The position numbers and the translations under genes are program-made. The notes under the pieces are model-generated. The model did not search any database. It was not told where the DNA came from and saw only the letters and a program-made list of their open reading frames with translations. A stretch of 41,290 nt of DNA from a bacterium (GTDB lineage Bacteria > UBP15 > UBA6099 > JAJRTR01), in the NCBI GenBank assembly GCA_024278215.1, contig JAJRTR010000164.1, positions 1 to 41,290 on the forward strand. The letters are read 5' to 3'. Below are positions 1-41,290 of this stretch, in pieces; the first letter of the stretch is position 1; every line of letters begins with the position of its first letter.

Positions 1-805
1 ACTGGCCTCAGCTGAATTGATCGGTTGTTTCGCTCTTACCGAACCCGGTTGCGGTTCGGACATTGCCGCAATCGAGACAACCGCGGAGAAGAAAAACGGC
101 GATTATATTCTCAATGGGAGAAAGACGTTAATAACAAATGGCCCTGTCGCGGACGTGGTTGTTGTTTTTGCGCGCACCGGTGAACCGAAGGATGCCGCAT
201 CGATAAGCGCTTTCGTGGTTGAAAGAGATACTGCGGGGCTGACTTGCGATGAAGCGACGGAGATGATGTGCGCAAGGGGCGCGGCCATGTCGAGCCTTGT
301 GTTCAAAGATTGCGAAATACCCGGGTCGAACCTGATAGGCGACGAGGGACAGGGTCTGGAAATCGCGAACCTGGTTCAGGATTACGCGCGTGTCAGTATG
401 GCGGCGATTGCTGTCGGTATTGCCAGGGCGGCGATGGAGGAATCCATAGCCCGCGCTGAAACGCGAATGGTTTTCGGAAAGTTGATAGGAAGTTATCAGG
501 ATATCAATCATAAAATCGCGACAATGCGTATGAATATAGAAGTGGCCAGGGAGCTGATCTACTACGCCGCCTGGCTGAAAGACAAAGGTGAAAAGTGTGA
601 AACAGATATTTCAGTTGCAAAGTTGTTTGCCTCTGAGATCGCTGTGAGGTCTGCGTCTGACGCGCTCCAGATACATGGTGGAGTGGGGCTCACGGTGGGG
701 CAAAAAGCAGAACGGCTGTACCGTGATGTAAAAATGTGCGAAATAGCCGGGGGTACATCAGAGATCCAACGCATGTCTATAGCAGGAGATGTCCTCTCTG
801 ACTGA
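1..805 (+). CDS. Acyl-CoA dehydrogenase, C-terminal part (5' end outside window)
   Basis: FAD-dependent acyl-CoA dehydrogenase that would introduce an alpha,beta double bond into a CoA thioester. The frame is open from the window edge, so the N-terminus is missing. Family signatures are clear: ALTEPGCGSD near the start (substrate and FAD loop) and QIHGGVGLT, RLYRDVK and GGTSEIQR near the end. The catalytic base is unusual. The short- and medium-chain enzymes carry Glu in YEGTS, but here the sequence reads AGGTS. The alternative Glu position used by isovaleryl-CoA and long-chain enzymes (LER) reads YAR. Neither usual site therefore holds an acid, and the substrate cannot be inferred. The gene ends with TGA, and the alcohol dehydrogenase follows 47 bases later on the same strand. 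The family assignment is certain; the specificity is unknown. Confidence 0.93.
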   Translation, partial: LASAELIGCFALTEPGCGSDIAAIETTAEKKNGDYILNGRKTLITNGPVADVVVVFARTGEPKDAASISAFVVERDTAGLTCDEATEMMCARGAAMSSLVFKDCEIPGSNLIGDEGQGLEIANLVQDYARVSMAAIAVGIARAAMEESIARAETRMVFGKLIGSYQDINHKIATMRMNIEVARELIYYAAWLKDKGEKCETDISVAKLFASEIAVRSASDALQIHGGVGLTVGQKAERLYRDVKMCEIAGGTSEIQRMSIAGDVLSD

Positions 806-852
806 AAACGTATTTGAAGAAAAAACGGGCATTCGAGAAAGGGGTAAATGTT

Positions 853-2019
853 ATGCCACTCCAGGAATATTTTGAGTTTCACGACAAGACGAAACTGGTG
901 TATGGGCCCGGCACGATAGATCAAGCAGGTACGGAAGCAAAGTTGATTGGAGGCACAAAGGCTGTATTGATAACCGACGACGTGATTCGCGGACTGGGTT
1001 TTCCCGACACAGTGATAGAGAGCTTTGAGGACGCAGGCATAGATGTTGTGCTCGTGCGCGACGATATACCGCAGGATTCCAATGTGGGGATTATCACAGA
1101 GACAAGCAGCCAGGCAAAGACAAAGGGAGTTGATCTATGTGTTGGAATTGGCGGAGGCAGCGTGCTTGACACGATGAAGATGGTCAACCTGCTTCTGACC
1201 GAGGGTGGTGACCTTCTTAAAGACCACTAGGGCGCTTATATCCAGGAGCGTCCATTAAAACCGATGATCGCGATTCCGACAACGGCGGGAACCGGAAGCG
1301 AGGTAACCTTCGCTGCAGTGATCAAGGATCACGATTCCAATATGAAGGTCTCTTATGTCAGCCATTTCTTCGCGCCGAATGTTGCCATCCTGGACCCGAA
1401 TGTAACTCTGTCGATGCCGCCGAATATCACGGCATTCACGGGAATGGACGCTCTTACACATGTTATCGAATCGCTGCATAGCACGGAATCGACGCCAATT
1501 ACGGATGCGCTGTCGGCGGGTGCGATCCGGTCAATCAATACAAATCTGCCGATAGCAGTTGAAAATGGAAAAGACGTCGAAGCGCGTGGCCGGATGTTGA
1601 TTGCTTCCTGCACGGCGGGGCTCGCTTTCGCCAATTCGCTTGTAGGCATAGTACACGGAATCGCTCACTCCATTGGAGGCATAGCCGGCGTTCCTCACGG
1701 ACTGGCGAACTCGATAATGCTGCCTGTCTGCATGGAATGGAACCTGGACCACTGTCCCGAAAAGTATGCGATTTCCGCGCACGCCATGGGGGTGGTTCCA
1801 ACCGGTAATGCAAAAGCAGATGCAGTTGCTGGAATACAAAAAGTGCGTGAACTGATAGCGAAGATAGGATTACCCACTAATTTGAGTGAAGTGGGAGTGA
1901 CAGCAGATCAGTTCGAACCCATTGCCGACCTTACCATGGGTGACGGCACGATATATACAAACCCAAGACCGGTGGAAGATCCCGCCGATGTTGTGGAGCT
2001 TCTAAAAAAGGTTTTTTAA
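853..2019 (+). pseudogene. Iron-containing alcohol dehydrogenase interrupted by in-frame TAG
   Basis: Group III (Fe-dependent) alcohol dehydrogenase, which oxidises an alcohol or reduces an aldehyde or ketone with NAD(P). The ATG at 853 follows GAGAAAGGGG; an upstream TTG at 814 is less likely. The NAD-binding motif GIGGGSVLDT is present. Codon 126 (1228-1230) is TAG, after which the same frame resumes without any shift (GAYIQERPLKPMIAIPTTAGTGSE) and runs to TAA at 2019. Counting the amber as one residue gives 388 aa, a normal family length. All metal ligands survive downstream: D199, H203, H272 and H282. The amber falls in a variable position (K-D-H-x-G-A), and CAG (Gln) is one transition away. 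Explanations are a recent nonsense mutation, a sequencing error, amber readthrough or pyrrolysine. TAG ends other genes in this window (3762, 6657, 10671), which disfavours general recoding. Confidence 0.85.
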
Positions 2020-2087
2020 AGTATCAGTTGCCTGATTGATTTTGCTCGGTAAACGGGTTCTGTAGAACCGAGAGAAAGGAATCTGAA

Positions 2088-2501
2088 ATGGACCAATTAT
2101 TCAGAGACACAAACCATCTTTATGAGGTGCTGATCCCCTTTTACAACAATCTGAAGGATGACGAAGTAATAGGGCCAAAAGTATTAAGCAGCGGGCTGGT
2201 AATTCAGTTCAGGTATTCCGAGCCGGACGGAGTAATAACGATTGATTGCCCCAATGAGAAAATTATCCAGGGTGACGATGACTCCATTATTCCTACAGTG
2301 ACCATGACAATGAAAGCGAATATCGCGCACAAGTTCTGGCTGGGAAAACTCAACCTGATGATAGCGTTGACTAAAAGAGAAATCATCGCCAGGGGCCCAA
2401 TTGCTTCAACGATGAAACTTCTCCCGATAATCAAGGGCGCATACGCGATGTATGCCGATTACCTGAAAGAGATCGGGATGGAAGAGACAATTGATGTTTG
2501 A
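2088..2501 (+). CDS. SCP2 sterol-binding domain protein
   Basis: A 137-residue protein consisting of a single SCP2 (sterol carrier protein 2) domain. The fold has a hydrophobic tunnel that binds sterols, fatty acids or acyl-CoAs. Family features are the alternating strand pattern around VIQFRYSEPDGVITIDC and the following helix-strand block with KFWLGKLN and a GPIAS turn before the C-terminal amphipathic helix. The start is supported by GAGAGAAAGGA about 6 bases upstream of the ATG. The gene lies between the alcohol dehydrogenase and the first thiolase-fold gene. Two more SCP2 domains occur in the DUF35 fusion at 4995-6155, so lipid-like acyl-CoA binding recurs in this operon. No enzymatic activity is expected; the likely role is to present a hydrophobic intermediate to the cleavage enzymes (inference). 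Confidence 0.85.
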   Translation: MDQLFRDTNHLYEVLIPFYNNLKDDEVIGPKVLSSGLVIQFRYSEPDGVITIDCPNEKIIQGDDDSIIPTVTMTMKANIAHKFWLGKLNLMIALTKREIIARGPIASTMKLLPIIKGAYAMYADYLKEIGMEETIDV

Positions 2502-2517
2502 ACGTAAGAAGAATGGT

Positions 2518-2551
2518 AACACTTCAGCCATCTTCACTTGGCTAAAGTGTT
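2518..2551 (+). promoter_or_regulatory. Intercistronic stem-loop between SCP2 and thiolase genes
   Basis: The arms AACACTTCAGCCA (2518-2530) and TGGCTAAAGTGTT (2539-2551) pair over 13 positions with one mismatch and an 8-base loop. No T-run follows, so a simple terminator is unlikely. An mRNA processing or stabilising hairpin that separates the upstream genes from the thiolase block is more plausible. Confidence 0.55.
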
Positions 2552-2613
2552 GCTACTAATCAGAGTTTGGGATATGAACGACAGCATATCCTATGATGAA
2601 AGGAGTGTGAGAA

Positions 2614-3762
2614 ATGGCAAACAGAGCAGCTATATGCGCGGTAGCGCAGATTCCGTTTGAATCGAACTTATGGCAACAACGGGTGCAGGGAATGGTTTTC
2701 CCCGTTGTGAAATCCATCATGGAACAAACCGGTGTCTCCTTCGGCGGCGAAAAGGGCATCCAGAACGTCGTGACGTGCTCGGACGACGTGTTCGACGCGC
2801 GAACTATCTCAGACAATGGCGTCACCGACGAGGTGGGAGCACACTACCAGGGTGAGGAAAAAGTCGCAATGGACGGTGTCAACGCGATAGCATACGCCCT
2901 CGCTTGCATCCTCTCCGGGCATGATGATGTCACTATGGTCGTGGCCCACTGCAAGGAATCCCAGAGCGAGGACAGGAACATGTGTACCAACCTCGCTTTC
3001 GATCCGTTCTATTGCAGGCCGGTCGGATTGGATTACCTGAACCTGGCGGCAATGCAGGCGCGAGCATACATGGACGTGTCGGGAATCACAGACAAACACC
3101 TCGCAAAGGTAGTGGAACTTTCAAGGAAGAACGCGGCGGAAAATCCGCTGGCAATCGCCAGAGAGCCGGTTTCGGCGGAGGAAGTAATGAAATCGCCTAT
3201 GATCTGCGACCCGATACGTGATCTGCATGTCTATCCCGTTTCCGACGGCGCGATTGCAATGCTGATCGCAAACGAGGATCGATGCCGGGAGTTTACGGAT
3301 AAACCGGTATGGATCACTGGATTCGGCAATTGTATGGACAGCTATTTTCCCGGCGACAGGAACCTCGCAAGCAACTTCTCACTGAAACGGGCGGCGGAGC
3401 GGGCCTACATAATGGCAGGTGTCACTAATCCTGAAAAAGAGTTTGACATGGCCGAGGTGCATTCTTCATACGCCTACCAGTTGCCGATGTGGTGCGAGGG
3501 ACTTGGACTGTGCGGTGAAGGAAATGGAGGCGAGTGGATAGACGGCGGCGGTATGGAAAAGAAAAATGTGAACCCGTCAGGCGGTCCGCTTGGCGGTTTC
3601 CCCATAATGGTCGGCGGTCTGGCCGGTGCTGCGGAAGCTGTTCTACAACTACGCGGTGAGGCCGGGAAACGCCAGATTTATGGCGCAAAAAAAGCGCTGG
3701 CTCACGGCACAACAGGCGCGGCCGGACAGCATCACGCCGTTATGATACTCGAAAACAAATAG
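2614..3762 (+). CDS. Thiolase-fold protein, SCP-x/Ltp2-like, catalytic Cys absent
   Basis: A 382-residue thiolase-superfamily protein. Recognisable elements are the AEVHSSYAYQ block, which corresponds to EVHDxF in SCP-x thiolases, and the NPSGGPLGG block near the C-terminus. The residues that define a real thiolase are missing. The nucleophilic Cys position lies in KVAMDGVNA, with no Cys. The GHP histidine is replaced in GGFP, and the C-terminal Cys is replaced in LAHGTTG. Steroid side-chain aldolases of the Ltp2 type also lost the thiolase triad and work with a DUF35 partner, so a retro-aldolase or other C-C lyase acting on an acyl-CoA is a reasonable guess. A good ribosome site (AAAGGAGTG) precedes the ATG, the stop is TAG, and the next thiolase-fold gene begins 15 bases later. 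The fold is secure; the reaction is inferred. Confidence 0.85.
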   Translation: MANRAAICAVAQIPFESNLWQQRVQGMVFPVVKSIMEQTGVSFGGEKGIQNVVTCSDDVFDARTISDNGVTDEVGAHYQGEEKVAMDGVNAIAYALACILSGHDDVTMVVAHCKESQSEDRNMCTNLAFDPFYCRPVGLDYLNLAAMQARAYMDVSGITDKHLAKVVELSRKNAAENPLAIAREPVSAEEVMKSPMICDPIRDLHVYPVSDGAIAMLIANEDRCREFTDKPVWITGFGNCMDSYFPGDRNLASNFSLKRAAERAYIMAGVTNPEKEFDMAEVHSSYAYQLPMWCEGLGLCGEGNGGEWIDGGGMEKKNVNPSGGPLGGFPIMVGGLAGAAEAVLQLRGEAGKRQIYGAKKALAHGTTGAAGQHHAVMILENK

Positions 3763-3777
3763 AGAGGAGGCTCGAAC

Positions 3778-4998
3778 ATGAATAAAAAACACAAGAAAAA
3801 CAGGAACGTTGCAATAATCGGCGTCGGGCAGACTGTCTACTCCAGCCACCGCGAAGATGTGAACCAGCCCGAGATGATCCACGAGGCTGTTTCACTGGCA
3901 CTCAAGGACGCTGGACTGACGATGGATGATATAGATTGTGTTGTGCATGGCAATATGGAGCTTTTCGAGATGGTGCATCAGCCGGACATGTGGCATACCA
4001 TTGGAGACGGCGCGTATGGAAAAAGCGCGTTCAGGCTGACCACCGGAGGCACAACCGGTGCGACTCTCGTGAGCGCGGCGGATAACCTTGTCGCCTCGGG
4101 CATGTACGATGTTGTAATGGCAGTCGGCTTCGAGAAATTACAGGAGGGGCATACAACAGGCGGCATTACCAATATGGCAGACCCGCTGTGGACCCGGCAC
4201 CTCCAGACCGGCGCTCTCACAGGCGCGACAGCCTCATATATGATACAGGAATTCGGCGAGGAACGCGCAAAACGCGCCGCTATGAAACACCGCATCGACA
4301 TGGACAAGCACGCTGTGCTCAATCCCAACTCGCACCGCAGTTTCGGACTCGATTACGATCAGATGGATGACCTCATAAAGAACTCGCCTCAGCTTGCCGG
4401 TGAGCTCCGTCTCATTCACATGTGCTCCCAGAGCGACGGTGCGTGCGTCGTCATCATGGCATCCGAAGAAAAAGCAAAAAAACTCAGCAATAAACCGGTC
4501 TGGATTCGCGACCACATCACCATTCACCGCGAGGAAAATTTTTCCACTATGTTTACGTACGATATGGATGAGCGCGATCCCACCACTCACCGTGTCGCCG
4601 CAGAAAGACTCTTCGAGCGGAATGGTATCAAAGACCCGGTTGAATATTTCAATGTGTTCGAGATGTATGACCCTTCATCATGGTGGGGGCTCGACTGGTT
4701 GCGCGACTTTTTCTTGCTCGAGGGCGACGAAGTCCTGACAATGGTGGAAAGCGATGACTTTAAGATCGGCGGTAAAATACCCGTAAATCCATCGGGCGGT
4801 GTCACATCGGCTAATCCCATCGGTGCAACAGCTATGATCCGGGTAGCGGAAGCAGCGCTCCAGGTTCGTGGAGACGCCGGCGGACACCAGGTGCCGGGCG
4901 AAGTGAATCACGCACTCGCCTCAGGCTTCGGAGGCACCTACTGGACCGTTCTGTTCATGCTGGAAAAGAATCTTGACTGGCAGAAGGGAGAACAATGA
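3778..4998 (+). CDS. Second thiolase-fold protein without catalytic Cys
   Basis: A 406-residue thiolase-superfamily protein preceded by a strong ribosome site (AGAGAGGAGG). It starts with the typical core NVAIIGVGQT. The strand-turn-helix that normally holds the nucleophile reads LTTGGTTGATLVSAADN, with Gly/Thr in place of Cys. The GHP-type histidine is replaced in NPIGATAM, and the C-terminal motif lacks the second Cys (HALASGFGG). NPSGG is shared with the preceding protein, although overall the two are different subfamilies. Its stop codon overlaps the start of the SCP2-DUF35 fusion (ATGA at 4995-4998), which implies translational coupling. These two may form one complex. The partner pairing and a non-thiolase chemistry (aldolase or acyl transfer on CoA esters) are inferences from known Ltp2-DUF35 and BbsB-BbsA pairs. 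Confidence 0.85.
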   Translation: MNKKHKKNRNVAIIGVGQTVYSSHREDVNQPEMIHEAVSLALKDAGLTMDDIDCVVHGNMELFEMVHQPDMWHTIGDGAYGKSAFRLTTGGTTGATLVSAADNLVASGMYDVVMAVGFEKLQEGHTTGGITNMADPLWTRHLQTGALTGATASYMIQEFGEERAKRAAMKHRIDMDKHAVLNPNSHRSFGLDYDQMDDLIKNSPQLAGELRLIHMCSQSDGACVVIMASEEKAKKLSNKPVWIRDHITIHREENFSTMFTYDMDERDPTTHRVAAERLFERNGIKDPVEYFNVFEMYDPSSWWGLDWLRDFFLLEGDEVLTMVESDDFKIGGKIPVNPSGGVTSANPIGATAMIRVAEAALQVRGDAGGHQVPGEVNHALASGFGGTYWTVLFMLEKNLDWQKGEQ

Positions 4999-6155
4999 GC
5001 GAATACTATGGAACAACGGTAGAAGATATTTTTAAAACCCAGAATAAGCGATTCCGGGCTGAAGGCTCGGAGGGTGTGGACGCTGTTTTCGCTTATGACG
5101 TACAGGGCGAAGGCGGCGGAAGGTGGAAATTAACAATTAAAGACGGTGCCTGCGCGACCGAGAAACTTGATAGCGATGATTTTGGCGAATATTCGGTAAA
5201 AATTACGGTGGATGCTGAAACATTCGTAGGTGTTACCATCGGAAAAATCGACGGAACAGAGGCTTTCACCGCGGGCAAGCTGAAAGTGGATGGGCAAATA
5301 CCGCTAATGATGGAGTTGCCGAAACTCTTTACGAAATATGCGCCTCCCGGAAAAGAAGTAACTGCCGCAGACATCCTGGCAACCTCCGAGTCGCGTTTTC
5401 AACCGGAAAACGCGGAAGGACTCGATATCACTGTCGGGTACAACCTCGCCGGCGACGGCGGCGGTCAGTGGACGGCTGTCATAAAAGACGGCACATGCAA
5501 ACTTGAAGAAGGTCTTCGAGACAATCTAACGGTATGCAACATCGTGAAGGCGAAGGACTTTGTCGATCTCATGCTTGGTAAGCTGGACCCCATAGTCGCC
5601 TTCGGAGCAGGCAGGCTGCGGCTGGTCGGAGATATGGAGATCGCTCAGCGGCTGCCCAAAATATTCTCAAAGTTCAAATCGAATGCGTCGGAGCCTGTTG
5701 AAGAACTTATCATGCTCAAAAAGATTATTTCCGTCGACATGAAATACTCCACAGGCCCGACAATGGGGAAATTCTTGAATGGCCTCAAGGAAAAGAAAAT
5801 TCTCGCCAACGTGTGCCCCAAATGCGGCCGCAAGCAATTGCCACCGCGCGAGTGTTGCGCTGTCTGCCGGTGTGATGTGGATGAATTTGTGGAAGTCGGC
5901 CCGGAGGGGATTGTCACATATTGCGATATTATTTATTATGCCAGCCCCGATCCGCTTACAGGAGAGACCCGTGAAACTCCTTATGGCGCCCTTTTCGTGC
6001 TACTCGATGGATGCAAAGACCGTGAAGCGCTCTGGCACCTGCTCAAGAAGGAAGACCTGGTCGATGTCAAGCGTGGTGACCGTGTACGGCCCGTATGGGT
6101 CGAAAATCCCACCGGCTCGGTGTACGACATAATTTACTTCGAGAAAGTGCGGTGA
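4995..6155 (+). CDS. SCP2-SCP2-DUF35 fusion protein
   Basis: A 386-residue three-domain protein. Residues about 5-112 and 118-230 are two tandem SCP2-type lipid-binding domains that resemble each other: GEGGGRWKLTIKDG and GDGGGQWTAVIKDG occur at equivalent places. Residues about 250-386 are a DUF35 (ChsH2/BbsA-type) domain. It has a zinc ribbon with C274-x2-C277 and C288-x2-C291, followed by an OB-fold containing GIVTYCDIIYY. DUF35 proteins bind thiolase-fold enzymes and help position the acyl-CoA. The ATG overlaps the stop of the second thiolase-like gene, so the two are probably made together and associate. In steroid degradation the DUF35 module is fused to a MaoC hydratase; here it is fused to two lipid-carrier domains, which suggests substrate delivery. 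Domain calls are confident; function is inferred. Confidence 0.85.
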   Translation: MSEYYGTTVEDIFKTQNKRFRAEGSEGVDAVFAYDVQGEGGGRWKLTIKDGACATEKLDSDDFGEYSVKITVDAETFVGVTIGKIDGTEAFTAGKLKVDGQIPLMMELPKLFTKYAPPGKEVTAADILATSESRFQPENAEGLDITVGYNLAGDGGGQWTAVIKDGTCKLEEGLRDNLTVCNIVKAKDFVDLMLGKLDPIVAFGAGRLRLVGDMEIAQRLPKIFSKFKSNASEPVEELIMLKKIISVDMKYSTGPTMGKFLNGLKEKKILANVCPKCGRKQLPPRECCAVCRCDVDEFVEVGPEGIVTYCDIIYYASPDPLTGETRETPYGALFVLLDGCKDREALWHLLKKEDLVDVKRGDRVRPVWVENPTGSVYDIIYFEKVR

Positions 6156-6201
6156 AGTTTTTCGAGTTTTTATGTGAATATTTCAAAAAGGAGAATCCGC
6201 T

Positions 6202-6657
6202 ATGAATCAGGAAAATAAAGATTGCTATGTTGTCGACGGAAAGCTGGCGTTGCCTTACCAGTATTTCGCGGGCAGAACCGGCAGCAGGTTCCTAATATCG
6301 CTACGCGACAAGAAAAAAATCTTCGGCGTTAAATGCAACAAGTGCGACAAGGTATTCGTGCCGCCCAGGCAGACTTGCGAACGCTGTTTCGAGAACATAA
6401 GCAATAACTGGGTGGAGTTATCTGACACAGGCGAGATAGTTAACTTCTCAGTGGTGCGATACGAGGGCAAACATCTGCCGCGCAAGCCGCCATTTGTACT
6501 CGCGCTTATCAAGCTGGGCGGTGCCGATACACCGATGACGCATATCGTCGAGGGAATCGAGCCGGAAAAAGTCGAAGTCGGCATGAAGGTCAAAGCAACA
6601 TTTTCAGACGAACCGACAAACACCATTCTCGACCTCGACCATTTCGAGCCGGTGTAG
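6202..6657 (+). CDS. DUF35 zinc-ribbon/OB-fold protein
   Basis: A 151-residue stand-alone DUF35 protein. The rubredoxin-like zinc ribbon uses C45-x2-C48 and C59-x2-C62 with the usual FVPPRQ spacer. An OB-fold follows, beginning WVELSDTGEIVNFSVV, which is the classical acyl-CoA-associated part. AAAAGGAG lies 7 bases upstream of the ATG. Together with the DUF35 module of the fusion at 4995-6155 there are two DUF35 partners for two thiolase-fold proteins, so two separate thiolase/DUF35 complexes could exist. Proteins of this family, such as BbsA and ChsH2, have no catalytic role alone. The stop codon is TAG. The gap of 46 bases to the previous gene supports co-transcription. Confidence 0.88.
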   Translation: MNQENKDCYVVDGKLALPYQYFAGRTGSRFLISLRDKKKIFGVKCNKCDKVFVPPRQTCERCFENISNNWVELSDTGEIVNFSVVRYEGKHLPRKPPFVLALIKLGGADTPMTHIVEGIEPEKVEVGMKVKATFSDEPTNTILDLDHFEPV

Positions 6658-6771
6658 GACATTGCGGCATAGCCGGTTCTTGCGTTTTTTCGAAACACCT
6701 TTGGAAACTGTCCGGATAATTTGTTGTTTTGCGTTTCAATTTAACTGATCACATTATACAGGAGGTTACAG

Positions 6772-8277
6772 ATGGGGTTTTCATACTATTGGTCTCCGGA
6801 GCATCAGCGTGCCTGGAGTGAAAAGCAACTTCTACGCTATGTGAAAAGTCATATTCTTACATACCATCCCTTCTATAGAAAGAAGTGCCGGGAAATGGGA
6901 ATCGGCAGCGGGAATCTGAAAAACTATGAGGACTTCAGGAAGTTCCCTCTCGTGACCAAAACGGACCTGGTTGAAGACCCACGCGCTTTCATCCTTCAGC
7001 CGACGTTTCCCGGCAGAGAACCGCTGTACAAGAACATCGCTCCCATCAGGAAAGCGGACCTCCTCAGATACGCATACCAGGCAGTTCGCCGACCGCTGCT
7101 CGCCAGCGCAACAGGCGAAGAACGCACCTTGAAAAAACGCATCGAGGCCGAAGCGCGGCGGGAATGGTTCCCCATACACTTCCATGCAAGCGGTGGCACA
7201 ACCGGCAACCCGAGTCCCGCTGTATATACTCATCACGACATCTTCAACGTCACCCCGAGTATAGTTTCTATGTCCAGCTGGTGCGGCATCAAGCCCGAGC
7301 ATAAAATGTTGAACCTCTTCCCCGCCGCACCGCACCTCGCTTTCTTTCAGGTAGTATTCAGTCAGTTTCTGATGGCCGGACATGTATTTCATACATGCGG
7401 CGGATCGGTAATACCCACAGAACGACAAATCCAAATCTGCGAGCAGCTTGAATTTGATAATATCGTAGCCATCCCATCATATCTTACGTACTGGCTTGAA
7501 GTTGCGGAAAAAATGCGAAAAAGGGGCGACATAAAGAAGATTGACAACATCAAGTATGCCGTCGTTTCGGGAGAGCCAATGGTACCCGCTTACCGCGAAC
7601 GCATTAAAGAACAGTTCGCCGCCATCGGATCAAAAGATGTCACTATTATTGAGGGCTACGGAATGACAGAGTTGAAAGGCGCATTTTATGAGTGCGCCGA
7701 AGGCTCGGGCATTCATTTAAATACTGAACATTACTTCTGGGAAGTGCTTGATCCTGAAACAAAAGAGCCGGTGCCGGAAGGTCATGAAGGTGTTCTCACT
7801 TTCAGCCATATAGACTTCCGGGGCACCGTGTTGATCCGCTACTTCACCGGTGATCTCATAAAGGGAATGGTATGGGAAAAATGTGAGCACTGTGGGCATA
7901 CCAGCCCGAAACTGCTAACGCCCCTGTGCCGCGCGGTTAAAGATTTTACTAAAATAAAAGGCTCGCGCGTTAACCTTTTGAATCTCCAGACCGCCATTCG
8001 AAACACCGAGGGAGTCGAATCGTTTCAGGTGGTCATAACCAAACAACGTCCGGAAGACCCCTATTCAAGAGACTGGGTCCGAATACACGTTGCGAAAAAA
8101 GCAGATGCGAATGAGCAAACCATAGTTCCGATTCTGAAAAAGAACGTGAAACTCGACTGTGAAATATCGCCGTCCGAGGTGATATTCAATACACCGGAAG
8201 AAGTCGAAAACATGCTGTTCGCCCGCACCAACCTGAAAGCCGACTGGATTATAGACGAACGGCAGGTGCATGTGTGA
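6772..8277 (+). CDS. Phenylacetate-CoA ligase-like AMP-forming enzyme
   Basis: A 501-residue adenylate-forming enzyme of the PaaK branch of the AMP-binding family, which activates a carboxylic acid to its CoA thioester via an acyl-adenylate. The N-terminus has the PaaK-like pattern LLRYVKSHILTYHPFYRK. The ATP-binding loop is ASGGTTGNPSP (about residues 139-149). EGYGMTEL (294-301) is the adenylate-binding motif, and YFTGD (357-361) is the hinge-region aspartate motif. A CxxC pair in CEHCGH follows. It is about 70 residues longer than typical PaaK (around 430), and the extra length lies before the ATP loop. CAGGAGG precedes the ATG by 6 bases. As last gene of the operon it probably makes the CoA ester that the other enzymes process. 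The acid substrate is unknown. Confidence 0.88.
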   Translation: MGFSYYWSPEHQRAWSEKQLLRYVKSHILTYHPFYRKKCREMGIGSGNLKNYEDFRKFPLVTKTDLVEDPRAFILQPTFPGREPLYKNIAPIRKADLLRYAYQAVRRPLLASATGEERTLKKRIEAEARREWFPIHFHASGGTTGNPSPAVYTHHDIFNVTPSIVSMSSWCGIKPEHKMLNLFPAAPHLAFFQVVFSQFLMAGHVFHTCGGSVIPTERQIQICEQLEFDNIVAIPSYLTYWLEVAEKMRKRGDIKKIDNIKYAVVSGEPMVPAYRERIKEQFAAIGSKDVTIIEGYGMTELKGAFYECAEGSGIHLNTEHYFWEVLDPETKEPVPEGHEGVLTFSHIDFRGTVLIRYFTGDLIKGMVWEKCEHCGHTSPKLLTPLCRAVKDFTKIKGSRVNLLNLQTAIRNTEGVESFQVVITKQRPEDPYSRDWVRIHVAKKADANEQTIVPILKKNVKLDCEISPSEVIFNTPEEVENMLFARTNLKADWIIDERQVHV

Positions 8278-8708
8278 CGTGATACCTGTTGTCAAACCGC
8301 AAATATATATAATGTCGTATCAACAAAGAAAAGACGGAAGAACAGATAAGGCCCAGCCTGCAAGTCGAAGTTGCGCCTGAAATTAATCTTTCACACCGGG
8401 GCGCAAGAAAAACCATCGCACGCGCAAGTTTTCACAAGTCACGGCAGTCATTTTCCGGTATTCAGCAATTAATCAACCAGCAGAACTCAACAAAACAGGG
8501 GTTTCCGTTCTGGCACTATATGTACGGTTGCTTGCAATTGATTCACAACTATACAATACTTAATATAAGGCAGATATACTTAAACATTGCGTTTTCAGGT
8601 AACCCCAGATACCTCCTTATTGCATCTTTAGGTAACCTCACCCCAATACATGGGCCGAGTGAGGATTGTTTATTTACCGAACACTATATCGGACACTACA
8701 GGAGAAAA
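8278..8708. other. 431-bp non-coding spacer before the lipid-head-group operon
   Basis: There is no convincing gene here. The frame of the downstream nucleotidyltransferase is open back to 8520, but those residues do not resemble its family. The spacer holds the promoter at 8538-8566. Two GGTAACC boxes about 35 bases apart (around 8600-8640) lie between the promoter and the start codon; their meaning is unknown. No clear terminator was seen for the upstream operon. Confidence 0.6.
8538..8566 (+). promoter_or_regulatory. Sigma70-type promoter for the nucleotidyltransferase operon
   Basis: A -35 box TTGATT (8538-8543), a 17-base spacer and a -10 box TAATAT (8561-8566). Both boxes are close to consensus with optimal spacing. 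Transcription would begin near 8573 and leave a leader of about 135 bases before the TTG start at 8709. Confidence 0.6.
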
Positions 8709-9575
8709 TTGGTCATATCAAACGAAAACGATTATATCGAAGAACGTGTAACAACAGCCGTACTCCTTGCAGCCGGCACAGGAACACGCCTGCAACCCTT
8801 GACGCTCAATTCACCCAAATGCATGACTATGGTAAATGAAACTTCCATATTAGAGCGATTAATATCCAGCCTGAATCAACATGGTTTCAAACGTCTGGTT
8901 GTGGTCACAGGCCACCTGGAATCCTGTATTCGCAGATATCTGGGGAACCGGGCCGGCAACATGAAGATTGAATATGTTTTCAGTCCACTATATAAGACAA
9001 CCAATAACATATATTCACTATGGATGGCCCGCAAAATTATAAACGAGCCTTTTTTGCTGATTGAAAGTGACCTTGTTTTTGATCCATTTTTATTGTGTAA
9101 CATGCTTTATCCTGACAGAATTGCAGTTGCTCGCGTGCAGCCATGGCTTCACGGTTCAGCAGTTACAATAAATCAGTTCAACATGGTTGATGCATTCCAT
9201 AATGACACTATAAACCTTCCAGGGGAGATAAGATATAAGACTGTCAATATCTACAGCCTTTCCCTCTCTTCGTGGAACAGGGTTGTCGAGACATTAAATA
9301 AGTATGTTCTGGCAGGTGAAGTGAATAGCTATTACGAAGCCGTGTTCGGTCGAATGGTTGCAGAAAAGCGCTTATCATTTCAAGCTGTTTTTTTTGACGG
9401 TAACCCATGGTATGAAATTGACACCTTAGAGGATCTTGCATCAGCGGAAAGGCTGTTCCCTTCGAAATTTTGTGAAGCGATCCCCTTTCAGCATATACAT
9501 ACAGGTAGTTTGATAAACACAAACCTGCATGCCGGTAAAACAACCTGTAATGGAAATAATCATGGTGAATTCTGA
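8709..9575 (+). CDS. Nucleotidyltransferase (LicC/PntC-like CTP:phospho-alcohol cytidylyltransferase)
   Basis: A MobA/GT-A-like NTP transferase of 288 aa. The nucleotide-binding signature AVLLAAGTGTRLQPLT followed by SPKCM lies at about residues 17-39. TTNNIYSLWMA and LLIESDLVF (metal-binding aspartate) are typical of the phosphocholine, phosphonate and inositol-phosphate cytidylyltransferase group. WYEIDTLEDL near the end is the usual C-terminal motif. The start chosen is TTG at 8709, directly after AGGAGAAAA; the frame is open further upstream but the extra residues are unlike the family. The expected reaction is CTP plus a phosphorylated amino alcohol, inositol phosphate or phosphonate giving the CDP derivative. 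The overlap with the PLP enzyme and the following phosphatidyltransferase point to lipid head-group activation. The exact substrate cannot be read from sequence. Confidence 0.82.
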   Translation: MVISNENDYIEERVTTAVLLAAGTGTRLQPLTLNSPKCMTMVNETSILERLISSLNQHGFKRLVVVTGHLESCIRRYLGNRAGNMKIEYVFSPLYKTTNNIYSLWMARKIINEPFLLIESDLVFDPFLLCNMLYPDRIAVARVQPWLHGSAVTINQFNMVDAFHNDTINLPGEIRYKTVNIYSLSLSSWNRVVETLNKYVLAGEVNSYYEAVFGRMVAEKRLSFQAVFFDGNPWYEIDTLEDLASAERLFPSKFCEAIPFQHIHTGSLINTNLHAGKTTCNGNNHGEF

Positions 9576-10671
9576 TTACAAAACCCAGGCGGATAAGTAT
9601 GAATTCATCGCAGGTCAGCATGGAGGATACTATCGCCATGACTTTATAGACCATGCGTATCTGTATAACCTTTATTTTCCTCCTGAAGAAGTTTTTGATA
9701 TCTTAAAAAACCGAATCCACGACCTTGTTCTTAACTACCCTGTTGCCCAGAACGCCCTTGCCGCTCTTGTGGGTAACCTGATTAATCAACACCCTCAACG
9801 TATTGTTGTCGGTAACGGTGCAGCAGAACTTATCAAAATAGTCTCAGGACATATTGCCCACAGGATTATTGTTCCAGTACCTTCTTTTAATGAATATATA
9901 AACGCAGCACCAAAGGTGCGGGCCATAGAGTTTCTACTTGAATTTCCGTCCTTTCATCTGGATGTAGATAAATTTGCAGCTCAAGCGATTAAAGACAAAG
10001 CAGATGTTGCTGTTGTGGTAACACCGAATAACCCGACCTCCATGGCCATTCCCAAACTCGATCTAATACGCCTGGCAAAAAAACTGGCCAATCATGATTG
10101 TCATCTGATTATTGATGAATCCTTTATCGATTTTGTCGTGGACAGCGCTCAGACAACCATGGAACGTGAAATTGAGCAATATCCGAACATTTCCATTTTC
10201 AAAAGCATGAGTAAGGCATATGGCATCTGTGGTCTTCGCATCGGCTATCTTCTGACGGCAAATTCAGAATTTGCCCAAGCTGTACGTCAAGGAGTTCATA
10301 TCTGGAACATTAACGGATTTGCCGAGGAGTTCTTAAGGATTTTACCCGATTTTAGTGAAGTTTTTATTGAAAGCTGTAACCATGTAAAGGAAGACCGTGA
10401 CAAGCTTTATGAAGACCTGAAGAGTTTTCCGGAAGTAAAGATTTACAAACCTGATGCTAACTTTATTTTTTGCCGTCTGCCTGATTCCGCGCCAAATGGG
10501 CCTGAAATAACAAAGAAATTATTTATTGAGCATAACATTTACATAAAACACTGTCGGGATAAAACTCTTCAGGATTCTGACCGTTACATTCGTATTGCTT
10601 CTCGAACTCAAAGCGAGAATTCCAACCTGTTGGATGCACTGGCGTCTATCCTTGGATATAAAAACAGTTAG
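9562..10671 (+). CDS. PLP-dependent class I/II aminotransferase-fold enzyme (CobD/HisC-like)
   Basis: A fold-type I PLP enzyme of 369 aa. Visible motifs are VVGNGAAELI (phosphate-binding region), TPNNPTS, IIDESFIDF and SMSKAYGICGLRIGY, where K218 is the Schiff-base lysine. The pattern matches histidinol-phosphate aminotransferase and its relative CobD, which decarboxylates threonine phosphate. A CobD-like enzyme acting on phosphoserine would yield ethanolamine phosphate, a ready substrate for a LicC-type cytidylyltransferase; a transaminase is equally possible. The start is uncertain: ATG at 9529, 9550 or 9562. The last is preferred because GGAA lies 6 bases upstream and family similarity begins soon after. 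It overlaps the nucleotidyltransferase by 14 bases, which indicates coupling. The stop is TAG, and the phosphatidyltransferase starts 10 bases later. Confidence 0.85.
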   Translation: MVNSDYKTQADKYEFIAGQHGGYYRHDFIDHAYLYNLYFPPEEVFDILKNRIHDLVLNYPVAQNALAALVGNLINQHPQRIVVGNGAAELIKIVSGHIAHRIIVPVPSFNEYINAAPKVRAIEFLLEFPSFHLDVDKFAAQAIKDKADVAVVVTPNNPTSMAIPKLDLIRLAKKLANHDCHLIIDESFIDFVVDSAQTTMEREIEQYPNISIFKSMSKAYGICGLRIGYLLTANSEFAQAVRQGVHIWNINGFAEEFLRILPDFSEVFIESCNHVKEDRDKLYEDLKSFPEVKIYKPDANFIFCRLPDSAPNGPEITKKLFIEHNIYIKHCRDKTLQDSDRYIRIASRTQSENSNLLDALASILGYKNS

Positions 10672-10681
10672 GGCAGACTTA

Positions 10682-11329
10682 ATGAAAAAGTCACAATATC
10701 CGCAATCACATCAGACAGGAATGCTTTACTTTGCCAGAGATATTCCAAACATCTGTTCCCTTGCCGGGCTTTTATGTGCTGTCCTGGGCATGTACTTTGC
10801 TATTCTGCGAATTTTTCCGGTGGCCATCACAGGAATGCTCTGGGCTGTTGTTTTTGACTGGAGTGATGGAATCATTGCCCGCAAAATAAAGGGCAGAACA
10901 GATGTGCAAAGAACATTCGGCGGACAGCTGGATTCATTGATCGATATGGTAAGCTTCGGAATATGTCCTGCTGTTATTCTTTTAAGCTATGGGGATTTTA
11001 GTCCATGGTTCCTGCCGGGAGCCTTTGTAATTGTCGCCACCAGTGCAATAAGACTGAGCTACTTCAATGTTTTCGGCCTTGTAGATGATTCAACTTATAT
11101 GGGGCTTGCACTTGATAACAATATAATAATTCTTTCTTTTGTTTTTCTATTTGATAGTTTTTTCAGCCACTCGGTTTTTTCGGCCATTCTCTATACAATG
11201 TTCATGGTTCTGGCGGCTTTTAACATAGCTTCTGTTAAAACCCCAAAATTCACCGGAAAATGGTTTTATATTCTCATACTTTATTCAATCACATTAACAA
11301 TTATCTACAGTTGGATACTATGGGGATGA
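10682..11329 (+). CDS. CDP-alcohol phosphatidyltransferase (PssA-like)
   Basis: An integral membrane enzyme of 215 aa. The signature is D59-x2-D62-G-x2-A-R67 ... G80-x3-D84-x3-D88, and these Asp residues bind metal and the CDP donor. The stretch between AR and the second Gly is 12 residues rather than the common 8. VSFGICPA and AIRLSYFNV resemble phosphatidylserine synthase PssA (VTFGVAPS, RLARFNV). About six hydrophobic segments are apparent. The ATG at 10682 lies 10 bases after the aminotransferase stop. With a cytidylyltransferase in the same operon, the enzyme might use the CDP-activated amino alcohol as donor and diacylglycerol (or inositol) as acceptor, rather than CDP-diacylglycerol and serine. 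Both readings fit the family. Confidence 0.85.
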   Translation: MKKSQYPQSHQTGMLYFARDIPNICSLAGLLCAVLGMYFAILRIFPVAITGMLWAVVFDWSDGIIARKIKGRTDVQRTFGGQLDSLIDMVSFGICPAVILLSYGDFSPWFLPGAFVIVATSAIRLSYFNVFGLVDDSTYMGLALDNNIIILSFVFLFDSFFSHSVFSAILYTMFMVLAAFNIASVKTPKFTGKWFYILILYSITLTIIYSWILWG

Positions 11330-11759
11330 GCACGACAAATAAGTGTAAACAATACAGTTCCTTGCCTGAATCCGAATACCTGCACGTTTTTGTCATTTTT
11401 CGAAATCCATATCCATATTTTGATCATTCTATCCACCCAATAAACAGGGATTATCACGAATAGAATTGTTTCCCTGATTTCAGAGCAAAATATTTCCCCT
11501 TCTTTCAGAATCCCTAACCCGGAAAACCGGTGCCAAACAGGCCGCATTTTCGTGCCCAAACAAATGCGGTTTGAGCACGGCACACAGAGTTCCATCGTTC
11601 TAAAGGTCTACCTCGGAAACGCCTGTAACTGGAAGCTCCAGCTTTCACCGATCTCTTTTCAGCATTTCTCTACCATCCTGCGTAGCATTTCAGTCGTAAG
11701 ATACAATTGAAAACCGCTATAGAAATCACCGATTGTTCATTTCTTTGATTATGATGATA

Positions 11760-11795
11760 TATCCTTCTGTCTGCGCGACCATGGGCTCGTGCTCC
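11760..11795 (+). repeat. 36-bp direct repeat, copy 1
   Basis: It is identical to 22936-22971 at 35 of 36 positions and in the same orientation; the difference is T here against G there in GACCATGGG/GACCAGGGG. The identity stops abruptly on both sides. The two copies bracket the three-gene secreted island. Read on the minus strand, each copy continues an open frame containing EHEP(M/L)VAQTEGY, so it may be a relic of coding DNA rather than an attachment site. Confidence 0.7.
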
Positions 11796-11898
11796 AGCCG
11801 GGCCGCCCTGCTTTACTCGAAATAATTTCGCCCGGACTCGTAACAAACGTGATTTTGTACATGGCTCTTTTGGGAGATTATAAAAATCATGAAAAGTC

Positions 11899-11926
11899 TT
11901 GATAAAAGGTCAAATAATGTTATACT
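11899..11926 (+). promoter_or_regulatory. Sigma70-type promoter for the secreted-protein operon
   Basis: A -35 box TTGATA (11899-11904), a 16-base spacer and a -10 box TATACT (11921-11926). It would give a leader of nearly 200 bases before the ATG at 12130, including a small hairpin at 12065-12081. Confidence 0.55.
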
Positions 11927-12129
11927 TAGCGCCAATCAATTCAATTCAAATCATTTCATTCATTTTGATGACGAATGTGTCGGTTCATTTCAGGTGAATA
12001 TACGATGAGGAACGCCATTTTCAGGTATCGTGTACGGTCAGTTGGGAAGATCGTAAAAATACCGATCCGTTGAAGACGGATGTATGTTCTGAAAATCGAC
12101 GACAATCACGGTATACCAGGGAAAAAAAT

Positions 12130-15100
12130 ATGATAAATACAAAGTTGATCAAGGGAATCGTTTTTACGGTGTCATTTTTTTTGTGTGGTCTGTTTGCGGC
12201 TGTGCCTGCCGCGGCGCAGGACACAACGCCACCCTCGTGCGTTGTTGACGAGCTGGCCGATATACAGGGCGAGGCCACTTTCGCGGTGCACTGGGCCGGT
12301 GCCGACGAGTCCGGCGGATCGGGACTGACGGGGCTGTATCGTGTGCAGGTGCAGGACGCTGCCGAGGGTACATGGACCGACTGGCTGGTGAATACGGAAC
12401 AGACTAACGGCAGTTTTGCGGGCCTGGACGGACATACATATTATTTTCAGTGTGCGGCTAAAGATGTCGCAGGCAACTGGACCGCGCTTGCCGCCGATGG
12501 GTTCGGAGACACGGCTACTACGGTCAGGACGGAAAATTTGTCCGTCCAAATTGTTAACGACGGCACGGGCGATGATACCGATTTCACTTCCAGCGCCGAC
12601 ACACTGTCCGGCAACTGGAGCGAGGCATCAGGGGCCGTGGGCTACTCCTATTGCATCGGCACGGCTCCCGGCGAGGCCAATGTTCTGGCATGGACCGATA
12701 CGTCGAGCACTTCCTTCACCGACTCGGGACTCACCCTGGTGCACGGTGTGGTTTACTATATTTCCGTGCGTGCCAAAACCGCCGCGGATTACTATGGCGA
12801 CATATCTGTTTCGGACGGTATCGTTTCAGACCAGACAGCGCCGGACGCGCCATCGGTGGATACGGACGCGCAGATTCAATCCACAAGCATGATCCAGGCC
12901 ACATGGTCAGCCTCCGATCCCGAGTCCGGCATAGTGCGTTACGAAGTGTCCGTGGGCACGACGGCGGGTGGCACCGATGTCGGCGACTGGGCGTCCGCGG
13001 GTTCGGCCACGGTGTATGACATTACGGGATTGAGCCTTACCGTGGGCGGCACATATTTCGTAAATGTGCGTGCTGTCAACGGCGCAGGGGCCGTGAGCGA
13101 CGTGGGATCGTCGTCCGCTGTCGTCGTGGTCGGCACAATACCGGCCGCGCCCGCGTATGTTAACGACGGCACCGGCCAGGACGCGGAGTACACCTCCGAT
13201 ACCACACGGCTGTCGGCCAACTGGAGCGCTGTCGCCGACGCCTCAAGATATGATTATGCCGTCGGGACAACACCGCTGGGCACCGACATCGTGAACTGGA
13301 CGGACGCGGGAGCGGTTACCTCTTACGAAGTATCTTCGCTCACACTTACTTCCGGAACCACGTACTATTTTTCGGTTCGCGCGATCAACGGGTCCACACC
13401 GGGACCGGCCATAACCTCGGACGGTATAACCGCGGACACCTCCGCGCCCAGCACACCGATTGTCGAAACCCCCGAATTGCTGATAAGCAATACCACACAG
13501 TTGCAGGCTTCGTGGAACGCGGAGGAACCTGAATCCGAAATCACACTTTATGAATATGCCGTGGGAACATCTCCCACGAGTCAGGATGCCCTGGGTTGGA
13601 CCGGCACCGGCACCAGCGTCTCCGTCGTCATCAACAATATAGACATGCAAGTGGGTAAGACCTATTTTATCCAGGTGCGGGCCACAAACGGCGCGGGTCT
13701 TGTCAGCAACACAGGTGTGTCCGATGCAGTCGTTGTCACACACAACGCAGACATTACCACTACTTTCAGCCCTTCCGAAGTCACTACCGTTCAGACCGAT
13801 GCCGGGAACGCCGACTCTATTATTACAATATATTTCAACGAAAGCAGTGGCGTTGGTGTGGACTATCATCAGCTACAGATGCTTTATGTACTCGACAACG
13901 GCACCGAGTTCGAAGACCAGGTACGAATGATCACCGGTACGGGGCAGCCCGATCCCATCCAGGTGGGCGGAGACGCCGGTATGTCCATCGACGCCGGAAT
14001 ATCCATCACCCCGGGCGGGGCTGAATCGTATCGTTTCGCAGTGGTGATTCCCGAATACATTGTAACCCATGCGGTGGGCGGACGTGCCGATGCTTCTTTG
14101 ACAATGCGTTTCATCTTCACCGGTACGGACGAAAGCAAGCAGGAAGTGACAACAATTACGAACGTGCCTCTGGTTCTTTCTTCACATGCCGCCGCCGCTT
14201 CAGACCTGCACGTGGACGAAGTATCCATCACATCGCCCACCGCCGGCATGAATATCACGAACCCCGTTGCTTTTGCCGCCGCCGCCACCGTCAAAACCAC
14301 GGGCAGCGGAGACATCAAGGGCTACTGGGAACTCGACGGACGGCCCTACCACGAATTCAGGGAACACGCCTCCGCGGGAAGCGACATGACATTGAGTGTA
14401 AAGCTGCCCGAGTCGCTGGGGGGCCGCCACACGCTTATTCTGAAGATCATCATGCCGGAAGTTATGGAATCCGCACCGGTCGTCTTTACTGTAACCGACG
14501 TAATCAAGGGGGCCGTATTTACGGACTTCTGGGCCGGGGACCTTCACTTCACCGATGTGCGCGCAATCTTCGATGGAGACCTCAAGGCTTACAGCGGGTC
14601 CGCAAAACTGGAATACGGAGTGATCAGGCTCGAAACACCTGTTCCTTTCAGCAACCTGACAATCGAAGAACGAAACGGACGCTATGAGCTTACAGGCGGT
14701 GCCCTCAAGACAGAGATCGATTTCAGAGAAGTTCATGATGCACTCAGCATCTATGTGGACCGGCTGGCTGTGACCACGAGCGGAGCGAAGGTGGACGGGC
14801 GTGTGCATTTCGAAGGAGCCGATGGGGTGCCGGGCATAGGGCCGCTGCATTTCTACGGTGTTGACATTACATCCGACGGCATTACAGGCTCGGTAACATT
14901 CCCTGAAAAGCAACAGGGCACCATCGGCATTTTCAACATCGCCATCAACTCCGTACATTTTTCATACACTTCCGGCGGGCTGACGCTGGACGCCTCTGCC
15001 GTGCTCACACTGGGCGACGAGGGAACAGCGGGCGGTTCACTGGATTGCGTATTCAGCGTTTCCAGTTCCGGTTCGGCTGTTTTCCGGGTCGGCGAGCAGG

Positions 15101-18100
15101 CATACGAAAAAGCAGGTATCACCGACACACAATCCGGGCTCGGCAACGATCTGGTACTGGCTGGATTCACGTACCATGTAACCTATGGCGAACTCAGCGA
15201 AAAAGACGGCGCACTGGCTCTCGACGCCACCGGCGGCGCACTGGACGCGGCAGCGGCTCTCGGACCCGGAGTCAAGCTGAATATCGGCTCCTTACGTATG
15301 ATCGACACGGGCTCGATCACGCTGTCGGACATATCGTCGCCCGAATTCAGTTTCGGCTCCTTCTCGGCAAAAGCCACAGCACGTGAAATCACGCTTTCTC
15401 TGGGTGAGATCCCGGACCTTGTTCTGGACATGGAGATCACAGCGCCGATGGGCGGCGGGAAGCTCGTGTTGACCGCAGAAAATGTCCCTGTTGGCAAAGA
15501 AGGCATCCGTGATGCGGACATCACCGTCAAACCCGCCGGAGGCAGCGATCATGTGGCGGAACTCCGCTTGCTCGACTGGGCGGACCTGAAGGTAAGTAGC
15601 GCAATCATACACGTCAAGGACCGCAAACCCACAGGTATGGTTCTGACGGCAGGGCTGTCTTTCGACGGCAAAGGTTTCGAATCTGAAAATATTACCTGGG
15701 AAAACAACGACTGGAGCGGTACGCTGCACGCCGTGGGCGATCCGTCATTCGAGCTTGCAGGCGCGAAAATGGAGTTCCCGGCGGGCAGTGAGATAGACCT
15801 TACCATGAAAGGCGAGGGCAATGACGGACACAGCGTCGCCGTAATATTCAAAAACACTTCATTCGACTTTTCCGGACTGATAGGCAAGCCTTTCAAGTTC
15901 ACCGTGGACGAGTTGTCTGTAACCGACGGTGCAGTCGCCGCGGACGTCAGCGTGCATGACACCGTTACGCTGGCCGACCTGTCGCTTGCTATCAACAAGT
16001 TGCATATCGACAGCCCCAGACCCGCCACGGGCGGTAAACGGACAATCGACGCACTGCTCGGAGGCACACTTATTCTGAACGCCGGGCGTAAAATAAAAAT
16101 CGGATTCAACAATATGAAGATGTCGAGCACCGGTGAGATCGGTGGCGATATTTCTCCGGGTTACGACACGGAGTTCAACATGTTCGGGGCCTCGTTCCGG
16201 ATCAAAAAGATACATCTTGACAAACCGGCGGACGGCGAACTCCGGTTCACTATGGACGGCTCTATAGGATTCCTGAATTCACGCGTGGACTTTACGGGCA
16301 TGACATACAGGAAAGGCAAACTGAACGTACACGCCGAAGTGTCGGGAAACGCACCGCTGCGAATGCCCGGCCTGCATTTCATAGGCTTCACAAAGCTTGA
16401 CGTAGTGGACAACAAACTGGAGGCCGACGGATTTTTCGAACTGCCCGCGCCCATCAACAAGCGTGTTCCGCTGGAAAACCTCGCCATCGACACATCCGGC
16501 GGGCTGCCCGACAGAATTGAGATCGACAATCTTTCTTTCAACGTGGACGACTTCACGTTCAAAGTCTCGAAGGCGAGTTTCGAGTTTAAAACCAAGGCAC
16601 TGACACTCGATGGGAATATTGCATTGCCTGACGGATATTTCGACCAGATGATACCGTTCCGGAATGTGAGCCTGACAATGCCCGAGGGCGATTCAGGGCG
16701 TCCCGCGCAGGCGGATATGTCAAAGGCAAGCACGACGGCCACGGAGATAAAGGACACAAGGCACAACCTCCCGCTCCAGATCAGCAAGTTTTCCATCGGC
16801 ATCGATCCTGCTCACAACAGCAAGTGGTTCGTGAATCTGTCGGGCAAGCTCAGTATGGAACTCGACGGCCAGAGTTTTTACCTGGACTTCCTGAATTATA
16901 AAATATACTCGGACATGAGCATGAGCATGGGCAGAGTATCAGGCGGATTGAAGATCGGCGGGTTCGACGTAAATGTAGACGACCTCGATATCGTGGACAA
17001 CGTGAGCGATCCATACACTCAGATAACCGGTGGCATGTCCATGGAATCGCTCGGCACCGTTGCGGTCAAGGACCTGCGCATACACAGGTCGGGAGCCGTG
17101 GAACTGGCCGGAGTGCATCTTGACATGGACTACAACGCCTACAAATATGACGTGAACATCAGCTATATCGACAAGACATTCAAGGGCAGCGGCAGGATCA
17201 CGTTTGAAAACGAGGAACTCGACGTGTCCGCTATATTCGGTCCTTCCGAATGGATGCTGGACATAGAGGCAAGCGGCCTCGACATCGAACTGTTCCCGGG
17301 CGTGACCCTGGTAAAGGTCGGCGGCGGCGTGCATTACTGGAAAAACAGCAATTTGCTGAAATTCAAAATCGACTGCGGACTTGCTCTCCCCGAAAAAGAT
17401 GTGCTGTACGGAGACGTCGAACTTGACGTGGCCACCAATGGGATCATCGGCATCAATGGGAATCTCATCATGTTCGACTCCCTGCCGGTCAAGGAGGCCT
17501 ACATCCATATCGATATTCCACACGCTACCCTGGCCGGCACAATTGTGCTGAATAAAACAATTGGAGGCGTCGCGAATGCCGATGTGACGCTCGATGTTTT
17601 GTTTTCGCCGAACAACTGGTATCTCAGCGGCAATGGCAACGCAAACATACTGGGAAGTCTCAGTATCAATCCAGTGAGCTTCCGGCTTGACAGCAACGGT
17701 TTCCGCGCAAGCGGCCACAGCAATATCAATGTTGTAATTATGACTGCGGGATTTGATTTTAACCTTGACATAACCACCGGAGGCAGCGTGAGCGGCTCAT
17801 TCGCCGGTCACGTGGGTGCCACGATTCTTGGCATTGTACACGTTTCAGGCGACCTGGAGGTAGCCTATATCAACGGCGCGTTCGACGGCCATGTCGGGCT
17901 GAGCGGCTGCCTCGACGTCTGCATGCCCGGCTGCTCCTGGCACTGGGTAAACCACTGCTGCTGCGGTTTCAATTATCCCTGCGGCTGCTCATGGCACTGG
18001 TGGGGCATTTCCTGTGGTTCATGCCACACGCAAATATGTGTTCCCCTGTACCAGCCCTATAATTGCAGTTGGTGTTACAGTAAAATCCATAAATGCGCCA

Positions 18101-18153
18101 GCATCAATGTTTACCTGCGGATCGACAGCGGCGGCATTCACGCCCATCTATAA
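12130..18153 (+). CDS. Giant secreted FN3/beta-repeat protein with Cys-Trp-rich tail
   Basis: A 2007-residue exported protein of unknown function. ATG 12130 is chosen because AGGGA lies 7 bases upstream and a signal peptide follows at once (hydrophobic core, cleavage near AVPAAAQ). Residues about 30-530 hold five fibronectin-III-like domains with recurring VNDGTG, LSANWS, YYFSVRA and GAGLVS motifs. Residues about 535-800 include a further Ig-like part (SPTAGMNITNPV). Residues about 800-1900 are a long series of short amphipathic strands in repeats such as VDGRVHFEG, reminiscent of AsmA/TamB-type or beta-solenoid domains (inference). Residues 1927-1989 form a tail with 14 Cys and 6 Trp, including HCCCGF and SWHWWG. 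It is first in an operon with an FN3 protein and an outer-membrane barrel, so a surface structure is likely. Confidence 0.85.
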   Translation: MINTKLIKGIVFTVSFFLCGLFAAVPAAAQDTTPPSCVVDELADIQGEATFAVHWAGADESGGSGLTGLYRVQVQDAAEGTWTDWLVNTEQTNGSFAGLDGHTYYFQCAAKDVAGNWTALAADGFGDTATTVRTENLSVQIVNDGTGDDTDFTSSADTLSGNWSEASGAVGYSYCIGTAPGEANVLAWTDTSSTSFTDSGLTLVHGVVYYISVRAKTAADYYGDISVSDGIVSDQTAPDAPSVDTDAQIQSTSMIQATWSASDPESGIVRYEVSVGTTAGGTDVGDWASAGSATVYDITGLSLTVGGTYFVNVRAVNGAGAVSDVGSSSAVVVVGTIPAAPAYVNDGTGQDAEYTSDTTRLSANWSAVADASRYDYAVGTTPLGTDIVNWTDAGAVTSYEVSSLTLTSGTTYYFSVRAINGSTPGPAITSDGITADTSAPSTPIVETPELLISNTTQLQASWNAEEPESEITLYEYAVGTSPTSQDALGWTGTGTSVSVVINNIDMQVGKTYFIQVRATNGAGLVSNTGVSDAVVVTHNADITTTFSPSEVTTVQTDAGNADSIITIYFNESSGVGVDYHQLQMLYVLDNGTEFEDQVRMITGTGQPDPIQVGGDAGMSIDAGISITPGGAESYRFAVVIPEYIVTHAVGGRADASLTMRFIFTGTDESKQEVTTITNVPLVLSSHAAAASDLHVDEVSITSPTAGMNITNPVAFAAAATVKTTGSGDIKGYWELDGRPYHEFREHASAGSDMTLSVKLPESLGGRHTLILKIIMPEVMESAPVVFTVTDVIKGAVFTDFWAGDLHFTDVRAIFDGDLKAYSGSAKLEYGVIRLETPVPFSNLTIEERNGRYELTGGALKTEIDFREVHDALSIYVDRLAVTTSGAKVDGRVHFEGADGVPGIGPLHFYGVDITSDGITGSVTFPEKQQGTIGIFNIAINSVHFSYTSGGLTLDASAVLTLGDEGTAGGSLDCVFSVSSSGSAVFRVGEQAYEKAGITDTQSGLGNDLVLAGFTYHVTYGELSEKDGALALDATGGALDAAAALGPGVKLNIGSLRMIDTGSITLSDISSPEFSFGSFSAKATAREITLSLGEIPDLVLDMEITAPMGGGKLVLTAENVPVGKEGIRDADITVKPAGGSDHVAELRLLDWADLKVSSAIIHVKDRKPTGMVLTAGLSFDGKGFESENITWENNDWSGTLHAVGDPSFELAGAKMEFPAGSEIDLTMKGEGNDGHSVAVIFKNTSFDFSGLIGKPFKFTVDELSVTDGAVAADVSVHDTVTLADLSLAINKLHIDSPRPATGGKRTIDALLGGTLILNAGRKIKIGFNNMKMSSTGEIGGDISPGYDTEFNMFGASFRIKKIHLDKPADGELRFTMDGSIGFLNSRVDFTGMTYRKGKLNVHAEVSGNAPLRMPGLHFIGFTKLDVVDNKLEADGFFELPAPINKRVPLENLAIDTSGGLPDRIEIDNLSFNVDDFTFKVSKASFEFKTKALTLDGNIALPDGYFDQMIPFRNVSLTMPEGDSGRPAQADMSKASTTATEIKDTRHNLPLQISKFSIGIDPAHNSKWFVNLSGKLSMELDGQSFYLDFLNYKIYSDMSMSMGRVSGGLKIGGFDVNVDDLDIVDNVSDPYTQITGGMSMESLGTVAVKDLRIHRSGAVELAGVHLDMDYNAYKYDVNISYIDKTFKGSGRITFENEELDVSAIFGPSEWMLDIEASGLDIELFPGVTLVKVGGGVHYWKNSNLLKFKIDCGLALPEKDVLYGDVELDVATNGIIGINGNLIMFDSLPVKEAYIHIDIPHATLAGTIVLNKTIGGVANADVTLDVLFSPNNWYLSGNGNANILGSLSINPVSFRLDSNGFRASGHSNINVVIMTAGFDFNLDITTGGSVSGSFAGHVGATILGIVHVSGDLEVAYINGAFDGHVGLSGCLDVCMPGCSWHWVNHCCCGFNYPCGCSWHWWGISCGSCHTQICVPLYQPYNCSWCYSKIHKCASINVYLRIDSGGIHAHL

Positions 18154-18175
18154 GCGGGACTTTCGGAGGACATAA

Positions 18176-20491
18176 ATGAAACGAATCGTTTTATACATTA
18201 TTGCAGTACTTGTATTCCTGTGCGGAATTTCCGATGCACAAACAAAAGACATCACCGAACCCGCGTCCCACGCACTGGCTACGGATTCCGCCGTGTACAT
18301 GTTCGTTAATGTATTGCCGATGGACGGAGTGGCGGGCTTCATGGTGTACCGCGCAGACGAACCCATCGCCGCACTCAACCGCGAGCACGGCGCCTTCTCT
18401 GAAAAATCATCTTCAGACCTGAAAACCGGTCTGGATTCCGCGCACCGCCAGATCCTCGACAAAATACTCGAGGGCAAAACCCTGGACGAACTGCAAAAGG
18501 AAATCGAAGAACTCGAGAAAACTGACCCACAGGCTGCCGAAAAACGCAAACAGGAAATAAAGGCCGCTATCGAACAGAATATCAGGGATTACGAAACCGC
18601 TTCCGAAAAACTGCAACACGACAGCAAGAACGCACTGGACCAGCACCATGAGGATTATAAGAATAAGGTGGAAAACGCCATCGAGAACGGTCCGGCCCCG
18701 GAGGACTTCAAACTGCTCACGGACACACCCGTGACACCCTTCACCGACGATCAGAAAATCATGGACGAACTCAACCTCGTCGACCTCGATTCACTTAAGG
18801 CGATGGGGCTGCAGTCCGCTTCGGAACTGGTGACGAAATATGACGAACACAAGGGCAATATCAACCTGCTCCTCCTGCACTCCCTGCCTGTAAACAGAAT
18901 CATGGGCCGCGTATACGAAGACACCACCGTGACGCCCGGCAACGGGTACGTTTACCGCGTGGACCTTGTAGATGATAAAGGCAATGTGGTGCGCAGCCTG
19001 CCCCCGATCACCGTCATCGCACAACCCAATCCACCGGCCACTCCTACAGGGTTCATAGCCGAGGCGAAATCGGATCATGTCGAACTGCGCTGGGACAAAC
19101 CCTCTAACATTCCTACCGGCTGGATCATTCTGCGCTCGGATTCTTCCCGCGATGCAGAGTTCACAAAGATCAATCCCGGCGTTATTTCAAGCATCGGTAA
19201 GTCCATATTCAAAGATTATTCGGTCAAACCCGGCATGAAACTCAGTTACAAACTTTTCGCCGTGGACACTGTGGGCAACCGTAGCATACCCGCGGAATCA
19301 CCGTCTTTCACCTTCGTGGACATCGTTCCACCGGCTCCACCCACAGGCGTAAAAGCCGTTTTGAAAAACGGTCGCATCTCCCTGACCTGGCCCCGAAGCA
19401 GGGAAACAGACCTGGCCGGCTACAATGTCTACCGCAGTAATACTCCGGATGGAGACTTCAAGTTGCTCACCGACACATCGCTGGCCGCAGACGCCGTCGA
19501 ACACATATCGGATGTGAATGTACCCGGCACTGTCCATTACTATCGCATAACCGCTCTGGACACTACAGGCAACGAAAGTGCGCCTTCACATTTAGCATGG
19601 GTCGTACCCCCGGACACTCTGGGGCCGGATTCCATCTCCGATCTCTCGGTGGAACAATCGGGGCCGGACTCCGTGACTCTGACATGGACCTGCAACGAAC
19701 CGAAGGACATGCACGGGTATCACATTTATCGCGGCTACTCGAAGGACAGCCTGAAAAAGATACACACATCCGTCATCCCCAAAGGAACATATTCCTATGA
19801 GGACAGCAACCTGCGTCCGGGCGAAACTTACTACTATGCGGTCGCGGGTGTCGACATCAATATGAACGAAGGCGCTCTTTCCGGTATCGTCGAGGTCGTC
19901 GCTCCCGACAGTGAAGCCCCCCTGCATCCCGCCAACATCGCCGCCGCGCCCGGCGACGGGATGGTCACGTTGTCGTGGCCCGCGAACCACGAACCGGATG
20001 TGGCCGCATACCACCTGTATCGCTCAAACGGGGAAAACAGCCCCTTTTCCAGAATCTTTATTTCCGACGCTGCAACTACGCAATATGTGGACAAAGATGT
20101 GGAGAACGGACTGGAATATATGTACTTCATCAAGGCCGTGGACAGTGCGGGCAACGAAAGCGCACAATCGCATACGGCATACGCAACCCCGCGTGACACC
20201 GCGGCACCGGCAGCCCCACGAGACACGAACGTCGAGGTGTCTGCCGCAGGCGTCACAATCTCATGGAAAGCGCCGAATGAACACGACATCGTGGGATACC
20301 TTGTGCTGCGCGCACAAGCGGAAACCGCCGTATATGAAACCATTACCGATCAGCCCGTAACCAACAACAGCTACACCGACACAACCGCCGCGGGAGAATG
20401 CTGGTACAAGATAGTAGCCGTTGATACATCGGGAAACAGAAGCCCGCGAAGCAACGCCGCGGGACCGGTCATACTCAGGGCCGGTAAGTAA
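18176..20491 (+). CDS. Secreted fibronectin type III repeat protein with coiled-coil insertion
   Basis: A 771-residue exported protein. GGAGG is 6 bases before the ATG, and the signal peptide ends near GISDAQ. Five clear FN3 domains of about 95 residues begin near residues 284, 384, 482, 580 and 676. They share a GYxxYRS, FxxL, Y(Y/F)(R/A)VxAVDxxGNES pattern. The N-terminal 250 residues look like a further FN3 domain split by an insert. GFMVYRADEP (residues about 52-61) and DFKLLTD (about 178) match consecutive parts of a normal domain (compare GYNVYRSN...GDFKLLTD in the second domain). Between them lies a highly charged helical stretch of about 115 residues, rich in Glu, Lys and Gln, likely a coiled coil. 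It follows the giant protein by 22 bases. A structural or adhesive extracellular role is probable; no enzymatic domain was seen. Confidence 0.85.
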   Translation: MKRIVLYIIAVLVFLCGISDAQTKDITEPASHALATDSAVYMFVNVLPMDGVAGFMVYRADEPIAALNREHGAFSEKSSSDLKTGLDSAHRQILDKILEGKTLDELQKEIEELEKTDPQAAEKRKQEIKAAIEQNIRDYETASEKLQHDSKNALDQHHEDYKNKVENAIENGPAPEDFKLLTDTPVTPFTDDQKIMDELNLVDLDSLKAMGLQSASELVTKYDEHKGNINLLLLHSLPVNRIMGRVYEDTTVTPGNGYVYRVDLVDDKGNVVRSLPPITVIAQPNPPATPTGFIAEAKSDHVELRWDKPSNIPTGWIILRSDSSRDAEFTKINPGVISSIGKSIFKDYSVKPGMKLSYKLFAVDTVGNRSIPAESPSFTFVDIVPPAPPTGVKAVLKNGRISLTWPRSRETDLAGYNVYRSNTPDGDFKLLTDTSLAADAVEHISDVNVPGTVHYYRITALDTTGNESAPSHLAWVVPPDTLGPDSISDLSVEQSGPDSVTLTWTCNEPKDMHGYHIYRGYSKDSLKKIHTSVIPKGTYSYEDSNLRPGETYYYAVAGVDINMNEGALSGIVEVVAPDSEAPLHPANIAAAPGDGMVTLSWPANHEPDVAAYHLYRSNGENSPFSRIFISDAATTQYVDKDVENGLEYMYFIKAVDSAGNESAQSHTAYATPRDTAAPAAPRDTNVEVSAAGVTISWKAPNEHDIVGYLVLRAQAETAVYETITDQPVTNNSYTDTTAAGECWYKIVAVDTSGNRSPRSNAAGPVILRAGK

Positions 20492-20517
20492 ATGAAATAT
20501 GTTAAAGGATATATCTT

Positions 20518-22539
20518 ATGAGCAAAGCTGTTTTCAAATACTTGTTGCCGTTCGCACTTGCCGTGGCACTCTTCAGCAACCCCGCCCATGCACTCAAGTT
20601 TCACCTGAGCGAACCTTCCAGTCACCCGGATAAAATCGATGTAACCACAAATCCGCCCGTCACTTCCGGGACAACAGCGGGCGTGAACCCGGCCAACGTA
20701 GGAGCCGCAGGCTCCGTACCGGCAAGCGACACCGGCACAGGCAACACTACCGCGCCAAGGGGCCGCGCACTCGGCGACGGCAAATACAACGGAATCTTTT
20801 CCGCATGGCAGCCCCTCGACAACACGCTGCCACTCAAATCCGCCCAAATCGAGCTCGGTGTCATCTCGCACAGACAGCACCGACAGATGCGCAACATTCT
20901 GTCACGCAGCGTTTTCACCGGCAACTATTATCTCGAAGGCGTCGAGTCAAATACGATTATCGACAAGCTCGGCTGGAAAACGCAACTGCACCGTCAGCTT
21001 AAAGGGAAACCCGTCACAAACTCACTGATTTCAATAAACGGTGAACAGAGCGGACTTACATTCAAATACGACGAAAAGGAAAAACTCACCAGTCTGGCCG
21101 CACCGAAAACCGGGGGAAACCACACGCGCAACCGCACGCTCTCCGTCGACTACAAACACTCAGACGCTCTCACTTTCAAACTCAAAAGCGACTCCCGGCT
21201 TCATCACACCATGGGCGGCACCCCCACAAATACCACCTCGGAAAAGTACGACTGGAGCGCGGGATACCTGTTCGCCGAAAACTCGCAGCTGCTATTGACA
21301 CACACCGACAACACAAGCCGCAACCGCATAAACAATAAAACTTCGCGCAACATCGGCACAGGCGTCACTCTGACCATGCCGCTGGCAGGCATTTTCGGGG
21401 TGCGCCTGGGCTATAAACACAACGACAACTTTCTAAACTCCAGCGGCACGGGCACCAGCCACAACTCACGCACCGCCTCCCTTGCCGTCATCTGCCAACT
21501 GCAAGAAGATTCGCAACTCACCTGGACCATCAGTCACTCCAACCTGAAAAGCATGTCCGGCACGTCCACCCTGGACTACGATGTCGCAGGTCAGGAAATC
21601 AATCTGCATTACGTCTTATCCAAAGCCCTGACACTAAATACAAAAAATATTCTCAAAGACGACGACGCAAACGGCAAATACACTCACAATCAGGCCGTGC
21701 TCGTTCTGGACCACTCGCATTTCCGCATTCTACCGGGGAAAACCACATTCACCACGAAAAAAACCATCAACCGCGCAGGCAGCGGCGCTCACAAGACAGT
21801 GGCCGAAAACAACACGATCAACCTGCCTCTTTCCTACCTCAACGGACGACTCAAGGCCAGGGCTCAACTCAACTTCAGCCGCAACAGCAGACTCAGCGCG
21901 GTCTCCAGCAACGATACATCGGCCAATAACCACAACTACAGGGTCACTTACAACATCCTGCGAAACCTGAAAGCTAAACTGGAAGCAAAAAGCATGGAAC
22001 AGACCGCATTCTCCGGTGACGGGCTTGCCTCGATGAAATCCAACAACGTCTATTCCGAAAAACTTTCCTACGAACTCAAAACGCCACTCGCAGGCATACC
22101 AGCCGTCACAGCCTTCAAATACGACCTCAAAACCAGCAGGTCGCGCAACAGAACCTTTGCCCCACGCAACGCTTTCAGCATCTCCAAAATAACATCGAAT
22201 ATCGGCACATTATCATTCGCCGACGGCAACTACTCCGGCTCCTACCAGTTCGAACACTCGAACTCGCGCCAACCCCACGGCATTGCTTTCCGCGCACTGA
22301 AACACAGACTTAAAATCAACATCGCCGATTTCGTCGGCTTCAAACTCACCTCGGATTACACGGCTGTGTTCCAGACAAAAGGCTTTTCCAACAACGGTAT
22401 TCTCAAACTATCCCAGGTGCTGGACAACAACAATGTCTTCTCCCTCGCCTGGGAGTTCAGTCGCAACCAGGACAAAAACAACTTAACGGGAAACAGGAAA
22501 AGCGAGTATCTGGAAGCCACGATGGAATTGAACTTCTGA
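20518..22539 (+). CDS. Predicted outer-membrane beta-barrel protein
   Basis: A 673-residue protein with a signal peptide ending near NPAHA. It has a Pro/Thr/Gly-rich linker (about residues 40-85), then some 580 residues of alternating polar and hydrophobic segments separated by short Asn/Ser/Gly turns, the usual look of transmembrane beta-strands. The last residues, YLEATMELNF, end in Phe after alternating hydrophobics, the classical signal recognised by the BAM machinery. No named family was recognised. The ATG is 26 bases after the FN3 gene stop, preceded by a weak AAAGGA. Its place after two secreted proteins suggests that it anchors or exports them, but this is inference. The barrel call rests on sequence pattern only. 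Confidence 0.75.
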   Translation: MSKAVFKYLLPFALAVALFSNPAHALKFHLSEPSSHPDKIDVTTNPPVTSGTTAGVNPANVGAAGSVPASDTGTGNTTAPRGRALGDGKYNGIFSAWQPLDNTLPLKSAQIELGVISHRQHRQMRNILSRSVFTGNYYLEGVESNTIIDKLGWKTQLHRQLKGKPVTNSLISINGEQSGLTFKYDEKEKLTSLAAPKTGGNHTRNRTLSVDYKHSDALTFKLKSDSRLHHTMGGTPTNTTSEKYDWSAGYLFAENSQLLLTHTDNTSRNRINNKTSRNIGTGVTLTMPLAGIFGVRLGYKHNDNFLNSSGTGTSHNSRTASLAVICQLQEDSQLTWTISHSNLKSMSGTSTLDYDVAGQEINLHYVLSKALTLNTKNILKDDDANGKYTHNQAVLVLDHSHFRILPGKTTFTTKKTINRAGSGAHKTVAENNTINLPLSYLNGRLKARAQLNFSRNSRLSAVSSNDTSANNHNYRVTYNILRNLKAKLEAKSMEQTAFSGDGLASMKSNNVYSEKLSYELKTPLAGIPAVTAFKYDLKTSRSRNRTFAPRNAFSISKITSNIGTLSFADGNYSGSYQFEHSNSRQPHGIAFRALKHRLKINIADFVGFKLTSDYTAVFQTKGFSNNGILKLSQVLDNNNVFSLAWEFSRNQDKNNLTGNRKSEYLEATMELNF

Positions 22540-22573
22540 CACGTACCTGTCTGAATCTCAAGAGGGATATATT

Positions 22574-22593
22574 CCCCGCCGCTTGCAGCGGGG
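22574..22593 (+). repeat. GC hairpin repeat, copy A
   Basis: CCCCGCCGCTTGCAGCGGGG is a nearly perfect palindrome followed by TAGTTCATT. A close relative lies at 24183-24203 and is also followed within three bases by TTCATT. It lies 35 bases after the stop of the beta-barrel gene, so it could double as transcription terminator, although a T-run is lacking. Confidence 0.6.
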
Positions 22594-22935
22594 TAGTTCA
22601 TTACATGTCATAGTCCCCGGGCCGGACAGTTCATTATAAAGTGGCTGGGAGAAAACCCCCGAAAAACGCGATTGCTCATAGGCAGCGGGATGAGCGACCA
22701 GCCTGGGTTCGGGGTGAAGATGGAATCCGCTCTGTTTTCATGCTCTTTTCTCGACTGCGCCGTGATGAGATATGCCGGCGCATTCCGCGTTGTTTTTCTA
22801 TTCAATTTTTAAAACATCTATAATCGGCAGGCGCTTTTGATCTTGTTCTTTTTCCGCGTCTCGTTGTATTTCCTGATGCGCCGCCTGCGTTTGTTTTCTT
22901 TTTTGAAGAATAGCGAGCCGAGTGTGTGAGTAATG

Positions 22936-22971
22936 TATCCTTCTGTCTGCGCGACCAGGGGCTCGTGCTCC
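22936..22971 (+). repeat. 36-bp direct repeat, copy 2
   Basis: Same orientation and 35/36 identity with 11760-11795, 11.2 kb upstream. The sequences outside the 36 bp are unrelated. Together the two copies flank 12130-22539. Confidence 0.7.
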
Positions 22972-23083
22972 TGTCAACAGGTAGCAAATTGCCGACGTAA
23001 ACAAAACTATTCCGAGCCAATAAACTATTCTCAAATTTTATAATACACGTACTGCCCCTTACACTTCCGCTATGTGCATAATT

Positions 23084-23127
23084 CTAGGTCTGACACCAAT
23101 ACATGCTAGGTCTGACACCAATACATG
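23084..23127 (+). repeat. Tandem duplication of a 22-bp unit
   Basis: Two perfect adjacent copies (23084-23105 and 23106-23127) contain GGTCTGACACCAATACATG. On the other strand the core reads GGTGTCAGACC, a motif seen next to REP-type elements. Only two units are present and there are no spacers. Confidence 0.65.
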
Positions 23128-23224
23128 ACCCGCCAATCCCCTGACCCCAATCCCCCCCCAAGTAAATCTCCACCTTCTCTTCTGCCTTCACCCCTGTGAA
23201 CGGGTACGATAAAAGATAGCCATT

Positions 23225-23857
23225 TTATCTAATTGCATCAGCTTTATTTTGCTTTTTAATTTTAAGATATAATCTTCTCAGATACTCTTCAGAAAAGTAA
23301 GGTAATTCTTTGACTTTAATTACGCAAATATCCTCAGGATTCTTACCATGTAAGCAAAAAACAAAATTAAGAAAGAGATTCGTTTTTTTTGAATCAGAGA
23401 AAGTATAGTTTATCTTATAAGCATCATTGTATAGAGAGAAATCTATATCCTCACCAAAGTATTCTTTCAACTCTTTCACAAAATTATGCCAATAAACCGC
23501 ATTTTCCACAACTTCCCATTGAACACCATTAATTGTTTTAAATGGAGGAGTTACACCATATTCCTTATAAATTACAAATTTTTTCTTTTGAAGTTTTTTC
23601 TTAAACACACGTAATTCTTCCTTTGTCGGCATATAGCTGGTAAAATAATCCTTGCATATTATTAGTTGGCCATTTCTAATTTCAGTCGCGAAATTAACAT
23701 CTTTGACATTTTTAACAACATAAGGTACTTCCTTAATTATTTCAAAATTAGCGTCATTTTTATTCCCAATCGCAACATATGATTTATTATTACATGACAT
23801 TGTAGAAATAATAATAAAAACAAGCATGACATTAATCATATTTATGTTAAATTTCAC
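23225..23857 (-). CDS. AT-rich predicted lipoprotein of unknown function
   Basis: A 210-residue protein. A GTG start at 23857 is chosen because AGGAGG lies 7 bases upstream; a TTG two codons earlier would sit almost on the ribosome site. The N-terminus is a short lipoprotein signal (MINVMLVFIIIS) with a lipobox-like TMSC, so Cys22 would be lipidated. The mature part is rich in Lys, Asn, Tyr and Phe, with KKKLQKKK near the middle and charged C-terminal helices. No family was recognised. Base composition is far more AT-rich than the flanking operons, a sign of recent transfer. Directly upstream on the same strand ends a remnant reading frame (23919-24167). A toxin-immunity type arrangement is conceivable but not demonstrated. 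Confidence 0.7.
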   Translation of the reverse strand: MKFNINMINVMLVFIIISTMSCNNKSYVAIGNKNDANFEIIKEVPYVVKNVKDVNFATEIRNGQLIICKDYFTSYMPTKEELRVFKKKLQKKKFVIYKEYGVTPPFKTINGVQWEVVENAVYWHNFVKELKEYFGEDIDFSLYNDAYKINYTFSDSKKTNLFLNFVFCLHGKNPEDICVIKVKELPYFSEEYLRRLYLKIKKQNKADAIR

Positions 23858-23918
23858 AAACAAGCCTCCTATTCATGTTTTTAAATTACATAAAGAAGTT
23901 GTAAATATCATGGCTCGA

Positions 23919-24167
23919 TCAAAAATCAAATGCTCCATCCGGATGAAACCCTGTTGGCCAATTTGCAACATCGTTTCCACATTCTGGTTGTCCATAATAC
24001 TTATCTTTGAAATTATTATTATAATCTTCTACACATGCAGATCTACAGTCTAATCCATTATTGTGAGAAAAAACAAGATGGTCAGGAATCGCATGAGAGA
24101 AGCGCTCTTTTTGCGCTTCTCGACGAAAAGTTTTGAAAGAGTGTGAAAAACTTCTTAAGAAGTTTTC
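23919..24167 (-). pseudogene. C-terminal remnant of an AT-rich gene, no start codon
   Basis: On the minus strand an open frame of 82 sense codons runs from 24167 to a TGA at 23919-23921 and has no good start. Its last part reads like real protein: DHLVFSHNNGLDCRSACVED, then Tyr/Asn/Lys-rich residues, then NWPTGFHPDGAFDF as C-terminus. The first part coincides with palindromic repeat DNA (24097-24171), so the original gene was probably cut by that repeat, or by the event that brought it. It ends 61 bases before the AT-rich lipoprotein start and shares its composition. The family is unknown. It could be the tail of a large secreted or toxin-type protein, which is speculation. Confidence 0.4.
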
Positions 24168-24171
24168 TCAC
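24097..24171. repeat. Pair of strong hairpins
   Basis: The first is a perfect 9-bp stem GAGAAGCGC (24097-24105) / GCGCTTCTC (24113-24121) with a 7-base loop. The second is a long palindrome centred on TTAA at 24155-24158, with GTGAAAAACTTCTT pairing with AAGAAGTTTTCTCAC apart from one bulge. They lie downstream of the minus-strand gene at 24227-25111 and may end its transcript. They also look like part of a dispersed intergenic repeat. Confidence 0.6.
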
Positions 24172-24182
24172 ATATATTGATG

Positions 24183-24203
24183 CCCCGTCCGCTTGCTCCG
24201 GGG
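24183..24203 (+). repeat. GC hairpin repeat, copy B
   Basis: CCCCGTCCGCTTGCTCCGGGG followed by AGCTTCATT; it is related to copy A at 22574-22593 in sequence, palindromy and flank. It is 23 bases beyond the stop of the minus-strand gene that ends at 24227, so it is suitably placed to be its terminator hairpin. Confidence 0.6.
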
Positions 24204-24226
24204 AGCTTCATTTGTGACAAACATGG

Positions 24227-25111
24227 TTATTCTACATCGTACATCTGTTTCATGTAGTGGAGTTCGGTGATGTTGGAGATTTGTATCATGCGGTCCATTT
24301 TGTCTGGAGAGAACTGATAGTAGGTCTCGCGGACGCGGTCGATGACGCCCATGCCGAACGAGATAGCGCCGATGTCGTCTGTGTGCTGTGGGGGCCGTCC
24401 GAGCTTCTGAAGTTTGTCGTCCTTATCAATCAAGGCCTGGCGAACATCGTGTAATATCTCGCGCGTCGAGTCCACAAGATGCTTGTTTTCTCCGGCTTTC
24501 ATTACTGTGTGCGCGAATCCGATCATGCGTCGTCCTTCAGTCTGTGAAACTGTAATATAGGCCTGTCGATAGTCCTCGAAATTGACAACGAGCGTGTCGT
24601 CGATTTTTGTGTCCCGTGATTCATAGGTTTTCATGAGTCCCGCGACAAGTTTATTCTCGAGCCTTTTCGATAGTGTATAAGCGACAATTGTGCTGAGTCC
24701 TATTTTCATTGCAGACGGGAAGATTGATACGTGCTTCATCATTATTCGCGGGATGGAGGGGATAATAAAGGCGAGTTTATGCGGACGCTTCAGCATTTTT
24801 ATCATCGACTCGAAGCTCTTATCCAGTTCGCCGCGATCTTCCACCTTAGGATAAACATTGCTCGTGAAAAGGTCTTCCATTTCGTCGATGTCGTCCTGTG
24901 AAATATCATCGAGCAGATTGTTATCCCTGATTTCAGCTATCGCCTCGAGGTATTCTATTCTATAGCGCTTATGGATTTCGGCATGAAGAAACTCGACTGC
25001 CTTTTTCCTTAATATTGCTTGTTCCCTGCTTTCTACCTGTGCCAATATGCAGCCTTTCCGTATTATTGATTCCCTGATGTCAACCGAATCCGAATATACA
25101 ACTGCGCGCAT
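24227..25111 (-). CDS. Conserved-looking hypothetical protein, mostly helical
   Basis: A 294-residue protein of no recognised family. The start is uncertain: ATG at 25111 (MRAVVYSDSVDIRE) is preferred, and an upstream ATG at 25147 would add 12 residues; neither has a clear ribosome site. The sequence is rich in charged helices, with a long acidic stretch (DDISQDDIDEMEDLF) and one moderately hydrophobic segment (LAFIIPSIPRIMMKHVSIFP). Later sections read like an ordered alpha-helical domain (SQTEGRRMIGFAHTVMKAGE). No signal peptide, zinc motif or nucleotide-binding loop was found. It stands alone on the minus strand, divergent from the secreted protein at 25392, and is followed by hairpins. 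Base composition resembles the main chromosome, unlike the neighbouring AT-rich lipoprotein. Confidence 0.65.
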   Translation of the reverse strand: MRAVVYSDSVDIRESIIRKGCILAQVESREQAILRKKAVEFLHAEIHKRYRIEYLEAIAEIRDNNLLDDISQDDIDEMEDLFTSNVYPKVEDRGELDKSFESMIKMLKRPHKLAFIIPSIPRIMMKHVSIFPSAMKIGLSTIVAYTLSKRLENKLVAGLMKTYESRDTKIDDTLVVNFEDYRQAYITVSQTEGRRMIGFAHTVMKAGENKHLVDSTREILHDVRQALIDKDDKLQKLGRPPQHTDDIGAISFGMGVIDRVRETYYQFSPDKMDRMIQISNITELHYMKQMYDVE

Positions 25112-25314
25112 AATAGCTGATGCCGGTTCGAGTGTCAAACACAGCATTCAATGCGAAAGGGCGAGTTGTTACATGATTTGTGTTAAACCCAATACTGTGC
25201 AACCGACTGTAGCGGAGGCAGAATTTTGCAATCGGCTCTGCATACATAGTTGCTGAACGAAACCCCTAAAAGGCCTGTCAATAAAGGAAGAATTCAGGCA
25301 CTTAACTCATCCAT

Positions 25315-25343
25315 TTAACAGCAGGCGAATATAGTACTACAAT
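25315..25343 (+). promoter_or_regulatory. Sigma70-type promoter for the secreted protein at 25392
   Basis: TTAACA (25315-25320), a 17-base spacer and TACAAT (25338-25343). The predicted start is near 25350, about 40 bases before the ATG at 25392. Confidence 0.6.
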
Positions 25344-25391
25344 ATTCTACAATCTTTTTAGCGAACCAGTAATGTGGAGGAACAGGAATAT

Positions 25392-26783
25392 ATGAAAACT
25401 GCAAACAGGATATGCATGATTATTTCAGCGGCTATACTGCTCTTATTGCAGGCTGCAACACAAGCGCAGGAGAATGGAATCGGCAGTTTTCAATTCCTCA
25501 GGCAGGCTGGCGATATACCTGTTGAAATTACGGCATCGAGCCCCTCATGGAAGCAGACAATCGACACAGACACAGCGGGGGAAGCATTTATTGTGCTGAC
25601 GATATATTCACCCGACACATCGTGGCGCTCGAAAACAGAAAAAGGTCTTGTGCTCAAAACTTACTCCGATGGCGTGAACTATTCGGATATCGTGGTGTTC
25701 GGCGGCAAAGAAAAACTCGAATACACTGCTTACGTTGGTACTCTCGACGCTGGTGAGCATGAAATAGAGATCACCTTCGACAAAGAGAATTCGCCTGCGC
25801 CGGGCGGCACGGCTATTGTCGCTTCGGCGCAACTAAAAATCGTACCCGACGCACATCCCGAATATGTAGCTTATCAAAACTCGCCGATTCTTTATCTGCT
25901 CGATGGACAGGCCGTAAGCGACATTCCTCTGCTTATCTTCTACAGCATGAGCAACAATAGCGATACGACTATTCTGCACTACACAACAGTCTTCAGCAAC
26001 GAAGACGGCGGCACGGGCATACAGCCGATAATACTTATGGCTCAATGGGGCCGCACGACGGACATCGAGCTGATTTGCCGGGCCGTAATTGATAATTCAA
26101 CAGGCGACGTTCTCGAAATGCGGTATCAGAGCGACGGCCACAGCTTCAGCACATTTTCAGGTCGCAGGGTCAACGGGCACCCCGTGCTCAGAGTTTCCAC
26201 CAGCAACGGCATGTTCGACCAGGCCGGTGAAACCGCTGTAAAACTCGCGCCGATGCCGGTTCCATTCGTCAGCAATGGTCGCCCGCGTCCTTCTATTATG
26301 GACGATTACCCGTGGACATTCCGTATTATGAATGAAGAGATGTTCGCCGAAGACAAGGCGACCACAAAAAAGGGGCCTGTGTCAAAAGCACTGCTAAGCG
26401 ATGCACGTTCATATATTTATGTCGACTTCACCGCATCCAACAACAACGGAAAGCGCACTCTCGAATTTCTTGCCGAAATAAAAGGTAAAAAGAAGCGCTA
26501 CTCGTCGAATCCGCATCCTATGTTTTCTTATGAAAACAACTCCGGAATGCTGGCCAAAAGCGGCACATACAGAACGAATATAAAGATACCACTCGGAGCA
26601 AGGCCCGTGGATGTTACAAAAATCATTGTGCGCGGAACTGGAGAAGTCGACTACAATATTAAAGAAATAAAAACATTCATGCTCGGAAAAGACTATGTGC
26701 CGGAACCATATTTCTTTACCTTCAGGGGCGATGTTCATCTCACCCCGGAAAACAGAGAAGTTGAATTCCATGTTGTGCAATGA
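25392..26783 (+). CDS. Secreted protein of unknown function
   Basis: A 463-residue protein with a clear signal peptide (MKTANRICMIISAAILLLLQ, cleavage near TQAQE). The ATG at 25392 is preferred over a GTG at 25374 that overlaps the ribosome site (GTGGAGGAACAGGA). The mature chain looks beta-rich with two halves. The first includes AGEHEIEITFDKENSPAPGG, an Ig-like sandwich pattern. The middle is built around ILHYTTVFSNEDGG and LMAQWGRTTDIE, and the end has GTGEVDYNIKEIKTFMLGKD. Only the signal peptide contains a cysteine apart from one near the middle (IELICRAV). No enzyme motif was recognised. It has its own promoter at 25315-25343, and a FecR-domain gene follows 127 bases later. A periplasmic or surface role is likely; the family could not be named. 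Confidence 0.75.
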   Translation: MKTANRICMIISAAILLLLQAATQAQENGIGSFQFLRQAGDIPVEITASSPSWKQTIDTDTAGEAFIVLTIYSPDTSWRSKTEKGLVLKTYSDGVNYSDIVVFGGKEKLEYTAYVGTLDAGEHEIEITFDKENSPAPGGTAIVASAQLKIVPDAHPEYVAYQNSPILYLLDGQAVSDIPLLIFYSMSNNSDTTILHYTTVFSNEDGGTGIQPIILMAQWGRTTDIELICRAVIDNSTGDVLEMRYQSDGHSFSTFSGRRVNGHPVLRVSTSNGMFDQAGETAVKLAPMPVPFVSNGRPRPSIMDDYPWTFRIMNEEMFAEDKATTKKGPVSKALLSDARSYIYVDFTASNNNGKRTLEFLAEIKGKKKRYSSNPHPMFSYENNSGMLAKSGTYRTNIKIPLGARPVDVTKIIVRGTGEVDYNIKEIKTFMLGKDYVPEPYFFTFRGDVHLTPENREVEFHVVQ

Positions 26784-26910
26784 TATTCACACCGGGCTTT
26801 AACTTTTCAGCGTGTTTGTGATATTATTGATTTTGGGTTATGAAGCAAGTGCGGTGCCGACAATAAGGTTGACAGGACACTATCCACCCTGAAAAAAAGA
26901 GGAGTAAGAT

Positions 26911-27654
26911 ATGAAGAAGAGAATAACAATTACAAAAATTATGATAATCGCGCTGCTTTTCCTGCTTCCTGTTGTGTGTGTCGCGCAGGACGAAGAGGAA
27001 GACGACTGCACTGCATATATCGCCGGCATAACAGGCACTGCCGAGTTCCGGGTTAGCGAAGACGATGAATGGGAAGCGGTGGAGCTGGACATGTGCCTGA
27101 TGATAGGCGACATGCTGAGAACGAAGGAGAAGAGCGGCCTGGCGTTGAAATTCGGTGAGGCAGTAGATGTAAAAGTCAACGAGTCGTCAGAGCTGACGAT
27201 AAGTGCAATTGATGAGGATTCCGAAGAACCGAACCAGGTTGACCTTGAAATGGGCGAATTATGGAGCGAACTCGACAAGGAAAAAGAGGAGAACCTCGAA
27301 TTTCAGGTCGGCACGCCATCCGGTGTCGTTGCGGTCAGGGGTACGGAATTCAACGTGGCAGTCGACGAAGAGGGCAAGTCGAAAATCAATGTACTAAAAG
27401 GTGTCGTTAAAGTTTTCAATGACATGGGCGAAGTGTTTGCCAAGGCAGGCATGGCGACGGAATTGCTGGATGGAAAGCTGCCTGTCGAGCCGTTCGAATT
27501 CGATGTCGAAGCTTTCAAAAACAAACTTGATTCGTGGAAAGACCAGATATCGGTCGGCAAGATAAAAGAAGCGATGACACAGAAAATCGAAGAGAAGAAG
27601 GATGAAGTCAAAAAGAACATAAAGAAAAATATCGGCGGCAAATTCAAGTTCTGA
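26911..27654 (+). CDS. Exported FecR-domain protein
   Basis: A 247-residue protein. AGAGGAG sits 6 bases before the ATG, and a signal peptide ends near VVCVAQ. A short acidic linker follows (DEEEDD). Residues about 35-170 make a FecR domain: VKVNESSELTI, then VGTPSGVVAVRGTEFNVAV, the hallmark block, and VLKGVVKVFND. There is no membrane anchor or anti-sigma segment as in true FecR, so it belongs to the exported FecR-domain group found in cell-surface proteins. The C-terminal 60 residues are Lys/Glu-rich and helical (AMTQKIEEKKDEVKKNIKKN). The function of such proteins is poorly known; envelope binding is the usual guess. It is convergent with addA, with a 95-base gap holding a short repeat. 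Confidence 0.85.
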   Translation: MKKRITITKIMIIALLFLLPVVCVAQDEEEDDCTAYIAGITGTAEFRVSEDDEWEAVELDMCLMIGDMLRTKEKSGLALKFGEAVDVKVNESSELTISAIDEDSEEPNQVDLEMGELWSELDKEKEENLEFQVGTPSGVVAVRGTEFNVAVDEEGKSKINVLKGVVKVFNDMGEVFAKAGMATELLDGKLPVEPFEFDVEAFKNKLDSWKDQISVGKIKEAMTQKIEEKKDEVKKNIKKNIGGKFKF

Positions 27655-27691
27655 TAAATTACAGATGGATTGAGAATATTTCTAAACTATC

Positions 27692-27740
27692 GAGCAAGTT
27701 GCAAAATTCTGATTTTGCCGCGGTCGGTTGCAATTAACTC
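27692..27740 (+). repeat. Shortened relative of the MITE at 36537-36712
   Basis: These 49 bases begin GAGCAAGTTGCAAAATTCTG and end GTTGCAATTAACTC, so the ends are imperfect inverted repeats. The first 40 bases match the reverse complement of the right end of the 36.5-kb element at 34 positions (both contain TTCTGATT and GCGGTCGG). It lies between the convergent FecR-domain gene and addA and may also work as a hairpin terminator. Confidence 0.6.
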
Positions 27741-27749
27741 TCTCTCCCT

Positions 27750-30700
27750 TCAGGAGAAACCGGCTCTGAATTCCGCGAGCGCGGCAAGTTTTTCTTCCAA
27801 CATTTCTTCATGGCGGGCGATGTCTACGTGTGTTATTTCGAGCGCTTCGTAATATGTTCCGGTCTCAATGAAAAACAGTCCCGAAGTGACTCGCTCCGTT
27901 GCCGCGAGGCCCTTCATCGCGGCGAGTGCGTATATTTCAAGCTGCATTTTATACTCTTCCGCCTTCCCGGCTTCTTCGCCCATGCGGATTTTGTCGGTTT
28001 TATAGTCGATGATATGCCATGTTCCACCGCCGCCGTAGAGCATGTCGATCTTGCCGTTCACGTAGTGGTCGCCTGCTTTCAGAAGGAACGGCGTTTCTGC
28101 ATAGGAAACGCTCTTTTCTATCTGCGCGCCCAGGTCGGATTCAAGGAATGCCTTCGCTTTCGGTAGGAACTCATCTATGAGTTTTTTGCGGTCACTCCTC
28201 CTTGATACATTCAGGTTTATAAGGATGTTTTCAAAACGTTCTTCCAGCACATCACCGCCTGATCTGAAAATGGACTCGAACAACCGGTGTACTGCACTGC
28301 CCCTGGTGAGCGGGTCGGCCCCCGGGTTTCGAACGGAGCCGCGCGCGCTTTTCTTTCGCATTCCCGTCCACTGCGTCGGTATTTTAAGAATATGGTTTTT
28401 CCTGTATCTCTCGCGGTCCGTCACGAAGTCCTGCAATTCGGTCACAGATACCGATATGCTCCCGCGACCGCCGCCGGGTGTGCCGAGGTACTTTAGCTTA
28501 TCATTGGCGTTGTTTTGTTCAGTTTTCTCGTCAGGGCCGTCATTTAAAGATTCGATAAGTTCCTGCGCGGCGCAAAACTTTTTCTTTCTCTTATGCGCGG
28601 CGGCAGGCGGCATCTCCATTATCCACTGTACATAACCGGAAACACCGTCGCGTGTCTTTTCGTCGGCGAGTGCGAACTCGATTTCTTCACTCCATTTTTT
28701 TGCGGGCGTGTTATTATCATCATATTCTTCATCCGCAATTTCAGCCGGAGCCGCCGCGTCGTAGCCCGAAAGGACCAGGTAGTCTTCAGCGCGTGTACAG
28801 GCCACATACAGCAGCCTTTTCATCTCGTCGGTTTCGCGCATCCCGGCAAGGTCTTTGATAACATTATTGACGGCGGTGGAGTCGACACCGAAGTCATCGT
28901 CAGGGCCGCCCGGTGCACGGAAACCGATCTCGTAGCGTTCTTCGCCGAAATCCTCGATGCTTAAGATGCCGCCGCCGCCGCGATGATAGTAGTCCCCTAA
29001 TGAAACCACCACCACTACCGGAAATTCCAGCCCTTTCGATCCGTGTATTGTCATAAAACGGACAGCATCCGAGTCATCGTCGACAACAGGCGCTTCTCCG
29101 AGCCGCAGTTCCATGCGCTGCTGTTCCTCGAGGTGTTGAACGAAAGATAAAATGCCCGCGGAATATTCGCGCTCGTAACTTCTGGCTATGTCGATGAACT
29201 TTTCGATATTCCGGCGTTTCTGCAAGCCGTGCTCACCGACGGAATAGACTGCGAGCAGCCCTGTCTGTTCGAGAATTCGAAGTATCAGTTCCGGAACAGA
29301 CAGACGACCAGCCATTGCGCTCCATTTCCTGAGCCTGTCCACGGCATACGCGGCAGGGCTGTCGTCCGCTCCATCGCACTTTACATATTTCTTCAGCCTG
29401 TCGAAAAAATGTCTGCCGCTCACGCGCGAAATGCGAAACAGAGTTTCATCGCTAAGTCCGAACATCGGAGACCTGAGCGCTCCGGCGAGGCTCACTTCGT
29501 CGCGCGGATCGGCGAGCCAGCCGAGTATGTTCATCAGGTCCGCCACTTCCTGCCGCTCGTAAAAACCGAAACCGCCGACATTCAGGAAGTCTATCCCCTC
29601 GCGCCTGAATGCTTCCTCGTATTCCGTTATGTGAGTCCTTGCGCGGAACAGCACGGCGATATCCTTATGACGCAGCGGTCTCGCGCTCTCATTCTCTTTA
29701 TCCATAACGAGAAATTCATCGCTACGCCGCAACATTTCAGAAAGGTGACAGGCCGCCATTTCCGCCTCGAACTCGTGGCGCGACGCATAATTTTCCTTCA
29801 TCTCATCAGGGACCGCGCCACTGAGAACATGAACACGCATCGCGGGCGACAGTTCATTTTTCTCCGTGTCGCCAACATTCATGCCTGCTGTTTTATCGCC
29901 TTGAAACACTCTGCGCCACATCTTCTCGCGGCCGGAACGAATGTTTTCGCAGGTAATGTGTGGCAGCAGGCCGGTCGTGTCTCTCGACGCGAAAATCTTT
30001 TCGAACATCACATTGAAAAATTGTATCAGGTCGGGATGTGAGCGGAAGTTTACATCGAGTTCGAGCCGCGAATCGATATTCATCGAAGCATTGTTCGCAT
30101 CAAGTTCCCTTGTCGCCCTGTCGAACACCCGAACATCAGCGCCCCGGAAGGCGTATATGCTCTGCTTCTCATCGCCCACAAGGAACACATTCTCGCTTAT
30201 AGCGCCCTGCTCATCTCTGGCTATCAAACTGATTATCTCCCACTGGAGCTGATTTGTATCCTGGAATTCGTCGACCATAATAAAACGGTACTGCCGCCTG
30301 AGTTCGCGTGCTACAGACGGGTGATTTTTCAACATCCGCCGGGTTTTTTCCTGCAGATCGTCGAAGTCAAGCATGCGACCGCAGCCTTTCGCCTTTTCAT
30401 AATGATCGCGCGCCGCCAGAAAAGTCCGTGCGAGTGCCCGGTGCACTGCTGCATAGGCATAATCCCGCACATTCATCCTGTATGAGAGCACATTTCTCGC
30501 CCACTCCCGCAACACTTTGCCGATGCTTTTAAACTCCTGTAAATGGTCTTCAGCCCATTTTTTCTTCGAGCCGTAGGAAAAGTTCAGACTGCTGAGATCA
30601 TCTATTGCGCCTGGAGGTATGTTTCCTTCTCCACATATCTTTTCGAGCGCGGCTACCGACGTCTCCCACATCGGGTAGGCCCTGTCGCTCGTGTCGGTGC

Positions 30701-31463
30701 ATATCAGCGATTCCATTCTTTCGAGCAGTCTGTCAAAATCGGAAATGTCGCGAAGTTTATTGATCCAATCGTTGCAAAGACTCTCATGTCGTGCACGTAT
30801 ATCCTGATCGGACATTACAGAGAATTCCTTCGCCCAGGCGAGTGATTTGTGGCGTACATTGAAAAGTTGTTCGAGCGCATCCGCGATTTGACGCCGCGAC
30901 CACAGACGCGATAGTGTCAGCAAATCATCCGAACCGTCTTCTGCCGCCCTGCCGATGAATTCATCGACGGCATCACGCAACAGGAAAACCTGCTGCGTAT
31001 CGTCCAGCACGACGAACTCGGGGTCCACATCGGCTTCGAGAGGGTAGTCGCGAAGCAGCGATGCGCATAACGAATGAATTGTCGAAACACGCGCGTCCGA
31101 CATCGAATCAAGTGTAGTTTCCCAGAATTTTATCCTGGAGAAATACGCGCCGCTCACATTATCGGTCGTGGCACTGTGCCCCTGGCGCGTACTTTCCGAT
31201 TCCGAATACTTATCGCGCCCGGCCCTGTCAGCGAGGCCCGATATTCTGGCCCTCACTTCACGCATGATGCGGCTTTTCATCTCCGCCGCAGCCATTTCCG
31301 TGAAAGTGATTGCAATAATATTATCGACCGTGGCGCTGCCGCTTTCGAGGATGGAAAGGTAACGCTCCGTGAGCACCATGGTCTTGCCCGAACCGGCCCC
31401 GGCCCGCAGCGCCACGTGTCTGTCGTGCGCCAGCGCACGCTTCTGCCTCTCAGTCAACCCCAT
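27750..31463 (-). CDS. addA: AddA-type ATP-dependent helicase/nuclease (UvrD superfamily)
   Basis: A 1237-residue SF1 helicase with a C-terminal PD-(D/E)XK nuclease; with AddB it resects double-strand breaks for recombination. Walker A is AGAGSGKT (residues 21-28) and Walker B is MVDEFQDTN. Motif III is VGDEKQSIYAFRGAD, motif V includes TIHGSKGLEFPVV, and motif VI is LYVACTRAEDYL. The nuclease core is D1140, then D1153-Y-K1155, with Q1174-x3-Y1178, the QxxxY motif of the AddAB/RecB nucleases. The length is typical of AddA (about 1200). Start ATG 31463 has GAGGAGG 7 bases upstream and overlaps the end of the addB-like gene by 14 bases, so the two are translated together. RecB is the alternative label, but the nuclease-bearing partner favours AddA. 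Confidence 0.93.
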   Translation of the reverse strand: MGLTERQKRALAHDRHVALRAGAGSGKTMVLTERYLSILESGSATVDNIIAITFTEMAAAEMKSRIMREVRARISGLADRAGRDKYSESESTRQGHSATTDNVSGAYFSRIKFWETTLDSMSDARVSTIHSLCASLLRDYPLEADVDPEFVVLDDTQQVFLLRDAVDEFIGRAAEDGSDDLLTLSRLWSRRQIADALEQLFNVRHKSLAWAKEFSVMSDQDIRARHESLCNDWINKLRDISDFDRLLERMESLICTDTSDRAYPMWETSVAALEKICGEGNIPPGAIDDLSSLNFSYGSKKKWAEDHLQEFKSIGKVLREWARNVLSYRMNVRDYAYAAVHRALARTFLAARDHYEKAKGCGRMLDFDDLQEKTRRMLKNHPSVARELRRQYRFIMVDEFQDTNQLQWEIISLIARDEQGAISENVFLVGDEKQSIYAFRGADVRVFDRATRELDANNASMNIDSRLELDVNFRSHPDLIQFFNVMFEKIFASRDTTGLLPHITCENIRSGREKMWRRVFQGDKTAGMNVGDTEKNELSPAMRVHVLSGAVPDEMKENYASRHEFEAEMAACHLSEMLRRSDEFLVMDKENESARPLRHKDIAVLFRARTHITEYEEAFRREGIDFLNVGGFGFYERQEVADLMNILGWLADPRDEVSLAGALRSPMFGLSDETLFRISRVSGRHFFDRLKKYVKCDGADDSPAAYAVDRLRKWSAMAGRLSVPELILRILEQTGLLAVYSVGEHGLQKRRNIEKFIDIARSYEREYSAGILSFVQHLEEQQRMELRLGEAPVVDDDSDAVRFMTIHGSKGLEFPVVVVVSLGDYYHRGGGGILSIEDFGEERYEIGFRAPGGPDDDFGVDSTAVNNVIKDLAGMRETDEMKRLLYVACTRAEDYLVLSGYDAAAPAEIADEEYDDNNTPAKKWSEEIEFALADEKTRDGVSGYVQWIMEMPPAAAHKRKKKFCAAQELIESLNDGPDEKTEQNNANDKLKYLGTPGGGRGSISVSVTELQDFVTDRERYRKNHILKIPTQWTGMRKKSARGSVRNPGADPLTRGSAVHRLFESIFRSGGDVLEERFENILINLNVSRRSDRKKLIDEFLPKAKAFLESDLGAQIEKSVSYAETPFLLKAGDHYVNGKIDMLYGGGGTWHIIDYKTDKIRMGEEAGKAEEYKMQLEIYALAAMKGLAATERVTSGLFFIETGTYYEALEITHVDIARHEEMLEEKLAALAEFRAGFS

Positions 31464-34400
31464 TTACGGCCTCCTCACGCAGCGGGTCGCGAATATACAT
31501 AGTTGCCGACACCGCGTCTGTGCATGATTTTTTCAGTGCAAACTCCATCCGCACCGTGTCCAGTCTGCATATCCGGCTGAACTCGCAATATGAACATCCG
31601 GCAACTGGCGGCGACTCGAATGTAGTCTGAAAATGCCCGGAGACAATCGCTCTCACAACAGCCTCGATTCTGCTTTCCGCATTCGCAAGCTCTTCCCTGA
31701 AAGCTTCGTCCGAAAGGATGCCGCTCTTTTTGTTTGTGACGATGAAAGCGCCGTCGTCATATTTCTTAGATACAAAATTCTCGTTAGCAATGAAAACATT
31801 TCTACCCTCGTGACCGGGTTTGAGGCTGTCGTAAGCAGCGCCGATCAATTCGTCGTGCGGGCTCAGCATCGAACTTGTAAGCAGCATATAAAGGGGCAAC
31901 TGGAAATCGAGCCCCTCCAGAGTAAGTTTTATATTACGCGGCGCGCCGGTCTTATAATCTATCACCATCCATCCCCTGCCGCCGCCGTCAATTTCAGCGA
32001 TGTCTATCCTGTCTACAAAACCACTGAAACACACTTTTCCACCTTCCACCTCACATGTCCAACCGGCAGGAACCCGCATCCCGGCGCAGGGGGCATCGTT
32101 GCCGCCTTCCGCGCCGCCGCAGGGGAATTCGGTTTCGAAATACGCCGGTTGCAAACCTGCTGGAAGCTCACTTTCCCTTCGCAGGAACTTCAGAAGCAGC
32201 CCAGGCGGTCTCACGATCTCGATGTCTCCATCGGCGCATGCGATCTTTTCCACAACGGCATTTTCATCGCTGAGCCCCGCAAGAAGCTGTTCTTTGTAGC
32301 GATCCCAGAAAAAACCTTTGAACGGCATTTTCGCAAGCAACTTTTCAGCAATGTCGAGAAGTTGTTGACGTGCGTCATCGAAATTATCGGGTGTAACTCT
32401 CACTGCAATATGCGTTTCAGGGTCGAGCCGGTTTTCGTAGAATTTCTGGAGAATCTCATGTACGAGAGACCCGGTGGTAGCGGGAGAAATCTCCTCCTCG
32501 ACCTCTTCCGGTGCGGCGAGATCGAGAACATACCGGGAACAGAAAAACTTAAAAGGGCAACGCGCGTAAGTTTCGAGCCGTGTCGAGGAAAAGGGTTTTC
32601 CCGATGAAATAAATCTTTCGCGCAGTTCTTTCAGCAGCCCGGCGTCATTAACCTGACCGTCGAAACTGCCCAGCGTGTCGGCACCTCGCTGGTGTTCGAC
32701 AAGGCAACCTCTGAGCATAGCACGGAAATAATCCGCACGTATCGCCGCCTGCGGCGTCCTCATCATTGCGGCTGTCTCCGCGCGAACGGAGTCATTTTCA
32801 TTACTGGTAGTCTCCGATACAATCGTCTGCCACTGCAGAAGCGTAAACGGTTTTTCAGGTGGCGGTTCACCGATCTCTTCTATCGCCGTCACCAGTTCCA
32901 GTTCGTTCATGAAGTCCGACCTGACGCACTCGCTTTCGCCGTCCCACAACGGGTAAGAAAGGACTATGGCGTGGACACTGGAGATCAGGCTGTAGAAGAT
33001 GAGCCTGTCCTCCGACGGGTCTGCCATGATGGACTTGAGGCCTATCTTTTTACGGTCTTCGTTTTTAAAGATGAAAGGCCGTCCCGCGCACGCCGGAAAC
33101 TCACCGTCGATCAGGCCACCCATATACAGTTTGCCGATCTCCAGCCCTCTTGTCTCGTATAGGCCCATGACATCCACGCCGCCCCCGCATCCGGGCCTCA
33201 TGTAGCGGCCACCCCGCACCGCCACCTTCACATAACTGTTCAACGCAGACACTGTCGCGCATTCTTCATCGGCAACAAGAGAAAGAGCGGACCTGCAATC
33301 ATCGAGCGCATCATAAAGAGCCGCAAGCGCGGCCGCATTCGCCGCCTTCGCTGATTCGTTCAGATCGGGAGGGCCGCCCAGATAGATATTCTTCTCAAAA
33401 TCCAGTAGCGCAAGTGTATCTGCTATCCCGTCGAAGTAGTCGTCGAGCGAAACAGTCTTTCGGGTAAAGGGGCGCAGCAGATCTACCATCCGCTCGAAGA
33501 CCGCGCGATAGAAATCGAGCTCGTCGACCCTTCTTTGTGCGCGCTCCGCCTCATGCTTTTCGTCGTCGCAGTCGCGTTCGTTCCTGTGGACCTCCTTCAC
33601 GAGCCACGCGCGACGTCGCTCGAATTTTCGCAGCCAGTCCTTTTCTCCTCCATTAAGTTTACCGCCGGTCACCATCGCGTCACGCGCCACAGTATCCATC
33701 CGTGATGCTGAAAAGACAAACCGAGAATCGCCGGAAATATTGTCGAAAGAAAAGAAAGTTGAAGCGGCCATCTTATAAACAGCAGTCCGCGCAAACCCGG
33801 ATTCCACAACATCGATAATGCTAAGAAACGCACCGGCCACGGGCGATGCGCCGAGTGAATCGCCGGCTGCCTCACTGAACGCAATGCCGTATCTCGGGAA
33901 CCACTGCCGTATCATCGGCATGTAGCTTTCGAGCGACGGAAAAACTACGCTGACATCTTCGGGCGCCGCCACGCCCTCCACCAAGTCTTTTTTTATGGCG
34001 GCTGCAATTCTCTTAACTTCATCCTCACGGTTTCGCGCCTTTATCAGCTTGATGCCGACACCTGCCGGCACACCTTCCCTTTTGTCGATAACGCTCACAA
34101 ACATATTTTCATGCGCGGCGGGTCTCATCACTTTCACACCCGGATTCGAGTTGTAGTTTTCAGTTATCGCAACATCCAGCTTCGACAGAAACCGTGCGGT
34201 GTTGTCGGGCAGCACAAAAACTTTTTTCATCCGTTTCTTTTCGCCCTCTTCAGGACCGGCGGTCGCCAGCGCGAACACCGTCCGCTCAGCATTCCCGATA
34301 AGGGCGGCGACAAACTTTTTCTGGAGCGGATTGAAGTCGTAGAAACCGTCCCACACGAATAGTCCCACTCCGGGCAGAACAGATTCCAGACCTTCTCTTG

Positions 34401-34992
34401 CTATGTATTCAGTACAACGGGCTATCACATCTTCCCGGTCGAGCAGCACCCTGCCGTCGCCCTCTCCGCCGGAAGAACTACGCGCAGTATATGCCTCGAA
34501 AACCCTCATGAAGTCTTCCACGACAACAGGCGAGGCGTTCAACCTGTGTGCCGCGCACAATTTGCGAAGTGTACCGGCGTCAGGAACATCGTTCTGCTTC
34601 AGTTCGGAAATCAGTGCCGCAATTTTCGTCACGTAGCCGGTGAAGCCGGGACGCCCCCCCAGCATTTGCAGTTCAGAACCGCCGTGCAACAGAACGTCCT
34701 CGATAAGCACAGCTCCTTTAGTCCCGTTCAGCAACGGTTCGCTTACGGCGGCGGCGGCGACATGGTCTATAAGATTCTCTAACGTGATCACCATGCCGCC
34801 GACGAGAGCACCGCCACAGCTCTCGGCGATAATGGAGCGTATCTGTCGCGCTTTTCTCGATGTGGGAACAATGTAGCGCGATTCACAATCTGAAAAAACG
34901 CTGCACACATGCCGGTCGAATATGTACCTGTTCAGCAACAACCGCGAATCTACAGTCCGATTCTGGAAATATTCGATTATCAGTTCAGGCAT
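31450..34992 (-). CDS. addB: AddB-type nuclease subunit
   Basis: A 1180-residue partner of AddA. The C-terminal nuclease has the iron-sulphur arrangement C812 (in YARCPFKFFC) ... C1133-x2-C1136-x5-C1142, and the catalytic core D1012-Y-K1014 with Q1031-x3-Y1035. The central region is an inactivated helicase fold (for example GLYETRGLEIGKLYMGGLID). Near the N-terminus, where Firmicute AddB has a Walker A loop, the sequence reads YIVPTSRKARQIRSI without GxGKT, so ATP binding is not expected. In that respect it resembles the AddB of Gram-negative bacteria. The ATG at 34992 has GGAGCG 8 bases upstream. It is first of a two-gene operon with addA. The assignment is strong from the nuclease motifs and the context. 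Confidence 0.88.
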   Translation of the reverse strand: MPELIIEYFQNRTVDSRLLLNRYIFDRHVCSVFSDCESRYIVPTSRKARQIRSIIAESCGGALVGGMVITLENLIDHVAAAAVSEPLLNGTKGAVLIEDVLLHGGSELQMLGGRPGFTGYVTKIAALISELKQNDVPDAGTLRKLCAAHRLNASPVVVEDFMRVFEAYTARSSSGGEGDGRVLLDREDVIARCTEYIAREGLESVLPGVGLFVWDGFYDFNPLQKKFVAALIGNAERTVFALATAGPEEGEKKRMKKVFVLPDNTARFLSKLDVAITENYNSNPGVKVMRPAAHENMFVSVIDKREGVPAGVGIKLIKARNREDEVKRIAAAIKKDLVEGVAAPEDVSVVFPSLESYMPMIRQWFPRYGIAFSEAAGDSLGASPVAGAFLSIIDVVESGFARTAVYKMAASTFFSFDNISGDSRFVFSASRMDTVARDAMVTGGKLNGGEKDWLRKFERRRAWLVKEVHRNERDCDDEKHEAERAQRRVDELDFYRAVFERMVDLLRPFTRKTVSLDDYFDGIADTLALLDFEKNIYLGGPPDLNESAKAANAAALAALYDALDDCRSALSLVADEECATVSALNSYVKVAVRGGRYMRPGCGGGVDVMGLYETRGLEIGKLYMGGLIDGEFPACAGRPFIFKNEDRKKIGLKSIMADPSEDRLIFYSLISSVHAIVLSYPLWDGESECVRSDFMNELELVTAIEEIGEPPPEKPFTLLQWQTIVSETTSNENDSVRAETAAMMRTPQAAIRADYFRAMLRGCLVEHQRGADTLGSFDGQVNDAGLLKELRERFISSGKPFSSTRLETYARCPFKFFCSRYVLDLAAPEEVEEEISPATTGSLVHEILQKFYENRLDPETHIAVRVTPDNFDDARQQLLDIAEKLLAKMPFKGFFWDRYKEQLLAGLSDENAVVEKIACADGDIEIVRPPGLLLKFLRRESELPAGLQPAYFETEFPCGGAEGGNDAPCAGMRVPAGWTCEVEGGKVCFSGFVDRIDIAEIDGGGRGWMVIDYKTGAPRNIKLTLEGLDFQLPLYMLLTSSMLSPHDELIGAAYDSLKPGHEGRNVFIANENFVSKKYDDGAFIVTNKKSGILSDEAFREELANAESRIEAVVRAIVSGHFQTTFESPPVAGCSYCEFSRICRLDTVRMEFALKKSCTDAVSATMYIRDPLREEAVNGVD

Positions 34993-35225
34993 AAAGGCAC
35001 GCTCCGTTTACGTTATCAGTACATTATAAACATGTGTTGCGACATAATAAAACTACCATCGCTGCATAATTATCTCAAACAATATTGCGGCAGGGAAAAG
35101 TTTATTGAAAAAAACATGAGATTATTGTCAGGCGCGGTTTCGAGGGGACAGCGCTTATAATAAATGTAAAATATGCACAGAAAACAGTGGGGGCAGTCGC
35201 TTGCAGGCCGACTGCAATATAACGC

Positions 35226-36506
35226 ATGAGCGAAGAAGTAAGAGCAGAATTCATCACACACCTTATCAACGGCAACAATGCCATGCACAGAGACGAACTC
35301 GATCTTGCCGTGGCTGAATACTCCCTTGCGCTCGACCATAACCCGAACTTCCCACTGATTTATACAAAGCTGGGACAGGCAAACTTTAAAAAGAAGGATT
35401 TCGAGAAAGCAATAAGCTGTTTCAAGAAAGCTCTCGAACTGAACCCCGGCCACAGGGAAACCCTCTACAGGCTTGCTATGGCTTATGAAGCCACCGAACA
35501 GCCTGTAAAAGCCGCCGTAGTATATGAGATGATGGACGAAGAAGATCAAAGAAAAGAAGGCTCCGCCACGTCGCCCGGCAATAAAAATAAATCGCGAAGG
35601 CGTTCTTCATCGGCGAAATCACTGCGCTCGATAAAAACATCCGAAGTATTGCCGCTTTCACTCAGGACATTCACAACACATCCGCTTCTGATCGTACCTG
35701 TGTTCATTGGAATCGCCGCCTCGCTACTCATTGCGAAAGCCATCATGCCTTTCTTTTACATGATACCTGGCGACAACACTGAAATCCTGTCATTTTTTAC
35801 ATACTTGCTGAACGGACGGCAGATAAATGCAGCCACTGTTATTTATGTAGTTGTTAACATGTTAATCGCAACGATTATCTGCGCGCCTCTTTTCGCTTCG
35901 GTAACGATACTTACAAGATATATCTACAGGGACAAACAGACATCGTTCGGCACAGCGCTTACAGAATCCTTTGCCCGGATATCGCCCCTTTTGAGCACTG
36001 CAATAATCGGCGCAGCCGTAACCGCGCTTGTTGTCGCGCTCGGCATCTTCCTGTTTCAACTTTCCACAATTGTCCTGTATGAAATCTGGGGAGTAAGTAT
36101 CAGATTGCGGCCGCTGGCGCTTCTTACAGCCCCGCTGCCTGCCGTTTATTTCATTTATGCTGTTCCATCAATCGTTATTGACAAGAGAGATATGGAGAGT
36201 GCACTAAAGAAAAGCGGGCGCATCGGGAAAAGGTATTTCCTTAAAACCGCCTGCCTGCTGTACTTTGTTGTTATTGTTTATTCATTGATAGTGTTCGCAT
36301 TTTCTAAAATCGGATACGCCGGTTCGGCGCTTCCTTATCTTTGCATCGCGCCGGTAATAACCTTTACTCTCATTCACATAACAATGGTTTTCACAGTCGG
36401 ACAGGAAATAAAAAACATTCCACGCTCGGAGACCCGCGGCGGCTCCCCGGTGACAGATGAGAAGGCTGGTGAATCAGTTGATTTAAGTGCAAAAAGACGG
36501 AAATGA
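35226..36506 (+). CDS. TPR protein with C-terminal membrane domain
   Basis: A 426-residue protein. Residues about 8-110 are three tetratricopeptide repeats, the second being the clearest (IYTKLGQANFKKKDFEKAIS, then KALELNPG). A basic Ser/Arg/Lys-rich linker (residues about 115-145) leads to a hydrophobic domain with about six transmembrane helices, the first around LIVPVFIGIAASLLI. The C-terminal tail is polar. The TPR part would face the cytoplasm and bind partners. The membrane half resembles DUF-type membrane proteins with a YciC or glycerophosphoryl-diester layout, but no firm family was recognised. A TATAAT lies at 35156-35161 without a good -35 box. The start codon has no clear ribosome site, though the TPR begins soon after it. 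It is divergent from addB. Confidence 0.8.
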   Translation: MSEEVRAEFITHLINGNNAMHRDELDLAVAEYSLALDHNPNFPLIYTKLGQANFKKKDFEKAISCFKKALELNPGHRETLYRLAMAYEATEQPVKAAVVYEMMDEEDQRKEGSATSPGNKNKSRRRSSSAKSLRSIKTSEVLPLSLRTFTTHPLLIVPVFIGIAASLLIAKAIMPFFYMIPGDNTEILSFFTYLLNGRQINAATVIYVVVNMLIATIICAPLFASVTILTRYIYRDKQTSFGTALTESFARISPLLSTAIIGAAVTALVVALGIFLFQLSTIVLYEIWGVSIRLRPLALLTAPLPAVYFIYAVPSIVIDKRDMESALKKSGRIGKRYFLKTACLLYFVVIVYSLIVFAFSKIGYAGSALPYLCIAPVITFTLIHITMVFTVGQEIKNIPRSETRGGSPVTDEKAGESVDLSAKRRK

Positions 36507-36530
36507 CGATTGTCAACTGAAAATGGACAA

Positions 36531-36718
36531 CAATAGAGCCAATTGCAAAATTATGTTCGTAGCGAGGTCGAGCGAAATTGTTCAGAGCAAGGCGGAGGTG
36601 TAAAATCCTCGCAGGCGTACTTGCAGAGTACGTCGAGGAAGATTTTGCGCCGACAACGCAGCTATGGACAATAGCAGCCGACCGCAGCAGAATCAGAACT
36701 TTGCAATTGGCTCAATAG
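36531..36718. mobile_element. MITE-like element with terminal inverted repeats and 6-bp target duplication
   Basis: The element is 36537-36712 (176 bp). Its ends are AGCCAATTGCAAA and, inverted, TTTGCAATTGGCT: 13 perfect pairs, with 17 of the first 19 matching. It is flanked by a direct CAATAG at 36531-36536 and 36713-36718, a perfect 6-bp target-site duplication (5 bp if the G/C beside the ends belongs to the repeat). Inside is a large imperfect palindrome centred near 36627, with AAAATCCTCG pairing with CGAGGAAGATTTT and GTAC-TTGCAGA-GTAC at the tip. No open frame for a transposase is present, so it would need one in trans. It separates two convergent genes. Confidence 0.75.
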
Positions 36719-36722
36719 CGAA

Positions 36723-38048
36723 CTAAATCCTTGAATAAACCGCAAAAAGCAACAGCCCGGCCACCAGCATCATGAACGCCGGAATAATAAGCAGCCTGTA
36801 TATTCCGCCGAGATTCGCCTTGAAATAATCTTTTGTGAGTATCAGGCAGAAATGCACCGGGCTCAACATCATTCCCATGTATCCGAATGAATATGCCAGC
36901 GCGAGATATGCAAACTTAACATCGGACTCCATAACAGACGCCGGCAACAGGGAAATAACAAGCGGGAACGACGCACCCACGAATCCCACGGCAATGCCCA
37001 TCACAATTCCTGATATGAAGGGCAGGGCGGCTATCACCACCAGCGGCGGGATGTTATACAATTCGAGGTCCGCCTTTGCCGCGGAAAACGCATCGACTCC
37101 CGTCAGCATATCCCTGAACAACATTATCCCCACAACCAGAAGTACCATTGACAACTGGTTCTTCGAGAGAAAATATTCAGCAATTGTCCCGACACCCGTT
37201 TTCTGTGTCGCGGCCAGCCAGACTATCCCGAATATCACTCCCATGATGACAGGCCAGTATTTCCCCGCGAGGTCGGACATATCAATCTGCAAGTGAGTGC
37301 TCAGAAAACCAATCACAGGACCCGCCGCGAATATCGTAACTATCACGATTATTATGCTTGCGCTTTCCCTGATGGTTTTAAAAAGGTAATAACTTCTATT
37401 ATTGTCGTTATTCTCGATGTTCTGCTTATCCTCATCGTTATTCTTCGCTGCAAAAGCCGGTTTAAGAATAAACAGGTATCCACTCGCTACGGCAGCAAGT
37501 GTCAAAGGTATGTTGAAGAGTATTATCTTCCACATAGAGGCGTGGAAAAGGTGCGAAGCAAGAATAACACCGGGGTAGAGCGGCCACCAATATTCCCACA
37601 CGTGCCTGAACCAGTAATTGATCGCCGATTTCTGCTCGGGGTTCTGTCCACTGCCGGCGCCGCATGCCGTATCGACCATCGGGGCGCTGAAAATGGCTCC
37701 TCCGGGCATCGGCAGCAATCCGATCAGCGCAGGCAGCGCGGCTCCGCTGTACATCGATTTTCCAAGCAGCCTGCTGAAGGATTCCACTATTTTTTTCAGC
37801 ACTCCCGTTCCATCCATCAGGTTGCTGAACCCAAGAATCAGGACTACCACCGCTATAAGAAATCTCGTTTCGGCTGAGATAGAAGAGCGTGCGGCTATTT
37901 TCAGTGTTTCCACAATACCTGCGTTGAACCACAGCCCCGAAATCCCGGACATCAACAGCAACGATGCCCACAACGGTGCCTTCAGCCTGTATAATATCAC
38001 TATCCCTGAGAATATTATCAGTATTTTAAACAATGCCTGTATTCCCAT
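36723..38048 (-). CDS. DUF401 family integral membrane protein
   Basis: A 441-residue membrane protein with about ten or eleven hydrophobic segments, of the DUF401 family in the broad ion-transporter group of anion permeases. Diagnostic blocks are LLPMPGGAIFSAPMVDTA and SAINYWFRHVWEYWWPLYPG, plus the near C-terminal GYMGMMLSPVHFCLILTKDY. The two halves probably form an inverted repeat with re-entrant loops, as in related permeases (inference). ATG 38048 is chosen, with GGAAG 5 bases upstream; a GTG at 38111 would add 21 residues but has no ribosome site. The substrate is not known. It is divergent from the histidine kinase, so that pair could regulate it, although nothing in the sequence proves this. 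Its 3' end abuts the MITE-like element. Confidence 0.88.
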   Translation of the reverse strand: MGIQALFKILIIFSGIVILYRLKAPLWASLLLMSGISGLWFNAGIVETLKIAARSSISAETRFLIAVVVLILGFSNLMDGTGVLKKIVESFSRLLGKSMYSGAALPALIGLLPMPGGAIFSAPMVDTACGAGSGQNPEQKSAINYWFRHVWEYWWPLYPGVILASHLFHASMWKIILFNIPLTLAAVASGYLFILKPAFAAKNNDEDKQNIENNDNNRSYYLFKTIRESASIIIVIVTIFAAGPVIGFLSTHLQIDMSDLAGKYWPVIMGVIFGIVWLAATQKTGVGTIAEYFLSKNQLSMVLLVVGIMLFRDMLTGVDAFSAAKADLELYNIPPLVVIAALPFISGIVMGIAVGFVGASFPLVISLLPASVMESDVKFAYLALAYSFGYMGMMLSPVHFCLILTKDYFKANLGGIYRLLIIPAFMMLVAGLLLFAVYSRI

Positions 38049-38284
38049 TATCGCTTCCACGGAAGTCAATAATAGCGGCGCACTTATATAAAGTAAAGCA
38101 GTGTTTATCACGCAGCACTACACAGGCACCTAAGATGTCGGGCAGTTTCGATTATTGTTTTCCTGAAGGTTCCATTATCGCCGGCTATGCACTATACTTT
38201 CGTATTATCACGTTTCAATACATGTTTATAGAATGCTGTCCGGTAAAGAGCAGGAGTTTTAGTTACCCTGCGAAGGTGTTGATC

Positions 38285-39859
38285 ATGACAGGCGACAACT
38301 CGGGAAATATAGATCAGAAAATGAGAATATCATATCTCGAATCCATGTTCGAGAAGATGGAATTATTGCTTAATTCCACAGATGTGCTTATCGCTTTTCT
38401 GGACAGCGAAGGCCATATCATTTTTGCAAATAAATCCATGGCCGAGAGTTTAGGTGCAGACATTCATAACTGCGAAGATACCGTAATCTGGGATTTTATG
38501 GACGCCGAAACCGGGAATAGAAGAAAAAAATATTTTCGCGAATGCCTCGAAAAGAACAAGCTTGTAAACTTCGAAGACGAGAGAAACGGAAGATATTTCA
38601 TAAACAGCTTCGCGCCCGTGAGCAACAACAATGCAATTGTAATGGTTCGCAATATAACACCACGCCGCAGGGCGGAGATCGCACTCAGAGAAAGTGAAGA
38701 GAAATATCGCAGCCTCGTCGAGAACGCCAATGACGGTATCTGCATTTTCACCGAAGAAGCTGTGCTTTATGCCAACAGACGGTTTTCCGACCTTGTGGGT
38801 TTTCAGGCCGACGGCATCATCGGAACATCGCTCTCTCTTTATATCGCCCCGTCCGAAAGAGACTGCTTTATAAGAAATATCGCAAGTTTAGCGCATGGAG
38901 AAAAAACTCAATTCGTTTTCGATTCCATGATCAATCACCGGGACGGCATCAGGATAAATATCGAATTCAACATCAGCGTTATTACCTACAATGGCCACAG
39001 GGCATACCTGGCCTTTATGCGCGATATTACAAACCGTGTCAACTCCGCCGCTGAACTGCGCAGGCACAGGGACCACCTGGGCGAACTCGTCTACGAGCGT
39101 ACACTCGAACTCACTCTTACCAACAAGGAACTTCGCCATGAAATCGCTGAAAGAAAACTCGCACAGGAATCACTCCAGTCCGCTAAGAGCGAGGCGGAAT
39201 TCTATATTGACCTTATGTCTCACGACCTGACCAACTTCAACCATGCGCTGCTCGGCAACATAGACCTCCTCGACCATGCTATAAACGGCGACGACAAAGT
39301 GCGCCGCCTTCTGAACTCGTGCAGGCGGCAGATCGCAAGGAGCAAACTTCTGATACACAAAGTACGCACATTCTCCAAAATCAAAGACATCGCCGCCGCC
39401 GATCTTATGGAAATAGACCTCAACGTCTGCATCACCGATTCCATCAATTTAATGAAAAAAATGTATCCCGGCAACGACGTGCAATTCGTTTTCGAGCCGG
39501 AAGGGAAAAAGAATATTCTTGGCGCCGACATCTTATCGGCCGCCGTCAATATTGTACTCGAAAATGCTGTCGCACATGCCGGCGCACAAATTGTAAATGT
39601 CGAAATATCTGTCATGGAAAACAATGTGGATGGCCTTGACGTCTGGACACTATGCGTGGCGGATAACGGACCCGGCTTTTCCGACGAACAGAAAAAAAAT
39701 GCTTTTACTACCGACGGCAACACACTTAGAGGGCTCGGCCTGCCTCTTGCCAATGAGATCATGAAAACACTTGGTGGTCGTATAAAGATCGAAGACAGAA
39801 CTCCGGGAGTTCCGCAACACGGTGCGCTTGTTACCCTGTCCATTCCGAAAGCCCGATAA
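38285..39859 (+). CDS. Cytoplasmic PAS-domain sensor histidine kinase
   Basis: A 524-residue kinase without transmembrane segments. The ATG at 38285 has GAAGGTG 7 bases upstream; the frame is open back to 38033, but the extra part overlaps the divergent gene. PAS domain 1 is about residues 25-130 (LIAFLDSEGHIIFANKSM) and PAS 2 about 145-260, each ending with an RDIT- or RNIT-type motif. A coiled-coil segment (ELVYERTLELTLTNKELRHE) precedes the phosphoacceptor block LMSHDLTNFNHALLGN, with H313. The SHDLTNFN style is the one seen in archaeal and deltaproteobacterial kinases (SHDINNMN-like), not the common SHELRTP. The ATPase has the N box (VNIVLENAVAHA), G1 box VADNGPGF and G2 box GLGLPLA. A single-domain response regulator follows 110 bases later and is its likely partner. 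Confidence 0.9.
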   Translation: MTGDNSGNIDQKMRISYLESMFEKMELLLNSTDVLIAFLDSEGHIIFANKSMAESLGADIHNCEDTVIWDFMDAETGNRRKKYFRECLEKNKLVNFEDERNGRYFINSFAPVSNNNAIVMVRNITPRRRAEIALRESEEKYRSLVENANDGICIFTEEAVLYANRRFSDLVGFQADGIIGTSLSLYIAPSERDCFIRNIASLAHGEKTQFVFDSMINHRDGIRINIEFNISVITYNGHRAYLAFMRDITNRVNSAAELRRHRDHLGELVYERTLELTLTNKELRHEIAERKLAQESLQSAKSEAEFYIDLMSHDLTNFNHALLGNIDLLDHAINGDDKVRRLLNSCRRQIARSKLLIHKVRTFSKIKDIAAADLMEIDLNVCITDSINLMKKMYPGNDVQFVFEPEGKKNILGADILSAAVNIVLENAVAHAGAQIVNVEISVMENNVDGLDVWTLCVADNGPGFSDEQKKNAFTTDGNTLRGLGLPLANEIMKTLGGRIKIEDRTPGVPQHGALVTLSIPKAR

Positions 39860-39892
39860 CCGGCACCATATTCGGCATTATATGACAGAATA

Positions 39893-39922
39893 TTAAAGGA
39901 ATAAAGAAATGCTGCTTATAAT
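39893..39922 (+). promoter_or_regulatory. Possible promoter of the response-regulator gene
   Basis: A perfect -10 TATAAT (39917-39922) with a weak -35 TTAAAG (39893-39898), 18 bases apart. It lies in the gap between the kinase and the response regulator, which could therefore be transcribed partly on its own. Confidence 0.35.
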
Positions 39923-39969
39923 AATTTTAGGGGTGGGGTAGGGCGTAGAAGCCCCGAAAGACCAAACTG

Positions 39970-40341
39970 ATGTCGAAGAAAATCTTCATAGTCGAAGACG
40001 AAGCCGATATTGTCGAGTTCTATATCGAGGTGCTCGAAATGTACGGCTTCGACGTTGTCGGCAGCGCCCGAAACGGAGCGCAGGCCGTCGTGAAGTTCGC
40101 CGCCATGTCCGAACATCCCGACATCATCATCATGGACCACCGAATGCCGATTATGACAGGCATCGAAGCCACAACAAAAATCCTCGAAATCGACCCCGAC
40201 GTAAAAATAATATTCGCCAGCGCCGACGATTCCATTGAAAAACAGGCCCGCCAACTCGGTGTCGTCTCCTTCGAAAAGAAACCCTTCGACCTCGACCGCC
40301 TCATCGCCGCCGTCCGCGAAATATCCTTTCCCGATAACTGA
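39970..40341 (+). CDS. Single-domain response regulator (CheY-like)
   Basis: A 123-residue receiver domain without an output domain. The acidic pocket is E9-D10, the phosphorylated residue is D56 in IIIMDHRMP, the switch Ser is S84 and the conserved Lys is K104 in EKKPFD. Proteins of this kind act by protein contact, or as phosphate shuttles in phosphorelays. It lies downstream of a PAS histidine kinase on the same strand, which is its probable phosphodonor. A DNA-binding function can be excluded. The ribosome site is weak (GAAAG about 11 bases upstream of the ATG). Confidence 0.92.
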   Translation: MSKKIFIVEDEADIVEFYIEVLEMYGFDVVGSARNGAQAVVKFAAMSEHPDIIIMDHRMPIMTGIEATTKILEIDPDVKIIFASADDSIEKQARQLGVVSFEKKPFDLDRLIAAVREISFPDN

Positions 40342-40400
40342 ACTGATGATGTAAAAGTAAATATTTGTATTGTTGACACAATCTGTGATAGATTTCAGGA

Positions 40401-40814
40401 ATGAGAATCATAGGAATTGATCATGGCCAAAGACGGATAGGCGTTGCGGTGAGCGATGAAAAATGCCGCATCGCACTGCCTTTGTGTGTTGTGGACGGCA
40501 AGAAAAGCCTCAAGGCTCAGTTTGCGGAGATATTCGACAAGTATGAGATCAGCGAGGTTGTCGTAGGCGATCCGCTTAATTTGGAAGGCGAGTCAGGGAA
40601 ACAGTCTGAAAAAGCCCGCAGATTTGCAGACAGGATTGAAGCGTGGTTTGGCTTAAAATGCAGGATGTGGGACGAAAGATTCACATCTTTGCAGGCCGAT
40701 TCGGCGGCAAGAAAGTCAGGTTCCCACAAGGACAAAGGAAAACGAGACATGGCTGCTGCCACGTTGATATTACAGTCTTATCTGGATTTTACATGCAGGG
40801 AAAATCGTCAGTGA
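40401..40814 (+). CDS. ruvX: Putative pre-16S rRNA nuclease / Holliday junction resolvase RuvX (YqgF)
   Basis: A 137-residue RNase H-fold protein. The first strand GIDHGQRRIGVAVSD carries the catalytic Asp, VVVGDPLNLEGESG is the second conserved block, and WDERFTSLQAD is the third. DMAAATLILQSYLD completes the C-terminal active-site helix. The length is typical of the family (about 140). Such proteins process the 5' end of 16S rRNA and have been proposed as junction resolvases. The ATG at 40401 has no normally spaced ribosome site, since AGGA directly abuts it. ATTGT-TGAC-ACAAT (40369-40382), a small palindrome just upstream, could be an operator, but nothing more supports this. The gene is probably an independent unit. 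Confidence 0.93.
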   Translation: MRIIGIDHGQRRIGVAVSDEKCRIALPLCVVDGKKSLKAQFAEIFDKYEISEVVVGDPLNLEGESGKQSEKARRFADRIEAWFGLKCRMWDERFTSLQADSAARKSGSHKDKGKRDMAAATLILQSYLDFTCRENRQ

Positions 40815-41020
40815 AATAGCTCTTCAAGGGTGATTTCTATACAATGTGTTGATTCGTGTATAAAAAGTCACGGATGACATTTGCCAACAGCCAATAAGCG
40901 ACAACAGCGAACTTGCAAAGAGTATTTTTGTGCATTTTCGACAACTTTGACAACAACGGCTGCATTGAGAATAATTAATTACATGCGAATCAATGTGTTG
41001 TCTTGAAAAATTTTTATGGA

Positions 41021-41150
41021 GAAAGCTGGTGCTTTCAGGTTTCGACGTTCCCAAAGGTCCATCATGTGAATGATGAAAAATCATAAACTTAAGACTATAA
41101 TGATAGCTGAGGAGACTATTGTGTATGTATATGCAATAAACATACACAAT
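41021..41150 (+). ncRNA. Cluster of three hairpins, possible structured RNA or terminator region
   Basis: Stem 1 is GAAAGC (41021-41026) / GCTTTC (41031-41036) with loop TGGT. Stem 2 is CATCAT (41060-41065) / ATGATG (41070-41075) with loop GTGA. Stem 3 is ATTGTGTATGT (41118-41128) / ACATACACAAT (41140-41150), 11 perfect pairs with an 11-base loop. No known riboswitch or small-RNA consensus was recognised. Stem 3 could equally be an operator or terminator. Confidence 0.3.
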
Positions 41151-41193
41151 AATACACATGATTTATAAATCCCTGATGTTGCCGCCGCTGGAT

Positions 41194-41235
41194 TAAAAAT
41201 GACCCTTTATGCTGAAGTAATAATGACCCCACAGT
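41194..41235. mobile_element. Possible terminal region of an IS21-like insertion sequence
   Basis: AAAAATGACCC and TAATGACCCC place the motif TGACCC at 41200-41205 and 41224-41229, 24 bases apart. Spaced copies of GGGTCA/TGACCC are usual at IS21-family ends. No transposase is visible because the window ends here, so the assignment is weak. Confidence 0.25.
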
Positions 41236-41290
41236 AAGACAATATAATACCAGTAACAGGGAGAGGAAGCAAGGGCAAAGGGAAGCCCCC

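What the first reader, a model, noticed from the sequence alone, without database searches (positions are those of the whole stretch)
8709..11329. Compact operon that could make an amino-alcohol phospholipid from phosphoserine or a related compound
Sequence shows three overlapping or nearly overlapping genes: a LicC/PntC-type cytidylyltransferase, a CobD/HisC-like PLP enzyme and a CDP-alcohol phosphatidyltransferase, with their own promoter at 8538-8566. Known CobD-type enzymes decarboxylate threonine phosphate, and some act on serine phosphate. LicC-type enzymes make CDP-choline or similar, and the last family transfers head groups to lipid. Inference: phosphoserine to ethanolamine phosphate to CDP-ethanolamine to phosphatidylethanolamine, a Kennedy-like route rare in bacteria. 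An aminophosphonate lipid is the main alternative, but no PEP mutase is in the window.
Basis: partly seen in the sequence, partly recalled or inferred. Interest (0 to 1): 0.7.

Follow-up and report, generated by a model that had tools for sequence, protein, structure and literature searches.

The report
Mobile three-gene ethanolamine-lipid head-group pathway
A horizontally acquired three-gene unit, found in the same order in 14 other genomes, probably turns phosphoserine into CDP-ethanolamine and attaches it to a lipid, a bacterial relative of the eukaryotic Kennedy pathway that would skip the usual phosphatidylserine route; no step has been tested in the laboratory.

Summary
The trio is real: a LicC/PntC-type cytidylyltransferase (8709-9575), a PLP enzyme (start probably 9562, to 10671) and a CDP-alcohol phosphatidyltransferase (10682-11329). 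Fourteen other genomes, labelled from several phyla, carry it in the same order (PLP 61-81% identical; 100/99 clade), with no PEP mutase within 8 kb. In the window it is a 41% GC island on a native 50% GC contig, nearest to Desulfobacteraceae, so horizontally acquired. The PLP enzyme is neither HisC (the genome has one elsewhere) nor typical CobD. Its best structural relative is SMUL_1544, annotated as the phosphoserine decarboxylase of norcobamide synthesis, with which it shares residues that CobD lacks. The cytidylyltransferase keeps the Glu/Glu pair of AEP-type PntC. The transferase is PssA-like, but carries RLSYF where PssA has RLARF. The genome has no PEP mutase, no Psd and no other PF01066 protein. 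Best reading: phosphoserine to CDP-ethanolamine to an ethanolamine phospholipid. Cytidylylation may precede decarboxylation, as in FrbH. Twelve of 14 hosts also have Psd, so the product may be a special lipid; five carry an ATP-grasp ligase next door. The claimed promoter was not found. The same enzyme pair lies in clusters resembling fosfoxacin pathways.

The parts
8709..9575 (+). LicC/PntC-type cytidylyltransferase (TTG start, AGGAG at 8700-8704)
   Evidence: PF00483; GTR...PK motif; Glu at both amine-contact positions of PntC (E104/E196) invariant in the trio
9562..10671 (+). PLP enzyme, predicted phosphoserine (or CDP-serine) decarboxylase; alternative start 9529
   Evidence: best relative SMUL_1544 decarboxylase (6oux); Lys229 (numbered from 9529); Phe199/Trp259/Arg359 as in CobD, Asn260/Glu266 as in SMUL_1544, unlike HisC
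10682..11329 (+). PssA-like CDP-alcohol phosphatidyltransferase with RLSYF in place of RLARF and a longer CDP-OH motif
8278..12069 (.). low-GC island (trio 0.41, flanks 0.42, rest of window 0.51): horizontally acquired segment; edges approximate
   Evidence: tree neighbours Desulfobacula and Desulfobacteraceae

Best explanation
The trio is a self-contained, horizontally mobile head-group pathway. O-phosphoserine, an ordinary serine-pathway intermediate, is decarboxylated by the SMUL_1544-like PLP enzyme and activated with CTP by the PntC-like cytidylyltransferase, giving CDP-ethanolamine. The order is undecided: decarboxylation first via phosphoethanolamine, or cytidylylation first via CDP-serine as in FrbH. 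The PssA-like membrane transferase then passes phosphoethanolamine to a lipid alcohol, most simply diacylglycerol, giving phosphatidylethanolamine or a close relative without phosphatidylserine synthase and decarboxylase. In several hosts the amine is probably modified further (ATP-grasp ligase, methyltransferase). Shown: gene order, conservation, phylogeny, residue signatures, absence of PEP mutase, Psd and other PF01066 genes in this assembly. Inferred: every substrate and product.
For: Same-order trio in 14 other genomes, PLP 61-81% identical, monophyletic 100/99. The closest solved relative of the PLP enzyme is 6oux, titled 'SMUL_1544, a decarboxylase', identical over the compared stretch to a protein annotated 'norcobamide biosynthesis serine-O-phosphate decarboxylase'. 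Decarboxylase-type residues: F199/W259/R359 as in CobD and SMUL_1544 (HisC Y, Y/F, G); N260/E266 as in SMUL_1544 but not CobD. The NTase has Glu/Glu where AEP-specific PntC has E104/E196 and LicC has D105/D192 (PMC6697681). The transferase differs from genuine PssA of the same hosts by an invariant Arg-to-Tyr change and a longer motif, shared with transferases linked to the same enzyme pair elsewhere. No PEP mutase, Psd or other PF01066 in the genome. Independent hint: NTase-PLP fusions sit with N-hydroxylase plus formyl- or acetyltransferase genes, one with an extra DXR gene and no PepM in the stretch read, as expected for fosfoxacin, whose skeleton (from memory) is N-acyl-N-hydroxy phosphoethanolamine (PMC9782300).
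Against: No biochemistry exists for any trio member. Twelve of 14 other trio hosts also carry Psd, so a plain PE route would be redundant there. The transferase's nearest solved relative is a phosphatidylserine synthase, its serine-contact residues D, S, D, F are kept, human CEPT1 matches only weakly, and CdsA is present in the window genome, so use of CDP-DAG is possible. The nearest relatives of the trio PLP enzyme outside the clade are PepM-linked rhizobial enzymes that probably act on phosphonoalanine. Phosphothreonine is not excluded. The PLP structure model is poor (pLDDT 71).
Confidence: 0.6

Rival explanations
1. Aminophosphonate lipid: the PLP enzyme decarboxylates phosphonoalanine (or its CMP ester) to 2-aminoethylphosphonate, the NTase makes CMP-AEP and the transferase makes a phosphonolipid.
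For: The closest relatives outside the trio clade lie next to aepX (PEP mutase), an extra aminotransferase and a CDP-alcohol transferase on rhizobial plasmids; the NTase pocket residues match AEP-specific PntC; the Salinivirgaceae trio host has PepM at two places over the cut-off.
Against: No PEP mutase in the window genome (the PF13714 hit is PanB), none within 8 kb in any of the 14 trio loci, and a hit over the cut-off in only 1 of 14 host genomes (the G016 hit is PrpB-like).
Confidence: 0.13
2. The transferase is an ordinary phosphatidylserine synthase (CDP-DAG plus serine), and the NTase and PLP genes make CDP-ethanolamine or phosphoethanolamine for another use such as surface glycans.
For: Best structural match MjPSS; serine-site D, S, D, F conserved (PMC8633023); CdsA present; related NTase-PLP fusions in gut bacteria lie near LicD and Glyphos_transf genes and lack a CDP-OH gene.
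Against: TIGR00473 score 69 against cut-off 107; MjPSS Arg104 replaced by Tyr in all 15 trio copies and in six more NTase-PLP-linked copies, while PssA of the same hosts keeps RLARF; most hosts already have PssA plus Psd; the three genes are never separated in the 15 loci; Psd is absent from the window genome.
Confidence: 0.12
3. Same logic with another amino alcohol: phosphothreonine to 1-amino-2-propanol phosphate (CobD chemistry), or DHAP transaminated to serinol phosphate, giving an unusual amino-alcohol phospholipid.
For: CobD and HisC are the neighbouring families; an ATP-grasp ligase next to 5 of 14 trios and a methyltransferase inside one suggest a special head group; hosts with Psd would have no need of plain PE.
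Against: Residues at 260 and 266 match SMUL_1544 rather than CobD; Phe199 in place of the HisC Tyr argues against a transaminase; the NTase pocket residues match those for a small primary amine.
Confidence: 0.12

Closest known systems
SMUL_1544 serine-phosphate decarboxylase (norcobamide synthesis, PDB 6oux)
   Same: Best solved relative of the PLP enzyme by sequence and fold; F/W/N/E/R signature shared
   Different: About 30% identity; sits in a cobamide operon, no cytidylyltransferase or lipid transferase
FrbH of FR-900098 synthesis (fused cytidylyltransferase-decarboxylase)
   Same: Same pair of activities on a CMP-activated phospho(no) amino acid (PMC8976061); many trio relatives are fused NTase-PLP proteins
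   Different: Phosphonate substrate one carbon longer, fused in one protein, antibiotic pathway, no lipid transferase known to me; its sequence was not compared here
PntC / LicC cytidylyltransferases
   Same: NTase fold, catalytic motif, metal Asp; the Glu/Glu amine contacts match PntC (PMC6697681)
   Different: No PepM and no choline kinase in the trio loci; substrate inferred to be phosphoethanolamine or phosphoserine
Bacterial/archaeal PssA (MjPSS, 7b1k/7pow)
   Same: Fold, CDP-OH motif, most serine-site residues
   Different: Arg104 to Tyr, four extra residues inside the motif, genetic linkage to NTase-PLP
Kennedy CDP-ethanolamine/CDP-choline pathway, including the bacterial CDP-choline route of Treponema (from memory)
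   Same: CDP-amino-alcohol made in solution, then passed to a lipid
   Different: Head group made de novo by decarboxylating an amino acid phosphate, with no ethanolamine or choline kinase; transferase of the PssA type

Membership tests
CobD threonine-phosphate decarboxylase (TIGR01140) | Score over curated cut-off | tested here: not met
   180.7 bits against 290.55; CobD rows fall outside the 48-row clade that holds the trio
CobD threonine-phosphate decarboxylase (TIGR01140) | Decarboxylase-type active site (PLP Lys, Phe for the aminotransferase Tyr, Trp, phosphate-binding basic residues) | tested here: met
   K229, F199, W259, R355, K at the CobD R323 position
SMUL_1544-type serine-phosphate decarboxylase | Common clade, and Asn260/Glu266 residues that distinguish it from CobD | tested here: met
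   100/100 clade of 48 rows, although SMUL_1544 lies in a separate subclade; residues
SMUL_1544-type serine-phosphate decarboxylase | Activity on phosphoserine | not testable with these tools
   needs an assay
HisC | Score over cut-off; aminotransferase Tyr; no other hisC in the genome | tested here: not met
   137.1 against 276.55; F199; separate HisC at 362 bits
PntC/LicC cytidylyltransferase | GxG(T/S)R...PK motif, metal-binding Asp, C-terminal Glu/Asp | tested here: met
   GTR, PK, D113, E228, D230
PntC (AEP-type) versus LicC (choline-type) | Glu/Glu at E104/E196 versus Asp/Asp at D105/D192 | tested here: met
   Glu at both positions in all 14 aligned trio rows; the tryptophan of the choline box was ambiguous between two alignments
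CDP-alcohol phosphatidyltransferase (PF01066) | DxxDGxxAR...GxxxDxxxD and score over cut-off | tested here: met
   43 bits against 22; motif with x12 instead of x8
PssA (TIGR00473) | Score over cut-off and conserved RLARF arginine pair | tested here: not met
   69 against 107; RLSYF in all 15 copies
Aminophosphonate (Pnt) pathway | PEP mutase in the genome | tested here: not met
   TIGR02320: no match
Kennedy-type pathway | CDP-amino-alcohol as donor to a lipid acceptor | not testable with these tools
   inferred from linkage only

The most novel reading that the evidence does not exclude
The trio is the first described form of a mobile bacterial phosphoserine-to-CDP-ethanolamine lipid pathway, spread by horizontal transfer among sediment bacteria of several phyla. 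Where an ATP-grasp ligase accompanies it, it makes a new amine-modified (for example aminoacylated) ethanolamine phospholipid. In the window's own lineage, where no PgsA, PssA or Psd of the usual families was found (apart from one PgsA-like protein in a relative), it supplies a head-group chemistry the lineage otherwise lacks.
Probability: 0.35. Interest if true: 0.8.

Novelty: new variant of a known kind. Interest (0 to 1): 0.62.

Why it matters
Bacteria are generally taken to make phosphatidylethanolamine by decarboxylating phosphatidylserine. A soluble route from phosphoserine would be a second de novo way to an ethanolamine head group, easy to transfer between phyla, open to modification of the amine before attachment to lipid, and testable with three genes in E. 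coli psd or pssA mutants. The same enzyme pair recurs with PEP mutase, in glycan loci and in antibiotic-like clusters, so settling its substrate would annotate a large family now labelled 'histidinol-phosphate transaminase'.

Tried and rejected
1) HisC: rejected. 2) Mis-binned contig: rejected. The AddA-like helicase on the same contig has its full-length best match in a same-order genome (39%, 698 bits), and the contig's tetranucleotide profile fits the genome while only the trio deviates. 3) PepM elsewhere in the genome: not found; the weak PF13714 hit is PanB. 4) The trio as the only PE route in its hosts: rejected as a general claim, 12 of 14 other hosts have Psd. 5) Absence of CDP-DAG as an argument against PssA activity: failed, CdsA is present. 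6) Missing choline-box tryptophan as evidence against choline: dropped, because two alignments disagreed. 7) Promoter: not supported. 8) Searches of the order and phylum gave no close relatives in the 6 other genomes. 9) The AlphaFold model of the PLP enzyme was of low confidence; only its match ranking is used. 11) Literature searches found no paper describing the trio.
Full report
WHAT IS THERE. The window lies on contig C140 of a 4.55 Mb assembly (95% complete, 1.3% contamination) from a lineage in which only 7 genomes are held for the whole phylum. Three + strand genes run 8709-11329: a cytidylyltransferase (PF00483/PF12804), a class I/II PLP enzyme (PF00155) and a CDP-alcohol phosphatidyltransferase (PF01066). 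The PLP start at 9562 gives the 14-nt overlap also seen in L016, L017 and L025; the transferase starts at ATG 10682. The claimed promoter at 8538-8566 is not in the consensus scan.

NOT CHANCE, AND MOBILE. A genome-collection scan with a PLP alignment returned 14 loci with the PLP enzyme 61-81% identical, each with the NTase upstream and the transferase downstream in the same order. They are labelled Desulfobacteraceae, other Deltaproteobacteria, Zixibacteria, Bacteroidota, Gammaproteobacteria, Spirochaetales, Chloroflexi and Methanothrix. Some labels may reflect mis-binned metagenome contigs: the 'Chloroflexi' and 'Desulfuromonadales' copies are nearly alike, and a Methanothrix copy is suspicious. 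The 15 PLP proteins form one clade (100/99), as do the transferases (97/98). Beyond the trio almost nothing is shared; five loci have the same downstream gene. In the window the trio is 41% GC with strongly deviating tetranucleotides (0.45, against 0.36 for the 99th percentile of 3-kb pieces of the genome), on a contig that otherwise fits the genome. The AddA-like helicase on that contig has its full-length best match in a same-order genome. So the contig is native and the trio was acquired, probably from Desulfobacterota (nearest: Desulfobacula and Desulfobacteraceae).

THE PLP ENZYME. It scores 180.7 against the CobD model (cut-off 290.55) and 137.1 against HisC (cut-off 276.55). The genome has a separate HisC at 362 bits and an LL-diaminopimelate aminotransferase. 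The best solved relative by sequence is 6oux, which Foldseek lists as 'SMUL_1544, a decarboxylase from Sulfurospirillum multivorans' and ranks first, ahead of CobD, for a model of modest quality. The same sequence (letters compared by eye over the printed stretch) is annotated elsewhere as norcobamide serine-O-phosphate decarboxylase. In the tree the trio, rhizobial, fused and SMUL_1544 enzymes form a 48-row clade (100/100) without CobD or E. coli HisC. One row labelled HisC (Spirosoma, L143) falls inside that clade, but that label is an automatic annotation. Residues support a decarboxylase: Phe199, Trp259 and Arg359 as in CobD and SMUL_1544 (HisC Tyr, Tyr/Phe, Gly); Asn260 and Glu266 as in SMUL_1544 but not CobD.

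THE CYTIDYLYLTRANSFERASE. Nearest solved relatives are LicC and PntC. Rice et al. (PMC6697681) report that in AEP-specific PntC the amine is near Glu104 and Glu196, where choline-specific LicC has Asp105 and Asp192. The trio has Glu at both positions in all 14 aligned rows, as do the wider fused relatives. My MAFFT alignment is shifted by one residue around both sites relative to LicC or PntC; the equivalence rests on the ESD/DAD and YYE/EYE/YWD motifs and on the HMMER alignment. This suggests a small primary amine. AEP-type and phosphoethanolamine-type pockets cannot be told apart this way, and a phosphoserine substrate is not excluded.

THE TRANSFERASE. Sequence and fold place it next to phosphatidylserine synthase (MjPSS TM-score 0.65, human CEPT1 only weak). 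The MjPSS paper (PMC8633023) names Asp62, Ser63, Asp66 and Phe105 as serine contacts and Arg101/Arg104 as a conserved pair. The trio keeps all but Arg104, which is Tyr in all 15 copies. Genuine PssA proteins of the same hosts, several adjacent to psd, keep RLARF. Six further transferases linked to this NTase-PLP pair on plasmids also have RL[SA]YF. This marks a separate subfamily tied to the pair, consistent with loss of a carboxylate-bearing substrate, but it does not prove the donor.

GENOME CONTEXT. No PEP mutase (the weak PF13714 hit is PanB), no Psd and no other PF01066 gene were found in this genome; CdsA is present. Five of the six other genomes of the phylum have no PF01066 gene at all, and none has Psd. 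By contrast 12 of 14 other trio hosts have Psd and most have a PssA. Hence the trio cannot be explained everywhere as the sole PE route. Its product may be a dedicated lipid, or PE made under separate control.

WIDER FAMILY. The same NTase-PLP pair, often fused, occurs (a) with PEP mutase on rhizobial plasmids; (b) in gut bacteria next to LicD, octopine dehydrogenase/OCD, Glyphos_transf and methyltransferase genes, suggesting glycan decoration with modified phosphoethanolamine; (c) in antibiotic-like clusters. Cluster (c) in Priestia megaterium pBM700 has two ATP-grasp genes, a Lys/Orn-monooxygenase-like gene, an AAC(3)-like acetyltransferase, the fusion, a PF01066 gene and an extra DXR, without PepM in the stretch read. 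In Photorhabdus it has an MFS gene, a Lys/Orn-monooxygenase-like gene, the fusion and a formyltransferase. Fosfoxacin is the natural phosphate congener of fosmidomycin, a DXR inhibitor; the 1990 report describes nucleotide antibiotics named fosfadecin and fosfocytocin (PMC9782300). The skeleton, N-acyl-N-hydroxy phosphoethanolamine, is from memory. If these are fosfoxacin-type clusters, the pair makes CDP-ethanolamine from phosphoserine, which is independent support for the trio reading.

MECHANISM AND ORDER. FrbH, a fused cytidylyltransferase-decarboxylase, acts in the order CTP activation, then decarboxylation (PMC8976061). The trio may therefore run phosphoserine to CDP-serine to CDP-ethanolamine rather than through free phosphoethanolamine. 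Accessory genes (ATP-grasp ligase in five loci; a methyltransferase between NTase and PLP in L028) suggest modification of the amine in some hosts.

VERDICT. Observation right except for the promoter; interpretation right in its core and strengthened, but substrate, order and final lipid remain inferred. A new variant of a known kind (Kennedy-type logic with an amino acid phosphate decarboxylase), of above-average interest because it is directly testable.

Noticed in passing
L009 2058-8942 (Priestia megaterium pBM700, NC_014023) and L031 4383-10784 (Photorhabdus); also L010 (Erwinia rhapontici plasmid): NTase-PLP fusion with N-hydroxylase-like, acyl/formyltransferase and (pBM700) an extra DXR gene, no PepM in the stretch read: candidate fosfoxacin/fosfocytocin-type biosynthetic clusters, a phosphate version of FR-900098 logic.
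   Followed up: partly
genomes G002-G006 (and G000, G001): Small phylum in which five of seven genomes (67-97% complete) have no CDP-alcohol phosphatidyltransferase (PF01066) and none has Psd, although CdsA is present: unusual phospholipid synthesis, unexplained.
   Followed up: partly
L018, L020, L022, L023, L029 downstream of the trio: Conserved ~425-aa ATP-grasp-like ligase (LdmS/BesA-like by NCBIfam, no Pfam hit) next to the trio in 5 of 14 loci; may aminoacylate the head group.
   Followed up: partly
L028 6912-7742: SAM methyltransferase (PF05891/NodS-like) between NTase and PLP genes; possible N-methylation of the head group.
   Followed up: no
L015 5281-7137 (pNGR234a): Fused NTase-PLP homologue whose PLP lysine is replaced (KSLGAIMG for KSMSKAYG), so probably an inactive decarboxylase domain.
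   Followed up: no
window 12070-20491: Two large fibronectin-III-containing proteins (2027 and 771 aa) directly after the trio island; the first ends in a Cys-rich tail.
   Followed up: no
L022 and L023: Trio contigs labelled Desulfuromonadales and Chloroflexi carry nearly alike trio proteins: recent transfer or mis-binned contig.
   Followed up: no
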